From: Actinomycetota bacterium
GTDB lineage: Bacteria; Actinomycetota; Actinomycetes; Streptosporangiales; Streptosporangiaceae
NCBI GenBank assembly: GCA_021324595.1
Contig: JAJPIV010000024.1
Coordinates: forward strand, 1-64,000
Direction of reading: 5' to 3'
DNA length: 64,000 nucleotides
The notes under the pieces were generated by a model. The model was not told the DNA's origin, did no database searches, and saw only the letters and a program-made list of their open reading frames with translations. Below are positions 1 through 64,000 of the stretch, piece after piece (within the stretch, counting starts at the first letter, position 1; each line of letters opens with the position of its first letter). Made by a program: the position numbers and the translations under genes.

Positions 1-765
1 GGCCTGACCACCCGGGCCGAGCGGACGGAGGGCGGCTGGCGGATCAGCGGCCAGAAGATCTGGACCTCGCTGGCGCGCGAGGCCGCGTGGGGGATCTGCC
101 TGGCCCGGACGGACCCCGCGGCCCCCCGCCACGAGGGCATCAGCTGCTTCCTCGTGGACATGAGCTCGCCCGGGGTGCGGGTGCGGCCGCTGCGCGACAT
201 CAGCGGGGATGCCCCGTTCCACCAGGTCTTCCTCGACGACGTGCTCGTCCCCGACGACTGCCTGGTCGGAAAGGCCGGCGACGGCTGGGCGATCGCGCGA
301 ACCACGCTGGCGAACGAGCGGGTCTCGCTGTCGGCGTCCTGGACGTTCGGCTCGGGCGTGCCCGAGTTGCTGGAGGTCGCGCGGGCTGCTGAGGCGCCTC
401 CGATGGCGGATGTCGGGCGGCTGGTGGCCGAGGGGCGCGCGATCGAGGTGCTCGGCCTGCGGGCGACGATCAAGCGGGTCTCCGGCACCGATCCGGGCGC
501 CACGGGGAGCGTCCGCAAGCTGCTGTCGACGCGCCATGCCCAGCAGGTCGCGGAGGCGTGCCTGGCGATGTGCGGGCACAGCGGCGCGCTCGGCGGCCAC
601 GGCTCGCCGGGCGGGCGGGACAAGGCGCCGGACGGCGCTTGGTGGGCCAGGCAGGTCCTGCTGACCAGGGCGCTGACCATCGGCGGCGGGACGACCGACA
701 TACAGCTCAACATCATCGGCGAGCGGATGCTCGGCCTGCCCCGTGACCTTGGGCCGCCGGAGTAG
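1..765 (+). CDS. Acyl-CoA dehydrogenase, 5'-truncated
   Basis: The reading frame is open from the first base, so the N-terminus lies outside the window; at least 254 residues are visible. ISGQKIWTS at visible residues 15-23 is the middle beta-domain motif of acyl-CoA dehydrogenases, followed by the FLDDVLVP strand. The tail has TTDIQLNIIGERMLGLPRD, the helix that packs near FAD in this family. These flavoenzymes introduce a 2,3-double bond into acyl-CoA and pass electrons to ETF. The substrate cannot be read from this part, and the upstream neighbours are not visible. Confidence 0.9.
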   Translation, partial: GLTTRAERTEGGWRISGQKIWTSLAREAAWGICLARTDPAAPRHEGISCFLVDMSSPGVRVRPLRDISGDAPFHQVFLDDVLVPDDCLVGKAGDGWAIARTTLANERVSLSASWTFGSGVPELLEVARAAEAPPMADVGRLVAEGRAIEVLGLRATIKRVSGTDPGATGSVRKLLSTRHAQQVAEACLAMCGHSGALGGHGSPGGRDKAPDGAWWARQVLLTRALTIGGGTTDIQLNIIGERMLGLPRDLGPPE

Positions 766-921
766 CGGCACCCGGGCAGGCGAGGTGACCCGCAGTTGAG
801 CGGGCTGGCCGCGGGGCCGGCTGGGGTGGCGGCACCCGGCCCGCTCGCCTGCGCGGCGGCCGCGTTAACCTGTCCGCCGGAGGGAGTCCGGGCGGGGGAA
901 CCCGGCTTCCGCGGAGGGCGC

Positions 922-2049
922 GTGACGGGCAGCGGGGGGCCGGCGGGCGGCCCGGAGGATGATCGGCGCGTGGCCGCGCTGCGGGCGCGGCGCGACCTGC
1001 TCAGCTACATCGCGGCAACCCGGCGGGCGCGCAGGCAGCGGGCCTTCGCGCTGCTCAGCGGGGCCCTGTCGGCGGTGGTGCTCGCGGTCTCCGGCGGCGG
1101 CTGGCTGCTGGCGGGCTGCCTGAACGCGAGCCTGCGCCGGGTGAACGCGGGCACCGCCCCGGCCCCGGCGGGCGCTCCGCTGAACATCCTGGTCGCCGGC
1201 GTGGACGTCCGCGCTGGCCTGACCAGGCGCCAGCAGGCGCTGCTCCACGTCGGCCACGTGATCAGCCACAACTCCGACACCATCATGGTCGTCCACGTCT
1301 TCGCCAGCCGGCGCCGCGCCGAGGTGATCAGCCTGCCGAGGGATTCCTGGGTCCGCGTTCCCGGCTTCGGGATGAACAAGATCAACGCCGCGATCGGCCT
1401 CGGCGGGCCACGCCTGCTGGTGCGGACGGTGGCGGACGCCACCGGGCTGACCATCAACGACTTCGTCCTGGTGAACTTCCTCGGATTCGTGCGGGTGATC
1501 GACGCGCTGGGCGGGGTGAACATCTGCCTGCCTTTCGCCGTCCACGACGCCTACAGCGGCCTGCGCCTGCCGGCCGGCTGGCACCACGTGGACGGCGTCA
1601 CCGCCCTGAGGTTCGCCCGGGACCGCCATTCGTTCGCCACGTCGGACCTGGCCCGGATCACCGACCAGCAGCAGCTGCTCGCCTCCGCGCTCGAGCAGGC
1701 CCGCCGCTCCGGCCTGCTCGGCGACCCGGTGCGGCTGGCGCGGTTCCTGTCGGCCGTCCGCTCGGCGATCACCGTGGACCGGCACCTCGACGTGCTCGGC
1801 CTGGCCGGCCAGCTCCGCGCGATCCCGCCCGGCGCGGTCACGTTCGTCACGGTCCCGCTAGCCACGGCCAGCTACCCGGCGCCGTCCGGCCAGTCCGCGG
1901 TGCTGTGGGACCGGCCCGCGGCCCGGGCGCTGTTCGCGAGCATCCGGCGGGACCTGCCGTTCACCCGGTTCCGCCGCCGGCCGGCCGGCCCGGCGCCCGC
2001 CTGGGCGGCCAGGCCGCGGAGCGCGGCCCAGGCCGCGTGCCGCCGGTGA
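922..2049 (+). CDS. LytR-CpsA-Psr (LCP) family cell-wall ligase
   Basis: LCP proteins are membrane-anchored enzymes that transfer undecaprenyl-linked glycopolymers to peptidoglycan on the outer face of the membrane. From the GTG at 922 (GGAGGG 4-5 bases upstream) the product is 375 residues: a short basic cytoplasmic segment, one membrane helix at about 39-66, then the LCP domain. Recognisable elements are NILVAGVDVRAG, the SDT loop, SLPRDSWV, the K-N pair in GFGMNKINAA, DALGGV, and the ALRFARDRHS...RITDQQQ segment with the arginines that bind the pyrophosphate. A TTG at 796 would add 42 poorly structured residues and is less likely. The extreme C-terminus is Arg/Pro/Ala-rich. Confidence 0.85.
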   Translation: MTGSGGPAGGPEDDRRVAALRARRDLLSYIAATRRARRQRAFALLSGALSAVVLAVSGGGWLLAGCLNASLRRVNAGTAPAPAGAPLNILVAGVDVRAGLTRRQQALLHVGHVISHNSDTIMVVHVFASRRRAEVISLPRDSWVRVPGFGMNKINAAIGLGGPRLLVRTVADATGLTINDFVLVNFLGFVRVIDALGGVNICLPFAVHDAYSGLRLPAGWHHVDGVTALRFARDRHSFATSDLARITDQQQLLASALEQARRSGLLGDPVRLARFLSAVRSAITVDRHLDVLGLAGQLRAIPPGAVTFVTVPLATASYPAPSGQSAVLWDRPAARALFASIRRDLPFTRFRRRPAGPAPAWAARPRSAAQAACRR

Positions 2050-2085
2050 GCCGCGGGACGGGCGACGGCGGGTCGCGCCGCTGCC

Positions 2086-2138
2086 CGGCCGGCCCCGCGG
2101 GATCGGCCCCGCGGGATCCCGCCCTGGCGGGCCGGCCG
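2086..2138. terminator. Candidate bidirectional terminator between convergent genes
   Basis: The gap between the LCP gene and the convergent aldolase gene holds a 10-bp perfect inverted repeat, CGGCCGGCCC (2086-2095) with GGGCCGGCCG (2129-2138). Its loop contains two tandem copies of GGCCCCGCGGGATC (2091-2104, 2105-2118) and the 12-bp palindrome GCGGGATCCCGC (2111-2122). There is no T-run, as is usual for actinobacterial terminators. Confidence 0.45.
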
Positions 2139-2855
2139 TCAGGCCCGCGCGGCCGCCAGCTCCGTGGCCGTGTAGCGGCCGACCGCGAGGACGTCGGAGG
2201 TGACGTTGATCAGCCGGCAGCCGTTCTCCCGGTACAGCCGCGCGGTCGCGCCATCGGTGGCGTGGACGCCGACCGGCTTGCCCGCCGCCCCGCACGCCTC
2301 CCAGATCCGCTCCAGGGCCGGCCTCAGCACCGGGTCGGCCGGGTCGAGCGCGCAGCCAAGCGAGTACGACAGGTCCCGCGGCCCGACGTAGATGCCGTCC
2401 ACGCCGGGCACGGCCAGGATCGCCTCCAGGTCGGCCATCGCCGCCGCGGACTCGACCATGATCACGCAGAACGGCTCGGCGCCGGCCAGCGCGCCGCCCC
2501 CTGACCGGTAGCCGCGCGGCGGGTAATGGCAGGCCCCGACCGCCGCGCGGGCCTGCTCGGCGGACTCGATGTTGGGCACGATCGCCCCGGCGCAGCCCAG
2601 GTCGAGTGCGCGGCCGATGTCGGCGGGGTGCGCATGCCTGACCCTGGCGACCGGCGCCGCGCCCGCCGCCGCGATCGCGGTGGTGAGCGCGGGCAGGTCA
2701 TGCTCGGTAGCCGCCCCGTGCTGCAGGTCGATGACGACGTAGTCCAGGCCGGCCGCAGCCAGCGCGCGCACGGCCAGCACGTCGGGAATCGTGGCCCAGC
2801 CGCCGTAGAGCGGCTCGGAGCCGCCCAGCCGGGCGGCGAAGGACTCTGAGCGCAT
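2139..2855 (-). CDS. HpcH/HpaI family aldolase
   Basis: A 238-residue protein of the HpcH/HpaI class II aldolase family, metal-dependent TIM-barrel enzymes that cleave or form 4-hydroxy-2-oxo acids to give pyruvate plus an aldehyde. Visible signatures are the N-terminal YGGWATIPD, the DLQHG segment with the catalytic histidine, the RVRHAHPADIGRALDLG strand, VPNIESAEQA with the metal-binding glutamate region, YPPRGYRS, and the GPRDLS motif near the C-terminus. The ATG at 2855 gives a normal family length; the open frame continues upstream but only as antisense to the next gene. The substrate is unknown. The gene is divergent from the CopD-like gene, so they may share the 147-bp promoter region. 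Confidence 0.85.
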   Translation of the reverse strand: MRSESFAARLGGSEPLYGGWATIPDVLAVRALAAAGLDYVVIDLQHGAATEHDLPALTTAIAAAGAAPVARVRHAHPADIGRALDLGCAGAIVPNIESAEQARAAVGACHYPPRGYRSGGGALAGAEPFCVIMVESAAAMADLEAILAVPGVDGIYVGPRDLSYSLGCALDPADPVLRPALERIWEACGAAGKPVGVHATDGATARLYRENGCRLINVTSDVLAVGRYTATELAAARA

Positions 2856-2961
2856 GGCACAGCAAAGCACACGCGCCGCCCGGCGCCGCCTGCGCCCCGC
2901 CCCGTCTCGCCGCACGGGCCACGGGCCACCTGGCCCGGGCGGGGCGCTACTGTCATCTCTC

Positions 2962-3006
2962 GTGACCATCGGTTCGTTCCGGGCGGCCGGGGCCGCGGCG
3001 CGATGA
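2962..3006 (+). other. Possible leaderless 14-codon leader ORF upstream of the CopD-like gene
   Basis: A GTG at 2962 opens a 14-codon frame whose TGA (3004-3006) overlaps the ATG of the next gene (3003) as ATGA. A -10-like TACTGT lies at 2948-2953, eight bases before the GTG, the spacing expected for a leaderless transcript. It could couple translation of the downstream gene, or it could be chance. Confidence 0.25.
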
Positions 3007-3923
3007 CGGTCCCGCTGTCGGCACCCGGCCTGTGGCTGCTCGGCCTGGAGCGCGCCGTCATGCTCGGCGGGCTGGCGCTCGCCCTCGGCGGGATCGCCGG
3101 GCGCGGCGCCCTCAGGAACTACAAGGGCACCGGCCCGGCCCCGCTCCCCGAGCCATGGGCGCTGCCGGGCAGCCTGGTCGGCCTCGCCGGCGCGGCCGCG
3201 CTGCTGCTCACCTCCCTCGCCGACCGCCCGCTCGCCGCCAGCCTGTCCCACCCCCTGGTGCTCGGCCTGGGCGCCGCCGCCACTCCGGCGATCGCCCTGA
3301 TCGAGGTGGCCTTCTTCACCGTCGCCGCGCTGCTGTCGTGGCAGGGCCGCGGCGGCGGCTCGCTGCCGCTGCTCGGAGTGGTCCTGGCCGAGGCGGTCCG
3401 CTCTCACCCCGACGGGATGATCCCGGCGGCGGGGGCGCTGCTGGCCATCTGCCACATGCTGCCGGCGATCCTGTGGGCCGGGATGCTCGCCTACACCCTC
3501 CGCGCGGCGATCGCGTGGCGCTCCGACCCGGTGGCGATGCAGGGCCTGATCCGGCTCTACGCCAACGTGGCGGCCTGGCTGTTCAGCGTCGTGGTGGTCA
3601 CCGGCCTGATCGCGGCCGTGCTGCTGGTGCCGCTCGGCTCCCTGCTGACGACTGCCTACGGCCGGTTCCTGATCGCCAAGGCGGCCCTCGTCGCGGTGGC
3701 CGCCTGCATGGCGATCGCCGGCCGGGTCGCGCTGAACCGCCGGGCCGCGCCGGGCGCCGGGCCGGCCCGCGCGACCCGGGTGGAGCTGGGCGCGCTCGCC
3801 AGCGTGCTGGTCGTCACCGCGATCCTCACGGTGATCACCCCTCCGGCGAAATCGGTGTACAGCGCCCAGCCGCCGGGCCGCCACCACGCGACGGTCGTGG
3901 CTACGGGCAGCCGGGCGGGCTGA
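3003..3923 (+). CDS. CopD-like copper-resistance membrane protein
   Basis: A 306-residue polytopic membrane protein with about seven or eight hydrophobic helices. The C-terminal half matches the CopD domain: HMLPAILWAGMLAYTL (a helix with a conserved His and Trp), a long membrane segment, then TAYGRFLIAKAALV and VALNRR. CopD-type proteins sit in the cytoplasmic membrane and are implicated in copper uptake or homeostasis, often beside the periplasmic copper protein CopC. No CopC domain or gene lies next to it here. The ATG at 3003 overlaps the stop of a possible 14-codon leader. The small gene at 3974 follows in the same direction. Confidence 0.7.
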   Translation: MTVPLSAPGLWLLGLERAVMLGGLALALGGIAGRGALRNYKGTGPAPLPEPWALPGSLVGLAGAAALLLTSLADRPLAASLSHPLVLGLGAAATPAIALIEVAFFTVAALLSWQGRGGGSLPLLGVVLAEAVRSHPDGMIPAAGALLAICHMLPAILWAGMLAYTLRAAIAWRSDPVAMQGLIRLYANVAAWLFSVVVVTGLIAAVLLVPLGSLLTTAYGRFLIAKAALVAVAACMAIAGRVALNRRAAPGAGPARATRVELGALASVLVVTAILTVITPPAKSVYSAQPPGRHHATVVATGSRAG

Positions 3924-3973
3924 CGCGCCGCGACGGCCGCGCCGCCATCCGGGCCCGCGGTTACAGTGCCCCC

Positions 3974-4426
3974 ATGGTGGTTCACGCGCTGACTCGCACG
4001 GGCGTCAAGGCGGCCGTGGCGGCCGCCGTGCTCCTTGGCGCGGTCGGTGCCGGGTTCTGGATCGGGCTGACCGTCGCCCGGGGCAGCGGCCAGCTGGTGT
4101 GCACGGCCAACCCGTGCCGGATCACGATGACCCGCAATGGCCGGGACGGGCTGGTGATCAAGGACGCGCCCGGCCCGAGGGTGGAGAACGCCCTGCTGAT
4201 CGTCGATCCGTCCGGCATCCCCGAGCTGTGGCAGAACGCCTCCGGCGCCTACGAGGGGCCGAAGGGCGAGATCTGCACGACCGACGGCGCGCTCGCCCCG
4301 GTCGCCTGCCTGGGCAGCGACGGCCGCACCGGCTGGGTCAGGATCGACGGCCAGGTGCTGACCGGCGCGGACATCGCGTGGCTGCACCGGGCGGAACGGC
4401 GCGGCATTCCCCAGCGCCCGGGCTGA
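3974..4426 (+). CDS. Hypothetical membrane-anchored or secreted protein
   Basis: A 150-residue protein I do not recognise. It starts with a short basic-then-hydrophobic segment (about residues 9-33) that could be a membrane anchor or uncleaved signal. An extracellular domain of about 115 residues follows, with four cysteines: two in CTANPC near residues 39-44 and two more (ICTTD, VACLG), consistent with two disulfides. The body looks beta-rich. It lies 50 bases after the CopD-like gene and may be co-transcribed with it. A metal-binding or surface role is conceivable, but nothing in the sequence proves it. Confidence 0.55.
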   Translation: MVVHALTRTGVKAAVAAAVLLGAVGAGFWIGLTVARGSGQLVCTANPCRITMTRNGRDGLVIKDAPGPRVENALLIVDPSGIPELWQNASGAYEGPKGEICTTDGALAPVACLGSDGRTGWVRIDGQVLTGADIAWLHRAERRGIPQRPG

Positions 4427-4452
4427 TCGCGTCACCCCCGCCGGGCCGGCGC

Positions 4453-5961
4453 CTACTGGAGCATCCGGGCGCGGCAGGCCAGCTGCAGCGCCAGCCGCTG
4501 GTCGGCGTCGGCGAGGTCGACTCCGAGCAGGCCGGTGATCCGCCTGATCCGGTTGCTCACCGCGTTGCGGTGCAGGTGAAGCCGGGACGCGGTCCTGGTG
4601 ACCGATCCCTGCTCGTCGAGGAACGCGGCCAGCGTGCGGATCGCCGTCTCGCAGCGCGCCCGCCCGAGGCGCTCCAGCGGTGCCAGCTGCATCCGCACCG
4701 AGGCCCGGGCCGTATCCGAGGCGTACCACTCCATCAGCATGCGCTGCACGCCGGTGGCGTCGTGGGCGGTCACCCCCGGCGGCCTGCCGGCAGCGCGGGC
4801 GGCGGCGATCGCGCCGCGCGCCTCGGCCGCGGCGGCGCGCAGGCCGAGCGGGCCCTCGTGCGGGGCGCTCACGCCGGCCCGGAGCCGCAGCGCGGGGAAC
4901 CTGGCGCCGATCGCCCGCAGGGCCCGCGCCGCTGACCGGGACGCCCGGGCGCCCGCCTGGACGCCCGGATCGGAGCTGGTCATCCAGACCAGGACGATCG
5001 CGCGCGCGATCCGGCACAGGTACCAGGCCCCGCCGCTGCTCGCCGCCGCGTTCAGCGCGAGCCGCCCGGCGGATTCGAGCAGTTCGAAGCGCTGGACCTC
5101 GTCCCGCGCCACCCCGGCCAGGTTGTCTGCCTCGATCCGCACGGCGACGTGCCAGCCGGCGATCGGGACGCCTAGCTGCCTGGCCCGGTCCAGCAGGTCC
5201 TCGTTCAGCGCCGATTCGGAGATCAGCAGCTCGGCCAGCAGCTCGCCGCGCGAGCGGATCGGCAGCTCCCGTGCCCGGTGCTCGGCGTCGGCGAGCCGGG
5301 CGGCGGCCGCGGACGCCAGGCGGAGCACCAGGCGGGCGGCGACCGCCAGGTCGCCGTGGGCGCCCGGCGCCACCAGGCGGAAGGGCGCGGCGCCGGGTGC
5401 GGGCGGGCCGCCGTCCGCGGCCGCGGGCCGCTCGGCGAGTACCGGGGTGCCAAGCGCCTCCCCGACGAGCGCGCATAGCTCATCCAGCCCCGCGCCGGAG
5501 CCCTCGGCCCGGTCCACCGCGTCGATGCCCGCGCTCGCCCGGGCCAGGGCGGCCGCCGGCCCGCCGCCGACCTCGCCGAGGACGGCCAGCAGCAGGCCGG
5601 TCAGCTCGGCCTGTCCCGGGATCCAGACCAGCGCCAGGCCGGCGCGCCCGGCGATGTCCATCGCGGTCGCCGGCGGCTGCCAGCGGCGCTCCGCGAACGC
5701 CGCCACCGCGCTGACCCCGCCGAGGGCGGCCCAGCGCAGGGCCATGTCGAACCGGTAGTCGGTGGCCAGGTCCGACAGCGCGCGGCCGAGGATGACCAGG
5801 CTCCCCGCCGGAGCGGCCTCCAGGTCGGCGAACCGCTCCGCCAGGCGCACGCCAGTGACCTCACGGCCCCCGCCTCCGTCGGTGACCCGGGTGAGGCCCG
5901 CCAGCGGCCGGGCCGACAGGATCGCGTCCACACTGGTCACGAGGCCCGATGATAGGCGCAT
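4453..5961 (-). CDS. PucR-family transcriptional regulator
   Basis: A 502-residue regulator with the PucR layout: an N-terminal ligand-sensing domain (about residues 1-140, including TDYRFDMALRWAALGGVSAVA), a central GGDEF-like domain, and a C-terminal helix-turn-helix (about 440-498) with LAAFLDEQGSVTRTASRLHLHRNAVSNRIRR. PucR regulators control purine, allantoin and related nitrogen-compound catabolism. The gene is divergent from the hydantoinase operon with almost no gap, so it very likely regulates that operon. The ATG at 5961 overlaps the putative operator; a GTG at 5940 is an alternative start that fits the usual N-terminus about as well. It ends 26 bases from the convergent gene before it. 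Confidence 0.85.
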   Translation of the reverse strand: MRLSSGLVTSVDAILSARPLAGLTRVTDGGGGREVTGVRLAERFADLEAAPAGSLVILGRALSDLATDYRFDMALRWAALGGVSAVAAFAERRWQPPATAMDIAGRAGLALVWIPGQAELTGLLLAVLGEVGGGPAAALARASAGIDAVDRAEGSGAGLDELCALVGEALGTPVLAERPAAADGGPPAPGAAPFRLVAPGAHGDLAVAARLVLRLASAAAARLADAEHRARELPIRSRGELLAELLISESALNEDLLDRARQLGVPIAGWHVAVRIEADNLAGVARDEVQRFELLESAGRLALNAAASSGGAWYLCRIARAIVLVWMTSSDPGVQAGARASRSAARALRAIGARFPALRLRAGVSAPHEGPLGLRAAAAEARGAIAAARAAGRPPGVTAHDATGVQRMLMEWYASDTARASVRMQLAPLERLGRARCETAIRTLAAFLDEQGSVTRTASRLHLHRNAVSNRIRRITGLLGVDLADADQRLALQLACRARMLQ

Positions 5962-5991
5962 CGCACATGATGTGACGCATCACTGTGCATC
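5958..5991. promoter_or_regulatory. Candidate PucR operator in the divergent promoter
   Basis: The space between pucR and hyuA holds CACATGATGTG (5964-5974, 5-bp arms around a central G) and three copies of GCATC (5958, 5977, 5987). The patch is AT-richer than the surrounding genes. It covers the pucR start codon and would lie in the promoter or leader of the hydantoinase operon. Assignment to PucR is inferred from position only. Confidence 0.4.
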
Positions 5992-6033
5992 GTGATCATT
6001 CCGCCTCCGGGCGGCTGCTGCGACCATCCAGGG

Positions 6034-8100
6034 GTGGCGACCCTGGCATCGGCTCCCGGCCGGAAGCCGCACGGCAGGTTCCGGCTCGCCGTCGACATCG
6101 GCGGCACCTTCACCGACCTGGTGGCGGTCGACACGGCCAGCGGCGCGGTGGTGCGGGCCAAGGCGGACACCACGCCCGGCCAGCTCGACGCAGGGGTGCT
6201 CAAGGCGCTCGCCCAGTCCGGCGTGCCCGGCGAGGCGATCGAGGCGTTCATCCACGGCACCACGGTGGTGATCAATGCGATCACCGAACGGCGCGGCGCG
6301 GTGACCGCCCTGGTCACCACCAGGGGCTTCCGCGACGTGCTGGAGATCGGCCGCGCCAACCGGCCGGACCTGTACAACCTCGCGTACGCCAAGCCGGCGC
6401 CGTTCGTGCCCAGGCACCTGCGGTTCGAAGTCACCGAGCGGATGACCTGGCAGGGCACAGCCGCCCGGCCGCTGGACGAGGACGAGGCCGCCGCGGTCGC
6501 CGGCTCGATCGCCGCCGCCGGGGTCACCGCGGTGGCGGTCTGCCTGCTGCACGCCTGGGCGAACCCCGGGCATGAGCGGCTGCTCGCCGCGATCCTGCGC
6601 GCCCGCCTCCCGGGCATCGCGGTCGTGGCCTCCCATGAGGTCAGCGGCCAGTGGCGGGAGTACGAGCGGTCGAGCACGGTGGCCCTGTCCGCCTACGTCC
6701 AGCCGGTCGTCGCGGGCTACCTCGGCTCGCTGGCGGCCTCCCTGCGGGGCCAGGGCGTCATCGGCCCGCTCTATGCGATGCGGTCGAACGGCGGCGTCGG
6801 CTCGTTCGAGCGCGCGGCGCGGGCACCGGTCTCGCTGCTGGAGTCCGGCCCGGTCGCCGGGGTGATCGCCGCCGCCGAGCTCGGGCGCCGTCTGGGCAAC
6901 CGGAACGTCCTCACGCTGGACATCGGCGGGACCACCGCCAAGACCTCCGCGATCCGCGACGGCGAGGTGCGGATCGACACGCTGCACCACATCGGCAGGA
7001 CGCCGTCGTTCCCCGGGTACCCGGTCCAGGTCCCGACCGTGGAGATCATCGAGATCGGCGCCGGCGGCGGATCGGTGATCTGGCTGGACGGCGCGGACGG
7101 CCTGCACGTCGGGCCGCGCAGCGCCGGAGCCGATCCCGGCCCGGCCTGCTACGGCCGCGGCGGCGCCAGGCCGACCCTCACCGACGCGAACCTGCTGGCC
7201 GGCCGGCTCGATCCCGGCTACTTCCTCGGCGGGGCGATGCCGCTCGACCCCGCTGCCGCCGAGCGGTCGCTCGCCCGGCTCGGCGCGCAGGTCGGGGCGG
7301 ACGCCCGGGCGGTGGCCCGCGGGGCGCTGCGGTACGCGACCGCGCAGATGAGCCACGCGCTGCGGCTGGTGACCGTGCGCCGGGGCTACGACCCGCGGGA
7401 CTTCGCCTTCGTCGCCTACGGCGGCGCCGGCCCCCTCCACGCGACGCTGCTCGCCCGCGAGCTCGGCATCACCAGGACCGTGATCCCGCCCGGCCCGGGC
7501 CACTTCTCCGCGTTCGGCATGCTCGCCAGCCCGATGCGCGGGGAGGCCGTGCGGACCGTGCTCGGCCGCCTCGGACGGCTCGACCTCGCCGCCGCGTTCG
7601 CCGGCGTGGAGCGGGCGGCGGCCGCCGAGCTCGGCCAGGGGACGCAGGGCGCCGGGGATGTCCAGGTCGCCCGGTACGCCGAGCTCAGGTACGCCGGCCA
7701 GGAGCACACCCTGGAGGTCCCGGTTCCCGACCCGCGGGATCCCGCCGCGATCGCCGCCGCGTTCGAGCGCCGCTGCCTGGAGGCGTACTCGTTCCGGCTC
7801 GACGCCCCGGTCGAGGTGGTCGCGCTGCGGGTCAGCGCGACGGCGCCGGCGGCCGGGCTGAGCTGGGCCGACCAGGCGCCTCCCGGGGCGGTGCCGCCCT
7901 CCGCCAGCCGGGTGGTGGACCTTGACCCCTACGGGGAGCCGCGCCGGGTGCCGGTGCTGCTGCGCGCCGAGCTCGCGGACGGGCGCCAGGTCCGCGGGCC
8001 GTGCGTGATCGAGGAGCCGGCCGCCACCACGCTGGTGCTGCCCGGGCAGGCGGCCGGCCAGGACCGCGCGGGCAACCTCGTGGTCGAGGAACTGCCATGA
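6034..8100 (+). CDS. hyuA: Hydantoinase/oxoprolinase alpha subunit (HyuA-like)
   Basis: This is the ATP-binding subunit of a hydantoinase/5-oxoprolinase-type enzyme that opens a cyclic amide with ATP hydrolysis. The N-terminal domain begins with RLAVDIGGTFTDLV (phosphate-1 loop of the ASKHA fold). The middle has SNGGVGSFE, LDIGGTTAKTS and IGAGGGSV, then a C-terminal Hydant_A_C-like region. From the GTG at 6034 the product is 688 residues; a GTG at 5992 would add 14 residues but sits against the operator. It is the first gene of a nine-gene operon; its stop overlaps the next start as ATGA, implying one-to-one translation with HyuB. Substrate class (hydantoin, oxoproline or acetone/acetophenone carboxylase-like) is not decidable by eye; the local context favours a hydantoin-like ring. 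Confidence 0.85.
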   Translation: MATLASAPGRKPHGRFRLAVDIGGTFTDLVAVDTASGAVVRAKADTTPGQLDAGVLKALAQSGVPGEAIEAFIHGTTVVINAITERRGAVTALVTTRGFRDVLEIGRANRPDLYNLAYAKPAPFVPRHLRFEVTERMTWQGTAARPLDEDEAAAVAGSIAAAGVTAVAVCLLHAWANPGHERLLAAILRARLPGIAVVASHEVSGQWREYERSSTVALSAYVQPVVAGYLGSLAASLRGQGVIGPLYAMRSNGGVGSFERAARAPVSLLESGPVAGVIAAAELGRRLGNRNVLTLDIGGTTAKTSAIRDGEVRIDTLHHIGRTPSFPGYPVQVPTVEIIEIGAGGGSVIWLDGADGLHVGPRSAGADPGPACYGRGGARPTLTDANLLAGRLDPGYFLGGAMPLDPAAAERSLARLGAQVGADARAVARGALRYATAQMSHALRLVTVRRGYDPRDFAFVAYGGAGPLHATLLARELGITRTVIPPGPGHFSAFGMLASPMRGEAVRTVLGRLGRLDLAAAFAGVERAAAAELGQGTQGAGDVQVARYAELRYAGQEHTLEVPVPDPRDPAAIAAAFERRCLEAYSFRLDAPVEVVALRVSATAPAAGLSWADQAPPGAVPPSASRVVDLDPYGEPRRVPVLLRAELADGRQVRGPCVIEEPAATTLVLPGQAAGQDRAGNLVVEELP

Positions 8101-9827
8101 CCGCGGACCGGTTCACGATGGACGTGCTGCGCGAGGGGTTCGCGGCGATCAGCGACGAGATGTTCACCTCGCTGCAGCGCACGTCGCAGAGCCCGATCAT
8201 CTACGAGGTGCTCGACTTCGGGGTCGGGATCACCGACGCGGCCGGCGAGCTGGTGTCGCAGGGCAACGGCGTCGCCGGGTTCCTCGGCCCGCTCGGCGAC
8301 GTGGTCCGGGAGGTGCTGGCGCGCCGGATGGACCTGCGGCCGGGCGACGTCATCGCCGCCAATGACCCCTACTCCGGCGGCGGCACGCACCTGTCCGATG
8401 TCGCGCTGGTCCGCCCGGTCTTCGCCGATGGCGACCTGATCGGCTTCGCGGTGGCGAAGGGGCACTGGACCGAGGTCGGCGGGAAGGACCCCGGGTCATG
8501 GACGGCCGACTCGGCCGACGTGTACGCGGAGGGCCTGCAGCTGCCGTTCGTGTACGCCTGGCGGGGCGGTGAGCCGGCGGGGGACCTGCGGGCGATCCTG
8601 GCGGCGAACAGCAGGCTCCCGGAGATGACCCTCGGCGACCTGACCGCCCAGGCGGCGTGCCTGGAGGTGGCCGAGCGGCGGCTGGCCGAGATGTGCGCAA
8701 GGTACGGCGCCGGGGCGGTCCGCGCGGCCATGAGCGCCGCGATCGACCGCGGCGAGCGGCTGGCCAGGCAGGCGCTGGCGCGGATGCCGCACGGGGTGTA
8801 CGCCGCGTCGGACCACACCGACACCGACGGCCTGGGCAACGGCCCGTTCCCGGTCCAGGTCCGGGTGGAGATCGGCCCCGGCGGGATGACCTGCGACTTC
8901 ACGGGCAGCCACGGGCAGGTGCCCGGCCCGATCAACTGCACCTGGAGCGGGCTGGTCTCGGGGGTGCGCACGGTCTTCAAGGCGATCACCGACCCCGCCG
9001 AGCCTGCCACCGACGGCTGGTTCCGGCCGCTGACGATCATCTGCCCCCCGGGCACGATCTTCACCGCCCGGCGGCCCGCGCCGGTCGCGGCGTACTTCGA
9101 GGCCACCGAGATGGCCACGGACCTGGTGTGGCACGCGCTCGCCCCGGCGTTCGGCGACCGGCTGCCGGCCGGGACGTTCATGTCGGTCTGCTCGACCTCG
9201 CTGGCCCTCACCCACCCGGAGAGCGGCGAGCCGGCCCTGCTCGTCGAGCCGCAGGCGGGAGGGTGGGGCGCCGGGCGGGAGGCCGACGGCCAGCACGCCC
9301 TGGTCTCGGCCGGCGACGGGGAGACCTACGTGATCCCGGTGGAGGTCGCCGAGCAGCGCTACGGCATCCGGGTCGAGCGGTTCGGCCTCGACATCGTGCC
9401 CGGCGCCGGCGCCGGACGGCGGCGCGGCGGGCGGGGGCTCGTCCGCGAGTACCGGATCTGCTGCGACGAGGCGCTGCTCACGGTCGCCTGGGGGCGGCAC
9501 GAGTCCCCGCCGTGGGGCGCCGCGGGCGGGCGCGACGGCTCGCCGAACTACGTCGAGGTGCTCCGCGGCGGCCGCCCGGCCGGGCCGCGGTTCGGGAAGG
9601 CGGCCCGGGTCCGGCTCGCCCGCGGTGACCTGGTCCGGCTGGTGACCGGCACCGGCGGCGGGTACGGCGACCCCCGCGAGCGCGAGCCCGAGCGGGTCCT
9701 GGCCGACCTGCGCGACGAGCTCATCACGCCGGAGGAGGCCGCGCGGTGGTACGGGCTGGCGGACAGCGGGCGGCCAGTCGGGCATGGTAATTCCGGCATT
9801 ACTGATATTAAGGTAGATAACGCATGA
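8097..9827 (+). CDS. hyuB: Hydantoinase/oxoprolinase beta subunit (HyuB-like)
   Basis: A 576-residue HyuB-family protein (Hydantoinase_B), the partner of HyuA. Typical segments are EGFAAISDEMFTSLQRTSQSP near the N-terminus, the NDPYSGGGTHLSD motif (about residues 87-99) with likely metal or substrate ligands, CDFTGSHGQVPGPINCT in the middle, and GGGYGDPRERE near the end. The ATG at 8097 overlaps the HyuA stop. The last 15 codons use AT-rich triplets unlike the rest of the gene (see findings). It is cytoplasmic and forms the catalytic heteromer with the HyuA-like subunit. Confidence 0.88.
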   Translation: MTADRFTMDVLREGFAAISDEMFTSLQRTSQSPIIYEVLDFGVGITDAAGELVSQGNGVAGFLGPLGDVVREVLARRMDLRPGDVIAANDPYSGGGTHLSDVALVRPVFADGDLIGFAVAKGHWTEVGGKDPGSWTADSADVYAEGLQLPFVYAWRGGEPAGDLRAILAANSRLPEMTLGDLTAQAACLEVAERRLAEMCARYGAGAVRAAMSAAIDRGERLARQALARMPHGVYAASDHTDTDGLGNGPFPVQVRVEIGPGGMTCDFTGSHGQVPGPINCTWSGLVSGVRTVFKAITDPAEPATDGWFRPLTIICPPGTIFTARRPAPVAAYFEATEMATDLVWHALAPAFGDRLPAGTFMSVCSTSLALTHPESGEPALLVEPQAGGWGAGREADGQHALVSAGDGETYVIPVEVAEQRYGIRVERFGLDIVPGAGAGRRRGGRGLVREYRICCDEALLTVAWGRHESPPWGAAGGRDGSPNYVEVLRGGRPAGPRFGKAARVRLARGDLVRLVTGTGGGYGDPREREPERVLADLRDELITPEEAARWYGLADSGRPVGHGNSGITDIKVDNA

Positions 9828-10906
9828 GACGGCTTCTCGATGAACCGGCGCTGCGGTCACTGGCCCGCGGATGCGCCGTGCTGGGCACCGGCGGGGGCGG
9901 TGATCCCCGGATCGGGCTGCTGCAGGCGCTCCAGGCGATCGAGGAGTCCGGGCCGACGGAGCTCGTCGACCTCGACGATCTCCCCGACGACGCGCTGATC
10001 ATGCCGTGCGGGATGATCGGCGCGCCGACCGTCCACATCGAGAAGATCGAGAACGGCAGCGAGGGCGCGGTCCTGCGCGCCGAGCTCGAGCGGCAGACTG
10101 GCCGGAAGGTGGCCGCGCTGATGCCCGCCGAGATCGGCGGCTCGAACGGGCTGCTGCCGGTCTCCTGGGCCGGGCGGATCGGGCTGCCGGTCGTGGACGC
10201 CGACGGGATGGGCCGGGCGTTCCCCGAGGTGCCCCAGGTCACCATGCACCTGGCGGGCATCTCGCCGAGCCCGGGAGTGATGACCGACGAGCGCGGCAAC
10301 GTCCTGGTCTTCCGGGCGATCTCCGGGGCCTGGATGGAGCGGCTCGAGCGGTGCGCCGCGGTCGAGTTCGGCGGCGCCGGGGCGGCGACCGAGTACCCGA
10401 TGACCGTCAGGCAGGCCCGGGGCGCCACCGTCCGGGGCAGCTACACGCTGGCGATCAGGATCGGCGACGCGCTGGCCGCCGCCGCCGGCGACCCGGTCGC
10501 CGCGGTGGTCGCCGAGACCGGGGCGTTCCCGCTGGTCGGCGGCAAGGTGACCGACGTGGAACGGCGCACCACCAAGGGCTTCGTGCGCGGCTCGGTGGTG
10601 ATCGAGGGCCTCGGCGACGACGCCGGGCGGCTGATCCGCCTGGAGATCCAGAACGAGAACCTGGTCGCCCTGGAGCAGGGAGCCGTGCTCGCCAGCGTCC
10701 CCGACCTGATCTCGGTCCTGGACACCGAGACCGCCGACGCGATCCCCACCGAGCGGGTCAGGTACGGCCAGCGGGTCACCGTGATCGCGATGGCGTGCGA
10801 CCCGGTCTGGCGCACCGCGGCCGGGCTGGGCATGGCCGGGCCGCGCGCGTTCGGCTACGACTTCGACTACGTGCCCGTGGAGGAGCTGGCCGGTGCCCGC
10901 GCTTGA
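9824..10906 (+). CDS. DUF917 family protein (S-methyl thiohydantoin desulfurase-like)
   Basis: A 360-residue DUF917 protein. Visible signatures are CAVLGTGGGGDP (residues 14-25), PCGMIGAPTV, AEIGGSNGLLPVSWAG, PVVDADGMGRAFPEVPQVTMH (cut here into family landmarks around residues 122-142) and YDFDYVPVEEL at the end. The family is a two-domain hydrolase-like fold, and its N-terminal domain has been linked in family descriptions to S-methyl thiohydantoin desulfurase. It is routinely paired with a short HyuA-like ATPase, as here. The ATG overlaps the HyuB stop (ATGA), and AAGG about ten bases upstream could serve as an RBS. Together with HyuAB this points to a hydantoin or thiohydantoin substrate. 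Confidence 0.8.
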   Translation: MRRLLDEPALRSLARGCAVLGTGGGGDPRIGLLQALQAIEESGPTELVDLDDLPDDALIMPCGMIGAPTVHIEKIENGSEGAVLRAELERQTGRKVAALMPAEIGGSNGLLPVSWAGRIGLPVVDADGMGRAFPEVPQVTMHLAGISPSPGVMTDERGNVLVFRAISGAWMERLERCAAVEFGGAGAATEYPMTVRQARGATVRGSYTLAIRIGDALAAAAGDPVAAVVAETGAFPLVGGKVTDVERRTTKGFVRGSVVIEGLGDDAGRLIRLEIQNENLVALEQGAVLASVPDLISVLDTETADAIPTERVRYGQRVTVIAMACDPVWRTAAGLGMAGPRAFGYDFDYVPVEELAGARA

Positions 10907-12524
10907 CCACCGCCTCGGCATCGACGTCGGCGGGACCAACACCGACGCGGTGATCCTGGACCGCTCCGACCGGGTGCTCGCCAAGGCCAAGGTGCCGACG
11001 ACGCAGGACGTGACCGGGGGCATCGTCGCCGCCCTCGACGCGGTGATCCGCGCCCCGGGGGCGGACCCGGCCAGGATCACCCACGCGATGCTGGGAACCA
11101 CGCACGCGACCAACGCGGTCCTGGAGCGGCGGCGGCTGCAGCGGGTCGCGGTGATCCGCATCGGCGCGCCCGCCACGCTCGGCATCCGGCCGATGTTCGA
11201 ATGGCCGGCCGACCTGACCGCGGCGGTCAGCGCCGGCGCCGCGATCGTGGCGGGCGGCATCGAGTTCGACGGCCGCGACCTGGCCCCGTTCGACGGCGAG
11301 GCGGTCGCCCGGTTCCTCGCCACGGTCGCCGGGCGGGCCGAGGCGGTTGCGATCACCAGCGTGTTCGCGCCGGTCTCCCCCCGGCACGAGCTGGAGGCGG
11401 CCGAGATCGTCAAGCGGGAGCTCGGCGAGGTGAGCGTATCCCTCAGCCACGAGATCGGCTCGGTCGGGCTGCTGGAGCGGGAGAACGCGACGATCCTCAA
11501 CGCCGCGCTGGGCGCGGTGGCCGGGGACGTCGCCCGGGCGCTCGGCGAGGCGCTGGCCGCCCACGCCCTGTCCCCGGTGACGTTCTTCGCGCAGAACGAC
11601 GGCACGCTCATGGCCCTCGACCACGCGCTGCGGTACCCGGTGCTGACCATCGGCAGCGGCCCGGCGAACAGCATCCGGGGCGCCGCGTTCCTCACCGGCC
11701 GCTCCGACGCCCTCGTCGCCGACGTCGGCGGCACCTCCACCGACGTCGGCGTGCTGGTGAACGGCTTCCCCAGGGAGTCGTCGCAGGGCGTCGAGATCGG
11801 CGGGATCCGCACCAACTTCCGGATGCCGGACCTGGTGACGATCGCGCTCGGGGGCGGCACGGTGCTCTCCGGCGACGGCGACCAGGTGCGCCTCGGCCCG
11901 CGCAGCGTCGGCTACCGGCTGCGCCAGGAGGCGCTGGTCTTCGGCGGGAGCACCCCGACGCTCACCGACAGCGCGGTCGCGGCCGGGCGGGCGGCGCTCG
12001 GCGACCGCTCGCGGGCCAGGGCCGCCGCCCGGCTGCTCGCGGCGGCCGCGCGCCGTGCCGACGCCGAGCTCGCCGACGCCATCGACCGGGTGAAGACGGC
12101 CAGGGGGGACATGGCCCTGATCGCCGTCGGCGGCGGCAGCATCCTGATCCCCGACCAGCTGCCCGGCGTCAGCGAGGTCATCCGCCCGGACCACTTCGAC
12201 GCGGCGAACGCGATCGGCGCCGCGATCGCCTCGGTGAGCGGGCAGGTGGACCGGATCTTCCACTTCGGCCCCGGAGGCCGCCAGGCCGCCCTCGACGAGG
12301 CCAGGGATGAGGCCAGGGACCACGCGGTCGCGGCCGGCGCCGACCCCGCCACGGTCGCGATCGTCGAGATCGAGGAGATCCCGCTCGCCTACCTCACCTC
12401 CCCCGCCGTCCGGATCAAGGCCAAGGCGGCCGGAGCCCTCGGCGGGCTGTGCGGCCCGGCGGCTGACCCGCCGCCCGGGCGCGGTCACGAATCCATGGAA
12501 ATCGGCATCAGAGGTGAGACATGA
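10893..12524 (+). CDS. Short HyuA-like ATPase paired with DUF917
   Basis: A 543-residue hydantoinase/oxoprolinase N-terminal family protein of the short type that lacks the full C-terminal domain of HyuA. ATP-site motifs are LGIDVGGTNTDAV (residues 8-20), GTTHATNAV, the adenosine-side SGPANSIRG and VADVGGTSTDVG. It starts at a GTG inside the last 14 bases of the DUF917 gene, so the two are translated together; this pairing is conserved in the family. It is a second, separate ASKHA ATPase in the same operon and probably energises the DUF917 step instead of duplicating HyuA. Confidence 0.82.
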   Translation: MPALDHRLGIDVGGTNTDAVILDRSDRVLAKAKVPTTQDVTGGIVAALDAVIRAPGADPARITHAMLGTTHATNAVLERRRLQRVAVIRIGAPATLGIRPMFEWPADLTAAVSAGAAIVAGGIEFDGRDLAPFDGEAVARFLATVAGRAEAVAITSVFAPVSPRHELEAAEIVKRELGEVSVSLSHEIGSVGLLERENATILNAALGAVAGDVARALGEALAAHALSPVTFFAQNDGTLMALDHALRYPVLTIGSGPANSIRGAAFLTGRSDALVADVGGTSTDVGVLVNGFPRESSQGVEIGGIRTNFRMPDLVTIALGGGTVLSGDGDQVRLGPRSVGYRLRQEALVFGGSTPTLTDSAVAAGRAALGDRSRARAAARLLAAAARRADAELADAIDRVKTARGDMALIAVGGGSILIPDQLPGVSEVIRPDHFDAANAIGAAIASVSGQVDRIFHFGPGGRQAALDEARDEARDHAVAAGADPATVAIVEIEEIPLAYLTSPAVRIKAKAAGALGGLCGPAADPPPGRGHESMEIGIRGET

Positions 12525-14104
12525 GAAGGCACAGAGCCAGGGCCGCGGCTCCCGGAGCCGCGCTCGCGCTGCTGCTCGCCGCCTGCGGCGGCGGCAGCTA
12601 CGGTTCCGGCGGCAAGGCGGCGGCGTCCGCCGTCTTCACCTATGACACCTACACGCAGGTCATGGTGGACGGCTGGGACCCGGCGACCGAGTACTCCAAC
12701 GGCATCATCGCGATGAGCAACATGTACGAGACGCTCACGCGGTACAACCCGGTCACCCACCAGCTGGACCCGCTGCTCGCCACCCGCTGGTCGCACTCGC
12801 CAGACGGGCTCACCTGGACCTTCCAGCTCCGGCACGGGGTCCGCTTCCACACCGGCCGGCTGATGACCGCCCAGGCGGCCAGGGCCGCGATCCTGCGGAC
12901 CAAGCGGCTCGGCGGCGGCGCGTCCTACATCTGGGGCGCGGTGAAGAGCATCGACACCCCGGGCCCGTTCACCCTGGTGTTCCACCTGTCCTACCCCTCG
13001 CCCCTCGCGCTGGAGGCCTCGGCGGACTACTCGGCGTACATCTACGACACCCGGGCCGCCGGGCAGGGCAGCCTCACCAAGTGGCTCAACGCGCCGCACG
13101 ACGCGGGAACCGGCCCGTACACGCTGCAGTCCTGGCACAACGGCCAGGAGTTCGAGGTCGTGCTCAAGGCGTTCCGCGGGTACTGGGGCGGCTGGTCCGG
13201 GCGGCACTTCACCAAGGTCGTGTTCCGCGTCGTCCCGCAGGACACCACCGCGGCGCAGCTGCTGCGCGCCGGGCAGGTCAGCTTCGTCGAGCAGATGAGC
13301 CCGTCGCTGTGGGCCTCGCTGCGCGGCGCCCCCGGCATCAGGCTGGTCAGCGCGCCGTCCTGGCAGAACTTGCTGGCGCAGCTCAACACCCAGGCGCTGA
13401 GCCTGCCGGTCCGCCAGGCGATCTCCTACGCCACCGACTACCCGGGGATCATCGCGGCGCTCAAGGGCGCGGCGGTGCCATCCAGCGGGATCGTCCCGGC
13501 CGGGCTGTTCGGCCACTTCACGAACCTGCCGAGCTACGCCTACGACCCGGCGAGGGCCGCGCGCCTGCTGCGCCAGGCCGGCTACGGTCCGGGACGGCGC
13601 CCGCTCAGCCTGACCCTGACCTACACCGCGGGCGACTCCAACGAGCAGGTCGTCGCGACCCTGCTGAAGTCGACCCTGGCCCGGCTGAACGTCCGCCTGA
13701 GCGTGCAGCCCCTGGCCTGGGCGACGCAGTGGGCGAAGGGGAAGTCCGCCTCCCCGGCGGCGCGGCAGGACATCTTCGTGGAGTACTGGTGGCCGGACTA
13801 CGCCGACCCGTACTCGTGGTTCGTGAACCTGCTGCAGACGCAGAAGCAGCCCTTCTTCAACCTCTCGTACTACTCCGACCGCACTCTCGACAGCCAGATC
13901 GCCAGGGTCGAGTCGCTCGTGGCCACCAACCCGGCGGCGGGCAGCGCCCTGTACCGGACGATGCAGGTGGAGATCCTGCGGCAGGCGCCGATCGTGTTCT
14001 TGTACAACACCAACTACCAGTACGCGATGACCACGACGTTCTCCGGCTTCCAGGTCAACCCGGCCTACCCGAACGTGGTCTTCGCCTACGACCTGAGGCC
14101 GTAG
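12521..14104 (+). CDS. ABC transporter substrate-binding lipoprotein (peptide/nickel type)
   Basis: A 527-residue extracellular solute-binding protein, family 5 (SBP_bac_5). The N-terminus is a lipoprotein signal peptide with lipobox LLAAC at about residues 19-23. The mature part has the family landmarks YETLTRYNPVTHQLDPLLATRW, WTFQLRHGVRFHTG (about residues 93-107) and VFFRVV-like strands. It binds an oligopeptide-like or small polar ligand outside the cell and delivers it to the DppBCDF-type complex that follows. It overlaps the preceding ATPase gene by ATGA, tying uptake to ring opening in one transcript. Confidence 0.9.
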   Translation: MRRHRARAAAPGAALALLLAACGGGSYGSGGKAAASAVFTYDTYTQVMVDGWDPATEYSNGIIAMSNMYETLTRYNPVTHQLDPLLATRWSHSPDGLTWTFQLRHGVRFHTGRLMTAQAARAAILRTKRLGGGASYIWGAVKSIDTPGPFTLVFHLSYPSPLALEASADYSAYIYDTRAAGQGSLTKWLNAPHDAGTGPYTLQSWHNGQEFEVVLKAFRGYWGGWSGRHFTKVVFRVVPQDTTAAQLLRAGQVSFVEQMSPSLWASLRGAPGIRLVSAPSWQNLLAQLNTQALSLPVRQAISYATDYPGIIAALKGAAVPSSGIVPAGLFGHFTNLPSYAYDPARAARLLRQAGYGPGRRPLSLTLTYTAGDSNEQVVATLLKSTLARLNVRLSVQPLAWATQWAKGKSASPAARQDIFVEYWWPDYADPYSWFVNLLQTQKQPFFNLSYYSDRTLDSQIARVESLVATNPAAGSALYRTMQVEILRQAPIVFLYNTNYQYAMTTTFSGFQVNPAYPNVVFAYDLRP

Positions 14105-14106
14105 CG

Positions 14107-15123
14107 GTGCTCGTCTTCGCCGCGCGCCGGATCGCCCTGGCCATCGGCGTGATCGCGGGCGTCCTCGTGGTGACGTTCGCGGTCGTCCACCTCGTGCCCG
14201 GCGATCCGGCCGCGGCCTGGGCGGGCCCGCACGCGACGGCCGCCCAGATCGCGCGGGCGCGCCGGGCCCTCGGGCTGGACCGGCCGGTGCCGGCGCAGCT
14301 GGCCTCGTACTTCGCCGGGATCGCCACCGGGAACTGGGGCACCTCGATCCACACGCACCAGCCGGTGCTGTCCGACATCGCCTCGGCCGCGCCCGCCTCG
14401 CTCGAGCTGGTCATCACCGCGCTGCTGCTCGCGGTCGCGGCCGGGGTCCCGCTCGGCCTGGTCTCCGCACGGCGGCCCGGCCGCCCCGCCGACCAGCTCA
14501 TCAGGGCCGGCTCCATCCTCGGGGTGTCGATGCCGATCTTCTGGATGGCGCTGATCCTGCAGCTGGTCTTCGCGCAGCGCCTGCGGTGGCTGCCGGCCGC
14601 CGGGGAGTACTCCCCCGCGCTGCTGTTCACCCATCCCCTGGTCCGCCGGACCGGCCTGCCGGTCATCGACGCGCTGCTCGCCGGGAACTGGCCGATGCTC
14701 GGCAGCACCCTGGTCCACCTCATCCTGCCCGCCGTGGTCGTGGCGGCCTACCCGGCGGGCCTCATCGCCCGGATGGTGCGGGCGCAGGTGCTCGACGCGC
14801 TCGGGGAGGCGCACATCCTCAACGCCCGGGCGCTCGGCTTCCCCGAGCGGCAGGTGTTCGGCCGGTTCGCCCTCAAGCTGGCGTGGACGCCGGTCGCCGC
14901 CGCCGTGGCGCTGGTCTTCGGCTACTCGCTGGTCAACACGTTCCTGGTCGAGTCGATCTTCGACTGGCCGGGGCTGGGCAGCTACGCCGCGGCGTCGATC
15001 ACCACGCTGGACACCCCGGCGATCCTCGGGGTCACGCTCTTCGTCGCGATCGCCTACGTGCTCGCGAACCTGATCGTGGACCTGGCGCAGGCCGCCATCG
15101 ACCCGAGGATCCGGCTGCGGTGA
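14107..15123 (+). CDS. ABC transporter permease, DppB type
   Basis: A 338-residue inner-membrane permease with six predicted helices. Typical DppB features are the N-terminal helix FAARRIALAIGVIAGVLVV, the HLVPGDPA motif, RRALGLDRPVPAQ, GNWGTSI, and the cytoplasmic EAA loop DALGEAHILNARALGFPE. The GTG at 14107 is two bases after the preceding stop. It forms the transmembrane channel with the next gene product. Confidence 0.9.
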   Translation: MLVFAARRIALAIGVIAGVLVVTFAVVHLVPGDPAAAWAGPHATAAQIARARRALGLDRPVPAQLASYFAGIATGNWGTSIHTHQPVLSDIASAAPASLELVITALLLAVAAGVPLGLVSARRPGRPADQLIRAGSILGVSMPIFWMALILQLVFAQRLRWLPAAGEYSPALLFTHPLVRRTGLPVIDALLAGNWPMLGSTLVHLILPAVVVAAYPAGLIARMVRAQVLDALGEAHILNARALGFPERQVFGRFALKLAWTPVAAAVALVFGYSLVNTFLVESIFDWPGLGSYAAASITTLDTPAILGVTLFVAIAYVLANLIVDLAQAAIDPRIRLR

Positions 15124-16013
15124 TCGAGTCCCCGGTCCTCGCCCCGCCGGACGCGGCGGTGCCCCGCGGCGCGCGGGCGCTGCGCGCGCTGCGGGCCAAC
15201 CCCCTGCTGCTGGCCGGTGCGGCCCTGGTCCTGCTCATCGTGCTGGCGGCCGTCCTCGCCCCGCTGCTGGCCCCGTACCCGGGCGACGCCGGGACGGCCA
15301 CGCACCCGTTCGCGGCCCTGCGCCCCCCGTCGGCCGCGCACCCGTTCGGCACCGACGAGGTGGGCCGCGACATCCTGTCCCGGGTGCTCTACGGCGCGCG
15401 GGTCTCCCCGTTGATCGCCGTCGTCGTGCTGGCGATCGCCTGCGCGGTCGGGGTCCCCCTCGGCGTCGCCGCGGGGTTCTTCGGCGGCTGGCTGGACGAG
15501 GCGATCATGCGGGTGACGGACGTGTTCCTCGCGTTCCCGCCGCTGCTGCTCGCGCTCGCCCTGGCCGCGGTCCTGCCCGCCAGCCTGGTCAGCGTCACGG
15601 TCGCGATCGCGGCCTCGTGGTGGCCGTGGTACGCGCGCCTGCTCCGCGGGCAGGCCGCCTCGGTGGCCGGGCGGCCGTACATCGAGGCGTGCCGGGCGCT
15701 CGGGATCTCCCGGGCGCGGATCGTCTTCCGGCACATCCTGCCGAACTCGGTCACGCCGCTGCTCGTGCAGGTCTCCCTGGACGTGGGGGGCGTGATCCTG
15801 ACCGCCTCCGCGCTCTCCTTCCTCGGGCTGGGCGCCCAGGACCCGGTACCCGACTGGGGGCTCATGGTGGCCGAGGGCCAGGGCTACTTCACGCCCGACT
15901 GGTGGCTGGTGACCTTCCCGGGCCTGGCGATCCTGCTCACCGCGTTCGCGTTCAACCTGCTGGGCGACGGGCTGCGGGACATGCTCGACCCGAGGCGGAG
16001 CTTCCTGCCATGA
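15120..16013 (+). CDS. ABC transporter permease, DppC type
   Basis: A 297-residue DppC-type permease. It has the N-terminal ALRALRANPLLLAGAALVLL helix, HPFGTDEVGRDILSRVLYG (conserved in the OppC/DppC N-terminal region), and the EAA loop YIEACRALGISRARIVFRHI. The GTG start at 15120 overlaps the DppB stop as GTGA. It pairs with DppB to form the membrane pore. Confidence 0.9.
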   Translation: MIESPVLAPPDAAVPRGARALRALRANPLLLAGAALVLLIVLAAVLAPLLAPYPGDAGTATHPFAALRPPSAAHPFGTDEVGRDILSRVLYGARVSPLIAVVVLAIACAVGVPLGVAAGFFGGWLDEAIMRVTDVFLAFPPLLLALALAAVLPASLVSVTVAIAASWWPWYARLLRGQAASVAGRPYIEACRALGISRARIVFRHILPNSVTPLLVQVSLDVGGVILTASALSFLGLGAQDPVPDWGLMVAEGQGYFTPDWWLVTFPGLAILLTAFAFNLLGDGLRDMLDPRRSFLP

Positions 16014-16810
16014 CCGGCACCCCGCCCCGCGGCCCGGACGCGCGGGTCGCCGTCACGGGCCTGCGGGTCAGCTTCGGCGGCCGCGAGGTCGTCGCCATCG
16101 ACGACCTGCGGGTCGGCCCGGCGGAGATCGTCGGCCTGGCCGGGGAGAGCGGCTCGGGCAAGTCGATGACCACGCTGGCGATCCTCGGCCTGGCGGGCAC
16201 CGTCGGCGCGAGCGTCCGCGGCAGCGTCACCCTGGACGGCCGGGAGCTGACCACGCTGCGCCAGGAGCAGATGCGCGCGATCCGCGGCCGCCGCATCGCC
16301 GCGATCTTCCAGAGCCCGTCCACCGCGTTCAGCCCGGTGCACCGGGTCGGCACGGTGATGACCCGCGCGCTGCGCCTGCACGGCGCGACGCCGGCGCAGG
16401 CCACCGAGCAGGCGGCCCAGGCTCTGCGCCAGGTGCTGCTGCGGCCCGAGCTGATGTGCCGCTACCCGTCCCAGCTCTCCGGCGGGCAGCTGCAGCGGGT
16501 CGCGATCGCGCTCGCGCTGGCGCTCCGCGCCGACGTGCTGCTCGCCGACGAGCCCACCAGCGCGCTCGACGTCACCGTCCAGGCCGAGGTGCTCGACCTG
16601 CTGCGCGAGCTGCGGGAGGCGGCCGGCATGTCGGTGCTGTTCATCAGCCACGACCTGGCCGTCGTCGCCGAGCTGTGCGACCGGGTCGCGGTGATGCGCC
16701 GGGGCCGCATCGTCGAGCAGGGACCGGCCGCCCGGGTGCTGTCGGCGCCGGAGGACCCGTACACCGCCGAGCTGCTCGAGTCGGTGCCCAGGCTGGGAGG
16801 CCGCCGATGA
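16010..16810 (+). CDS. ABC transporter ATP-binding protein, DppD type
   Basis: A 266-residue ATPase with Walker A GESGSGKSM (about residues 48-56), a Q-loop IFQSPSTAFSP, the signature LSGGQLQRV, Walker B LLADEPTSALD and the switch histidine in FISHDLAVV. It is shorter than most DppD proteins because it lacks the C-terminal oligopeptide/dipeptide (OppD/F-C) iron-sulfur-like cysteine segment; the partner at 16807 retains that region. It overlaps both neighbours by ATGA. Confidence 0.9.
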   Translation: MTGTPPRGPDARVAVTGLRVSFGGREVVAIDDLRVGPAEIVGLAGESGSGKSMTTLAILGLAGTVGASVRGSVTLDGRELTTLRQEQMRAIRGRRIAAIFQSPSTAFSPVHRVGTVMTRALRLHGATPAQATEQAAQALRQVLLRPELMCRYPSQLSGGQLQRVAIALALALRADVLLADEPTSALDVTVQAEVLDLLRELREAAGMSVLFISHDLAVVAELCDRVAVMRRGRIVEQGPAARVLSAPEDPYTAELLESVPRLGGRR

Positions 16811-17970
16811 CCAGAACCCCGCCCCGGGAGCGCGCCCCGCTGGGGGACGGCGGGCCGCCGGCCGGCGGCCCGCCGGCTCCCGCGGCGCCGCTGCTGCGGA
16901 TCCGCGACCTGGTCGTCAGGTTCGGCGCGGTCCGGGCCGTCAGCGGGGTCAGCCTGGACGTCCCGCCCGGCCCGGCCGGGCTCGGCCTGATCGGCGAGAG
17001 CGGTTCGGGCAAGTCCACCATCGGCCGGGCGATCCTGCGCCTGGTGCCGACCTCGGGCGGGAGCATCTCGCTCGGCGGGTCCGACATCGGCTCGCTGCGC
17101 GGCGCCTCGCTCCGCCGGTACCGCCGGGACGTTCAGATCGTCTTCCAGGATCCCGACAACAGCCTCGACCCGCGGATGCGGATCGGGACGACGATCACCG
17201 AGGCGCTGCTGGCCCACGCGATCGTGCCGCGGGCCGGCGCGGGCGAGCGCGTCGCCGAGCTCCTCACCGAGGCGGGACTGGACCCCGGCCTCGCCGCGCG
17301 GTACCCCCACCAGCTCTCCGGCGGCCAGCGCCAGCGCGTGGCGATCGCCCGCGCGCTGAGCGTGCGGCCGCGGATGCTCGTGCTCGACGAGCCGACCAGC
17401 GCCCTGGACGTGCGCACCCAGGCGCGGATCCTGGCGCTGATCCGGGAGCTGCGCTCGGCGCGGAGCCTGTCCTACCTGCTGATCACTCACAACTTCGGGG
17501 TGGTGAGCGAGCTGTGCGAGCGGACGGCGGTCCTCTACCTGGGCACGATCACCGAGATCGGGCCCACGAGCGCGCTGCTCAGCGCGCCGGCGCACCCGTA
17601 CACGCTCGCCCTGCGGTCCGCGGTGCCCGAAGTCGCGGTCGCCGACCGGCGGCCCAGGATCGTGCTGCCCGGCGAGCCGCCGGATGCCACCAGGCCACCG
17701 TCGGGCTGCGTCTTCCGCACCCGATGCCCGCTCGCCGTGCGGCGCTGCGAGGAAGAGCCACCCGTCCTGCGCCCCGTCGGCGACGGCCACCAGGCAGCCT
17801 GCCACCGTGCCGAGGACGTGCTCGCCGGCGCGCCGCTCGGCGCGGCTCAGCCCGCCGGGGGGACGACCGGCCCGGCCGTGGACCCCTGCGGCCGGGCCGG
17901 CCCGACTGACCGGATCAGGCGACGCGGCGCAGGTGCTCGGACTTCTCCAGGGTCACGGCCTGGTCCCTGA
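16807..17970 (+). CDS. ABC transporter ATP-binding protein, DppF type
   Basis: A 387-residue ATPase: Walker A GESGSGKST, Q-loop VFQDPDNSLDP, signature LSGGQRQRV, Walker B LVLDEPTSALD and switch ITHNFGVV. The OppD/F C-terminal domain follows with cysteines in the pattern GCVFRTRCPLAVRRCEEE, then QAACH. The final ~55 residues are low-complexity Gly/Pro/Arg. The last 56 bases overlap tail-to-tail with the convergent small membrane-protein gene. It closes the nine-gene operon and is translationally coupled to the DppD gene. Confidence 0.9.
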   Translation: MTRTPPRERAPLGDGGPPAGGPPAPAAPLLRIRDLVVRFGAVRAVSGVSLDVPPGPAGLGLIGESGSGKSTIGRAILRLVPTSGGSISLGGSDIGSLRGASLRRYRRDVQIVFQDPDNSLDPRMRIGTTITEALLAHAIVPRAGAGERVAELLTEAGLDPGLAARYPHQLSGGQRQRVAIARALSVRPRMLVLDEPTSALDVRTQARILALIRELRSARSLSYLLITHNFGVVSELCERTAVLYLGTITEIGPTSALLSAPAHPYTLALRSAVPEVAVADRRPRIVLPGEPPDATRPPSGCVFRTRCPLAVRRCEEEPPVLRPVGDGHQAACHRAEDVLAGAPLGAAQPAGGTTGPAVDPCGRAGPTDRIRRRGAGARTSPGSRPGP

Positions 17971-18250
17971 ACTTGCGGGACAGCCCGCCGAAGAACTCCA
18001 GGATCGGCCGCCAGAACCAGGCCGCGCCGCCGATCAGGATCCCGGTGATCGTCACCCCGATCTCGCTGTTGCGGACCGGGATGCTCCAGGCGCTGAAGAG
18101 GCTGAAGTTCACCAGCCACGCGGCCCCGACGCCGAGCGCCACCACCACGAACGCCCACGCCTCGGAGGCCAGCGACAGGAACCGGTCCGCGATCTTCGCC
18201 ACGGCGAGGACGGCCAGTCCCAGCAGGGCGAGCATGCCAAACGCGTACAT
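17915..18250 (-). CDS. Small membrane protein of unknown function
   Basis: A 111-residue protein with three likely membrane helices (about residues 3-20, 29-50 and 60-80) and a basic cytoplasmic tail (LSRKFRDQ...EKSEHLRRV). I do not recognise the family. The ATG at 18250 has an excellent RBS, AAGGGAGG, six bases upstream; a GTG one codon earlier is possible. It is convergent with, and overlaps by 56 bases, the last ABC transporter gene. It appears to stand alone. Confidence 0.65.
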   Translation of the reverse strand: MYAFGMLALLGLAVLAVAKIADRFLSLASEAWAFVVVALGVGAAWLVNFSLFSAWSIPVRNSEIGVTITGILIGGAAWFWRPILEFFGGLSRKFRDQAVTLEKSEHLRRVA

Positions 18251-18378
18251 CACGCGCCTCCCTTGCCGACGCTTCTCCGGTCACCAGGCTCGCGCGGATC
18301 GGGTGGCCGGCTTAGAGGCGAAGGTCCCGCCGATGGGCGCCGGGTCTCCCCGGCACCCGGCGGCGGCCCGCGGACCGC

Positions 18379-18485
18379 CACGCGGATGCGCGCGGGCTCG
18401 GCCGAGCACGTGTTCCTCGGCCGGGCCGGGGGCGGCGGCCGGTCACGCGGATGCGCGCGGGCCGGCCACGCGGATGCGCGCGGGC
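18379..18485. repeat. Three copies of a 19-bp direct repeat in a 469-bp intergenic region
   Basis: The 469 bases from 18251 to 18719 contain no convincing gene. They carry three identical copies of CACGCGGATGCGCGCGGGC at 18379-18397, 18444-18462 and 18467-18485. The last two are 23 bp apart start to start; the first is 65 bp before the second. The stretch lies about 235-340 bp upstream of the zinc-hook ATPase gene and could be a binding-site array for it, or a small dispersed repeat. Confidence 0.6.
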
Positions 18486-18719
18486 CGTCGCCGTGCTCGT
18501 CCGCCTGGCGCGCCTGGGCGGCCGCGGCCCGGAGCACGTCGAACTCCCCGGCGGATGGCCCCGGCAGGGGCGGCTACCCGTTCCCGGTGGCCCTCGCCGG
18601 TCCCGGCCGGCGCCTGTCGCCCGCCCTGACGGCCAGCGGCCCGGGCGCGGCCGCGGGCCGCCCGGCAGCCGGGGAGGAGTCCCCGGGCGCTGTCGGCACC
18701 GCCCGGTACGGTCCGGACC

Positions 18720-21182
18720 ATGGACCCGGAACGCGCCGCGGCGAGCGTCGAGGATCTCATCCTCGATCGCCTGGCCGGCTCGGGCCTGTCCGAGCAGGCC
18801 GGCGACCTGATCATGGCGGCCCTGCTCGGTGACGACGAGCTGGCCGCGGCGGTCCGCGCGGACGGCGAGCGCGGCTCGCGGCCAGAGCGGGCCGAGCCGG
18901 CGCCGGCCGCCCGGCCCGTCCCGGTCTACCTGCGCTCGGTCATCGTGGAGGGGTTCCGGGGGATCGGGCCGCAGGCCGCGCTGCGCCTTCAGCCCGGGCC
19001 GGGGCTGACCGTGGTCACCGGGCGGAACGGCTCCGGCAAGTCGAGCCTCGCCGAGGCGGCCGAGCTCGCGCTCACCGGTGACAACAAGCGATGGTCGGAC
19101 CGGCCCGCGACCTGGCGGAGCGGGTGGCGCAACCTGCACGCGGCCGGGCCGACCAGGATCTGCCTCGAGCTGGCCCTGGACGGCCAGCCGGGCGTCACGA
19201 AGGTGATCCGCGAGTGGCCCGCCGGGGACGGGCTTGAGGCGGGCACGGCCTTCGCCCAGCGGCCCGGCGGCCCGCGCCTGCCCCTGGGCGAGCTGGGCTG
19301 GCGGGAGCCGCTGGAGCTGTTCCGGCCCTTCTTGTCCTACTCCGAGCTCGGCGCGCTGGTCAGCGGGAAGCCGAGCGAGATGCACGACTCCCTCCAGGCG
19401 ATCCTCGGCCTCGACGCACTGATCGGCGCGGAGCGGCGGCTCAGCGCCGCCCGCCGGGAGGCCGAGGCGGCGAGCAAGCGGTCGGGCGCGGAGCTCCCCG
19501 CCCTCCTGGGACTGCTGGCCGGCCTCGCCGACGAGCGGGCGAGGCGCGCCGAGGCCGCCCTCACGGGCAGGCCGCCGGACCTGGCCGTCATCGACGCGCT
19601 CGCCAGCGGCGGCGGGACGGCCCCCGACGAGGCCGCCGCCTGGCTGAATCAGGCCGCGGCGATCGCGCTTCCCGGGCGCGAGGCCGCCCGGGAGGCGATC
19701 GCGCGCCTGGCCGGCGCCCAGGAGCGGGTCGCGGCGCTGGCCGGGACGGCCGCCGGGGACTCCCGGCGCCTGGCGCGGCTGCTCGGCGAGGCGCTGGAGC
19801 ACCACGCGGCGCACCCCGGCGAGCCATGCCCGGTGTGCGGCGGCCTGGTGCTCGACGAGGCATGGGCGGGCCGTGCCCGCGCGGAGATCAGCCGGCTCAC
19901 CGCAGCCGCCGCCGCCGCCGACCAGGCCCACGCGGACCTGGCCGCCGCCACGCGGGCGGTGCGGGCCCTGGCCGGCCCCGCACCGCCCGTTCTGGCTGAA
20001 GGGGCCGGCCCCGGCGGGCTCATCGATGCCGCGCCGGCGCGCGAGGCCTGGCGGGCGTGGCAGGAGCTCGCCGCCACCGGCACCGTCGCGGACCTGATCC
20101 GCGAGGCGGAGGACCGGTTCGGCGCGCTGGCCGGTGCCGTGGCGCAGCTGCGGGAGCGGGCAGCAGTCGCGCTGCGCCAGCGGAGCGCGGACTGGCGGCC
20201 GGCGGCCGAGGCCCTGGCCGCATGGGCGGCGAGCGAGCGTTCCGCGCGGCGCGCCGCCGTGATCCTCACCGAGCTGCGCGCGGCGATCGGCTGGCTGCGG
20301 CGCGCCGGCGGCGAGATCCGCAACGCGCGCCTGGCGCCGTTCGCGGACAGATCGGCCCGGGTGTGGCAGATGCTGCGGCAGGAGAGCAACGTCGAGCTGG
20401 GCCCGGTCCGGCTGGAGGGAGCGGCCACCACGCGCCGCGTGGCGCTGGACGTCACCATCGACGGCACCCCCGGGGCCGCGCTTGCCGTGATGAGCCAGGG
20501 GGAGCTGCACGCGCTCGGGCTGGCCCTGTTCCTGCCGAGGGCCACGGCGCCGGACAGCCCGTTCCGGTTCGTCGTGATCGACGACCCGGTGCAGTCCATG
20601 GATCCCGCCAAGGTGGACGGCCTGGCCCAGCTCCTGGCATGGGCCGCGCGGGGCCGGCAGGTGGTCGTGTTCACCCACGACGACCGGCTGCCCGAGGCGC
20701 TGCGCCGACTCCAGCTTCCCGCCACCATCTGGGAGGTGGCGCGGCGCGAGCGTTCCGTGGTCGAGCTGCGGAAGAGCGAGGACCCGGTCAGCCTCTACCT
20801 GGACGACGCGCGGGCGCTGGCCCGCACCGGCGAGCTGCCGGAGGAGGCCCGCGCGGTCGTCACCGCCGGGTTCTGCCGGAGCGCCATCGAGGCGGCGTGC
20901 CACGAGGCGGTGCGGGCCCGCCGGATCGGCGCGGGCGCCCGCCACGCCGACGTGGAGCGAGCGCTGGCGGAGGCGCGGACCGTGCACCAGGTCGTGGCGC
21001 TCGCGCTCTTCGACGACGCGCGGCGCGGCGACCACGTGGCCGCCCGGCTGCGCGAGCTCGCCGGGCAGCCGGGCGTCACTGCCTTCCAGGCGGCCAAGTC
21101 CGGCACCCACGACGCCTACCGGGGCGACCTGGCGCGCCTGGTCGAGGACACCGCCCGGCTCGCCGGGGTGCTGCGGCGGTGA
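18720..21182 (+). CDS. SMC/Rad50-like ABC-ATPase with zinc hook (RloC-like)
   Basis: An 820-residue ATPase of the SMC/RecF/Rad50 superfamily. An N-terminal helical segment (1-65) precedes the ATPase: strand VIVEGFRGIG, Walker A TGRNGSGKSS (about 100-108), and the SYSEL Q-loop. A long helical arm is interrupted by a zinc-hook CPVC (C370, C373). The returning arm leads to the signature-like MSQGELHAL, Walker B FRFVVIDDPVQSMD (about 612-625) and FTHDD. A helical domain of about 160 residues (660-820) follows. This order resembles RloC, an anticodon-nuclease ATPase, but no nuclease motif is obvious in the chain. The next gene is coupled to it by GTGA. Probable role: DNA-end or stress-sensing ATPase in phage defence (inference). 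Confidence 0.75.
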   Translation: MDPERAAASVEDLILDRLAGSGLSEQAGDLIMAALLGDDELAAAVRADGERGSRPERAEPAPAARPVPVYLRSVIVEGFRGIGPQAALRLQPGPGLTVVTGRNGSGKSSLAEAAELALTGDNKRWSDRPATWRSGWRNLHAAGPTRICLELALDGQPGVTKVIREWPAGDGLEAGTAFAQRPGGPRLPLGELGWREPLELFRPFLSYSELGALVSGKPSEMHDSLQAILGLDALIGAERRLSAARREAEAASKRSGAELPALLGLLAGLADERARRAEAALTGRPPDLAVIDALASGGGTAPDEAAAWLNQAAAIALPGREAAREAIARLAGAQERVAALAGTAAGDSRRLARLLGEALEHHAAHPGEPCPVCGGLVLDEAWAGRARAEISRLTAAAAAADQAHADLAAATRAVRALAGPAPPVLAEGAGPGGLIDAAPAREAWRAWQELAATGTVADLIREAEDRFGALAGAVAQLRERAAVALRQRSADWRPAAEALAAWAASERSARRAAVILTELRAAIGWLRRAGGEIRNARLAPFADRSARVWQMLRQESNVELGPVRLEGAATTRRVALDVTIDGTPGAALAVMSQGELHALGLALFLPRATAPDSPFRFVVIDDPVQSMDPAKVDGLAQLLAWAARGRQVVVFTHDDRLPEALRRLQLPATIWEVARRERSVVELRKSEDPVSLYLDDARALARTGELPEEARAVVTAGFCRSAIEAACHEAVRARRIGAGARHADVERALAEARTVHQVVALALFDDARRGDHVAARLRELAGQPGVTAFQAAKSGTHDAYRGDLARLVEDTARLAGVLRR

Positions 21183-21538
21183 CGCCGCGCGAGCTGCTGG
21201 ACGAGGCCGACCGGCTGCTGTCGGCGGTGGTGCCCGGCACCCGGGGCCGCTGGCCCCGGGCCTGCGCGTGGCTGATCCGCCTGGCGCTGGAGCGGGCGCT
21301 CGACGACTTCTGGGCGCGGGCCCTGCCCGAGGCGGCCACGTGCGGCATGCGGGCGCAGCTGCTGCTGCTGCCGCGGTACGCGGGCGCGGCCACGGCGGAC
21401 GAGGCCCGCCAGGCCTGGCTGGGACTGGCCCGGGCGACCCATCATCACGCCTACGACCTCGCCCCCACCGCCGCCGAGCTGCGCCGCTGGCACGGCCACG
21501 TCCGCGCGCTCACGGAGCGCCTGGGCGGGCTGCCGTGA
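21179..21538 (+). CDS. Small helical partner protein, HEPN-like Rx4H motif
   Basis: A 119-residue, mostly alpha-helical protein starting at a GTG that overlaps the stop of the zinc-hook ATPase. I do not recognise a named family with certainty. The segment LARATHHHAYDLAPT carries R85 followed by H88-H90, which fits the Rx4-6H catalytic pattern of HEPN ribonucleases; its four-helix character also fits. The strict coupling says the two proteins work in a fixed ratio. A toxin, nuclease subunit or regulatory subunit are all possible. Confidence 0.65.
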   Translation: MTPRELLDEADRLLSAVVPGTRGRWPRACAWLIRLALERALDDFWARALPEAATCGMRAQLLLLPRYAGAATADEARQAWLGLARATHHHAYDLAPTAAELRRWHGHVRALTERLGGLP

Positions 21539-21544
21539 CCGCGC

Positions 21545-23110
21545 TCACCCGGCGGGGAGCCTGGCGCGCAGCGCCTTCCGGTCGAGCTTGCCGACGCTGG
21601 TCAGCGGCACCGCGTCGACGATCCTCACCTCGCGCGGGTACTTGTGGGCGGCGAGGCGGCCCCGGGCGAACTCGATGATCTCCCCCGGGGTGGCCTGCGC
21701 CCCCGGCCGCAGCGACACGAACGCCACGACCTCCTCGCCGAGGCGCGCATCGGGCCGGCCCACCACGCCGGCCATCGCGACGGCCGGGTGCCCGAGCAGG
21801 ACGTCCTCGACGTCGCGGGGGAACACGTTGAATCCGCCCCGCAGGATCAGGTCCTTCTTCCGGTCCACCACGTACAGGTAGCCGTCGGCGTCCACGTGCC
21901 CGATGTCGCCGGTGTGCAGCCAGCCGCCGCGCAGCGCCGCCGCGGTCTCCTCCGGGGCGTTCCAGTAGCCGGTCATCACGCCCTCGGCGCGGACGCAGAT
22001 CTCCCCGTCGGCTCCGGCCGGCACCTCGGCGTCGGAGTCGTCGCGGATCGACACCTCGTACCCGGGGATCGGCAGGCCGACCGAGCCGGGGCGCGCCGCC
22101 CCGGGCGGGTTCACCGAGATCACCGCGCCCGACTCGGTGCAGCCGTAGCCCTCGAGGATCTCGCAGCCGGGAACGCGCCGCTCCCAGCGCTCGCGGGTCT
22201 CCGGGGCGAGCGGGGCCGCGCCGGAGTTGACGTAGGCGAGCGAGGACAGGTCGGACTCCTCGAGCGGCTGCGCGAGCAGCATCTGGATCATCGCGGGAAC
22301 CAGCGCCATCCGCTGCACCCGGTGCCGCTCCACCAGCGCGAGCAGGCCGGCCGGATCGAACCAGCGCTGCAGGACCGACAGCCCGCGCTCGGTCGCGTGC
22401 AAGCCGACCAGGGTCACGATCATGCCGTAGGCGTGCGAGAGCGGGAGCGGGGTCAGCGAGGTCGTGATCCCCTCCGCCTGGGAGGCGGCGTCCGAGCTCC
22501 GGGAGCAGGCGAACAGGTTCCGGTGGGAGAGCATGACCCCCTTGGCCCGGCCGGTCGTCCCCCCGGTGTACATCAGCGCGGCCAGGTCGTCGTCGCCGGC
22601 CGGCACGATGCCGCCCGGCGGGGCGGCCTCGATCTCGGCGAAGTCCAGGCCGCGCACGTGCCCGGGGAGCGAGCCGGCATCCGGCGCCCCGCCTACGACG
22701 ATCACGTGCCGCAGGCCCGGAGCCTCCGCCGCCGCCGCGCCCACGGTCGCGAGCAGCTCCGGCGTCGTCACGACGGCGACGGCGCCGGAATCGGAGAGGA
22801 TGTGGGCCAGCTCGGGCGGGCTGACCAGGAAGACGACCGGGGTGACCACCGCGCCGGCCCGCCAGATCGCGTTGTAGCAGATGCCGACCTCGGGGCAGTT
22901 CGCCATGAGCACGACCACCCGGTCACCGGGCATGACGCCGAGCCTGGCCAGCCCGGTGGACGCCCGGCACGCCCGGTCGAACAGCTCGCCCGAGCGGTAG
23001 GCGCGGCCCTCGAAGACCAGGCTCTCGTAATCGCCGAGCCGCTCGAACGCGGACTGCGCGAGCACCGCGAGATTCCGGCTGCCCGGCCCGCTGTCCCCAG
23101 GCGTCGTCAT
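21545..23110 (-). CDS. Acyl-CoA synthetase / AMP-dependent ligase
   Basis: A 521-residue ANL-superfamily adenylate-forming enzyme, most like class I long- or medium-chain fatty-acyl-CoA ligases. Motifs: the P-loop-like MYTGGTTGRAKGV (A3), LPLSHAYG, the A5 motif EGYGCTES, WLHTGDIGHVD (A7), DRKKDLILRGGFNVFP (A8 hinge) and the A10 lysine in SVGKLDRKALR. It activates a carboxylic acid to acyl-AMP and then acyl-CoA in the cytoplasm. The stop lies six bases from the convergent small partner gene. The acyl-CoA dehydrogenase at the window start could use such products, but the genes are far apart. Confidence 0.85.
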   Translation of the reverse strand: MTTPGDSGPGSRNLAVLAQSAFERLGDYESLVFEGRAYRSGELFDRACRASTGLARLGVMPGDRVVVLMANCPEVGICYNAIWRAGAVVTPVVFLVSPPELAHILSDSGAVAVVTTPELLATVGAAAAEAPGLRHVIVVGGAPDAGSLPGHVRGLDFAEIEAAPPGGIVPAGDDDLAALMYTGGTTGRAKGVMLSHRNLFACSRSSDAASQAEGITTSLTPLPLSHAYGMIVTLVGLHATERGLSVLQRWFDPAGLLALVERHRVQRMALVPAMIQMLLAQPLEESDLSSLAYVNSGAAPLAPETRERWERRVPGCEILEGYGCTESGAVISVNPPGAARPGSVGLPIPGYEVSIRDDSDAEVPAGADGEICVRAEGVMTGYWNAPEETAAALRGGWLHTGDIGHVDADGYLYVVDRKKDLILRGGFNVFPRDVEDVLLGHPAVAMAGVVGRPDARLGEEVVAFVSLRPGAQATPGEIIEFARGRLAAHKYPREVRIVDAVPLTSVGKLDRKALRARLPAG

Positions 23111-23300
23111 GGGCGCACCCTTCCTCGCCGCCGCCCGGCTTCCGGCGCGGCCGACTACCCGATGGTAACAAGCGCGCGGCGGGGAGCTCGGAGCAAAGTG
23201 TCGCCATCTGGCCAGGACCCTCCGCGCTGAGCGGCCCTCCGGGGCACCGGGCCCCTCCGGCCACCCGGCGCCCGGGGTGGCGGGCGCCCCTCGCGTGCCC

Positions 23301-23319
23301 TAGAATTGAGCAACTTGCT
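23301..23319 (+). promoter_or_regulatory. furA promoter -10 and candidate Fur operator
   Basis: A -10-like TAGAAT (23301-23306) is followed by AGCAACTTGCT (23309-23319), a perfect 5-bp inverted repeat about a central C, inside an AT-rich patch. FurA-type regulators of katG bind just such AT-rich sites at their own promoter. A single promoter would serve furA and katG. Confidence 0.45.
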
Positions 23320-23360
23320 GCTTTGAATGATTCGTGTCTAGGGCGGGTAGGTCGGGCGCC

Positions 23361-26043
<2,683 letters not shown>

Positions 26044-26053
26044 CCGGGCCCTT

Positions 26054-26089
26054 CCGGGGCCGGGCCGCGGGTGGGTGGCCCGGCCCCGG
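26054..26089 (+). terminator. Terminator hairpin after katG
   Basis: Eleven bases after the katG stop, a perfect 13-bp stem pairs CCGGGGCCGGGCC (26054-26066) with GGCCCGGCCCCGG (26077-26089) across a 10-base loop. No T-tract follows. The small convergent gene ends 65 bases further, so the hairpin may work in both directions. Confidence 0.7.
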
Positions 26090-26153
26090 GTGCCGCGCGC
26101 CGGGCGCGGCGGGTGATGTCCCTGCGCCCGGCGGGTGGCCCGCTGCCCCGGCC

Positions 26154-26372
26154 CTAGCCCGCCGTCTCCCCTTCCTCGCTCGCGGCGGGAGCGCTCACGT
26201 GGCCGGCGGAGCCGCCGCGACGGGCCGGCGTCGGCCTCATGACCGTGATCGGGGGATCGGGCGGCAGCGGCGAGCCGGCCGGCGACACCCTCGGCCGGTA
26301 GGGCAGCGGGGATCCCGCGCCGGACATGGGCGGGTCGGGTGGCAGCGGAGACGGGTGGCGGTTGCTGGACAT
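26154..26372 (-). CDS. Small proline-rich peptide with three 13-residue repeats
   Basis: A 72-residue peptide starting at an ATG with a near-ideal RBS, AAGGAGG, six bases upstream, which is strong support for translation. Residues 8-46 are three repeats of exactly 13 residues, each opening with SPLP (S8, S21, S34). The first and third read SPLPPDPP, the second SPLPYRPRV. The tail is Gly/Ala/Glu-rich. There is no signal peptide or membrane helix. I do not recognise a family. A precursor peptide, an SH3-like ligand or a structural protein are possible. The nearest plus-strand gene encodes a DUF3040 protein, and a 17-bp palindrome lies 165 bp upstream. Confidence 0.6.
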   Translation of the reverse strand: MSSNRHPSPLPPDPPMSGAGSPLPYRPRVSPAGSPLPPDPPITVMRPTPARRGGSAGHVSAPAASEEGETAG

Positions 26373-26536
26373 GATGTCCTCCTTGGCACGAGGAGCTCGC
26401 CCGCGCCCTGCCCGGTCCGCGACGCGGCCGTCGGTCGTCGGGGCGGGCGCCGCCGCGGCGCGCACCGCTCGCCGCGGCGCGTCCCCGCCCGCGTCGTGCC
26501 CCGCCATGCCCGCGGGCCGTGCCATGGGGAGCGCGG

Positions 26537-26575
26537 GCAGCATGGTTATATCGTGTTACGATATAACCATGCTGC
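26537..26575. promoter_or_regulatory. 17-bp perfect palindrome in an otherwise gene-free 390-bp region
   Basis: The stretch 26373-26762 between two divergent genes shows no convincing gene. Its outstanding feature is a perfect inverted repeat, GCAGCATGGTTATATCG (26537-26553) with its complement (26559-26575), around the 5-base spacer TGTTA. The core TATATCG/CGATATA is AT-rich in very GC-rich surroundings and contains -10-like hexamers on both strands. It looks like a dimeric operator at a divergent promoter. No regulator gene adjoins it. Confidence 0.6.
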
Positions 26576-26762
26576 GGGTGGCGTGGTCAAGCGGGCCGGC
26601 ACGCTCGCCCGCCCCGGTTAGCAGCTGCCCGCCGAGGCGCGGCGGCTCCGCGCCGCGGGCCGGGCGGCGGCCGCGTTCCGCTCCCGCCGGGGCGCGGGCT
26701 GACGTACTTTCGTGGTCGTGCGTTCCATCCCGCCGTGGCCGAATCCGCAGGGGTGACCGGCG

Positions 26763-27113
26763 ATGAGCCTGAGCGCCCATGAAAGGCAGGAGCTGGACGA
26801 GATCCAGGGCGGCCTGGCCGCGTCCGATCCCCGGCTGGCCGCGATGATGCGGGCCTTCTCCCGGCTCGCGGCCGGCGAGGCGATGCCGCCCGCCGAGGAG
26901 ATCAGGCCGGGCTGGCTCCCCGCGCGCCGCCGGCCGCTCCGGGTCCGGCGCCGCGCGAGGACCCGGCGGGGCATGGCCGTCGCGCGGGCCCGCCGCCGGC
27001 CTGTGGCCGGGCACCTCGGCTGGATCGGGAAGGTCCCGCAGCCGATCCTCGCGCTGTGGGTCATCATGGCTTGCGCCGTGATCTGCGTGATCGCGGTGAT
27101 CGCCCAGGGCTGA
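26763..27113 (+). CDS. DUF3040 family membrane protein
   Basis: A 116-residue protein with the DUF3040 start LSAHERQELDEIQ...LAASDPRLAAMM, a very basic middle (about residues 56-85, many Arg) and one C-terminal membrane helix at about 93-113. DUF3040 proteins are small actinobacterial membrane proteins of unknown function. Only one hydrophobic segment is clear here, whereas the family usually has two, so the C-terminal part is short. Confidence 0.7.
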   Translation: MSLSAHERQELDEIQGGLAASDPRLAAMMRAFSRLAAGEAMPPAEEIRPGWLPARRRPLRVRRRARTRRGMAVARARRRPVAGHLGWIGKVPQPILALWVIMACAVICVIAVIAQG

Positions 27114-27184
27114 CCCGCCAGCGCGGCGCCGGCAGGCCGGGCGCCGGGGCGTGGCGCGCCGCGCCGGCCCCGGCGGCCGGCCGG

Positions 27185-27570
27185 TCAGCCGCAGCGCGCG
27201 ACGATCAGGTTCGCCGACGAGCCGGTGACGCCGGCCGCCCAGGCGGTCCAGGCTGACCGGTGCCGCGCGACGGCGACGGCCAGCAGCCGGGCGCCCGCCG
27301 GACGCGGCCACGACACGGTGCTCCATCTCCTGCCGTTCCACCGCTCGATGGCGCCCCTGACGTACAGGTTCCCCTTCGCGTCGATCGCCGCGCCGAACGG
27401 CCAGTCCAGCTCGTCCCTCGGGGCCGGATGACCGTCCCCGGCATTGCCGCCGCTCCCGTCGCCGGCGATCCGGTAGAGCCGGCCCGGCGCCAGGCCGCGG
27501 CCCGGCAGCAGGGGGTCGCGCCGGCCCGCCGCGCAGAGCCAAGCAGCCGGAGGCCGCCCGGGGGAGGCCG
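27185..27570 (-). pseudogene. Remnant of a secreted NHL-repeat / WNG-repeat protein
   Basis: On the minus strand an open frame ending at 27185 encodes LYRIAGDGSGGNAGDG...WPFGAAIDAKGNLYV, which is an NHL repeat, immediately followed by IERWNGRRWSTVSWP...LLAVAVARHRSAWTAWAAG, resembling the C-terminal kelch-like repeats of secreted actinobacterial proteins, ending in VARCG. No credible start codon or signal peptide lies in frame at the 5' side; it runs into sequence antisense to the divergent gene. I read it as the 3' fragment of a decayed gene, possibly with an internal deletion joining two repeat types. Confidence 0.45.
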
Positions 27571-27706
27571 AAAATGCTGCCGATCTCCCCGGATCCGGTG
27601 ACAGGCCACGTCCGGGGGCGCAGCCCGCGCGGGCGACGGCCCGCGATAGCCTGCCCGGGACAAGGCCGGGGATTCCCGGCATCGGCGGTGTTCCGGAAGG
27701 ACCAGG

Positions 27707-29521
27707 ATGAGAACTGGCAGCTACGGGCATGCGCGGGCATTCAGGCCTGCCCTTGGCGCCCTGGCCGCGCTCGCCATCGCGGCCGGCGTCCAGTCGGCCG
27801 CCGGCCTGGCGCCGGCCGCCGCCGCCCCCGCTCCCGCCGGCGGAGCGCCCGCGTGGATGCACGTGATCAGCCTGCGCTCCGGGTACGAGCGCGCCCTTCG
27901 CCACGTCGGGCTCGGCCGGATCGCGGGCATCACCTACCGCCTGGGCTACCATCCGAAGGCGACCGCATCGGCGGCGGGCGCCGGCTGCGCGGAGCCCGAC
28001 TGCCCGCTCGCCTACCACGGCGGCCAGGTCGAGCACGCGGTGCGCATCTACCTGCTGCTGTGGGGGCCAACCTGGGCGACCAGCCCGGGGGAGAAGGCCA
28101 GCGCCGCCTACCTGAAGGGCTTCTACCAGGCCCTCGGCGTCCGGCCCAAGGACGACTGGTCGACGATCACCTCCCAGTACGCCGACCCGGCCGGCTTCCC
28201 GGTCTTCAACGGCTCGCAGTTCGCCGGAGTCTTCACCGACACGTCCACGCCGCCCCCAGGGACCACGCAGGCGCAGTTCACGGCGGAGGCGAACGCGTTC
28301 GCCGCCAGCCAGAACCTCACCGTGAACCCGCAGGACGACCAGGTCGTGATCGCCACCCAGTCCGGCACCTGCCCCGCCGGCTTCTACGCGCCGGGATGCT
28401 CCGGCGGGTCCGGCTACTACTGCGCGTACCACTCCGATGACCCCACCAGCGGGGTCACGTTCACCAACCTGCCGTACCTGCTGGACGCCGGCGGCGGGTG
28501 CGGGGAGGACATCATCCCCAACGGGAGCGACTCCGCCTACGACGGTTTCTCGATCGTCGGCGGCCACGAGTACGCCGAGTCGATCACCGACCCCTACCCG
28601 GACACCGGCTGGATCGACTCGAGCGACTCGGTCTCCGGCGGGGAGATCGGCGACAAGTGCGCCTGGACGTACCCGGGCACCGCGAAGCTGGACATCGGCC
28701 TGGTGACGCTCTCCGACGGCACCTACGCGATGCAGCCGCTGTTCAGCAACGCCAACCTGGCGGCGGGCCGTCAGAGCTGCCCGCTCGCGGCGAGCCCGGA
28801 CAGGCTCACCATCACCAGCCCCGGCAGCCAGACGACGGTCCACGGCACGCCGGTCAGCCTGGCGGTCCGCGCCACCTCCCCGGCAGGCGGGCGGCTGGCC
28901 TTCAGCGCCACGGGGCTTCCGGCCGGCCTTTCGATCAGCCCGGCCACCGGGCGCATCACCGGGACGCCGACCACGATCGGATCGAGCGCCGTCACGGTCC
29001 GGGCCTTCGACACGACCGGGGCGTCCGCGTCCGCGTCGTTCACCTGGACGGTGACCGCCTGCCCGCCGGCCCAGCTGCTGAAGAACCGCGGGTTCGAGAC
29101 CGGGAAGCTGGCGCCGTGGACGGGCACCCGGGGCGTGGTGACCAGGTCCTCCCGCACCTACCCCGCGCGCTCGGGGAAGTGGCTGGCCCTGCTCCGCCGC
29201 GGCGACACCATCTCCCAGGAGGTGACGATCCCGGGCGACTGCGCGAGCGCGGAGCTCTCGTTCTGGGTGAAGATCATCAGTGACGCGCCGGCCCGCCGGG
29301 TCTACAGCACGCTCAAGGCCGAGATCGCCGGCCCGGGTGGCACCGTGCTCGCCACCCTGCGCACGTTCAACAACCGCGGCCGGGGGCGCTACCGGCTGTT
29401 CACCTTCGGCCTCGCCCGCTACCTGGGCCGGACGATCGTCGTGACCTTCCTGGCGCACCAGGTCCGCCCGGGCTACACGACCAGCTTCCTGATCGACCAG
29501 ACCGCCCTGAGGGTTTCCTGA
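27707..29521 (+). CDS. Secreted exordium/metalloprotease-like protein with Ig-like and C-terminal beta domains
   Basis: A 604-residue secreted protein with a signal peptide (about 1-40, ending in APAAAAPA). The first domain (about 50-360) resembles the phosphate-induced/EXORDIUM-like family: YHGGQVEHAVRIYLLLWGPTW near its start and GGHEYAESITDPYPDTGW (around residues 285-302) with an HExxE-type motif that could bind metal. EIGDKCAW and several paired cysteines follow. Next is a putative Ig (He_PIG) domain with GLPAGLSISPATGRITGTP, then a C-terminal jelly-roll-like domain (about 455-604) beginning LLKNRGFETGKLAPWTG. Likely role: extracellular, perhaps a protease or carbohydrate-associated protein. 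The enzymatic assignment is tentative. Confidence 0.65.
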   Translation: MRTGSYGHARAFRPALGALAALAIAAGVQSAAGLAPAAAAPAPAGGAPAWMHVISLRSGYERALRHVGLGRIAGITYRLGYHPKATASAAGAGCAEPDCPLAYHGGQVEHAVRIYLLLWGPTWATSPGEKASAAYLKGFYQALGVRPKDDWSTITSQYADPAGFPVFNGSQFAGVFTDTSTPPPGTTQAQFTAEANAFAASQNLTVNPQDDQVVIATQSGTCPAGFYAPGCSGGSGYYCAYHSDDPTSGVTFTNLPYLLDAGGGCGEDIIPNGSDSAYDGFSIVGGHEYAESITDPYPDTGWIDSSDSVSGGEIGDKCAWTYPGTAKLDIGLVTLSDGTYAMQPLFSNANLAAGRQSCPLAASPDRLTITSPGSQTTVHGTPVSLAVRATSPAGGRLAFSATGLPAGLSISPATGRITGTPTTIGSSAVTVRAFDTTGASASASFTWTVTACPPAQLLKNRGFETGKLAPWTGTRGVVTRSSRTYPARSGKWLALLRRGDTISQEVTIPGDCASAELSFWVKIISDAPARRVYSTLKAEIAGPGGTVLATLRTFNNRGRGRYRLFTFGLARYLGRTIVVTFLAHQVRPGYTTSFLIDQTALRVS

Positions 29522-29553
29522 GGCGGCGCGGGTGAGGCGGCGCGGGCGCCCCG

Positions 29554-29981
29554 TTCGACGTGCGCGGCCACCTCGGGTCGAGGCTCGCCGTGCACGACCC
29601 GGCGGGCCGACCGGTCGCGGAGGTCGCCAAGCGGATGCTCAGCGACACCCATGAGGTGCGCATCGGAGGCGACGTGGTGGCACAGGTCCGCCACGAGGGG
29701 TTCCTCGGCGACCGCTACGAGGTCAGCTCCGCCTACGGCCCGCTCCAGGCGCGCGGCCGCCTGGCGGCCTGGACTTCGCCCTCACCAGGGACGGCATGCC
29801 GGTGGCCCAGATGAACCGCCAGTTCTCGCTGCGCGAGAGGTTCGCCCTGGACGTGGCCGATGACCAGGATCCGGCGTTCATCCTCGCGGTCATGCTGGCG
29901 GTCGAGGCGATCCACGACGAGCGGGCCCGCCGCCAGCGGCAGGCCGGCGGCTTCGGCCCCGGCGGCAACCCGGGAATCTAG
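29554..29981 (+). pseudogene. LURP-one-related (LOR) gene, frameshifted and N-terminally truncated
   Basis: Two frames together encode a LURP-one/phospholipid-scramblase-like domain. The first (29554 to about 29765) reads LAVHDPAGRPVAEVAKRM...GDRYEVSS; the second (about 29765-29981) continues as DFALTRDGMPVAQMNRQF...[29 protein letters not shown]. One single-base shift near 29765 joins them. The usual first strands of the family are missing at the N-terminus, and a 14-bp tandem duplication (TGAGGCGGCGCGGG, 29519-29546) sits at the junction with the upstream gene. The end overlaps the convergent copA by about 90 bases. Confidence 0.65.
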
Positions 29982-32355
29982 CCGGGCGCCGCGCGGCCAC
30001 CGCCGCCGCCCGCGCGCGCCGGGCGGCGCCCGCGCGGCCCTCGCCAGGCTGGAACCGGCGCAGCCGCAGGCTGTTGGACACGACGAACACCGAGCTGAAC
30101 GCCATCGCCGCGCCGGAGATGAGCGGGCTGAGGAAGCCGAGCGCGGCCAGCGGGATGGCGGCGACATTGTAGGCGAACGCCCAGAACAGATTGCCCTTGA
30201 TGGTCCGCAGCGTCCGCCGGGACAGCCGCAGCGCGTCGGCGGCCGCGAGCAGGTCGCCGCGGACCAGGGTCAGGTCGGCGGCCTCGATCGCGGCGTCGGT
30301 GCCGGTGCCCATCGCCAGGCCGAGGTCGGCCTGGGCGAGCGCGGCCGCATCGTTGACGCCGTCCCCCACCATCGCCACCACCCGGCCCTGGTCCTGCAGC
30401 CGCTTGATGGCATCCACCTTCCCGGCGGGCAGGACCCCGGCGATGACCTCGCTGATCCCGACGGCCGCCGCGACCGCGCCGGCGGCGCGCGCGTTGTCGC
30501 CGGTCAGCAGCACGGGCCGCAGGCCAAGCTCCCGCAGCCGGGCGACCGCCTCCGCGGACGTCGGCTTGATGGCGTCGGCGACCACCAGCAGGCCCCGGAC
30601 CTGCCCGTCCCAGCCCACGTAGACCGTGGTCTGGCCGGCCGCCTCGGCATCGCGGCCGCGGGCGGCCAGCTCAGCCGGCGCCAGCTGGCCCCACTCGGAC
30701 GCCAGCCAGGCGGCCCGCCCGGCCACGACCGCGTGCCCGGCGGCCATCCCGGACACGCCGAGTCCCCGGTGGCTGGCGAAGCCCTCCACGCCCGGCGGGG
30801 GCTCCCCGAGCCGCTCGGCCGCCCCGGCCACGATGGCGGCGGCGACGGGATGCTCGGAGGCGTGCTCGACCGCGGCGGCCAGCCGCAGGACCTCGCGGGC
30901 GTCCTCGCCCGCCGCCGCGGCCACGTCCACCAGGCTCATCCTCCCGGTGGTGATCGTTCCGGTCTTGTCCAGGACGATCGTGTCGATCGCGCGGGTCGAC
31001 TCCAGCACCTCCGGCCCCTTGATCACGATCCCCAGCTGCGCGCCGCGCCCGGTGCCCACCAGCAGGGCGGTGGGCGTGGCCAGGCCCAGCGCGCACGGGC
31101 AGGCGATGATCAGGACCGCGACCGCGGCGGTGAACGCGGCCACCGCGCTCTGCCCGGCCACCAGCCACCCGCCGAGCGTCACCACCGAGATGCCGATCAC
31201 CACCGGCACGAAGACCGCCGAGATCCGGTCGGCCAGCCGCTGCACCGGCGCCTTGCCGCCCTGAGCCTCGCTCACCAGCCTGGCCATCTGGGCGAGCTGG
31301 GTGTCGGCGCCCACCCTGGTCGCCCGCACCACCAGCCGCCCGGAGACGTTCACGCACGCCCCCGTCACCGGGTCGCCCGGGCCCACCTCGGCCGGCACCG
31401 GCTCCCCGGTGAGCATCGAGGTGTCCACCGCGGAGGAGCCGGACTCCACCACCCCGTCGGTGGCGATCTTCTCGCCCGGCCGGACCACGAACAGGTCCCC
31501 GACGGCGAGCTGGCTCACCGGCACCCGGCTCTCGCGGCCATCGCGCAGCACCGCGACGTCCTTGGCGCCCATGGACAGCAGTGCCCGCAGCGCCGCCCCC
31601 GACCGCCGCTTAGCCCGGGCCTCGAAATAGCGGCCGGACAGGATCAGCACGGTCACCCCGGCGGCCACGTCCAGGTAGATCGAGTCCGCGGCCGCGCGGC
31701 CGGCCAGCAGGGTGAACGAGGTGCGCAGGCCCGGGGTCCCGGCACTGCCGAAGAACAGCGCATACAGCGACCACAGGAACGCGGCGCTCACCCCGACCGA
31801 GATCAGCGTGTCCATGGTCGCCGTGCCATGCCGGGCATTGAGGTAGGCAGCCCGGTGGAACGGCCAGGCGCCCCATACGGCCACCGGAGCCGCCAGCGCC
31901 AGCGACGCCCACTGCCAGTCCCGGAACTGCAGCGCAGGCACCATCGCCAGCGCGACGACGGGAACCGCCAGTGCCAGCGACACCATCAGGCGCTGGCGCA
32001 GCCCGGCCGCCTCGTCCGGCTCCCCCGGCCGGCCCGCTGCCCCGCCGGCCTTCGCTGCCTCGCCGGCCGCGGCGGCCGACGCGGCCTCGCCGGGCGGGGC
32101 AGGCAGCGACGCCGTGTAGCCGACCTGCTCCACCACGCCGATCAGGTCATCGGGAGTGACCCGGCCCGAGACGGTCACCCGCGCCTTCTCGGTCGCGTAG
32201 TTCACCGTCGCGGTTACGCCCGGCACCCGGTTCAGCCTCTTTTCGATGCGCGCCGCGCACGAGGCGCACGTCATCCCGCCGATGTCCAGCTCGATGCTCC
32301 GCTGCCCGGTCCCTCGCCCGGTGGCGGCCTGGCCGCCGGCGGCCGCGCTCGCCAT
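29890..32355 (-). CDS. copA: Copper-exporting P1B-type ATPase
   Basis: An 821-residue P-type ATPase for cytoplasmic copper(I) export. One N-terminal heavy-metal-associated domain has GMTCASC (about 27-33). The core has TGEP (actuator), the intramembrane ACPCALG, phosphorylation site DKTGT, the HP dipeptide in ASEHPVA and hinge [10 protein letters not shown], with about eight membrane helices. The last ~35 residues after LRLRRFQPG are Arg/Ala/Pro-rich and overlap the decayed LURP-one gene on the other strand, so the natural end may have been extended. GGGGGAGG precedes the ATG. It is third in a csoR-copZ-copA operon. Confidence 0.93.
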
Positions 32356-32368
32356 GATGCCTCCCCCG

Positions 32369-32590
32369 TCAGGCCCCGGCCAGGCGGTAGTCGCCCGCCT
32401 CCTCCAGCGCGGCCGCCACCGCCTGCCGCGCCAGCGGGCGGTCGCTGGTCACCGTGACCGAGGACTCACCCCCCGGGACCAGGCTCACGCTCACCTCGCT
32501 GACGCCGGCCAGCCTGGTCAGCTCGGCGGTGACCGCGCGAGCGCAGTGCTCGCACGTCATGCCGGTCACCTGGTACGTCGCCGTGGTCAT
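32369..32590 (-). CDS. copZ: Copper chaperone, heavy-metal-associated domain protein
   Basis: A 73-residue single HMA-domain protein with the metal-binding GMTCEHCA (about residues 10-17) in a ferredoxin-like fold of normal length. It carries Cu(I) in the cytoplasm to CopA and possibly to CsoR. The ATG at 32590 has AAGGAAGG upstream; a longer open frame beginning earlier is not needed. It lies 13 bases before copA and 48 bases after csoR. Confidence 0.9.
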
Positions 32591-32638
32591 GCCAGACCTT
32601 CCTTCCCGTGCCGCCGTTCCGTGCCCGCGGGCGGCCAC

Positions 32639-32920
32639 TCACGACCGCACCAGGCGGGCGACCGCCTGCGACGCCTCACGGATCTTGGCCGTCGCGACCT
32701 CGCCTCCCTCGGCGATCGCCTGCGCCACGCAGTGGCTCAGGTGCTGCTCCAGCAGGCCCAGGGCGACCGATTCCAGTGCGCTGGTGACCGCCGAGATCTG
32801 CGTCAGGATGTCGATGCAGTACTTGTCCTCGTCCACCATCCGCTGGAGGCCCCGCACCTGCCCCTCGATCCGGCGCAGCCGCTTGAGGTAGGCGTCTTTG
32901 TCCGCGCTGTATCCGTACAC
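32639..32920 (-). CDS. csoR: Copper-sensing transcriptional repressor CsoR
   Basis: A 93-residue CsoR/RcnR-family all-helical repressor. It has the DNA-binding start YLKRLRRIEGQVRGLQRMV and the copper ligands of the family: Cys in DKYCIDILTQ, then His and Cys in LEQHLSHCV. The GTG at 32920 (GGAGGG upstream) gives the family length; an earlier in-frame start at 32995 would read through the operator. The product senses Cu(I) and releases DNA. An operator with matching spacing lies just upstream. Confidence 0.9.
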   Translation of the reverse strand: MYGYSADKDAYLKRLRRIEGQVRGLQRMVDEDKYCIDILTQISAVTSALESVALGLLEQHLSHCVAQAIAEGGEVATAKIREASQAVARLVRS

Positions 32921-32948
32921 GCCGCCCTCCGCCCGTGTCACTCCGATT

Positions 32949-32977
32949 ACTATACCCAGGTAAGGTATAAAGCACAA
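32949..32977 (-). promoter_or_regulatory. CsoR promoter and operator
   Basis: TATACCCAGGTAAGGTATA at 32951-32969 is a CsoR-type operator (TATACC / GGTATA arms). On the minus strand a -10 TATAGT (complement of 32949-32954) is preceded at 17 bases by TTGTGC (complement of 32972-32977), so the operator fills the spacer between -35 and -10 of the csoR-copZ-copA promoter. Confidence 0.75.
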
Positions 32978-33153
32978 GCGGGCGGCGGCCGTCACGCCGC
33001 CGATCCCCCGTCGCCTACCATGCCGCCCTTGCCCCGGTCATTCTCACGCGCGGCCGCTGCAGGCTGCCGTAGGTTCCTGGTATCACCGGATCGCGCGGCC
33101 GCGCCACCAGCCGCGTGATCCCCGTCGCCCCATCGCGCGCCAAGGAGACTGCC

Positions 33154-34053
33154 GTGGATTCCCCCCTGACTTCCGACGTCGGCCCGGTCGGCGCGCCCGC
33201 CGGTCCGGGCGCCCCGCCAGCCGGGCCCGGTCACCCGGCCCCCGGAGGCGAAGGGCCGGGCGATGCGCCCGGCGGCGCGGCGGGGCTCGAATCCGCACTG
33301 GCCGCCGTCCAAGGGGCCGCCGAGTCAGCCCTGCGGGCGGCGGCGGGCGTCGCCGGGCAGCTGCGCAAGGTCCGGAGCGCGGCGGTGAACGGGCAGGTCC
33401 GGGAACTGCGCCGGTCGCTGGAGGCCGCGGCGGCGCAGGCGGCGAGCCTCGCGGCCGCCGCGGCCGACCTGCGGTCGCGGTACGAGTTCGACGAGGCCGC
33501 CCACCTCGCGTCCGGCGGGTACGCGAAGGAACTGCTCGCGGTCGCGGCCGAGCGAGGGGTCGCCATGTTCGAGGAGGACGAGCGGCTGCTGTGCTATCCC
33601 TCGATCGTGCGGCTGATCCCCGGCGACGCCGCGGTCGAGGTCGACCGGCGCCGCGAGCGGCGGCTGCGGCCCTCGGTGCTGGTCGGGCTGCTGGCGGCGC
33701 GGCAGGCCAGGCCGCCGGCGTTCAGGCCGGAGCCGTTCCTGGAGAGCCTGGCCGAGGGGTACGACCTCGTCGTCGCCCGGTCGGGCAAGAAGGCCGGCGC
33801 GGTGGCGCGGCTGACCGACATCTGGTCCGTGCTCACGCTGCTGCCCGGGCAGGGCAGGGAGTACACCAAGCCGGAGTTCGCCCGGGACCTGTACCTGCTG
33901 GACCAGAAGCACGCGCGGCGCACCAAGGACGGCCGGGAGCTGCGCTGGCACGCCAGCAGCGGAGTCCGCGGGGCCGGCGTGCTCACCACGGTCGCGCGCA
34001 CCGGGCAGCAGCAGGTGTACTGGGGCGTCTCGTTCACCCGCGAGGAGCCGTGA
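33154..34053 (+). CDS. Coiled-coil protein, first gene of a BrxD-like cassette
   Basis: A 299-residue protein I cannot assign to a named family. Residues 1-50 are Pro/Gly-rich. About 50-115 is Ala/Arg/Leu-rich and predicted coiled coil (ALRAAAGVAGQLRKVR, VRELRRSLEAAAAQAA). The C-terminal ~180 residues form a globular domain (CYPSIVRLIPGDAAVEVDRR ... PEFARDLYLLDQ ... GAGVLTTV). The GTG at 33154 has AAGGAG seven bases upstream. Its stop shares a base with the next start (TGATG). Strict coupling with the two ATPase-like genes suggests a structural or recognition subunit. Confidence 0.6.
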   Translation: MDSPLTSDVGPVGAPAGPGAPPAGPGHPAPGGEGPGDAPGGAAGLESALAAVQGAAESALRAAAGVAGQLRKVRSAAVNGQVRELRRSLEAAAAQAASLAAAAADLRSRYEFDEAAHLASGGYAKELLAVAAERGVAMFEEDERLLCYPSIVRLIPGDAAVEVDRRRERRLRPSVLVGLLAARQARPPAFRPEPFLESLAEGYDLVVARSGKKAGAVARLTDIWSVLTLLPGQGREYTKPEFARDLYLLDQKHARRTKDGRELRWHASSGVRGAGVLTTVARTGQQQVYWGVSFTREEP

Positions 34054-35063
34054 TGCGCGGCGACGACGCCCCGCCCACCGGGGTCCTCGGCGGGGGCGTG
34101 CTGAAGGTCGACGACTACGCGGCGTTCCTGGGCCGGGAGTACCTGTCCGGTTACCTGCCCGCAGGCGGCGCGACGGTTAAGGTCGCGGTGGTCGGCGACG
34201 CCAGCGCCGGCGACCGGCTGGAGTCCGCGCTGGCGGCCACGACCGCCGCCCACGGCGGCCTGTTCGTCAGCGTGCCCGCCGACCTCGTGCGGGTTCACAT
34301 GGTCGACCAGATCTTCTTCGCGGTTTCCCGCGCGATCGACTGGGACAGCCTGGCGGCCGAGTGCGTCCGGGCGGCCTACCAGCGGGCCTCGTTTCCGGCC
34401 CCGGCCGACGGCGACCTGGCCGTGGCGGCGGCCGCCCGTCACCATGACGTCGACGCGCCTGAGCTCTACCGGAGCGTCCGGCGCCTGCTCGAGCGGGACC
34501 TGCTCGGCACCCATGAGATCGCGACCGAGATGGGCCGGGCCATGCTCCGCCTGGCCCAGGCGCACCTCGGCGCCGGGGACACCGATGACGCCGAGCGCGC
34601 CGCCGTCCTGGCCTGGCTGCGCGGCGAGGCGCGCGCGATCACCGCGCTGCGCCCCGCCCTCATCTACTCGCGGATCGGACGGCACAACGCGCGGTCGATG
34701 CTGAGGTCGGCCGCCGCGCTGCTCGCGGCCCGGCGGCGGGTCCTGGTCATCCACCTGGACCTGGCCAGGCTGGCCGAGGCCCGCCGGCCGCCCGCTCCGG
34801 CCAGGACCGGCTTCTACTACTCCAAGGCGGCCGTCCTCGACGCCTACGAGGTGCTGCGGCAGTTCATCGACACCACCGACGAGCTGCGCGGCGTGCTGCT
34901 GCTCGCGGTGGTTCCCCCGGAGCTGATGACCGACCAGTCGCGCGGGCTGCCGGCCTACTCGGCCCTGCGCCTGCGGGTGGCCGACGAGGTGCGGGACCGC
35001 AGGAGGGCGAACCCATTCGCCGCGCTCGTGCGGCTGGAGACCCGGCTGGAGGCGGTGGCATGA
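34053..35063 (+). CDS. DUF2791/BrxD-related protein with degenerate P-loop
   Basis: A 336-residue protein. Its C-terminal third (LLLAVVPPELMTDQSRGLPAY ... ADEVRDRRRANPFAALVRLE, about 280-330) resembles the same region of DUF2791/BrxD ATPases. The start (LKVDDYAAFLGREYLSGYL) and middle (ADLVRVHMVDQIFFAVSRAIDWD) also fit that superfamily. Where Walker A should be it has GDASAGDR (residues 48-55), without the Lys-Ser/Thr, so it probably does not hydrolyse ATP and may be a regulatory or structural paralogue of the next gene. It overlaps both neighbours (TGATG before, ATGA after). The assignment is moderate. Confidence 0.55.
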   Translation: MRGDDAPPTGVLGGGVLKVDDYAAFLGREYLSGYLPAGGATVKVAVVGDASAGDRLESALAATTAAHGGLFVSVPADLVRVHMVDQIFFAVSRAIDWDSLAAECVRAAYQRASFPAPADGDLAVAAAARHHDVDAPELYRSVRRLLERDLLGTHEIATEMGRAMLRLAQAHLGAGDTDDAERAAVLAWLRGEARAITALRPALIYSRIGRHNARSMLRSAAALLAARRRVLVIHLDLARLAEARRPPAPARTGFYYSKAAVLDAYEVLRQFIDTTDELRGVLLLAVVPPELMTDQSRGLPAYSALRLRVADEVRDRRRANPFAALVRLETRLEAVA

Positions 35064-36484
35064 GCGCGGCGGCCGACAGCACGGGCCGGCCCGGGGACCC
35101 GCTGGCGCGGCGGCGGGCGATCGAGGCCCTGCGGTCAGGGGTGCAGAGCTGGGACGCGGTCGCCATCCTGGGGTCAGGGCAAGCGGAGGCGGAGGACAGG
35201 TTCAGCGCGCTGCTCGACCGGTTCGCCAGATCCGAGCGCCTCACCGGGACGCCGGACCGGGCGGGAGCGCCGGCCGGGCTGCTGATCGGCGGCGGGTTCG
35301 GCTCCGGGAAGAGCCACCTGCTCACTCACCTGGCCTCGCTGGCGATGTCGTCGGGCTTCGTCGCCTCCACGGTCGTGATCAGCAAGGAGACGCCGCTGTA
35401 TGACCCGGCCAAGACGTACCGGGCCGCGATCGAGTCGGCCCTGGGCCCGGGCCGGGAGCATGGCGTGCTCGCCGATGCCGCGGCGGAGCTTGACCCCGAT
35501 ACCCCGCGCTACGCGGAGTTCTCCCGGTGGGTGAACTCGCAGGCGGCGGAGATGGACGAGCGGTTCGCGGCGAGCCTGCTCTGCCACGAGCGGTTGCGCG
35601 CCGGGAACGTGGCCGGGGCCGACGAGACGGTCGACGGGCTGGTGCGGTTCTGGGCGGGCGAGCCGCTCCGGCTCGGCGACCTGCGCCGCGCGCTGAAGTC
35701 GGTCGGGGCGGCCGGCCTGTACGAGTTCCGGCCGGTGCCGGCGGCGGAGCTGGCCAGGCAGCGCTTCCGGTTCGCCGCGCGCATGATGCGCGCCGCCGGC
35801 CGGGCGGGCTGGGTGATCCTCTTCGACGAGGTCGAGCTCATCGGCCGGTACTCGCTGCTGCAGCGCGGCCGTTCCTACGCCGAGGTGGCCAGGTGGCTGG
35901 ACGGCAGCGGCGCCCCCGCGGACGGGGCGCTGCCGCTGATCCCGGTCCTGGCGATGACCGACGACTTCGAGGAGGCGGTGCTCGTCGGCAAGGGCGACCG
36001 GCAGGGCCTCCCGGCGAGGCTGCGCTCGAAGGGGACTCCCGCCTGGGACGAGTCCGCCGCCCTCGCCGAGGCCGGCATGCGCCACATCGAGCAGGACATG
36101 GTGCAGCTCGCCCAGCCCGACGACGCCGAGCTCGACCGCGCCTACGCCATCCTCAAGCGGCTGCACGGCGAGGCGTTCGGCTGGTCGCCTCCGGACGTGC
36201 CCGGACTGGAGCGGCTCGGCGCGACTCGGATGCGGCAGTACGTGCGCGCGTGGATCAACGAGTGGGATCTCGTGCGCCTGGATCCGCTGTTCCGGCCGCA
36301 GACCGAGGTGGTCCAGCTCGCCGCTGACTACACCGAGGACGCCGCGCTGGAGGACAGCGCCCAGGAGGATGCCGGCCCGGGCTGGGCGGCGCCGGACGGG
36401 GCGCCACAGGACAGTGCCAGCGGCGGGGCGGATCCAGGCGGCGGCGCAGCCCTGCGGGAGCCCGGCGCCTGGCGGACGGGCTAG
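35060..36484 (+). CDS. BREX system BrxD-like P-loop ATPase (DUF2791)
   Basis: A 474-residue ATP-binding protein of the BrxD (DUF2791) group. It has the N-terminal RRAIEALRSGV, Walker A GGGFGSGKSH (77-86), VVISKETPLYDPAKTYRAAI (cut as the conserved motif after the first strand), Walker B VILFDEVELIGRYSL (D256, E257), and a sensor region PVLAMTDDFEE. The last ~60 residues are acidic and low-complexity. BrxD occurs in type 2 BREX (Pgl) phage-defence loci, but no PglX, PglZ, PglW or helicase gene is near here. The gene overlaps the preceding one by ATGA and is convergent with the methyltransferase 31 bases downstream. Confidence 0.78.
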   Translation: MSAAADSTGRPGDPLARRRAIEALRSGVQSWDAVAILGSGQAEAEDRFSALLDRFARSERLTGTPDRAGAPAGLLIGGGFGSGKSHLLTHLASLAMSSGFVASTVVISKETPLYDPAKTYRAAIESALGPGREHGVLADAAAELDPDTPRYAEFSRWVNSQAAEMDERFAASLLCHERLRAGNVAGADETVDGLVRFWAGEPLRLGDLRRALKSVGAAGLYEFRPVPAAELARQRFRFAARMMRAAGRAGWVILFDEVELIGRYSLLQRGRSYAEVARWLDGSGAPADGALPLIPVLAMTDDFEEAVLVGKGDRQGLPARLRSKGTPAWDESAALAEAGMRHIEQDMVQLAQPDDAELDRAYAILKRLHGEAFGWSPPDVPGLERLGATRMRQYVRAWINEWDLVRLDPLFRPQTEVVQLAADYTEDAALEDSAQEDAGPGWAAPDGAPQDSASGGADPGGGAALREPGAWRTG

Positions 36485-36515
36485 CGCCCGGCGGGCAGGC
36501 CAGGGCGGGAGATCG

Positions 36516-37304
36516 TCACGGCTTCACCGCGACCGCGCACAGCGTGTACCCGGGCTGGCCGGCCGGCTCCACCGATCCGGCGCCCAGGATCCATCGCTTC
36601 GCCTCGCTGATGCCGGGGGGGACCAGCTCCAGGCCCTCGAGCCACGCCGTGAAATCCGCGGCTCCATGGTTGTAGTACGGCTGGGACGGGAACGCGGCGC
36701 ACATCTTCTCGTGCAGAGCCAGATCCTCGTAGTGTCCCACCGACACCACCAGCCACGACCCGGGGACCACCCGGGATGCGTACCCGGCCACCACCTCCCT
36801 GGCGGACGCCGTGTCGAGGAAGTGCAGCACAGCGGCGAGGATCACGCACGCCGGCCGATGGGGGTCGATCACCCGCAGGACGTCCGGATGCGCGAGCACC
36901 TCGCCCGGCCGGGTCAGATCCGCCTCGGCCGCGGCCAGGCCCGGCCCGCTGGCCAGCAGCGCCCGGGCGTGCACCGCCGCCACCTGGTCCAGGTCCACGT
37001 AGCAGACCCGGGCATCGGGGATCACCGCCCGGGCCGCCTCGTGCACCGACGGCCGGGCGGGCAGGCCGGAACCGAGGTCCAGGAACTGGCCGATGCCGGC
37101 CGACGCGGCCCGGGCGACGGCGGCCCGGACGAACGCCCGGTTGTCGCGCACCATCCCCACCAGAGCCGGGTTGATCTTCGCCATGCGGGCGGCGACCGCC
37201 CGGTCCGCGGCGAAGTTGTCCTTGCCGCCCAGCCACCAGTCGTAGACGCGGGCGATGCTCGGCCGGGAGGAGTCCAGCTCCGGGATCTCAGGTCCGCTCG
37301 TCAT
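36516..37304 (-). CDS. DUF574 SAM-dependent methyltransferase
   Basis: A 262-residue protein of the actinomycete DUF574 (Methyltransf_19) family. It has the diagnostic opening DSSRPSIARVYDWWLGGKDN (around residues 11-30), the SAM-site FLDLGSGLPA, VCYVDLDQVAAVHA after strand 2, and ADLTRPGEVLAHP. The family has many members per actinomycete genome and no settled substrate. The ATG at 37304 gives normal length. It is convergent with the BrxD-like gene. Confidence 0.88.
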   Translation of the reverse strand: MTSGPEIPELDSSRPSIARVYDWWLGGKDNFAADRAVAARMAKINPALVGMVRDNRAFVRAAVARAASAGIGQFLDLGSGLPARPSVHEAARAVIPDARVCYVDLDQVAAVHARALLASGPGLAAAEADLTRPGEVLAHPDVLRVIDPHRPACVILAAVLHFLDTASAREVVAGYASRVVPGSWLVVSVGHYEDLALHEKMCAAFPSQPYYNHGAADFTAWLEGLELVPPGISEAKRWILGAGSVEPAGQPGYTLCAVAVKP

Positions 37305-37336
37305 GACGCCATCATCGCGCGCGCCCGGGCCGGACG

Positions 37337-37373
37337 CCAACGCTGGCCCGCGCCCGGCGCGGGCCAGCGTTGG
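37337..37373 (-). terminator. Hairpin terminator after the DUF2892 gene
   Basis: A perfect 18-bp inverted repeat, CCAACGCTGGCCCGCGCC (37337-37354) with its complement (37356-37373), is separated by a single base, leaving a minimal loop. It starts ten bases beyond the stop of the DUF2892 gene on the minus strand. No T-run. The upstream side of the methyltransferase gene follows after 33 bases. Confidence 0.65.
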
Positions 37374-37382
37374 GATGCGCCG

Positions 37383-37631
37383 TCAGCGGGCCAGCTGCCC
37401 GTGCGGCCGGTGCCCGCCGGCGCCGCGCTTGAGCCCGCCGCGGGTGGAGATGTGCAGCAGCGCGTAGAGCGGGCAGAACCCGGTCACCGCGGTGATCACC
37501 AGGATCCCCGCCACCACGAGCACGATCACGCCGCCGGCGGTGCCGTACCCCAGCACGGCCGCCAGCCACCAGCCGAGCGCGGCGAGGGCCACCCTCAGCA
37601 GCCTGTCCGGCCAGCCCTCATTCCTCCCCAT
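37383..37631 (-). CDS. DUF2892 / YgaP-like small membrane protein
   Basis: An 82-residue membrane protein with the DUF2892 pattern: a short amphipathic start (WPDRLLRVALAALG), two helices (about 14-32 and 36-56) and the GFCPLYALLHIST motif, which corresponds to the conserved CPLY of the YgaP membrane domain. Family members are often linked to rhodanese or sulfur metabolism. The RBS AGGAGGT is strong (37637-37643 on the complement). It is divergent from the ABC exporter genes at 37977. Confidence 0.82.
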   Translation of the reverse strand: MGRNEGWPDRLLRVALAALGWWLAAVLGYGTAGGVIVLVVAGILVITAVTGFCPLYALLHISTRGGLKRGAGGHRPHGQLAR

Positions 37632-37921
37632 GGCTTACCTCCTGTGCGTTCGTCCGCGTCCCGATGTCCGCGCCAACCTCCGCCGGCGGCCGGCGATGCC
37701 CGCCAATGTGCCCCTGTTGCCGGGTCCATCGGCCCCGATCCGCAGGGACGACCGGCCCGGACCCGCCGGTCGCCGCTGCGCCCCCGGCGCGGCGGGCCGG
37801 CGCGCACCCGCCCGCGCGCCCGGACCTGGCGCGGAAGGCCCCGCCCCTGCGGAAGGTCCCGCTCGCTGGTGACCGGTGACCCTGTGCGCGCCGGCCCCGG
37901 CCGGCCAGCCTGGGATCCGAA

Positions 37922-37929
37922 TGACGTCA
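37922..37929. promoter_or_regulatory. TGACGTCA palindrome in the 345-bp drrA upstream region
   Basis: The gene-free stretch 37632-37976 contains an 8-bp palindrome TGACGTCA at 37922-37929, a GGTGACC direct repeat near 37868-37881 and two copies of GCGGAAGGYCCCGC (Y = C or T) around 37830-37855. They sit 45-150 bp before the ABC exporter and could be regulatory. I see nothing else in the stretch. Confidence 0.25.
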
Positions 37930-37976
37930 CCGGCCCGGCGGCGCGCGGCCGGGCCGCGGAGGGATCGGGCATCGCA

Positions 37977-39005
37977 ATGACCGACACGCAGACCAGCCTG
38001 CCGGGCCGCCTGGCCGCCGTGCCCGGGGGCGAGGCGGAGACCGCAGTCCGGGCGGACGCCCTCTCCAAGCGGTATGGCGACGTGACGGCCGTCCGGGAGG
38101 TGTCGTTCTCGATCCGGCGCGGCGAGGTGTTCGCGTTCCTTGGGCCGAACGGGGCCGGCAAGACCACGACGGTGCGGATGCTGTGCACGCTGGCCCGCCC
38201 CAGCGCCGGCCGGGCCAGCGTGGCGGGCTTCGACGTCGCCCGGCAGCCGAGGGCGGTGCGGCGCCGCATCGGGCTGGTGTTCCAGGAGCAGACGCTGGAC
38301 GACCGGCTCACCGCCGAGCAGAACCTGCGCTTCCACGCCGTGCTCTACCACGTTCCCCGCGCCCAGGTGCGGCAGCGGATCGACCGGGCGCTGGAGCTGG
38401 TGGCGCTGGCCGACCGCCGGCATGACCTGGTGTCCACCTTCTCCGGCGGGATGGCGCGGCGGCTGGAGATCGCGCGCGGGATGCTGCACACCCCGGCGGT
38501 GCTGTTCCTGGACGAGCCGACCGTCGGGCTGGATCCGCAGACCCGCGCGCTGGTGTGGGAGGACGTGCTGCGGATGCGCCGCGAGGAGCAGGTGACGATC
38601 TTCCTCACCACCCACTACATGGACGAGGCCGAGTACGCCGACCGGCTGGCCATCATCGACTACGGGCGGATCGTGGCCACCGGCACGCCCGATGAGCTCA
38701 AGCGCCAGGTCGGCGCCGACACCGTGGAGCTGGTCACCAGCGACGACGCGGCCGCGGCCCGGCGGCTCGCCGCCGCCGGCTTCCGGGTGCGCTCCGGCGA
38801 GGAGCACCTGGTCGTGTTCGCCGAGGACGGCGAGGGGCTCGTGCCGGGCCTGATCGAGGCTGCCGGGGTGCGGGTGCGCAGCGTGCACGTGCACCGGCCC
38901 ACGCTGGATGACGTGTTCCTGCACTACACGGGTCGTCAGATCCGGGACGAGCCCGCCGGGCGGGCGCTGCCCATGATGGCCCGGGCGCGCACCGCCCGGC
39001 GTTAG
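37977..39005 (+). CDS. ABC exporter ATP-binding protein, DrrA type
   Basis: A 342-residue ATPase of the daunorubicin-resistance DrrA group: Walker A GPNGAGKTT, Q-loop VFQEQTLDDRLT, signature FSGGMARRLE, Walker B LFLDEPTVGLD and switch TTHYMDEAEYADR. The C-terminal ~90 residues are the DrrA-type domain ending in HRPTLDDVFLHYTGRQIR. GGAGGG lies 13 bases before the ATG, slightly far. It powers export through the permease that follows after eight bases. The substrate is unknown. Confidence 0.9.
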   Translation: MTDTQTSLPGRLAAVPGGEAETAVRADALSKRYGDVTAVREVSFSIRRGEVFAFLGPNGAGKTTTVRMLCTLARPSAGRASVAGFDVARQPRAVRRRIGLVFQEQTLDDRLTAEQNLRFHAVLYHVPRAQVRQRIDRALELVALADRRHDLVSTFSGGMARRLEIARGMLHTPAVLFLDEPTVGLDPQTRALVWEDVLRMRREEQVTIFLTTHYMDEAEYADRLAIIDYGRIVATGTPDELKRQVGADTVELVTSDDAAAARRLAAAGFRVRSGEEHLVVFAEDGEGLVPGLIEAAGVRVRSVHVHRPTLDDVFLHYTGRQIRDEPAGRALPMMARARTARR

Positions 39006-39013
39006 GAGGACCG

Positions 39014-39880
39014 ATGGCAGCGATCGCCCTGGGCCAGCCCGGCGGGCGGCTGGCGGACGAGCGGGAGAGCCTGCGGGAGGACCTGCGCACGACCGGGATG
39101 GTGTGGGAACGGGAGATCATCCGGTTCTTCCGCACGAGGGCGCGCATCCTGTCCAGCTTCATCCAGCCGGTCCTGTTCCTGTTCGTCCTCGGCTACGGGA
39201 TGGGCTCCCTGGTCGGTGCCACCGCCGGGTTCGACTTCAAGAAGTTCCTGTTCCCCGGCATCGTCGCGATGACCGTCATGTCGACTGCGATCTCCTCGGC
39301 GATCTCGATCGTGTGGGACCGCGAGTTCGGGTTCCTGCGCGAGATGCTGGTCGCCCCGGTCAGCCGCACCGCGCTGGTGTCCGGCAAGACCCTGGGCGGG
39401 GCCAGCATCGCCACCGTCCAGGGCACCATCATGCTGGCCCTGGCCCCGCTCATCGGCGTGCACCTGACCTGGCTCGTGGTGCTGCAGGTGATCGGCATCG
39501 AGCTGCTGATGGCGGTCGCGCTGACCGCGTTCGGAGTGTTCGTGGCCAGCCACATCCAGCGGATGGAAGGCTTCTCCGTCGTCATGCAGCTGCTGCTGTT
39601 CCCGATGCTCTTCCTGTCCGGTGCCCTGTTCCCCCTGTCCGGCCTGCCCGGCTGGCTGACCGTGCTGACCCGCCTCAACCCCCTCACCTACGCCGTGGCC
39701 CCGCTGCGCCAGGTCGTCTTCGCCGCGCAGCACGTGCCGCCGATCGCCGCCGCCCGGTTCTCCGCCGGGGTCACCCTCTTCGGCTACACCCTGCCGGACT
39801 CCGTCAACATCGGGATCACCTGCGTGTTCGCGGCCGTGTTCCTCGCCCTGGCCGTCACCGGGTTCGGCGCAGCCGAATGA
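39014..39880 (+). CDS. ABC-2 type permease, DrrB type
   Basis: A 288-residue ABC-2 exporter permease with six membrane helices. Family landmarks are REIIRFFRTRARILSSFIQP, WDREFGFLREMLVAPVSRTA (the coupling region) and FPMLFLSGALFPLSGLPGWL (ABC-2 signature). The RBS AGGAGG overlaps the end of the drrA gene. The stop overlaps the start of the chromate transporter gene as ATGA. Confidence 0.9.
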   Translation: MAAIALGQPGGRLADERESLREDLRTTGMVWEREIIRFFRTRARILSSFIQPVLFLFVLGYGMGSLVGATAGFDFKKFLFPGIVAMTVMSTAISSAISIVWDREFGFLREMLVAPVSRTALVSGKTLGGASIATVQGTIMLALAPLIGVHLTWLVVLQVIGIELLMAVALTAFGVFVASHIQRMEGFSVVMQLLLFPMLFLSGALFPLSGLPGWLTVLTRLNPLTYAVAPLRQVVFAAQHVPPIAAARFSAGVTLFGYTLPDSVNIGITCVFAAVFLALAVTGFGAAE

Positions 39881-41172
39881 GCATCGCGCGCCACACGGTC
39901 CCCGGGCAGCCGTCCTCGCCGGCCGCCGGGGGGCGGCCGTCCGCGGGGCAGCCGCCCTCGCCCGCCCCCGGGGACCGGCCCTCCGCCAGGCAGCCGGGGC
40001 GCCCGGCCGGGGCGCTGGAGCTGTTCCGGGTCTTCTTCCTGATCGGCCTGACCTCGTTCGGCATGGCCATCCTGCAGAACATCCGCTCGGTGCCGGCCAA
40101 GCGGGGCTGGCTGTCCCGGGAGGAGATCGACGAGGGCCTGGGGCTGGTGCAGCTGTATCCCGGCGCGATCATGATGGACCTGGTCGCCTACATCGGCTAC
40201 CGGGCCAGGCGCGTCACCGGCGCCCTCGCCGCGACGGCCGGCTTCATCACCCCGTCCCTGCTGCTGATGCTGGCGCTGTCGTGGGCGTACCAGCGCTACG
40301 GCGCCGTCCCCGGGGTCCGCCAGCTGGTGACCGGCCTGGACGCGGTCGTGGTCGGGGTGGTGGCCAGCATCGCCCTGGACTTCGCCGCCCAGCACGCCCG
40401 CGGGCGGCTGGAGGCGGCGCTCGCGGTCGCGGCGTTCGCGGCCGGCGTGGCCGGGGTCAATGCGCTGTGGGCCGTCCTGGCTGCCCTGGCCGCCGGCGCG
40501 CTGTGGCTCCGTGGCCGCCGCGAGGACCGGGCGGCGCCGGACCCCGGACGGGAGCCGATCTCCCGGCGAGCCCTTGCCTGGTCGCTGGTCCCGGCCGTGG
40601 TGGTGGCCGCCGGGGCGGCCGCGGCCGCCCTGGCCACCGGGGCCACCGCCGCGCTCACCGCCGACATGGCCAAGATCGGCACCGTGGCGTTCGGCAACGG
40701 CGCCACCATCCTGCCGGTCCTCCAGCAGGACGCGGTCGGCGCCCACCACTGGGTCACCGCGCAGGCCTTCGGGGTGGGCATCGCGTTCGGGCAGATCACC
40801 CCCGGGCCGTTCCTGATCACCGCGGCATTCGTCGGCTTCAGCGTCGCCGGCTGGTGGGGCGGCGTGCTGGCCGCGGTCGCGATCTTCGCCCCCAGCGTGG
40901 CGATGACCACGGTGGCCGCCGAGATCTACCCGTACCTGCGCAGGCTCACCTGGGTCCGGGGAGCCATCCGCGGAATCATGGCCGCGTTCACCGGCCTGCT
41001 CGCCACCGTGGTCATCACGCTGGGCCACCACCTCGCCGGGGCGCCGGCGGCCCTCGCACTGGCCGCCGGCGCCCTGGCCGCCGTCCGCGTCTTCCGATGG
41101 AACATGCTGATCGTCTTCGGTGCGGGGCTCGCCGCCTGGGCCGGCTACCTGGCGCTCACGGGAGCGATCTGA
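39877..41172 (+). CDS. chrA: Chromate ion transporter (CHR family)
   Basis: A 431-residue long-type CHR transporter with two homologous halves of about six helices each. The N half has LTSFGMAILQNIRSVPAKRGWLSREE (family motif region) and LYPGAIMMDLVAYIGYR; the C half has FGNGATILPVLQQD, FGQITPGPFLITAAFVG and the APS turn. A Gly/Pro/Arg-rich tail of about 45 residues precedes the first helix. The family exports chromate in exchange for protons or sulfate. Coupling by ATGA to an ABC exporter is unusual. A GC-rich hairpin follows. Confidence 0.85.
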   Translation: MSIARHTVPGQPSSPAAGGRPSAGQPPSPAPGDRPSARQPGRPAGALELFRVFFLIGLTSFGMAILQNIRSVPAKRGWLSREEIDEGLGLVQLYPGAIMMDLVAYIGYRARRVTGALAATAGFITPSLLLMLALSWAYQRYGAVPGVRQLVTGLDAVVVGVVASIALDFAAQHARGRLEAALAVAAFAAGVAGVNALWAVLAALAAGALWLRGRREDRAAPDPGREPISRRALAWSLVPAVVVAAGAAAAALATGATAALTADMAKIGTVAFGNGATILPVLQQDAVGAHHWVTAQAFGVGIAFGQITPGPFLITAAFVGFSVAGWWGGVLAAVAIFAPSVAMTTVAAEIYPYLRRLTWVRGAIRGIMAAFTGLLATVVITLGHHLAGAPAALALAAGALAAVRVFRWNMLIVFGAGLAAWAGYLALTGAI

Positions 41173-41179
41173 CCGGGCT

Positions 41180-41200
41180 GCCGGCCGGCCCGCGGCCGGC
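41180..41200 (+). terminator. Hairpin after the chromate transporter gene
   Basis: GCCGGCCG (41180-41187) pairs with CGGCCGGC (41193-41200) across a five-base loop, eight bases after the stop codon at 41172. It would end the three-gene DrrA-DrrB-ChrA unit. Confidence 0.5.
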
Positions 41201-41275
41201 GGCATCGTCAGGCGCTGCCAGGAGGACATTGCCAACCCGCGGTCCAGGGGACAGGGCGGGATGTAACGTCGGCCC

Positions 41276-41878
41276 ATGGCCGCGCCCCTCGTTCCAGTCA
41301 TCACTGCCGAGCTCGCCGATGCCGCGCTCTCCTGCCAGGCGCTGGAGCGCGCCCGCGGGCTTGCCGACTGGGTCGGCGTCGGAAAGCAGCTGACCGCCCT
41401 CCGCGTGCTGCGGCCGGGCGACGCCGTCCTGGCCTGCCGCCACCTGGGCATCGACGTGCCCGGGCCGCGGCTGCGCAGCGCCCGCGAGTGGCTGAGGTTG
41501 CAGGGGGAGGAGGTGGCCGAGGATCCGGCGGGCGCGCCGTGGCTGGCGGTCGAGGCGATGAGCCTCATGATGGACCTGCTGGCCGGCCAGGTCCCCCCGT
41601 TCCTGCTGCGCGCCCTGCTCGCCGAGCAGGTCGGCGAGGACGTCGATGAGGTGCCGTCGCTGATGCTCGCCTCGGGCCACCCGCGCGCGGCGGACGTCGC
41701 CGCCCTGCTGACGGGCCGCCCGGTCCTGGCGGCCACCGACAGCGCGCCGCGCCCGGGACGGGGCCATGAGGGCTCGCCCCGGCCGCGGCGGACCGGCCAG
41801 CCCGCCGGCTCGCCGGTCCAGGGGTGCGCGGCCGGCCCGGCCCCGCGCCCCCCGGCCGTGCGAGCGCCCGGGCCTTGA
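41276..41878 (+). CDS. Hypothetical protein, helical, Pro/Arg-rich tail
   Basis: A 200-residue protein not recognised. Residues 1-150 are hydrophilic and mostly helical (DAALSCQALERARGL, WLAVEAMSLMMDLLAG, FLLRALLAEQVGEDVDEVP), with no signal peptide or membrane helix. Residues 150-200 are low-complexity Pro/Gly/Arg/Ala. It is 103 bases after the chromate transporter and 123 bases before the SQR gene, all in the same direction. The coding bias matches its neighbours, so a real gene is likely although no function can be given. Confidence 0.55.
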   Translation: MAAPLVPVITAELADAALSCQALERARGLADWVGVGKQLTALRVLRPGDAVLACRHLGIDVPGPRLRSAREWLRLQGEEVAEDPAGAPWLAVEAMSLMMDLLAGQVPPFLLRALLAEQVGEDVDEVPSLMLASGHPRAADVAALLTGRPVLAATDSAPRPGRGHEGSPRPRRTGQPAGSPVQGCAAGPAPRPPAVRAPGP

Positions 41879-42001
41879 CGCGAGACGGCGCCAACCGGAG
41901 CAAGGGGCCGGAAGCCTCTCCCGCCAGGGCCCTGGGTCCCTTGCCCGGGCGGTCATGGCCAGCGAAGCTTCGGACATCACCGAGCTGACGGGAGGCCGCC
42001 G

Positions 42002-43444
42002 ATGAGTCGCGTGGTGATTCTGGGCGCGGGAATCTCCGGCCACACCGCCGCGGCCTATGCCAGGAAGTGGCTGGGCCGGGACGACACCGTGACGGTGGTC
42101 TCCCCGGAGGAGACCTACAACTGGATCCCGTCCAACATCTGGGTCGGCGTGGGCCTGATGACGCCGGGCCAGGTGACCTTCCCGCTCGCGCCCGTCTACG
42201 AGCGCCGCGGGATCGAGTTCAGGCAGGCCTGGGGCCGTGAGATCCACCCGGATGGCGACACCGCCCACCCGGGCCCGTACGTGGTCATCGAGACGGCCTC
42301 CGGCCAGGCCGAGAAGGTCCCGTACGATTTCCTGATCAACGCCACCGGGCCCCGGCTGCGCTTCGACATGACCGAAGGGCTGGGCCCGGACCGGAACAGC
42401 CTGTCGGTGTGCACGCCCGGGCACGCGGTCCAGGCTGCCGCCGCGCTCGACGAGGCGGTCGAGCGGATGCGCCGCGGCCAGCGGCAGCGCTTCCTGGTCG
42501 GCGTCGGTCACGGCACCAGCACGTGCGAGGGCGCGGCGTTCGAGTACGTCGTCAACCTCGAATTCGAGCTGCGCGCCCGCAAGGTGCGGGACAAGGCGGA
42601 GATCGTGTGGATCACCAACGAGTACGAGCTCGGCGACTTCGGCATGGCCGGCATGCACCTGAAGCGGGGCGGCTACGTCGTGCCCAGCAGCTTGTTCACC
42701 GAATCGCTATTCGCCGAGCGGGGCATCGACTGGATCACCCGCGCTCACGTGAGCAAGGTCGACAAGGACCGGGTCCACTATGAGACCCTGGACGGGGCGC
42801 AGCGGGAGCAGGAGTTCGACTTCGCCATGCTGCTGCCGCCGTTCTCCGGCGTGGGCCTGCGGGCGTACGGCCGCGACGGCGGCGACATCACCGACCGCCT
42901 GTTCCTGCCCAACGGCTTCATGCGGGTCGACGCGGACTACACCGCCAAGCCGCCTGGGCAATGGGCGGCCGGCGACTGGCCGCGCACCTACCAGTCACCG
43001 GCCTACCCGAACATCTTCGCGGCCGGGATCGCGTTCGCCCCGCCGCACGCGATCTCGACCCCGCACACCAGCCCGAACGGCACGCTCATCGCCCCGGCGC
43101 CGCCGCGCACCGGGATGCCCTCGGCCGAGATCGGCAAGGCCGTCGCGGCCAGCGTCGCCGACATGGCCCGCGGCGCCGCGGGGCCGACCCGCTCGGCGTC
43201 GATGGCCGAGATGGGCGCGGCGTGCGTGGCCTCCGCCGGCGCCCACCTGCTCACCGGCACCGCCGCGTCGATGACCGTGTACCCGATCGTCCCGGACTAC
43301 TCCCGCTACCCCCTGTACGGGCGCGACCTGAGCCGGACGTTCGGCGAGATCGGGCTGGCCGGGCACTGGATCAAGATCTTGCTGCACCACATGTTCCTGT
43401 ACAAGGCCAGGCTCCGCCCTGGCTGGGCCCTCATCCCGGAGTGA
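42002..43444 (+). CDS. Sulfide:quinone oxidoreductase-like flavoprotein
   Basis: A 480-residue FAD-dependent oxidoreductase of the SQR/NDH-2 type. It has the dinucleotide fold VVILGAGISGHTAAAYAR at the N-terminus, TYNWIPSNIWVGVG, the DFLINATGPRLRFD strand, VGHGTSTCEGAAFEYV (with a cysteine), NIFAAGIAFAPPHA (FAD-binding) and a C-terminal HHMFLYKARLRPGW membrane-binding region. SQRs oxidise sulfide to sulfane sulfur and reduce membrane quinone. GGGAGG precedes the ATG by about eight bases. It is coupled to a small gene by GTGA. Confidence 0.8.
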   Translation: MSRVVILGAGISGHTAAAYARKWLGRDDTVTVVSPEETYNWIPSNIWVGVGLMTPGQVTFPLAPVYERRGIEFRQAWGREIHPDGDTAHPGPYVVIETASGQAEKVPYDFLINATGPRLRFDMTEGLGPDRNSLSVCTPGHAVQAAAALDEAVERMRRGQRQRFLVGVGHGTSTCEGAAFEYVVNLEFELRARKVRDKAEIVWITNEYELGDFGMAGMHLKRGGYVVPSSLFTESLFAERGIDWITRAHVSKVDKDRVHYETLDGAQREQEFDFAMLLPPFSGVGLRAYGRDGGDITDRLFLPNGFMRVDADYTAKPPGQWAAGDWPRTYQSPAYPNIFAAGIAFAPPHAISTPHTSPNGTLIAPAPPRTGMPSAEIGKAVAASVADMARGAAGPTRSASMAEMGAACVASAGAHLLTGTAASMTVYPIVPDYSRYPLYGRDLSRTFGEIGLAGHWIKILLHHMFLYKARLRPGWALIPE

Positions 43445-43449
43445 CCGCC

Positions 43450-43653
43450 ATGGCCGTTCCCGACCCTCCAGCCGGGCCGCCCGCTCAGCAGCCAGGAACC
43501 GGATCCGCGAGGGTGACCGCCGGCACCGCGCCGTACGTCACCCGGCCGACCCGCTGGACCCTCTTCGCCCGGACGTTCGTTCCCTGGCAGCTGTGGCGGT
43601 TCGCCCGCATCAACCTCAAGATGATCCGGATGATCCGCAGCGCCCACCGCTGA
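43450..43653 (+). CDS. Small basic partner protein of the SQR
   Basis: A 67-residue protein with a disordered Pro/Gln/Gly N-terminus and a conserved-looking C-terminal segment, TRWTLFARTFVPWQLWRFAR followed by INLKMIRMIRSAHR. That segment is an amphipathic, basic, Trp-rich helix likely to lie on the membrane. A GTG at 43441 overlaps the SQR stop and would add three residues; either start couples it to SQR. Small proteins with this Trp/Arg segment follow SQR genes in other bacteria, to my recollection, but the function is not established. Confidence 0.65.
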   Translation: MAVPDPPAGPPAQQPGTGSARVTAGTAPYVTRPTRWTLFARTFVPWQLWRFARINLKMIRMIRSAHR

Positions 43654-43666
43654 CGGCCGTCTCGAG

Positions 43667-43685
43667 CCCCGCGCCGGGCGCGGGG
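43667..43685 (+). terminator. Hairpin after the SQR unit
   Basis: CCCCGCGCC (43667-43675) pairs with GGCGCGGGG (43677-43685), 13 bases after the stop of the small partner gene, with a one-base spacer so the loop takes a few bases from the stem. Likely terminator. Confidence 0.5.
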
Positions 43686-43890
43686 GATGGGGGATCCTGC
43701 GGGCCACGAACGCCGGCTCCTCATGGAGCCTGATCGCAGCCAGCGGGCCCAGGCGGCTCAGCCGAGCCGCCCGTCCTGGCCATCGGACCTCCTCCCCGTG
43801 CCGGCGTGATCCAGTCGCGGCTCCGGGCGGCCGCCCCGCCAGGGTCATCCGTCACCGTCGCCGCAGCCTTCCCGCCCGGCCTGGCCGCCG

Positions 43891-43941
43891 AGCCGGGGCG
43901 GCGGGCCGGGGCGGCGGGCCGGGGCGGCGGGCCGGGGCGGC
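43891..43941 (+). repeat. Four tandem copies of a 13-bp G-rich repeat
   Basis: GCCGGGGCGGCGG is repeated 3.9 times (43891, 43904, 43917, 43930), followed by a C-run. It lies in the 370-bp gene-free stretch 43654-44023, ending 82 bp before the P-type ATPase start. Each unit has a GGGG run, so the array could form a G-quadruplex on the plus strand. Besides this and the hairpin at 43667, I see nothing else in the stretch. Confidence 0.75.
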
Positions 43942-44023
43942 GCCCCCCCCGCGGCCGCGGCGACGGGCCGCGGGCGACGGGCCAGGCGGCCCGCGGAGCG
44001 GGCCGGCCGATAGCCTGGGGCGG

Positions 44024-46459
44024 ATGGAACCGGACGACGGCGGGCGGCAGGCCCCGGCCGCGGGCGAACCGCCCGGCCTGGGCTCCCGGCAGCCCGCCCC
44101 GGCTGCGGCACCCGCCGGCGGGGGCCTGTCCGGCGACGAGGCAGCCGCCCGCCTGGCCCGGTTCGGGCCGAACGAGATCGCCCCCGAGCGGCGGAGCCGG
44201 CTGCGGGCGCTCGCCGGCAAGCTGAACGGGCCGGTGCCGTGGCTGCTTGAGGCGGCGGTCGTCCTGGAGGTCGCGGCCGGCAAGGCGGTGGAGGCGGTGA
44301 TCATCGCCCTGCTGCTGGCGTTCAACGCGGCGCTGAGCTTCGCGCAGGAGGGCCGGGCGCAGGGGGCGCTGGCGCTGCTGGCGCAGCGGCTGCGGATCCG
44401 GGCGCGAGTGCGCCGCGACGGCCGCTGGCAGGTGGTGGACGCGCGCGAGCTCGTCCCGGGCGACGTGGTGCACCTGCGGCTCGGCGACATCGTGCCCGCT
44501 GACATCACCGTCGGCGAGGGGACCGTCTCGGCCGACCAGTCGGTGCTGACCGGGGAGTCGGCGGCGGTGGAGGCCGGGCCCGGGGCGCGGTTGTTCGCCG
44601 GGTCGCTGCTGCGCCGGGGGGAGGCGACCGGCACGGTGACGGCGACCGGGGTGGCCACCTATTACGGGCGCACCGCCGAACTGGTCCGCACCGCCAGGAC
44701 CGTCAGCCACCTCGAGCAGACCATCTTCCGGGTGGTGTGGGCGCTGCTGGCCATGGACGGGGCGCTGGTGGTGGCCATCCTGGCCTACGGGCTCGCCACC
44801 CGCCTGCCCGTGGCCGAGCTGCTGCCGTTCGTGCTGATCCTGGTGGTTGCCTCGGTGCCGGTCGCGCTGCCGGCGACGTTCACCCTGGCCACGGCCCTGG
44901 GCGCGACGACGCTGGCGCGGTCCGGGGTGCTGGTGACCCGCCTGTCGGCGATCGAGGAAGCCGCCGCGATGGACCTGCTGTGCACCGACAAGACCGGGAC
45001 CATCACCGAGAACTCGCTGTCGGTCGCGGCCGTGCGGTGCTACGGCCGCGCGTCCGACGCCGACGTGCTCGCCCTTGCCGCCGCGGCGTCCGACGAGGCG
45101 ACCCAGGACCCGATCGACCTGGCGGTGCTGGCGGCGGCGCGGTCGGCTGGGGCGGCGGCCGCCGCGCCCCCCGTCGCGTTCACCCCCTTCGATCCCGCGG
45201 CCAAGCGCTCGGAGGCGGTGATCGTGCGCGACGGGCAGCGGGTCCGGGTGGTCAAGGGCGCCCCGCAGGTGGTCGCGGTGCTCGCCGCCGGGCCGCCCGG
45301 GGTGAGCGCGGACGTGGCGGCCATGGCCGCGGACGGGACACGGGTGCTGGCGGTCGCCGCCGGCCAGCGGCGGCTGGAGCTCGCGGGACTGGTCGGCCTC
45401 GCGGACCCGCCCCGTCCCGACTCGGCCGCCCTGATCGCCCGGCTGTCCGCGCTCGGCATCCGCGTGATCATGGTGACCGGTGATGCAGCGGCCACCGCCG
45501 TGGCCATCGCCCGCCGGGTCGGGATCGGCACCCGGACCGGGGACGTCCGGGCCGTGCGGGCCCGGACCGGCGGCGAGCAGCCCGGGACCGGCGGCGGGCG
45601 GGCCCGGGCCGCGACGGGCCTGGACTTCGACGTGCTCGCCGGGGTGCTGCCGGAGGACAAGCTCCGCCTGGTCGAGATGGCGCAGCGGGCCGGCCACGTG
45701 ACCGGCATGACCGGCGACGGGGTGAACGATGCCCCCGCGCTGCGCCGGGCCGAGGTCGGCATCGCCGTCGCCACTGCCACGGACGTCGCCAAGTCCGCCG
45801 CCAGCGTCGTGCTCACCGAGCCCGGGCTGGCCAACATCGTGACCGCGGTGGAGGCGGGCAGGCGCGTCTACCAGCGGATGCTCACCTACACCCTCAACAA
45901 GATCGTCAAGACGTTCCAGGTGGCGCTCTTCCTCGGCCTCGGGCTGCTGGTCACCGGGCAGTTCGTCACCACGCCCCGGCTGGTGCTGCTGCTGCTGTTC
46001 GCCAACGACTTCGTGACGATGTCGATCGCCACCGACAATGTCGGCTACTCCCCTCGCCCCGACAGGTGGCGGGTGACCTCGCTGTCGCTGACCGCCCTGG
46101 GCATCGCCGTGCCCTGGCTCGCGGTGTCGTTCGCCACCTTCTACGTGGGCCGCTACGCGCTTGGCCTCGGCCTGGCAGCGACCCAGACGCTGGTGTTCGT
46201 GATGCTGGTCGCCACCGGCCAGGCCACCGTCTACCTCGTCCGCGAGCGCCGCCACCTGTGGCGGTCGCGCCCCAGCGGCTGGATGCTGTCCGCCACCGCC
46301 GCCGACCTGGTGATCGTGACCGCCCTGGCCTCGGCGGGCATCCTGATGGCCGCCATCCCGCTCACCGGCGTCCTGGTGCTGCTCGCCGCCGTCGCCGCCG
46401 CCACGATCCTGCTGGACCTGGCCAAGGTCCCGCTGCTGCGCCGCCTCCGCCTCACCTGA
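44024..46459 (+). CDS. Plasma-membrane H+-ATPase-type P-type ATPase (P3A)
   Basis: An 811-residue P-type ATPase. The PVALP motif in the fourth membrane helix (VASVPVALPATFTLA) and the short N-terminal cation-ATPase domain are typical of P3A proton pumps. Other motifs: TGESAAVEAG, DKTGTITENSLS (phosphorylation), KGAPQVV, MTGDGVNDAPALRRAEVGIAVA, and about ten membrane helices. It would extrude protons across the cytoplasmic membrane. The middle nucleotide domain has an extra Gly/Arg-rich insertion (around residues 505-530). The last 8 bases overlap the convergent LAL regulator. Confidence 0.88.
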   Translation: MEPDDGGRQAPAAGEPPGLGSRQPAPAAAPAGGGLSGDEAAARLARFGPNEIAPERRSRLRALAGKLNGPVPWLLEAAVVLEVAAGKAVEAVIIALLLAFNAALSFAQEGRAQGALALLAQRLRIRARVRRDGRWQVVDARELVPGDVVHLRLGDIVPADITVGEGTVSADQSVLTGESAAVEAGPGARLFAGSLLRRGEATGTVTATGVATYYGRTAELVRTARTVSHLEQTIFRVVWALLAMDGALVVAILAYGLATRLPVAELLPFVLILVVASVPVALPATFTLATALGATTLARSGVLVTRLSAIEEAAAMDLLCTDKTGTITENSLSVAAVRCYGRASDADVLALAAAASDEATQDPIDLAVLAAARSAGAAAAAPPVAFTPFDPAAKRSEAVIVRDGQRVRVVKGAPQVVAVLAAGPPGVSADVAAMAADGTRVLAVAAGQRRLELAGLVGLADPPRPDSAALIARLSALGIRVIMVTGDAAATAVAIARRVGIGTRTGDVRAVRARTGGEQPGTGGGRARAATGLDFDVLAGVLPEDKLRLVEMAQRAGHVTGMTGDGVNDAPALRRAEVGIAVATATDVAKSAASVVLTEPGLANIVTAVEAGRRVYQRMLTYTLNKIVKTFQVALFLGLGLLVTGQFVTTPRLVLLLLFANDFVTMSIATDNVGYSPRPDRWRVTSLSLTALGIAVPWLAVSFATFYVGRYALGLGLAATQTLVFVMLVATGQATVYLVRERRHLWRSRPSGWMLSATAADLVIVTALASAGILMAAIPLTGVLVLLAAVAAATILLDLAKVPLLRRLRLT

Positions 46460-49343
46460 GGGCGTGCGCCGGACCCGCCGGGCAGGTTCCCGGCCCGGCC
46501 TCGCGCGGGGCGCCGGCCAGGGCGCCGGGCAGCTCCCCGCGGGCGCGGATCTGCAGCTTGCGGTACGCGCTCCCCAGGTGGTTCTCCACCGTCTTGACGC
46601 TCACGCACAGCGCCTGGGCGATCCCCGCGTTCGTCAGGCCCTGCCCCGCGAGCCGGGCCACGCGTTCCTCTGCGGCAGTGAGGGCGCCGGGGCCCTGAAC
46701 TGCGCGGCGTCGCGGCCTGGCCCCGGCCATCCGCAGCTCGGCGAGGGCCCGGGCGGCCAGCTGCTGCGCGCCGCAGCGATCGGCGAGCTGGAGGCCGGCG
46801 GCGAGCGGGGCGCGGGCGCTGACGGGCTGCCGGGCGCGGCGGAGCGCGGCGCCGAGCTCCACCTGGCTCCGGGCTTCCTCCAGCGGGGAGGGGCATCGCC
46901 GGGCGTGCGCCACCGCGCGCTGCAGCGAGCCGATCCCGGCCTTGCCGCCCTCGATCAGGCCGGCGACGCGCAGTGCCCGGCTCCGGGCCCGCGGCCAGCC
47001 GGCGGCCTCGGCCAGCCGCAGCTCGGCGGCCACCAGTGCCCGGGCCTGCGCGCGGGAGCTGGCGGGAAGCGCCCTGGCCAGGGACGACCGCCACGAGACC
47101 AGGACCGGGTTGGTCACGTTCAGCGCGTCGTAGATCGTCCCGGCGGCTCGCAGGTCGGCTGCCGCGCCGGCCAGGCTGCCGGCCAGCGACCGCAGCTGGC
47201 CGCGCATCTCGAGCAGGAAGGCCTCGGTCAAGGTGGACTGCCAGCCGGGGCGCAGCGTGATCTCCTCCACCGCCGCCGCCAGGTCGGCCAGCCCCGGCCT
47301 TTCCGCCAGGGCGTCGAGGCCGAAGCGCAGGACCGACACCAGCGCGAGCATGTCCCCGCCCTCCCGGGCGGCCTCGGCCGCCACCCGCAGATCGGCCTCG
47401 GCCGCGGCCAGGTCCCCCGCCTGCGTGGCAAGCCACGCGCGGCACGCGAGTGCCTGAAGGCGCCCGCGGGCCGACCCCCGCCGGCCGGCGTCCCTGAGCA
47501 TCTCGCCGACCAGCTCACGCGCCTGCTCGTGCTCTTCGACCAGCAGGAGGGCGCCGACGGCCTGGGCCAGGGACGGGTCGGCCGGCCCCGCGTCGGCGAG
47601 GAACCTCCCGCTGTCGAGCCCCCGGCGGACCAGGCACGCCACCTCCCCGCGGCCGCCCCCCCGCCAGGCGGCGACCGCGGCGAACAGCAGGGCCAGGGGC
47701 CTGGCGCCTGGATGGCCTTCCCCGATCATCCGGCGGCGGTCGGCGGCCCGGCGGTCGAAGTCGGCGACGAAGCGGCTGTCGTAGGCCTCCAGGCCGGCCT
47801 GCCTTCTCTCCAGCTGGAGGCGGACCTCGGGGCACCCGTCGGCGAGCTCGCCGATCGCCGAGCGGAGCAGCGGGATCCGCGCCTCCCAGCATCCAGTGGA
47901 TCCCAGCACGTCCGCGAGGTCACAGGCGATCGAGGCCCGCGTGCGCGCGTCGCGCGCCTCCGCGTGAGCGGCGCGCAGGTGCTCGGCAGCCCGCGGGTCG
48001 CGCATCAGGGCTTCCGCCCGGCCGAGCTCGTGGAGCACCCCAGCGCGATCCTGGCAGGCTCGGCTCTCATCGAGGAGCCGGCGCAGGTAGGCCACCGCGC
48101 TCTCCGGGGCGCCCCGGGCGATCGCCCTGGCCGCGGCGGCGCGGAGCCGGTCCCGGATATCCCCGGCGGACCTGGGCGCGGTGGCCAGCAGGTGAGCCGC
48201 CACCTCCTCGGCGTCGGCGCCCTCCTGGCCGAGCAGCCGCGCGGCGTGCCGGTGGGCCTTGTCCCTGGCACCACCGGGCATCTCCTCGTATATCGCGGCG
48301 CGAACGATCGGGTGGGCAAAGCGCAGCGGATGGCGGCCGCGGAGGATCCCGGCGCTGACCAGCTGGTCGACCGCAGTCAGCACGTCATCGTCGGCCAGCC
48401 CGGCCAGCGCCGCGACCCGGCCGGCGTCCGCGTGCTGCCCCAGCACCGCGACCGCGCGGGCGACGGCGGCAGCGGGCGCGCCCAGCCGCAGCAGGCGCGA
48501 CCGGATCGCGCGCGCCACCGTGTCCGGACCGGCCCGGGCTACCCGCCCGGCGGCGGCCGCCGTCGGCCGCACCCCCTCGCGCGCCAGCCAGTCCAGCAGC
48601 TCGCGCAGGTAGAACGGCACCCCGCCGGTGGCCTGCAGGCAGGCGCCGGTGAACCTCTCGTCCGGGGGCCCGAGCGCCGATTCCACCAGGAGGGCCGTCG
48701 CCTGCCTGCTCAGGGGCCTCGGGCGGAGCACCGTCACGCCGCTCATGCCCGCCAGGTCAGCCACGGTCCCTGGCACCTGGCCGGGCTCCCCGGTCCGGAT
48801 GGCGACGAGCATCACCACCGGCATGGCCTCGAGCCGAACGGCGACGTGCGACAGGTACCGCTGCGACGGCAGGTCGGCCCAGTGGGCATCGTCGACCACC
48901 ATCAGCAGCGGGAACCGCTCGGCCAGGTCGGCCGTCAGGGTGAACAGGCCGTGCAGGGCAGCGTAGAGCCGCTCGGGCGCGTGCGCCCCGTGGTCTTCCA
49001 GGCATCCGCCGCCCACGACGTCCCAGGCTGCCCGGGCCGCCGCCGAGGACACCTCTGCGGCCCGGCCCCGGCCGACCGCCCGGCGCAGGACGGGCCCGAA
49101 GAGCTGGCGGACCACCCCGTAGGAGTAGTCGCGCTCGAGGGGTGAGCCGACCGCCGTCAGGACCGTTGCCCGGCCGGACGCCCGCGCCAGGGCGCAGGCT
49201 TGCCCGCACAGGGCGGTCTTGCCGATGCCCGCCGGGCCCTCGGCTACCGCGACCCAGCCCCTGCCCTGGCCGGCAGCGGCGATCGCGGCGCCGATCAGCC
49301 CGAGCTCCTCGTCTCGCTCAAGCAGTCCGCCGGCGCCGCCCAC
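46452..49343 (-). CDS. LuxR-family LAL transcriptional regulator
   Basis: A 963-residue large ATP-binding LuxR-type regulator: N-terminal AAA/STAND ATPase with Walker A GPAGIGKT, Walker B LLMVVDDAHWAD and FAHPIVRAAIYE; a long TPR-like helical middle (about residues 400-880); and a C-terminal LuxR helix-turn-helix (LTAAEERVARLAGQGLTNAGIAQALCVSVKTVENHL). The GTG at 49343 starts it close to the LLERDEEL motif common in the family; a TTG at 49352 is possible. It is divergent from the lipoprotein gene at 49486. Its target is unknown. Confidence 0.88.
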   Translation of the reverse strand: MGGAGGLLERDEELGLIGAAIAAAGQGRGWVAVAEGPAGIGKTALCGQACALARASGRATVLTAVGSPLERDYSYGVVRQLFGPVLRRAVGRGRAAEVSSAAARAAWDVVGGGCLEDHGAHAPERLYAALHGLFTLTADLAERFPLLMVVDDAHWADLPSQRYLSHVAVRLEAMPVVMLVAIRTGEPGQVPGTVADLAGMSGVTVLRPRPLSRQATALLVESALGPPDERFTGACLQATGGVPFYLRELLDWLAREGVRPTAAAAGRVARAGPDTVARAIRSRLLRLGAPAAAVARAVAVLGQHADAGRVAALAGLADDDVLTAVDQLVSAGILRGRHPLRFAHPIVRAAIYEEMPGGARDKAHRHAARLLGQEGADAEEVAAHLLATAPRSAGDIRDRLRAAAARAIARGAPESAVAYLRRLLDESRACQDRAGVLHELGRAEALMRDPRAAEHLRAAHAEARDARTRASIACDLADVLGSTGCWEARIPLLRSAIGELADGCPEVRLQLERRQAGLEAYDSRFVADFDRRAADRRRMIGEGHPGARPLALLFAAVAAWRGGGRGEVACLVRRGLDSGRFLADAGPADPSLAQAVGALLLVEEHEQARELVGEMLRDAGRRGSARGRLQALACRAWLATQAGDLAAAEADLRVAAEAAREGGDMLALVSVLRFGLDALAERPGLADLAAAVEEITLRPGWQSTLTEAFLLEMRGQLRSLAGSLAGAAADLRAAGTIYDALNVTNPVLVSWRSSLARALPASSRAQARALVAAELRLAEAAGWPRARSRALRVAGLIEGGKAGIGSLQRAVAHARRCPSPLEEARSQVELGAALRRARQPVSARAPLAAGLQLADRCGAQQLAARALAELRMAGARPRRRAVQGPGALTAAEERVARLAGQGLTNAGIAQALCVSVKTVENHLGSAYRKLQIRARGELPGALAGAPREAGPGTCPAGPAHALR

Positions 49344-49396
49344 GGGGACCAAGCGTAGGCAATCCGGCCGCCTCGCCCGCGGGCTGGCGAAAACAT

Positions 49397-49409
49397 GGGG
49401 GTCGCCCCC
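49397..49409. promoter_or_regulatory. Small inverted repeat between the LAL and lipoprotein genes
   Basis: GGGGG (49397-49401), TCG, CCCCC (49405-49409), flanked by CATG on both sides (one base out of register), lies in the 142-bp divergent region. It may be an operator. Confidence 0.25.
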
Positions 49410-49485
49410 TCATGACAGGGACCGGCCGGGCCGGCCATCATCCCGCCCTGGAACCGCCCGATCGACGCCGAGAGGTGAGGCAAGC

Positions 49486-50097
49486 GTGAGCAGGCACCGC
49501 CGCCGGGCAGCCGGGGCCGCGCTGGCCGTCACGGCCGCCCTGATCGCTGGATGCGCGGGAACGTCCGGCCCTGCCTCCCCGGCAGCCGGCCCGGCTGGCA
49601 GCGGTGCCGCTCACGGCGGCTCGGCCGCGCCGGCCACCGGCGCGCCGCAGGCCGGGCCGGTCACGTTCACCGGGACCGTCACCCTCTCCGGTGCCGACAC
49701 CGCGAGGGGCCGCTTCACCGACACGTCCAGCCGCAAGGACCCGCTCGGCAACGTGTTCGCCAGCTGCCAGGACTGGGCCAGGCACCTCATCAACGGCGCG
49801 CCGGACGCCGGGGTGGACTTCGTCAATCCCGGCCCGCAGGCACCCGTCGGCGGCCGGGACATCGGCGTCGCCTTCCTGATCCAGGGATACGGCGGGCCGG
49901 GCACCTACACCCAGAAGTCACCGGGGATCAGGGCCGAGATCTCCGATGGGCTCGACAGCTTCGGGAACCCCTCGAGCTTCGTGATCGTGGTGAATCCCGA
50001 CGGCAGCGGTCACCTGACCTTCACCGGCGCCTCCGGCGTCAACGGCACTAGCCCTGCCAAGAAGGTGTCGGGGTCCCTCATCTGGACCTGCCGGTGA
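49486..50097 (+). CDS. Secreted lipoprotein of unknown function
   Basis: A 203-residue lipoprotein. The signal peptide has a basic start (SRHRRRAAG), a hydrophobic core and lipobox LIAGC (around residues 18-22). A Gly/Ala/Ser/Pro linker (25-60) leads to a beta-rich domain with VTFTGTVTLSGADTARGRFTD near its start and SGSLIWTCR at the end, with two cysteines likely paired. I do not recognise the domain. GAGAGGTGAGG upstream supports the GTG at 49486. Confidence 0.7.
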   Translation: MSRHRRRAAGAALAVTAALIAGCAGTSGPASPAAGPAGSGAAHGGSAAPATGAPQAGPVTFTGTVTLSGADTARGRFTDTSSRKDPLGNVFASCQDWARHLINGAPDAGVDFVNPGPQAPVGGRDIGVAFLIQGYGGPGTYTQKSPGIRAEISDGLDSFGNPSSFVIVVNPDGSGHLTFTGASGVNGTSPAKKVSGSLIWTCR

Positions 50098-50171
50098 GAG
50101 CCGGCGCGCCGCGGCCATGGCGCCCGGCGTGACCACGTCCGCGCGCACGCCGGCGGGCCGCCACGGGCCTG

Positions 50172-50391
50172 ATGCTGGCATCCGCCGCGGCGCTGGCCGT
50201 CGCCTGCTCGCCCTTGTCCCCGGCACCTGCCCACGCCCCGGCGGGCAACTGCCGCCCCGGGTCCTGGCCTGCCAGCGCAGTCCAAAGCCCCGGGCGCTGG
50301 CGCACCGGGCACGAGCGCACCGGGTGCCCCGTCGGCGCCGTCGACGCCGGCCCAGGCCGGGCCAGGTCCGTGCCCGGTCCGCGACCTGGGG
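50172..50391 (+). pseudogene. Displaced signal peptide and linker of the DUF4232 gene (frameshift)
   Basis: An ATG at 50172 opens a frame encoding a lipoprotein-like signal (MLASAAALAVACSPLSPAPA). The Ala/Pro/Ser linker typical of DUF4232 proteins (APGAGAPGTSAPGAPSAPS) and the domain itself are in the next frame. A one-base shift near 50245 would join them into one protein ending at 50793. Either a real mutation or an assembly error. Confidence 0.55.
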
Positions 50392-50793
50392 GTGAAGCTG
50401 GGACTGAGCCAGGGCACCGCCGGGAGCACCGACCAGGTCATCGACTTCACCAACATCGGCCCCGTGGCCTGCACGCTGCACGGCTACCCGGGCGTGGCGC
50501 TCGCAGGCGGCTCGCCGGTCGCCCAGATCGGCGCGGCGGCGGCCGAGGACCCGTCGCCACCGCGGCAGCTGGTCACCATTGCGCCGGGGCAGGTGGCGAA
50601 CTCGTTGCTCAGGATCGGGCGGGCGGCCAGCCTCCCGCCCTCCGCCTGCGACCTGGCGCCTGCCAGCTACCTGCAGATCTACCCGCCGGACCAGACAACG
50701 CCGGTGTACCTCGCCTACCCGGCGACCGCCTGCTCATCCAAGAGGGCAAGCATCCTGAGCGTGAGCGTGGTCATGCCCGGCCCGGGCGGCTGA
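50392..50793 (+). CDS. DUF4232 domain protein
   Basis: In frame from the GTG at 50392 this gives 133 residues, essentially the whole DUF4232 domain: LGLSQGTAGSTDQVIDFTN, CTLHGYPGVALAGG, VTIAPGQVANSLLRI, then two further cysteines (SACDLAP, ATACSS). DUF4232 domains are exported beta-sandwich domains of actinobacteria with no known role. As written it has no signal peptide; the natural N-terminus is in the preceding frame (50172-50391). The domain codon use is normal, so the frameshift is recent or artefactual. Confidence 0.7.
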   Translation: MKLGLSQGTAGSTDQVIDFTNIGPVACTLHGYPGVALAGGSPVAQIGAAAAEDPSPPRQLVTIAPGQVANSLLRIGRAASLPPSACDLAPASYLQIYPPDQTTPVYLAYPATACSSKRASILSVSVVMPGPGG

Positions 50794-50863
50794 GCGAGGA
50801 CGCCGCCGTTCCCGCCCCGGCGCGGCCGGACCCGCCCGCCGGGGATGCCCGCCACGGAGGCGG

Positions 50864-51535
50864 TCACCATCGCGCCACCGTGACCACGCCCGAGGGCACG
50901 GCCTGCCAGCATGCGAAGCCCGCGGCCGGGTCCTCACCATCGCGGGCGGCCTCGGGCACCGGGGCGTCGCCGGGACGCTGCCGCAGGACCGACCGGGCCG
51001 CCCGCACCCGCAGGCCAGCGGCGTTCACCGCGGCGAGGGTCCGGTCGCGGGTCAGGAAGCGGGCCGCCGAGTAGAACGGATGGCCGGCGGCGCCCTTGCG
51101 CTGGTAGAAGCGGCCCCAGGCCGAATCGGCGAACACCTCGCCCAGCACGACCGCGCCGTCGTCGCGGATCACCCGGCGGGCCTCGGCGAGCAGCGCGGCA
51201 GGATCGTCGGCGAAGCAGACCGTGACCACGATCAGCACCGCGCCGAGGGCGCCGGAGCGGAACGGCAGCCGCTCACCGACTCCCCGGACCACGGCGACGC
51301 CGCGGGAGCGGGCCAGGGCCAGCGGCACGGCGGCCGGGTCGAGGCCCACGTCCACCCCGAGCGCCTGCGCGAACCGGCCGCTGCCCACTCCGACCTCCGC
51401 CCACGGCCGGGGCAGGCCGGCCAGCAGCGGCCTCAGGCACGCCACCTCCGCGGGGAACACCACCGCTCCCGCCGGTCCCTCGTACCAGGCGTCGTACCGC
51501 CCCGCCAGGCGATCGAACAGCTTCGCCGTGCTCAT
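50864..51535 (-). CDS. Class I SAM-dependent methyltransferase
   Basis: A 223-residue methyltransferase of the Methyltransf_11 type: motif I WAEVGVGSGRFAQAL, acidic end of strand 2 (VDVGLDP), motif post-I/IV GALGAVLIVVTVCF and the LLAEARRVIRDDGAVVLGE segment. Length is typical for small-molecule methylation enzymes. The promoter appears leaderless or nearly so: TATGAC (complement of 51541-51546) lies six bases before the ATG, overlapping the inverted repeat ATGAC-AC-GTCAT (51534-51545). Confidence 0.82.
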   Translation of the reverse strand: MSTAKLFDRLAGRYDAWYEGPAGAVVFPAEVACLRPLLAGLPRPWAEVGVGSGRFAQALGVDVGLDPAAVPLALARSRGVAVVRGVGERLPFRSGALGAVLIVVTVCFADDPAALLAEARRVIRDDGAVVLGEVFADSAWGRFYQRKGAAGHPFYSAARFLTRDRTLAAVNAAGLRVRAARSVLRQRPGDAPVPEAARDGEDPAAGFACWQAVPSGVVTVARW

Positions 51536-51767
51536 GACACGTCATAGTCTCCCGGGCGAGGCGCGCTCCCGCCATGGCCGGACGTCCCGCCGCCGCGACG
51601 CGCCACCGCCAGGGCGCGGCAGCTGACCGATGCCGCGCGGGAACGTGACATTCGGCTCTGGGCCGGCCCGGTGACCGGGGCGCAGCCTGGGAGCACGCGC
51701 CCGCTCCCGCGCCTGCGGCGGCGGGCCGCCGGGGCGGGCGCCACGGGCGCCGGGATGCGAGCGGGCG

Positions 51768-53204
51768 ATGATGGCGGGACAGGACACCTGGCGGGCGGCG
51801 GGCCGGAACCGGTACGCGGACCTGCTGCGGGTCGCCGCCATCGCGGGCGTGGTCCTCGGCCACTGGCTGCTGGTCAGCATCACCTACGGCAACGGGCGGC
51901 TGTCGGGGCGCGATGCCCTGCTGTACGTGAGCTGGGGGCGCTGGGTCACCTGGCTCTTCCAGGTGATGCCGGTGTTCTTCCTCGTGGGCGGGTATGCCAA
52001 CGCGGTGTCGTGGGCGGCGCACCACCAGCAGGGTCTGACGTGGACGGCGTGGGTGCGGCGGCGGGCCATGCGGCTGCTGTGGCCGGCGACCGGGTACGTG
52101 ACGGTGGCCGCGCTCGCCGCCGCCGGGGCGCGGGCGGCCGGGGTCCCCGCCGGCGAGCTGGCCGAGGCCGGCTGGCTGGCCGGGCTGCACCTGTGGTTCC
52201 TCCCCGTCTACCTGCTGCTGATCGCGCTGACGCCGGCGCTGCTGGCCGCCCACCGGCGGTGGGGGCTGGCGGTCCCGGCCGTGATGGCCGCCGGGGCGGC
52301 CGCCGTCGACGTCGGCTCGGTCGGCTGCCGGCTGCCGCTGATCGGCTTCGTCAACTACCTGATGGTCTGGGGCTCGATCCACCAGTGGGGGTTCGCCTGG
52401 CAGGACGCGACGCTGACCCGGGCCCGGTGGCGCCCGTGGGCGCTGGCTGCGGGCGGCGGCGGGGCGCTCGCCGGGCTCCTGGCCTGGGGCCCGTTCCCGG
52501 TGGACATGATCGGAGCGGGGGAGCGGATCGGCAACACCACCCCGCCGTCGGTCGCGCTGCTGGCCTTCGCCGCCGCGCAGGCGGGCCTGCTGCTGGCGGC
52601 CGAGCCTGCCCTCACCCGGCTGCTGGCCCGCCCTGCCTGGTGGCGGCAGGTCAGCCGCCTCAACCCCCTGGTGATGAACACCTACCTGTGGCACATGGCG
52701 CCGGTGATCGTGATCGCCGTCGCGTTCTACCCCACCGGGGTGATGCCGCAGCCGTCCGTCGGCACGCCGCTGTGGTGGGCGCTGCGGCCCGCGTGGTTCG
52801 CCTTGCTGGCCGCCGTGCTGGTCCCGCTCGTGCTCGGGATCACCCGGGCGGAGCGGCCGCTGGCCCGGCTGCCGGCCGGGGTCGGCCCGGCCGGGCCCTG
52901 GTCCCCGGTGCTACTCGCCGGGGGCCTGGCCGCGGCCTCGGCCGCCCTCGCCCGGATCGCCATCGCGGGATTCGCCCCCGGCGGCCATGCTCCGGTGTCG
53001 GTCCTGGCGGCATACGCGGGCGGCGTGCTGCTGGCCTTCGCCTCCGGCCGCGCCGGCGCGGGGCGATCCCGGCGCGCCCCTGTCCCGCCGCCCCGCGCCC
53101 CCATCCCGCCGCCCCGCGCCGGCGTGGTCGGCGCCGGGCCGGCGCCGCCGCGGCGATCCGGCCGCCCGCCGGTCGCGTCCCGGGAAGGCAAGGAGGGACC
53201 GTGA
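51768..53204 (+). CDS. Membrane acyltransferase (acyltransferase 3 family)
   Basis: A 478-residue polytopic membrane protein with about ten helices of the acyltransferase-3 type. It has RYADLLRVAAIAGVVLGHWL (the conserved His in the first helix), VFFLVGGYANA, WVRRRAMRLLWP (conserved arginines) and FVNYLMVWGSIHQWGF. Such proteins acylate extracellular sugars, lipids or peptides. The tail (about 435-478) is Pro/Arg-rich. The stop shares its last base with the ATG of the next gene (TGATG), so they are translated together. Confidence 0.8.
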   Translation: MMAGQDTWRAAGRNRYADLLRVAAIAGVVLGHWLLVSITYGNGRLSGRDALLYVSWGRWVTWLFQVMPVFFLVGGYANAVSWAAHHQQGLTWTAWVRRRAMRLLWPATGYVTVAALAAAGARAAGVPAGELAEAGWLAGLHLWFLPVYLLLIALTPALLAAHRRWGLAVPAVMAAGAAAVDVGSVGCRLPLIGFVNYLMVWGSIHQWGFAWQDATLTRARWRPWALAAGGGGALAGLLAWGPFPVDMIGAGERIGNTTPPSVALLAFAAAQAGLLLAAEPALTRLLARPAWWRQVSRLNPLVMNTYLWHMAPVIVIAVAFYPTGVMPQPSVGTPLWWALRPAWFALLAAVLVPLVLGITRAERPLARLPAGVGPAGPWSPVLLAGGLAAASAALARIAIAGFAPGGHAPVSVLAAYAGGVLLAFASGRAGAGRSRRAPVPPPRAPIPPPRAGVVGAGPAPPRRSGRPPVASREGKEGP

Positions 53205-54913
53205 TGACGCGCTTCATCGACGACGGCGCGCGCGCCGAGCTGGAGCCGGCGCTGGGCGCGCTGGCCCGCCCGGTGCGGCTGGTCATGTTCACCCAGGAGC
53301 ATGCCTGCGGCCCGTGCCGCGAGCAGCGCCAGCTGCTGGAGGAGCTCGCCGGGCTGTCCGGCAGGATCACGCTCGAGGTGCACGACCTGCTGGCCGATGC
53401 CGCCCTGGCCCGCTCCTACCGGGTCAGCCGGGTTCCCGTCACCGCCGTCGTCGCGGACCAGGACCCGGGGATCCGGTTCGTGGGCGTCACGCTGGGCTAC
53501 GAGTTCGGCTCGCTGATCCAGGCGATCACCATGGTGGCCTCGGGCGACAGCGGCCTGGAGCCGGAGCTGGAGCGCTGGGCGAGCCTGATCACCGAGCCGC
53601 TGCACCTGGAGGTCATGGTCACCCTCACCTGCCCCTACTGCCCGCGGATGGTGCACCTGGCCCATCAGCTGGCGATCGCGAACCCGCTGATCTTCTCCGA
53701 GATGGTCGACGCGGCCGAGTTCCCGGACCTGGCCCAGCGCTACCGGGTGTCCGGGGTGCCCCGCACGGTCATCAACGAGCGGCCGGCGTTCGAAGGGGCG
53801 CTGCCGGCCGCGGACGCGATCCTGGAGATCCTCAAGGCCGCCAGCCCGGGGGCCTACGAGCAGGTGGACGCGCAGCTGCGCGCCGCCCGGGGCGAGCGGA
53901 AGGTCCAGCCGCTGGATCCCAGTCACCGCTACGACGTGCTGATCGTCGGGGCGGGCCCGGCGGCCCTGTCCGCCGCGATCTACGCGGCCCGCAAGGACCT
54001 CGACGTGGCGCTCATCGGCGATCACCCGGGCGGGCAGATCACCGACACGGCCCTGGTCGAGAACTGGCTGGGCGTCCCGCAGGTCGGCGGGCTCGACCTG
54101 GCGCAGGCGTTCCGCGAGCACGCCGAGCGCCACCGGGTCGCCCAGGCCCTGCATGCCACGGTGACCCGGGTCGACGCCCGCGACGGCGCCTTCGCCGTCA
54201 CGACCGCGGACGGCGCCTCCTACCGCGCCTCCGCCGTGATCTACGCCGCGGGCGCCCGCTACCGCTCGCTGGGCGTCCCGGGCGAGAGCCGGTTCCTCGG
54301 GCACGGCATCTCCTTCTGCGCCACCTGCGACGCGCCGCTGCTCGCGGGCAAGCGAGTCGCGATCGTCGGCGGCGGCAACTCCGCGTTCACCGCGGCCCGT
54401 GACCTGCTGCCGTTCGCCGAGGAGATCCACCTGATCAACATCTTGCCCGGCTGGCAGGCCGACCCGGTGCTGGTCGCCCAGGTCACCACCGATCGCCGGG
54501 TCGCCCTGCACCCGGCCACCGAGGTCCGCGAGTTCCTCGGTGGTGACCGCCTCGAGGGCGTCCGGCTGCGGGCCACCGACGGCGGCGACCGGTTCGACCT
54601 GGCGATCGACGGGGCGTTCCTGGAGATCGGGCTCACCCCCGCGGCCGGGCCGGTCGCCCACCTGCTGGCCCTGACCAGCGCCGGCGAGATCCCGGTCGGC
54701 CGCGACCAGGGCACCGCCGTCCCCGGCCTGTTCGCCGCCGGGGACGTCACCGACGAGCCCGGCAAGCAGATCGTCACCGCAGCCGCCGCAGGCGCCAAGG
54801 CCGCGCTGGCCGTCGACCGCTACCTGCTGAATCACCGCCCCCGGGCCGCGGCGGCCGTGCCGCCCCGGCCCCGCGCGCGGGGCGAGGCCGGCCGGCCAGG
54901 CGCGCGGAGGTGA
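53204..54913 (+). CDS. Two-thioredoxin-fold domain fused to thioredoxin reductase (AhpF-like)
   Basis: A 569-residue fusion. Residues 1-220 are a tandem thioredoxin-fold (protein-disulfide-oxidoreductase/glutaredoxin-like) with active sites CGPC (C35, C38) and CPYC (C143, C146). Residues about 240-550 are thioredoxin reductase: FAD motif VLIVGAGPAALSAAIYAARK, redox CATCD (C372, C375), NADPH motif VAIVGGGNSAF and a C-terminal FAAGDV. AhpF has a similar order but usually with only one of the two N-terminal CxxC sites intact. It passes NADPH electrons to disulfides or peroxiredoxins. RBS AAGGAGGG. Coupled to the acyltransferase gene. Confidence 0.85.
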   Translation: MTRFIDDGARAELEPALGALARPVRLVMFTQEHACGPCREQRQLLEELAGLSGRITLEVHDLLADAALARSYRVSRVPVTAVVADQDPGIRFVGVTLGYEFGSLIQAITMVASGDSGLEPELERWASLITEPLHLEVMVTLTCPYCPRMVHLAHQLAIANPLIFSEMVDAAEFPDLAQRYRVSGVPRTVINERPAFEGALPAADAILEILKAASPGAYEQVDAQLRAARGERKVQPLDPSHRYDVLIVGAGPAALSAAIYAARKDLDVALIGDHPGGQITDTALVENWLGVPQVGGLDLAQAFREHAERHRVAQALHATVTRVDARDGAFAVTTADGASYRASAVIYAAGARYRSLGVPGESRFLGHGISFCATCDAPLLAGKRVAIVGGGNSAFTAARDLLPFAEEIHLINILPGWQADPVLVAQVTTDRRVALHPATEVREFLGGDRLEGVRLRATDGGDRFDLAIDGAFLEIGLTPAAGPVAHLLALTSAGEIPVGRDQGTAVPGLFAAGDVTDEPGKQIVTAAAAGAKAALAVDRYLLNHRPRAAAAVPPRPRARGEAGRPGARR

Positions 54914-54992
54914 CCTTGGGCACTACCGCCGGGCGTGGGCCGGGGCGGAGGATGAGCGGGTCGGAACGAGAATGCGAAGTGCGGGGGATGCG

Positions 54993-56036
54993 ATGCGCGC
55001 CTACCAGATGACCGGGTGGCAGCGGCCACCGGAGTTCCGCGAGGTCGAGGTTCCCGAGCCGGGGCCAGGCCAGGTGCTGATCAAGGTGGCCGGGGCCGGC
55101 GCGTGCCACTCCGACCTGCACCTGATGGAGTGGCCCGAGGGAGCGTTCAACTTCCCGCTGCCGTTCACGCTCGGCCACGAGAACACCGGCTGGGTGGAGC
55201 GGCTCGGCGCGGGGGTGACCGGCCTGGAGCCCGGGGAGCCGGTCGCGGTGTACGGGCCGTGGGGCTGCGGCCGCTGCCGTGCCTGCCGGCTGTCACGGGA
55301 GAACTTCTGCGAGAACGCCGCCGAGCTCGGCGCGATGGGCGGCGGCCTGGGCCGCGACGGCGGCTTCGCCCCCTACATGCTGATCCCCGCCGCCCGGCTG
55401 CTGGTGCCGCTCGGGGACCTGGACCCGGTCGAGGCGGCACCGCTGACCGACGCGGGGCTCACCCCGTACCACGCGATCAAGCGCAACCTGCGCCGGCTCG
55501 TGCCCGGGACGTCGGTCGCGGTGATCGGCGCCGGAGGGCTGGGGCACATGGCGGTGCAGATCGCGCGGGCGATCAGCGGCGCGCAGGTGATCGCCGTCGA
55601 CATCGACGACGCCAAGCTGGCGCTGGCGCGGGAGGTCGGCGCCGACCACGCGGTGCTGTCCGGGCCGGATGCCGCAGCCGCGATCCGTGACCTCACCCGC
55701 GGGCGCGGCGTCATGGTCGTCCTCGACTTCGTCGGCACCGAGGCGACCATGGCGCTCGGGGCCGCCGTGGTCCGCCCGGAGGGGGAGGTGACCGTCGTCG
55801 GCCTGGCCGGCGGCACGCTCGGCTTCCGCTTCGGCGCCATGCCCTTCGACAGCGCGATCACCGTCCCGTACTGGGGCAGCGCGGTGGAGCTGATGGAGGT
55901 CCTCGACCTGGCCCGTGCCGGGCGGATCCGGGCGCGCGTGGAGCGGTTCCCGCTCAGCCAGGTCGCTGACGCCTACGCCCGGCTCCGCGAGGGCAAGATC
56001 GACGGCCGGGCCGTCATCACCCCGCAGGTGCCCTGA
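54993..56036 (+). CDS. Zinc-dependent NAD(P) alcohol dehydrogenase (MDR)
   Basis: A 347-residue medium-chain dehydrogenase. Catalytic zinc ligands lie in GACHSDLH and GHENTG, structural zinc in CGRCRACRLSRENFC (four cysteines, about residues 91-105), and the Rossmann motif in VIGAGGLGHMAVQIARA. The acidic residue after the second strand (VDIDDAK) favours NAD. It oxidises alcohols or related carbonyl compounds. The ATG at 54993 sits just after a GGGGGA; an earlier ATG at 54972 would add seven residues. It ends in the tandem hairpin repeat. Confidence 0.88.
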   Translation: MRAYQMTGWQRPPEFREVEVPEPGPGQVLIKVAGAGACHSDLHLMEWPEGAFNFPLPFTLGHENTGWVERLGAGVTGLEPGEPVAVYGPWGCGRCRACRLSRENFCENAAELGAMGGGLGRDGGFAPYMLIPAARLLVPLGDLDPVEAAPLTDAGLTPYHAIKRNLRRLVPGTSVAVIGAGGLGHMAVQIARAISGAQVIAVDIDDAKLALAREVGADHAVLSGPDAAAAIRDLTRGRGVMVVLDFVGTEATMALGAAVVRPEGEVTVVGLAGGTLGFRFGAMPFDSAITVPYWGSAVELMEVLDLARAGRIRARVERFPLSQVADAYARLREGKIDGRAVITPQVP

Positions 56037-56060
56037 CCGCCGATCCGTGCCCGCCAGGGC

Positions 56061-56160
56061 GAGGCCGGTCCGCGCCCGGCGGCGCGGGAACCCGGGCGAG
56101 GCCGGTCCGCGCCCGGCGGCGCGGGAACCCGGGCGAGGCCGGTCCGCGCCCGGCGCGGGA
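56061..56160. repeat. 37-bp tandem repeat of hairpin units between convergent genes
   Basis: Two exact 37-bp copies (56061-56097, 56098-56134) and a shortened third (56135 to about 56160) lie in the 141-bp gap between the convergent alcohol dehydrogenase and nrdJ genes. Each full unit contains the hairpin CCGCGCC-CGGC-GGCGCGG. They probably act as a stacked bidirectional terminator. Confidence 0.75.
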
Positions 56161-56177
56161 GCCGGAACGCGCGGGGG

Positions 56178-58340
56178 TCAGAACTCGCAGGCGTGCGCGC
56201 CGCAGCCGCCGCTGTAGGCGCCGCGGATCCGCACCGCGGCGCCGGCGCCCGCTCCCGGGTCGTCCGCGACGGTGAGGACCTGGCCGGGGCGGGAGCCGTA
56301 GCGGTAGACGGTGATGCCCTTCACCCCGGCGCGCCAGGCCGCGAGGTAGATCCCCTGCACGTCGCCCGGGGTGGCGCTGGCGGGCAGGTTGATGGTCTTG
56401 GCCACGGCCGCGTCCACGTGCCGCTGCGCGGCGGCCTGCATGCGCAGGTGCCACCGCGGCGCGATGTCCAGCGCGGTCACGAACGCCGCGCGCACGTCCG
56501 CGGGGACGCCTGGGACCTGCCGCGCGCTGCCGGTACGGGAGATCTCGGCCATCAGTGCCGCCGAGTAGAACCCCCGGTCCCGCGCCAGGCGCTCGAACCG
56601 CGGGTTCGCCTCGGTGATCTGGCGGCCGAGGATGTGCCGGGTGTAGGCGAGCGCGAACATCGGCTCGATCCCCGAGGTGGTGCCGGCGATCAGCGAGATC
56701 GTGCCGGTGGGGGCGACCGACGTCAGCTGGGCGTTGCGCAGCGGCCCGATGCCGCGGCCGGGATAGATGCTGCGCTCGTACAGCGGGAACGGGCCGCGCT
56801 CGGCGGCAAGGGCCGCCGAGGCGCGGCGAGCCTCCTGCCTGATCACCCGGAAGACCCGGCCGGCCAGGGCGATCGCCGCCGGGGAATCGTACGGGATGCC
56901 CAGCGCGGCCAGCATCTCGGCGAGCCCCATCACCCCGAGGCCCACCTTGCGCGCCGCCCTGGCCGGGCCCTCCAGCTCGGGCACCGGGTAGCGGCTGACC
57001 TCGATCACGTCGTCGAGGAACCGGACCGCCAGCGCCACCGCCGGGCGCAGGCGGGCGAAGTCCACCCGCCGGCCGGTGATGAAGCGGGCCAGGTTCAGCG
57101 AGCCCAGGTCGCATGACTCATACGGCCGCAGCGGCACCTCCCCGCAGGGGTTGGTGGCCTCGATCCGCCCCAGCGAGGGAAGCGGGTTCGCGGCATTGAT
57201 GCGGTCGGTGAACAGCAGGCCGGGATCCCCGCCCGCCCAGGCGGCCTCGCAGATCGCCTCGAACAGCCCGGCCGCCGCCACCTGGCCCGCGACCCGGCCG
57301 GTGCGGGGGTTAACCAGGCGATGGCGGCCGCCCGTGGCCACCGCCCGCATGAACCGGCCGGTGACGGCGACCGACAGGTTGAAGTGCTCCAGGCCCCCGT
57401 CGCGCTTGGCCGCGATGAACTCGGCGATGTCCGGGTGGGAGACGTCGAGCACGGCCATGGACGCGCCGCGGCGCCGCCCGCCCTGGGCCAGCACCGCGGC
57501 GGCGGTGTCGAACACGGCCAGGAACGACACCGGGCCGCTGGCCGTCCCCCTGGTGCTCGCCACCAGGTCGCCCTTCGGCCGCAGGTGCGAGAACGCGTAA
57601 CCGGTGCCGCCCCCGGCCTGGTGCAGCAGCGCCGCATCGCCCAGCGCGCGGAAGATCGAGCCCAGCGAGTCCTCGACCGGCAGCACGACGCAGCCGGACA
57701 GCAGCCCCAGGCTGGTGCCGGCGTTCATCAGCGCGGGGGAGTTCGGCAGGAACTCCAGCCGCCGCATGAGCCCCGCGAACGCCTCCGCCCAGCGTCCCGC
57801 CGACCCGGGGCGCCAGGTGTCCTCCGCCGCCGCCACGAACGCGGCGGCCCGGTCCATCATCTCCCCGGTCGACTCGGTCACCCGCCCGCGCGAGTCCCGC
57901 AGCAGGTACCGCTCCCTCAGGACCGCTGCCGCGCCGAGGCTGAGCTTGAGCTCGTCCCGGATCCCGAGCTGCCGCTTGGCCTCGCGCAGGTCTGCCCGCT
58001 GCCGGCGGTAGCCGGCGAAGGCGCGGGCCACTCCCGCCAGGCCGAGCGACGCCAGCGCCCGCTCGACGGCGTCCTGGACATCCTCCACCCCCGGCGCCCG
58101 GCGGCCGAACTCCGCCGCCAGCGCGGCGCCCGCCAGGGAGGCCACCTGGGCGGCCAGCGCCGGGTCGCGGAGCCCGGCCTCGCGGCCGGCCCGGGCGACC
58201 GCCGCCTCGATCCGGGCCGCGTCGAACGGAGCGGTCGTCCCGTCCCGGCGGCGCACCCGCCGGGGGGCGGGCGAGGGCGCCGCGCGAGCGCGGCGCCCCG
58301 CCCTGGCCGCGGCTGGCCGGCGCATCGTCGCAGCCGCCAC
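56178..58340 (-). CDS. nrdJ: Adenosylcobalamin-dependent ribonucleotide reductase (class II)
   Basis: A 720-residue class II RNR that makes deoxyribonucleotides using B12. A basic N-terminal tail (1-30) precedes an ATP-cone-like segment (about 28-115). The barrel follows with FLPNSPALMNAG, LSGCVVLPVEDS (first active-site cysteine), the GGGTGYAFSHLRP loop, GGRRRGASMA, NPCGEVPLRPYESCDLGSLNL (the central NPCGE with cysteine and glutamate) and APTGTISLIAG. The C-terminus ends CGAHACEF, the shuttle cysteine pair. It lies 67 bases after cobS in the same direction, so B12 synthesis and use are in one gene row. Confidence 0.93.
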   Translation of the reverse strand: MAAATMRRPAAARAGRRARAAPSPAPRRVRRRDGTTAPFDAARIEAAVARAGREAGLRDPALAAQVASLAGAALAAEFGRRAPGVEDVQDAVERALASLGLAGVARAFAGYRRQRADLREAKRQLGIRDELKLSLGAAAVLRERYLLRDSRGRVTESTGEMMDRAAAFVAAAEDTWRPGSAGRWAEAFAGLMRRLEFLPNSPALMNAGTSLGLLSGCVVLPVEDSLGSIFRALGDAALLHQAGGGTGYAFSHLRPKGDLVASTRGTASGPVSFLAVFDTAAAVLAQGGRRRGASMAVLDVSHPDIAEFIAAKRDGGLEHFNLSVAVTGRFMRAVATGGRHRLVNPRTGRVAGQVAAAGLFEAICEAAWAGGDPGLLFTDRINAANPLPSLGRIEATNPCGEVPLRPYESCDLGSLNLARFITGRRVDFARLRPAVALAVRFLDDVIEVSRYPVPELEGPARAARKVGLGVMGLAEMLAALGIPYDSPAAIALAGRVFRVIRQEARRASAALAAERGPFPLYERSIYPGRGIGPLRNAQLTSVAPTGTISLIAGTTSGIEPMFALAYTRHILGRQITEANPRFERLARDRGFYSAALMAEISRTGSARQVPGVPADVRAAFVTALDIAPRWHLRMQAAAQRHVDAAVAKTINLPASATPGDVQGIYLAAWRAGVKGITVYRYGSRPGQVLTVADDPGAGAGAAVRIRGAYSGGCGAHACEF

Positions 58341-58407
58341 GACCGGTAGATTCCCCGGCGCGGGGTGACCGGAACCGCCCGCCCCGGTCCCGGCGCCGCC
58401 GCGCGGG

Positions 58408-59199
58408 TCAGCCAGACACGGCCAGCACGATCAGCGTGACGGCGGCCGCGACCTCGATCATCGCCCCGAAGACGTCACCGGTCACGCCGCCGAGCTTGCG
58501 CCGGGCCGCCCGCCCCAGCACCGCCGCCGCCAGCAGGCCGGCGGCCGCCGCCGCGGCGGCGCGCGCGGCCAGCGCTGGCCCGCCGGCCAGCCACCCCGCC
58601 GCGGTGACCGCCACCAGCAGCGCGGACCCGGCGGCCGCGCGGGCTGGCGTCGTCGTCGTCGTCCCGGTCACCAGCGCGCCGAACCCGTCCGGGCGCGCGG
58701 CGGCCGCGCCGGGGCCGGTTGCCGCCACCACCGCGACCCGGCCGGTCACCGCGGCCGCGGCCAGCGCCGCCGCGCCGGCCGGCCCGGGCAGGACGGCCAG
58801 CGAGGTCACCTGCAGCAGCAGGACCAGCAGGAGCGCCGCCGCGCCCATCGGGCCGACGTCCCCCCGGCGCATGATGGCCAGCGCCTCCTCGCGCGGCCGG
58901 CGGCTGGCGAGCCCGTCCGCGGTGTCCGCGAGCCCGTCCAGGTGCAACCCGCCGGTGAGCACGGCCAGCACCGCGATGGCCGCCGTCGCGGCCAGCAGCC
59001 TGCGGGGGCCCGATGCACCCGCGGCCTCGATGGCGAGCAGGCTCGCCGCGGCCGGGAGCGCCAGCAGCAGGCCAACCGCGGGCAGCCAGAGCACCGCGCG
59101 GGCGGCCGTCGCGCCGTCCAGGTCGGTGGCCGGCACCGGAATGATCGTGAACATGGCCACCGCGGCCCGCCAGGCCCGGCGTTCCCGCTCCCGGCTCAC
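58408..59199 (-). CDS. cobS: Adenosylcobinamide-GDP ribazoletransferase (cobalamin synthase)
   Basis: A 263-residue membrane protein of the CobS family. It joins the activated corrin to alpha-ribazole in the cytoplasmic membrane. Landmarks are FTIIPVP near the start, GGLHLDGLADTADGLAS with the metal-binding acidic residues, IMRRGDVGPMGAAALLLVLL and the C-terminal LGGVTGDVFGA. The GTG at 59199 overlaps the preceding stop as GTGA. Very Ala-rich, seven or so helices. Confidence 0.92.
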   Translation of the reverse strand: MSRERERRAWRAAVAMFTIIPVPATDLDGATAARAVLWLPAVGLLLALPAAASLLAIEAAGASGPRRLLAATAAIAVLAVLTGGLHLDGLADTADGLASRRPREEALAIMRRGDVGPMGAAALLLVLLLQVTSLAVLPGPAGAAALAAAAVTGRVAVVAATGPGAAAARPDGFGALVTGTTTTTPARAAAGSALLVAVTAAGWLAGGPALAARAAAAAAAGLLAAAVLGRAARRKLGGVTGDVFGAMIEVAAAVTLIVLAVSG

Positions 59200-61022
59200 C
59201 GCAGCCGCTGGGGTATGCCGGCGACGCACAGCCACACCTCGTCGCATTCGCCGGCGATGCGGGCGTTGAGCTCGCCCAGCCGATCGCGGAAGAGGCGGGC
59301 CGAGCCGGCGGCCGGTATGATCCCCGACCCGACCTCACTGGTCACCGCGACCACGGTCCGGCTGCTCGCCCGCCACGCATCGAGCAGGGCGTCGATGCGG
59401 GCTGCCAGTTCCCTCCCGGCGCCCGGGTTGCCGTCCCACGCGGCGCAGTCGTCCATCACCCGGGCCAGCCAGGCGGACAGGCAGTCGATCAGGACCGGGG
59501 CCGGGTCGGCGGCGGCCAGGACCGCGGTCAGGTCCGCGGTCTCGGTGGTCCGCCAGTGCCGCGGGCGGCGCGCCCGGTGCAGCGCGACGCGCGACGCCCA
59601 CTCGGGGTCGCCCGGCCCGGGCGCCTGCCCGGTGGCGACGTACTCGACCGCCTCGTGGCCGGCCAGGAGGCTCTCGGCGACAGCGGACTTGCCGGACCGG
59701 GCTCCGCCGAGCACGAGGATCCTCCGCGGCGGGCTGGAGGCGCGGTCCGGCCCGCGCGGGACGGGCCTGCTGGCGGCCCCGGCCGCGCCGTACCGGGCCA
59801 CCTCCCCGATCACGACGACCGCAGGGCTGGTGAGGCCGTGGTCGCGCATGGCGCCAGCCAGCCCGGCCAGCGGCGCGGTGACGGCGCGCTGGCCGGGGGT
59901 GCAGCCGTCGCTGACGACGGCGGCAGGGGTGCCGGCGGGCATGCCGCCGGCGATCAGCGCGTCCGCTATCTCCGCCAGGTGCTCGGCCGCCATCAGCAGG
60001 ACCAGCGTCAGCCCGGCGCGGGCCAGCGCCGCCCAGTCGACGGTGCCGCGCGGATCGGACGGGCCCGCGTGCCCCGACACCACCGCGAAGCCCCGGCTCA
60101 GGCCGCGATGGGTGACCGGGATGCCTGCGGCCGCCGGAACCGCGACCGCGCTGGTCACGCCGGGCACGATCTCGACCGGCACCCCGGCGGCCCGGCAGGC
60201 CTCAGCTTCCTCCATGCCCCGGCCGAATACGAACGGGTCGCCTCCCTTCAGCCGGACCACCGCCCGGCCGGCCCGGGCATGCTCCACCAGCGCCGCGTTG
60301 ATGGCGTCCTGCCGCGCCGACGGGCCGCCCGGTACCTTCGCCGCGTCGATCAGCAGCACCCCCGGCGGCAGGCAGGCCACCAGCTCACCGGGCGCGAGCC
60401 GGTCCGCAACGACGACGTCGGCCTCCCGCAGGCGCTGACGGCCCGCGACGGTGATGAGGTCCGGGTCGCCTGGCCCGGCGCCGACGATCGACACCCGCCC
60501 GCCGCGGCCGGAGGCGGCGCGGGCCACGCCGCCGCGGGCGGCCGCCACGGCATCCACGCACAGGTCGCGCAGCGCGGCGGCCCGCCGGGGATCGCGGCCG
60601 GTGGTGACGGCGATCGTCGCTCCCCTCACCCGCCCGACCGCTGGCGTCCAGGCCGCCGACGCGCTGGCGTCATCGGCCCGGACGCACCATACCCGCATCC
60701 GCTCGGCATCGGCGGCCACGGCGGCGTTGACGGCAGGCTGGCTGGTGCAGGCCACGACGAGCCAGGCACCCTCCAGGTCGGCCGCCTGGTAGCAGCCCCG
60801 GCGCACGCCGATGAGCCCGCGGGCCGCCTGATCCGCCAGCGAGGGACTGAGATCCGGCGCCACCACCAGGATCCTCGCGCGGGCCGCCCGCAGGCCCGCC
60901 ACCCGCCGCACCGCCACCGCTCCGCCGCCCACCACGACGGCCAGCCGGCCGTCCATGCGCAGGCTCAGCGGGTAGGCGGGCGCGCCGGGCCCGCCCGGCG
61001 CCATCTCGTCAGCCCCTGGCAC
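59196..61022 (-). CDS. Triple fusion: precorrin-2 dehydrogenase, SUMT and CobU
   Basis: A 608-residue fusion of three cobalamin enzymes. Residues about 15-165 form a siroheme-synthase N-terminal domain (LAVVVGGGAVAVRRVAGL NAD-binding fold). Residues about 172-420 are uroporphyrinogen-III C-methyltransferase, with VSIVGAGPGDPDLITVAG and the VPGVTSA motif. Residues about 430-608 are CobU, the cobinamide kinase/guanylyltransferase, with Walker A GGARSGKS and a later PVLIDCLSAWLARV. It would make precorrin-2 and sirohydrochlorin early in the pathway and activate cobinamide late. The GTG at 61022 overlaps the preceding gene by 14 bases; an ATG at 61004 is an alternative. Confidence 0.88.
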   Translation of the reverse strand: MPGADEMAPGGPGAPAYPLSLRMDGRLAVVVGGGAVAVRRVAGLRAARARILVVAPDLSPSLADQAARGLIGVRRGCYQAADLEGAWLVVACTSQPAVNAAVAADAERMRVWCVRADDASASAAWTPAVGRVRGATIAVTTGRDPRRAAALRDLCVDAVAAARGGVARAASGRGGRVSIVGAGPGDPDLITVAGRQRLREADVVVADRLAPGELVACLPPGVLLIDAAKVPGGPSARQDAINAALVEHARAGRAVVRLKGGDPFVFGRGMEEAEACRAAGVPVEIVPGVTSAVAVPAAAGIPVTHRGLSRGFAVVSGHAGPSDPRGTVDWAALARAGLTLVLLMAAEHLAEIADALIAGGMPAGTPAAVVSDGCTPGQRAVTAPLAGLAGAMRDHGLTSPAVVVIGEVARYGAAGAASRPVPRGPDRASSPPRRILVLGGARSGKSAVAESLLAGHEAVEYVATGQAPGPGDPEWASRVALHRARRPRHWRTTETADLTAVLAAADPAPVLIDCLSAWLARVMDDCAAWDGNPGAGRELAARIDALLDAWRASSRTVVAVTSEVGSGIIPAAGSARLFRDRLGELNARIAGECDEVWLCVAGIPQRLR

Positions 61023-62751
61023 CGGACACCCCGGCGCTGCCGAAGGTCGCCACGTCCCGCAGCACCCGGGCCGCCGCGGCGACGATGGGCAGCGCCAGCA
61101 CGGCCCCCGACCCCTCGCCGAGCCGCATGTCCAGGTCGAGCAGCGGTCGCAGGCCCAGTGCCGCCAGCGCGCGGCCGGCGCCCGGCTCGGTGGACCGGTG
61201 GCCGGCCACCAGGTAGTGCACCGCGTCGGGGGAGAACGCCGCCGCCGCGAGCGCGGCGGCGCAGGCGATCACCCCGTCCAGCACGACCGGCACCCGCAGC
61301 GCGGCCCCTGCCAGCAGGTACCCGGTGAGCGCGGCGTGCTCCAGCCCTCCGACGGCGGCCAGCACGCCCAGCGGGTCGGCGGGGTCGGGCTGGTGGCGGG
61401 CCAGGGCGCGGCGCACCACGTCCACCTTGCGCGCCCAGGTACGGTCATCGGCCCCGGTGCCCCGGCCGGTGACCTCCGCCGGGTCGCCGCCGGTGAAGGC
61501 CGCGATCAGCGCGGCCGAGGGGGTGGTGTTGGCGATGCCCATGTCCCCGGTGACCAGGCACCGGTTGCCCGCGGTGAAGAGATCCCTGGCCGTCTCGATC
61601 CCCGCCTCGACCGCGCGGCGCGCCTCCTCCCGGCTCATCGCGGGGCCGGCCGTCATGTCGGCGGTGCCGCGGCGCACCTTGCGGGCCAGCAGCCCGGGGG
61701 CCGGCGGGAGATCGGCCGCCACCCCGACATCCACCACGCAGACCTCCGCCCCCGCCTGGGCCGCGATCGCGTTCACCACCGCCCCGCCGGCCAGGAAGTT
61801 CGCCACCATCTGGGCGGTCACCTCCTGCGGCCACGGCGTCACCCCCTGGGCATGGACGCCGTGGTCGGCGGCGAACACCGCGACCGCCGCCGGCTCGGGC
61901 GGCGGCGGCGGGCACGCTCCGGCCATGCCGGCGAGCCGGACGGACAGGTCCTCCAGGTAGCCCAGCGAGCCCGCCGGCTTGGTGAGCTGGGCCTGGCGTT
62001 CCCGCGCCGCGTCCGCAGCCGCGCGGTCGGGCGGCCCGATGGCGGCCAGGGTGTCCGCCAGCAGGCTGGCGGGCCCAGCGCCGGGCAGGCCCCGCATCCC
62101 CCACCGGCCGTCATGCACCGCCCAGGCCAGCGGGCGCTGCCGCGCCCATCCCGACAGGGCCAGTTCCGGGGCGGGAGGGAACTCCGCGACGTGGCCGACG
62201 CACAGGTAGGCCACCACCTGCACGTGGCCCGGCAGGCCGAGCGTGGCGGCGAGCTCGCGTTCGTCGAAGAAGCTCACCCAGCCCACGCCGATGCCCTCGG
62301 CCCGGGCGGCGAGCCAGAGGTTCTGCACCGCGCAGGCCACCGAGTACGCGGCGACCTCCGGCTGGGCGTGCCGCCCCAGGACGTGCCGGCCGCCGCGGCC
62401 GGGATCGCAGGTCACCACCACGTTGACCGGGGCGTCCAGGATCGCCTCGATCTTGAGCCGGCGGAACGCCTGCGCCCTGGCCGCTGGCAGGGACGCCGCG
62501 AAGAGCTCCTGCTGCGCGAGGGCCAGCCGGCGCACCTGCTCACGGACCGCCCGGTCACGCAGGATGAGGAAGTCCCACGGCTGGCTGAGCCCGACGCTGG
62601 GCGCCTGGTGCGCGGCCGCCAGGAGCCGGGTCAGCAGGTCATCGCCGACCGGGTCGGGCAGGAACCCGGTGCGGACATCGCGCCTGGCCCCGGCGATCCG
62701 GTAGAACGCCTCGACCTCGCTCGCGGGGAACGCATGCGCGGGTTCAGTCAT
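61009..62751 (-). CDS. Fusion of BluB (DMB synthase) and CobT
   Basis: A 580-residue two-domain enzyme. Residues 1 to about 210 are BluB, an NAD(P)H-flavin nitroreductase-fold enzyme that fragments FMNH2 to 5,6-dimethylbenzimidazole; RRDVRTGFLPDPV and HQAPSVGLSQPWDFLIL are its hallmarks. Residues about 235-580 are CobT, nicotinate-nucleotide:dimethylbenzimidazole phosphoribosyltransferase, with LTKPAGSLGYLEDL, FAADHGVHAQGVTPWPQEVT (core motif) and GDMGIANTT. One chain thus makes the lower ligand base and activates it to alpha-ribazole phosphate. It overlaps the gene on each side (8 and 14 bases). Confidence 0.9.
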   Translation of the reverse strand: MTEPAHAFPASEVEAFYRIAGARRDVRTGFLPDPVGDDLLTRLLAAAHQAPSVGLSQPWDFLILRDRAVREQVRRLALAQQELFAASLPAARAQAFRRLKIEAILDAPVNVVVTCDPGRGGRHVLGRHAQPEVAAYSVACAVQNLWLAARAEGIGVGWVSFFDERELAATLGLPGHVQVVAYLCVGHVAEFPPAPELALSGWARQRPLAWAVHDGRWGMRGLPGAGPASLLADTLAAIGPPDRAAADAARERQAQLTKPAGSLGYLEDLSVRLAGMAGACPPPPPEPAAVAVFAADHGVHAQGVTPWPQEVTAQMVANFLAGGAVVNAIAAQAGAEVCVVDVGVAADLPPAPGLLARKVRRGTADMTAGPAMSREEARRAVEAGIETARDLFTAGNRCLVTGDMGIANTTPSAALIAAFTGGDPAEVTGRGTGADDRTWARKVDVVRRALARHQPDPADPLGVLAAVGGLEHAALTGYLLAGAALRVPVVLDGVIACAAALAAAAFSPDAVHYLVAGHRSTEPGAGRALAALGLRPLLDLDMRLGEGSGAVLALPIVAAAARVLRDVATFGSAGVSGARG

Positions 62752-63778
62752 GGAGCACCTCCCGGAGCGACCGGCTGAACGATTCGGAAGTCGCGGGGCC
62801 GCGGACGGCGATCCGCAGCCAGTCGGGCCCCAGCCCGGGGAACGTGTCGCCGCGGCGCACGGCGAAGCCCCGGCGGCGCAGCTCGCTCCGCACCCGGGTG
62901 CCGTCCGGGACGCGGATCAGGACGAACGGCGCCTGCGGGGCACCGGGCAGCACGACCCCGGGGATCGCCCGCAGCAGCCGGGTGAGATGCGCCCGGTGCT
63001 GCTGCGCCTGCCTGGCCGCGGCCGCCGCCTCGGCGACCGCCCGGGGCGAGGAGCAGGCGCACGCCGCAGCGAGGGCCGGGCTGGACACGGCCCACAGCGG
63101 CTGCGCCTCCCGCAGCCGCTGCAGCAGCCAGGCCGGGCCCAGCACGTAGCCGACCCGAAGGCCGGCCAGCCCCCAGGTCTTGGTCAGGCTCCGGATCACG
63201 AGAAGGCCCGGCATGCCCGGCACCCCGGCCAGGCTCTCGCCCTCGCCCGGCACCGCGTCCATGAAGGCCTCGTCGATCACCACCACCCGGCCCGGCCTGG
63301 CCAGCGCCGCCAGGTCGCGCGCGCGGTGCAGCACGGAGGTCGGGTTCGTCGGGTTGCCGATGATCACCAGATCGGCTTCCGGGGGCACCGCCGCGCCGGT
63401 CAGCCGGAACCCGCCGCCGGGTGGCAGCACCACGCGGCGCACCCGGTGACCCGCCGCGCGCAGGGCAGCCTCCGGCTCAGTGAACTGGGGGTGCACCACT
63501 ACCGCGTGCTCGGGCCGCAGCGCCCTGGCGATCAGGACGAACGCCTCAGCCGCCCCGGATGTGAGCAGCACCTCCCCGCGCGGGCGGCGGTGGCGTGCGG
63601 CCACCGCGGCGATGGCGGGCGCCGGGTCGGGGTAGGCCGCGAGATGGTCCAGGGTGCGCGCGAGCTCGGCGCGCAGCCAGCCCGGCGGTCCGGCCAGCCG
63701 CACGTTGACCGCCAGGTCGGTCAGCCCGGGCGCGAGCTCCGCGTCGCCATGGTGCCGGAGGTTCACGTCAGCGGCCAC
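62744..63778 (-). CDS. cobC: CobC/CobD-type threonine-phosphate decarboxylase (aminotransferase fold)
   Basis: A 344-residue PLP enzyme of the class I/II aminotransferase fold, related to HisC. Motifs: LTSGAAEAFVLIARAL, IIGNPTNPTSVLH, VVIDEAFMDAVPGE (PLP ring interaction) and the Schiff-base lysine in RSLTKTWGLAGLRVGY. In a cobalamin operon this fold usually makes the aminopropanol arm from threonine phosphate. A GTG at 63778 matches the N-terminus of relatives; a GTG at 63766 is close, and a frame open back to 63871 would run through the end of cbiX. The stop overlaps the BluB-CobT start by 8 bases. Confidence 0.85.
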   Translation of the reverse strand: MAADVNLRHHGDAELAPGLTDLAVNVRLAGPPGWLRAELARTLDHLAAYPDPAPAIAAVAARHRRPRGEVLLTSGAAEAFVLIARALRPEHAVVVHPQFTEPEAALRAAGHRVRRVVLPPGGGFRLTGAAVPPEADLVIIGNPTNPTSVLHRARDLAALARPGRVVVIDEAFMDAVPGEGESLAGVPGMPGLLVIRSLTKTWGLAGLRVGYVLGPAWLLQRLREAQPLWAVSSPALAAACACSSPRAVAEAAAAARQAQQHRAHLTRLLRAIPGVVLPGAPQAPFVLIRVPDGTRVRSELRRRGFAVRRGDTFPGLGPDWLRIAVRGPATSESFSRSLREVLHD

Positions 63779-64000
63779 GGCCGTGCCCCGGCGGGTGAGC
63801 GGCGCAGGTGGCGGGGACGGTGGCCGGCTCCCGCCGTTCCTGGCCTGGCTGGTGATCGTGCACGTGGTCATCCGGGTGATGGTGAGGGACCTGCGGGCGG
63901 CCCACCCGGTCCGCGATGCCGGGCATCTGCGCCCGGTAGGCGCAGGTGTCGCAGTTCATCCGGATGTCGCCGCGGATCGCCTCGGCGTAGCGCTCCAGCA
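63768..64000 (-). CDS. cbiX: Sirohydrochlorin cobaltochelatase (CbiX), C-terminal part
   Basis: The frame is open to the window edge on the minus strand; only the last 77 residues are visible. LERYAEAIRGDIRMNCDTCAYR followed by VGRPQVPHHHPDD (landmarks near the end) is the cysteine-and-histidine-rich C-terminus of actinobacterial CbiX-type chelatases, which insert cobalt into sirohydrochlorin. The remaining tail is His/Pro/Arg-rich. It would act right after the CysG-CobA domains encoded downstream. The next gene starts inside its last codons. Confidence 0.8.
   Translation of the reverse strand, partial: LERYAEAIRGDIRMNCDTCAYRAQMPGIADRVGRPQVPHHHPDDHVHDHQPGQERREPATVPATCAAHPPGHGRGR

What the first reader, a model, noticed from the sequence alone, without database searches (positions are those of the whole stretch)
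33154..36484. Three-gene coupled cassette built around a BrxD-like ATPase, without the rest of BREX
A coiled-coil protein, a DUF2791-like protein with a ruined P-loop (GDASAGDR at residues 48-55) and an intact BrxD-like ATPase (GGGFGSGKSH) overlap by one or four bases, so they form one functional unit. BrxD is known from type 2 BREX/Pgl phage defence, and DUF2791 ATPases also occur with TerB-like proteins and helicases in other defence loci. Here no methyltransferase, PglZ phosphatase, kinase or helicase adjoins it. The pairing of an active ATPase with an inactive paralogue plus a coiled-coil subunit suggests a stand-alone sensing or defence complex. The defence role is inference.
Basis: partly seen in the sequence, partly recalled or inferred. 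Interest (0 to 1): 0.82.

Follow-up and report, generated by a model that had tools for sequence, protein, structure and literature searches.

The report
ORC-like ATPase trio, probable phage-defence module
Three tightly overlapping genes make an active and an inactive copy of an origin-recognition-type ATPase plus a coiled-coil partner; the same trio recurs in about forty sparsely scattered bacteria, often beside a DNA helicase or known antiviral genes, so it is probably the core of an unnamed phage-defence machine, although in this window it stands alone.

Summary
Three co-directional genes overlap by 1 and 4 bases: a coiled-coil protein (g1), a PF10923 protein whose P-loop is gone (g2), and an intact BrxD-like AAA+ ATPase (g3). 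All three are under purifying selection. g1 also carries a C-terminal domain with weak likeness to the ORC1 winged helix. The g2 model is an ORC/Cdc6 fold, and the P-loop is missing in all 38 g2 relatives compared. A genome-collection scan gave 42 loci; 38 of them, and one more from a whole genome, hold all three genes in order. The trio is rare (about 1% of the sampled class). Its flanks vary and no locus carries BREX genes. In 23 of 43 loci a helicase lies within three genes, against none among 183 more distant genes. Partners are SNF2 or SNF2-Mrr helicase-nucleases, an XPB/PbeA-like helicase, or complete Shango; one divergent trio sits in a DISARM island. A tree places the helicase-linked forms deepest; the window trio is a derived solo form. 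The trio is neither BREX nor Shango by the tests made here. Best reading: the ORC-like ATPase core of an unnamed helicase-based defence family. Defence and mechanism are inferred; how the solo form works is unresolved.

The parts
33154..34053 (+). g1: 299-aa coiled-coil plus C-terminal alpha/beta (winged-helix-like) protein, no family
   Evidence: no Pfam/PADLOC family for the window protein; AF2 model pLDDT 88.8
33142..33147 (+). AAGGAG ribosome-binding-like site for g1, 6 bases before GTG 33154
   Evidence: read directly
33286..33480 (+). g1 antiparallel helical hairpin (residues 45-109)
   Evidence: AF2 helices 45-79 and 82-109; only generic coiled-coil matches
33721..34047 (+). g1 C-terminal domain (residues 190-298), weakly ORC1 winged-helix-like
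   Evidence: VIA Z 6.2 to 8s0e_A, 5.6 to 8s0c_A and to condensin 7q2y_C; conserved block RDLYLLDQ
34053..35063 (+). g2: 336-aa inactive ORC/Cdc6-type AAA+ paralogue
   Evidence: PF10923 1.1e-11; AF2 model, archaeal ORC2 Z 10.7
34194..34217 (+). g2 degenerate P-loop GDASAGDR (residues 48-55)
   Evidence: no GxxxxGK[ST] in 38 of 38 relatives
34758..34760 (+). g2 Walker-B aspartate D236, kept without the following glutamate
   Evidence: D in 38 of 38; next residue mostly L or I, never E; aligns with Walker B of g3
35060..36484 (+). g3: 474-aa BrxD-like AAA+ ATPase with intact motifs
   Evidence: PF10923 1.1e-13, NCBIfam BREX_BrxD 44 bits against a cut-off of 350
35288..35314 (+). g3 Walker A GGGFGSGKS (residues 77-85)
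   Evidence: present in 36 of 36 relatives
35813..35830 (+). g3 Walker B VILFDE (residues 252-257)
   Evidence: D256 and E257 in 36 of 36 relatives

Best explanation
The three genes encode the ATPase core of an unnamed, helicase-linked defence family related to, but distinct from, BrxD of type 2 BREX and SngB of Shango. [quoted passage not shown] g2 is a sister subunit that keeps the fold but cannot bind ATP in the usual way, comparable to the inactive subunits of eukaryotic ORC. g1 supplies a coiled coil and probably a winged-helix DNA-binding domain, which BrxD itself lacks. Together they probably form a mixed ring or clamp on DNA that recognises foreign or abnormal DNA and uses ATP to load or license a helicase or helicase-nuclease, which blocks the invader. 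In the window no such helicase adjoins, so the solo trio either works with a helicase encoded elsewhere, or acts alone by binding and blocking DNA. Shown: gene unit, motifs, selection, sparse recurrence, helicase and defence linkage in relatives. Inferred: complex formation, DNA loading, antiviral function.
For: Conserved order and translational overlaps of the trio in 39 of 43 loci. ATPase motifs in 36/36 g3, P-loop in none of 38 g2. g2 model best matches archaeal ORC2 (Z 10.7), Drosophila ORC chain C (9.9) and BrxC (8.8); 27 of 38 g2 proteins match BrxD and 31 SngB in PADLOC; g2 and g3 profiles align, E 5e-5. A helicase lies within three genes of the trio in 23 of 43 loci and in 0 of 183 more distant genes: XPB/PbeA-like helicases directly downstream, SNF2 or SNF2-Mrr nuclease, complete Shango divergently adjacent (SngA 1e-54, SngB 1e-171, SngC 3e-263). 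A divergent trio lies in a DISARM island (DrmA 9e-242, DrmB 7e-24) beside a PbeA-like helicase and near a NERD-helicase gene. Sparse occurrence: absent from 4 same-genus genomes, present in few of the sampled genera, about 1% of the class. BrxD-BrxHI helicase dyad and proposed helicase loading: PMC12839542; Shango is antiviral: PMC10250203.
Against: The window locus has no helicase, nuclease or other defence gene next to it, and its genome lacks the cognate XPB-type helicase (best generic hit 42 bits). Several close relatives are also solo among ordinary genes. No copy was found in viral contigs, phages or plasmids. Helicase-linked loci are related to one another, so the 23 are perhaps four or five independent linkages. 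The g1 winged-helix match is weak and its Foldseek search found nothing significant. No complex was modelled and no experiment exists.
Confidence: 0.6

Rival explanations
1. A non-defence DNA-maintenance or stress module: an accessory ORC-like loader that helps replication restart or repair, with helicases as natural partners.
For: ORC-type fold; helicase partners; window and several relatives sit among ordinary genes; not on mobile elements; purifying selection.
Against: About 1% occurrence and absence from same-genus genomes; fusion of the partner helicase to an Mrr nuclease; neighbours Shango and DISARM.
Confidence: 0.25
2. A remnant: in the window's lineage the helicase effector has been lost and the trio is a decaying or regulatory leftover of a defence system.
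For: Helicase-linked forms are deepest in the tree apart from the outgroup and solo forms are derived; no cognate helicase in the genome; broken trios exist (L058, L059).
Against: dN/dS about 0.2 in all three genes, intact motifs and intact coupling in solo relatives too.
Confidence: 0.1
3. A stray fragment of type 2 BREX (the first thought on seeing a BrxD-like ATPase).
For: PF10923 and BrxD similarity.
Against: Far below the BrxD equivalog cut-off (44 of 350 bits); no PglZ above cut-off in the genome and no other credible PF10923 gene; no BREX gene family recurs beside the trio loci; a relative genome carries a separate BrxD-like locus as well.
Confidence: 0.03

Closest known systems
BrxD with BrxHI of type 2 BREX (Pgl)
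   Same: ORC/Cdc6 AAA+ ATPase of PF10923; partner helicase; helicase loading proposed for BrxD (PMC12839542)
   Different: Has an inactive sister ATPase and a coiled-coil/DNA-binding-like subunit; no PglX, PglZ, PglW or BrxC; g3 far below the BrxD cut-off; helicase of relatives is XPB- or SNF2-type, not the Ski2-like BrxHI
Shango (SngA TerB, SngB ATPase, SngC helicase)
   Same: PF10923 ATPase linked to a helicase; lies divergently next to the trio in one clade of relatives
   Different: No TerB subunit in the trio; g3 scores only 16 bits on SngB; the trio is an addition to Shango, not a version of it
PbeABCD / XPB-type SF2 helicases
   Same: The downstream helicase of the Acidimicrobiia form is most like PbeA (8e-59)
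   Different: PbeC is a coiled-coil ABC ATPase and PbeD a DndE relative (PMC10853773); no PbeB/C/D match for the trio and no phosphorothioation genes seen
Eukaryotic/archaeal ORC-Cdc6
   Same: g2 fold; mix of active and inactive AAA+ subunits; winged-helix-like g1 domain
   Different: Bacterial, accessory, putative winged helix on a separate chain, no replication role shown

Membership tests
Type 2 BREX (BrxD) | g3 passes the BrxD equivalog cut-off | tested here: not met
   44.3 bits against 350
Type 2 BREX (BrxD) | PglZ, PglX, PglW, BrxC, BrxHI in the locus or genome | tested here: not met
   No PglZ over cut-off in the genome; besides the trio only one short AAA match just over the PF10923 cut-off; none in the neighbourhood. 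PglX and PglW were not searched genome-wide
Shango | SngA TerB protein, SngB, SngC as an operon | tested here: not met
   No SngA/SngC match in the trio, SngB only 16 bits; no TerB or helicase neighbour in the window
PF10923 BrxC/BrxD ATPases | Match above the curated cut-off | tested here: met
   g2 44.8 and g3 51.3 bits against 22.2
ORC/Cdc6-clade AAA+ | AAA+ fold like ORC/Cdc6 | tested here: met
   g2 model Z 10.7 to archaeal ORC2 over 168 residues; g3 was not modelled and is assigned by family
ORC/Cdc6-clade AAA+ | Winged-helix DNA-binding domain in the complex | tested here: inconclusive
   g1 C-terminus Z 6.2 to ORC1 winged helix, within the noise range
ORC/Cdc6-clade AAA+ | Oligomeric ring on DNA | not testable with these tools
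   No complex prediction or biochemistry available
PbeABCD | PbeB/C/D homologues | tested here: not met
   No Pbe match for window g1-g3 or for any of 38 g2 proteins; only the neighbouring helicase of relatives is PbeA-like
Wadjet JetA (DUF3375) | g1 matches DUF3375 | tested here: inconclusive
   3 of 39 g1 proteins match weakly, best 7e-4, not the window's; may be coiled-coil bias
Anti-phage defence system | Protects against phage | not testable with these tools
   Needs plaque assays

The most novel reading that the evidence does not exclude
A bacterial counterpart of the origin recognition complex used for immunity: a hetero-oligomeric AAA+ clamp of one active and one inactive ORC-like subunit plus a separate winged-helix/coiled-coil subunit that recognises invading DNA and can be coupled to interchangeable helicases (SNF2-Mrr, XPB-type, Shango) or act alone.
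Probability: 0.3. Interest if true: 0.8.

Novelty: new variant of a known kind. Interest (0 to 1): 0.62.

Why it matters
BrxD and SngB are ATPases of unknown task in known defence systems. A conserved set that pairs such an ATPase with a dead sister and a putative DNA-binding subunit, and that changes helicases between lineages, would suggest what these ATPases do (load helicases on foreign DNA) and gives a small, testable system. Neither PADLOC (2023), Pfam nor NCBIfam (June 2026) has a system or equivalog model that it passes, and full-text searches found no description of it.

Tried and rejected
BREX remnant: rejected. Membership in Shango: rejected for the window, though true Shango adjoins some relatives. 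Trio as PbeBCD: rejected from PADLOC scans and the published identities of PbeB-D. Mobile element carriage: scans of viral contigs and protein searches of plasmids and phages found none. Clean empty site in same-genus genomes: not obtained; the copper genes and ABC genes lie elsewhere or in different order. Cognate helicase elsewhere in the window's genome: no XPB-type relative above generic level; SNF2 genes exist but SNF2 is near universal, so uninformative. Composition shift or promoter/terminator signals around the trio: composition flat at about 75% GC and no pattern hits. Foldseek of g1 against PDB: nothing significant; only coiled-coil and weak winged-helix matches on second look. PDB sequence searches: no informative relative. 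Literature: searches for DUF2791, the family names, BrxD-like and ORC/SNF2/Mrr combinations gave no description of the trio. My own gene caller missed genes in lower-GC loci; these were re-called separately.

Full report
OBSERVATION. The window lies in a 4.09 Mb high-GC genome assembly of 168 contigs, on a 99 kb contig; its relatives are actinobacteria. Three + strand genes at 33154-36484 overlap by one base (TGA/ATG at 34053) and four bases (ATGA at 35060). g1 begins at GTG 33154 behind AAGGAG. Pfam assigns PF10923 (BrxC_BrxD, the former DUF2791) to g2 and g3 above its cut-off and nothing to g1. NCBIfam BREX_BrxD gives g3 44 bits against a cut-off of 350, and PADLOC gives BrxD 4e-11 and SngB 9e-4. 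So g3 is a BrxD relative but not a BrxD. Between close relatives dN/dS is 0.16-0.25 for every gene.

RECURRENCE. Searching P0003 in 60 related genomes found close relatives in four genomes of other genera and none in four same-genus genomes. In 395 genomes drawn from the class only five, the window's included, have a full-length g3. In 251 genomes of another family, two had a full-length g2 match. A scan of 84,980 species genomes with the g1 alignment gave 42 loci (Actinomycetes, Acidimicrobiia, Gemmatimonadetes, Chloroflexi, Deltaproteobacteria, Syntrophobacterales). With the locus from G051 these make 43, of which 39 hold g1, g2 and g3 in this order, usually overlapping by four bases. Of the other four, three end at a contig or stretch end and one is broken beside a transposase gene. 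No copies appeared in plasmids, phages or viral contigs.

THE PROTEINS. All 36 g3 relatives keep Walker A and the Walker B Asp-Glu; none of 38 g2 relatives has a P-loop, while all keep one Walker B-like aspartate without the catalytic glutamate. The g2 and g3 profiles align with each other (E 5e-5, probability 68%), and 27 of 38 g2 proteins individually match BrxD and 31 match SngB. AlphaFold2 models are confident for g1 (pLDDT 88.8) and g2 (88.8). The g2 model matches archaeal ORC2 (Z 10.7), a chain of Drosophila ORC (Z 9.9) and BrxC (Z 8.8); Foldseek alone had no hit at E<0.001. g1 is a helical hairpin followed by an alpha/beta domain; residues 190-298 align with ORC1 winged helices at Z 5.4-6.2, which the tool warns can be a common arrangement. 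I treat the winged helix as a lead only. g1 matches DUF3375 in 3 of 39 members at best 7e-4, also only a lead.

NEIGHBOURHOODS. Clustering of neighbouring genes, with family scans, gives these forms. (a) Gemmatimonadetes, Chloroflexi, Delta and Syntrophobacterales: g1-g2-g3, a roughly 190-aa protein of no family, then an SNF2 helicase, which in L053 ends in an Mrr nuclease (Mrr_cat 1.2e-23) and in L041 looks the same by eye. (b) Acidimicrobiia and some Actinomycetes: a roughly 530-aa protein with weak sigma-70 region 4 likeness, g1-g2-g3, then an XPB/Rad25-type helicase closest to PbeA in PADLOC. (c) Catenulispora and Micromonospora: SNF2 helicase directly downstream; two related MAG loci (L019, L021) have a divergent SNF2 gene. 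(d) Actinoplanes, Phytohabitans and relatives: a complete Shango operon divergently adjacent, shown by PADLOC for L029 and by clustering for L027, L035 and L036; two contig-edge loci show only its SngA end. (e) Solo trio: the window and several others, with no shared flanks apart from two near-identical pairs and two single distant genes. Helicases occupy positions -3, -1, +1 or +2 in 23 of 43 loci and 0 of 183 more distant genes. The loci are related by descent, so this is perhaps four or five linkages rather than 23. A tree of the concatenated proteins rooted on the divergent G327 trio places SNF2-Mrr-type forms deepest, then the XPB clade, then the Actinomycetes clade that contains Shango-linked, SNF2-linked and solo forms (branch supports were not examined). 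The G327 trio itself sits in a complete chromosome between DrmA/DrmB of DISARM plus a 1567-aa protein with a TmtA-like start and a PbeA-like helicase end on one side, and a NERD-helicase gene on the other, with a C5 DNA methylase further out.

THE WINDOW LOCUS. It is solo. Upstream are csoR, copZ and copA; downstream a PF04672 methyltransferase, a YgaP-like protein and a DrrAB-type ABC transporter. The genome has no PglZ above cut-off and no cognate XPB-type helicase.

INTERPRETATION. I conclude that the trio is the ATPase core of an unnamed family of helicase-linked systems with likely defence function (0.6). The proposed working, inferred, is an ORC-like mixed ring on DNA that licenses a helicase; the published suggestion that BrxD loads BrxHI (PMC12839542) and the antiviral activity of Shango (PMC10250203) are the nearest precedents. 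Main rival: a DNA maintenance module (0.25). The solo form's action is the least certain step.

NOVELTY. I found no name or description for the trio in Pfam, NCBIfam, PADLOC 2023 or the searched papers. Subscription literature, supplements and preprints were not searched, so prior description cannot be excluded. I rate it a new variant of a known kind.

Noticed in passing
L117:97-10417 (G327:C1): A 1567-aa protein with a TmtA-like N-terminus and a PbeA-like helicase C-terminus lies between a GajB-like helicase/DISARM DrmA-DrmB cluster and a divergent copy of the trio.
   Followed up: partly
L043:8384-9985 and equivalents in L040, L042, L045, L047-L051, L054, L060: A fast-evolving roughly 530-aa protein with weak sigma-70 region 4 likeness directly precedes the trio in the XPB-linked form; no known family.
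   Followed up: partly
L041:12989-13579, L052:13627-14190, L053:4425-4991, L057:13003-13491: A conserved roughly 190-aa protein without Pfam match sits between g3 and the SNF2(-Mrr) helicase.
   Followed up: partly
L058:10461-12174 and L059:10390-13519: Broken trios: one with a transposase-like gene running into g1, one with a PIN-like gene between g1 and g2 and a shortened g3.
   Followed up: no
L016:1-8834 (G028:C46) and L123:2202-12950 (G496:C1): BREX-like loci with BrxD-like ATPase and helicase genes; G028 also carries the trio elsewhere, so the two coexist.
   Followed up: no
window 37337-37373: A perfect 18-bp inverted repeat with a 1-base loop at the start of the PF04672 methyltransferase gene.
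   Followed up: no
window 27707-29521 and L019:11163-12998: Both loci carry a related (61% identical) putative secreted Ig-domain protein within a few kb of the trio.
   Followed up: no
window 7556-7644, 19634-19720, 26652-26740: ARAGORN calls three tRNAs; the tRNA-Trp lies inside a coding gene on the other strand and two are tRNA-Gly(CCC) of unusual length, so some may be false calls.
   Followed up: no
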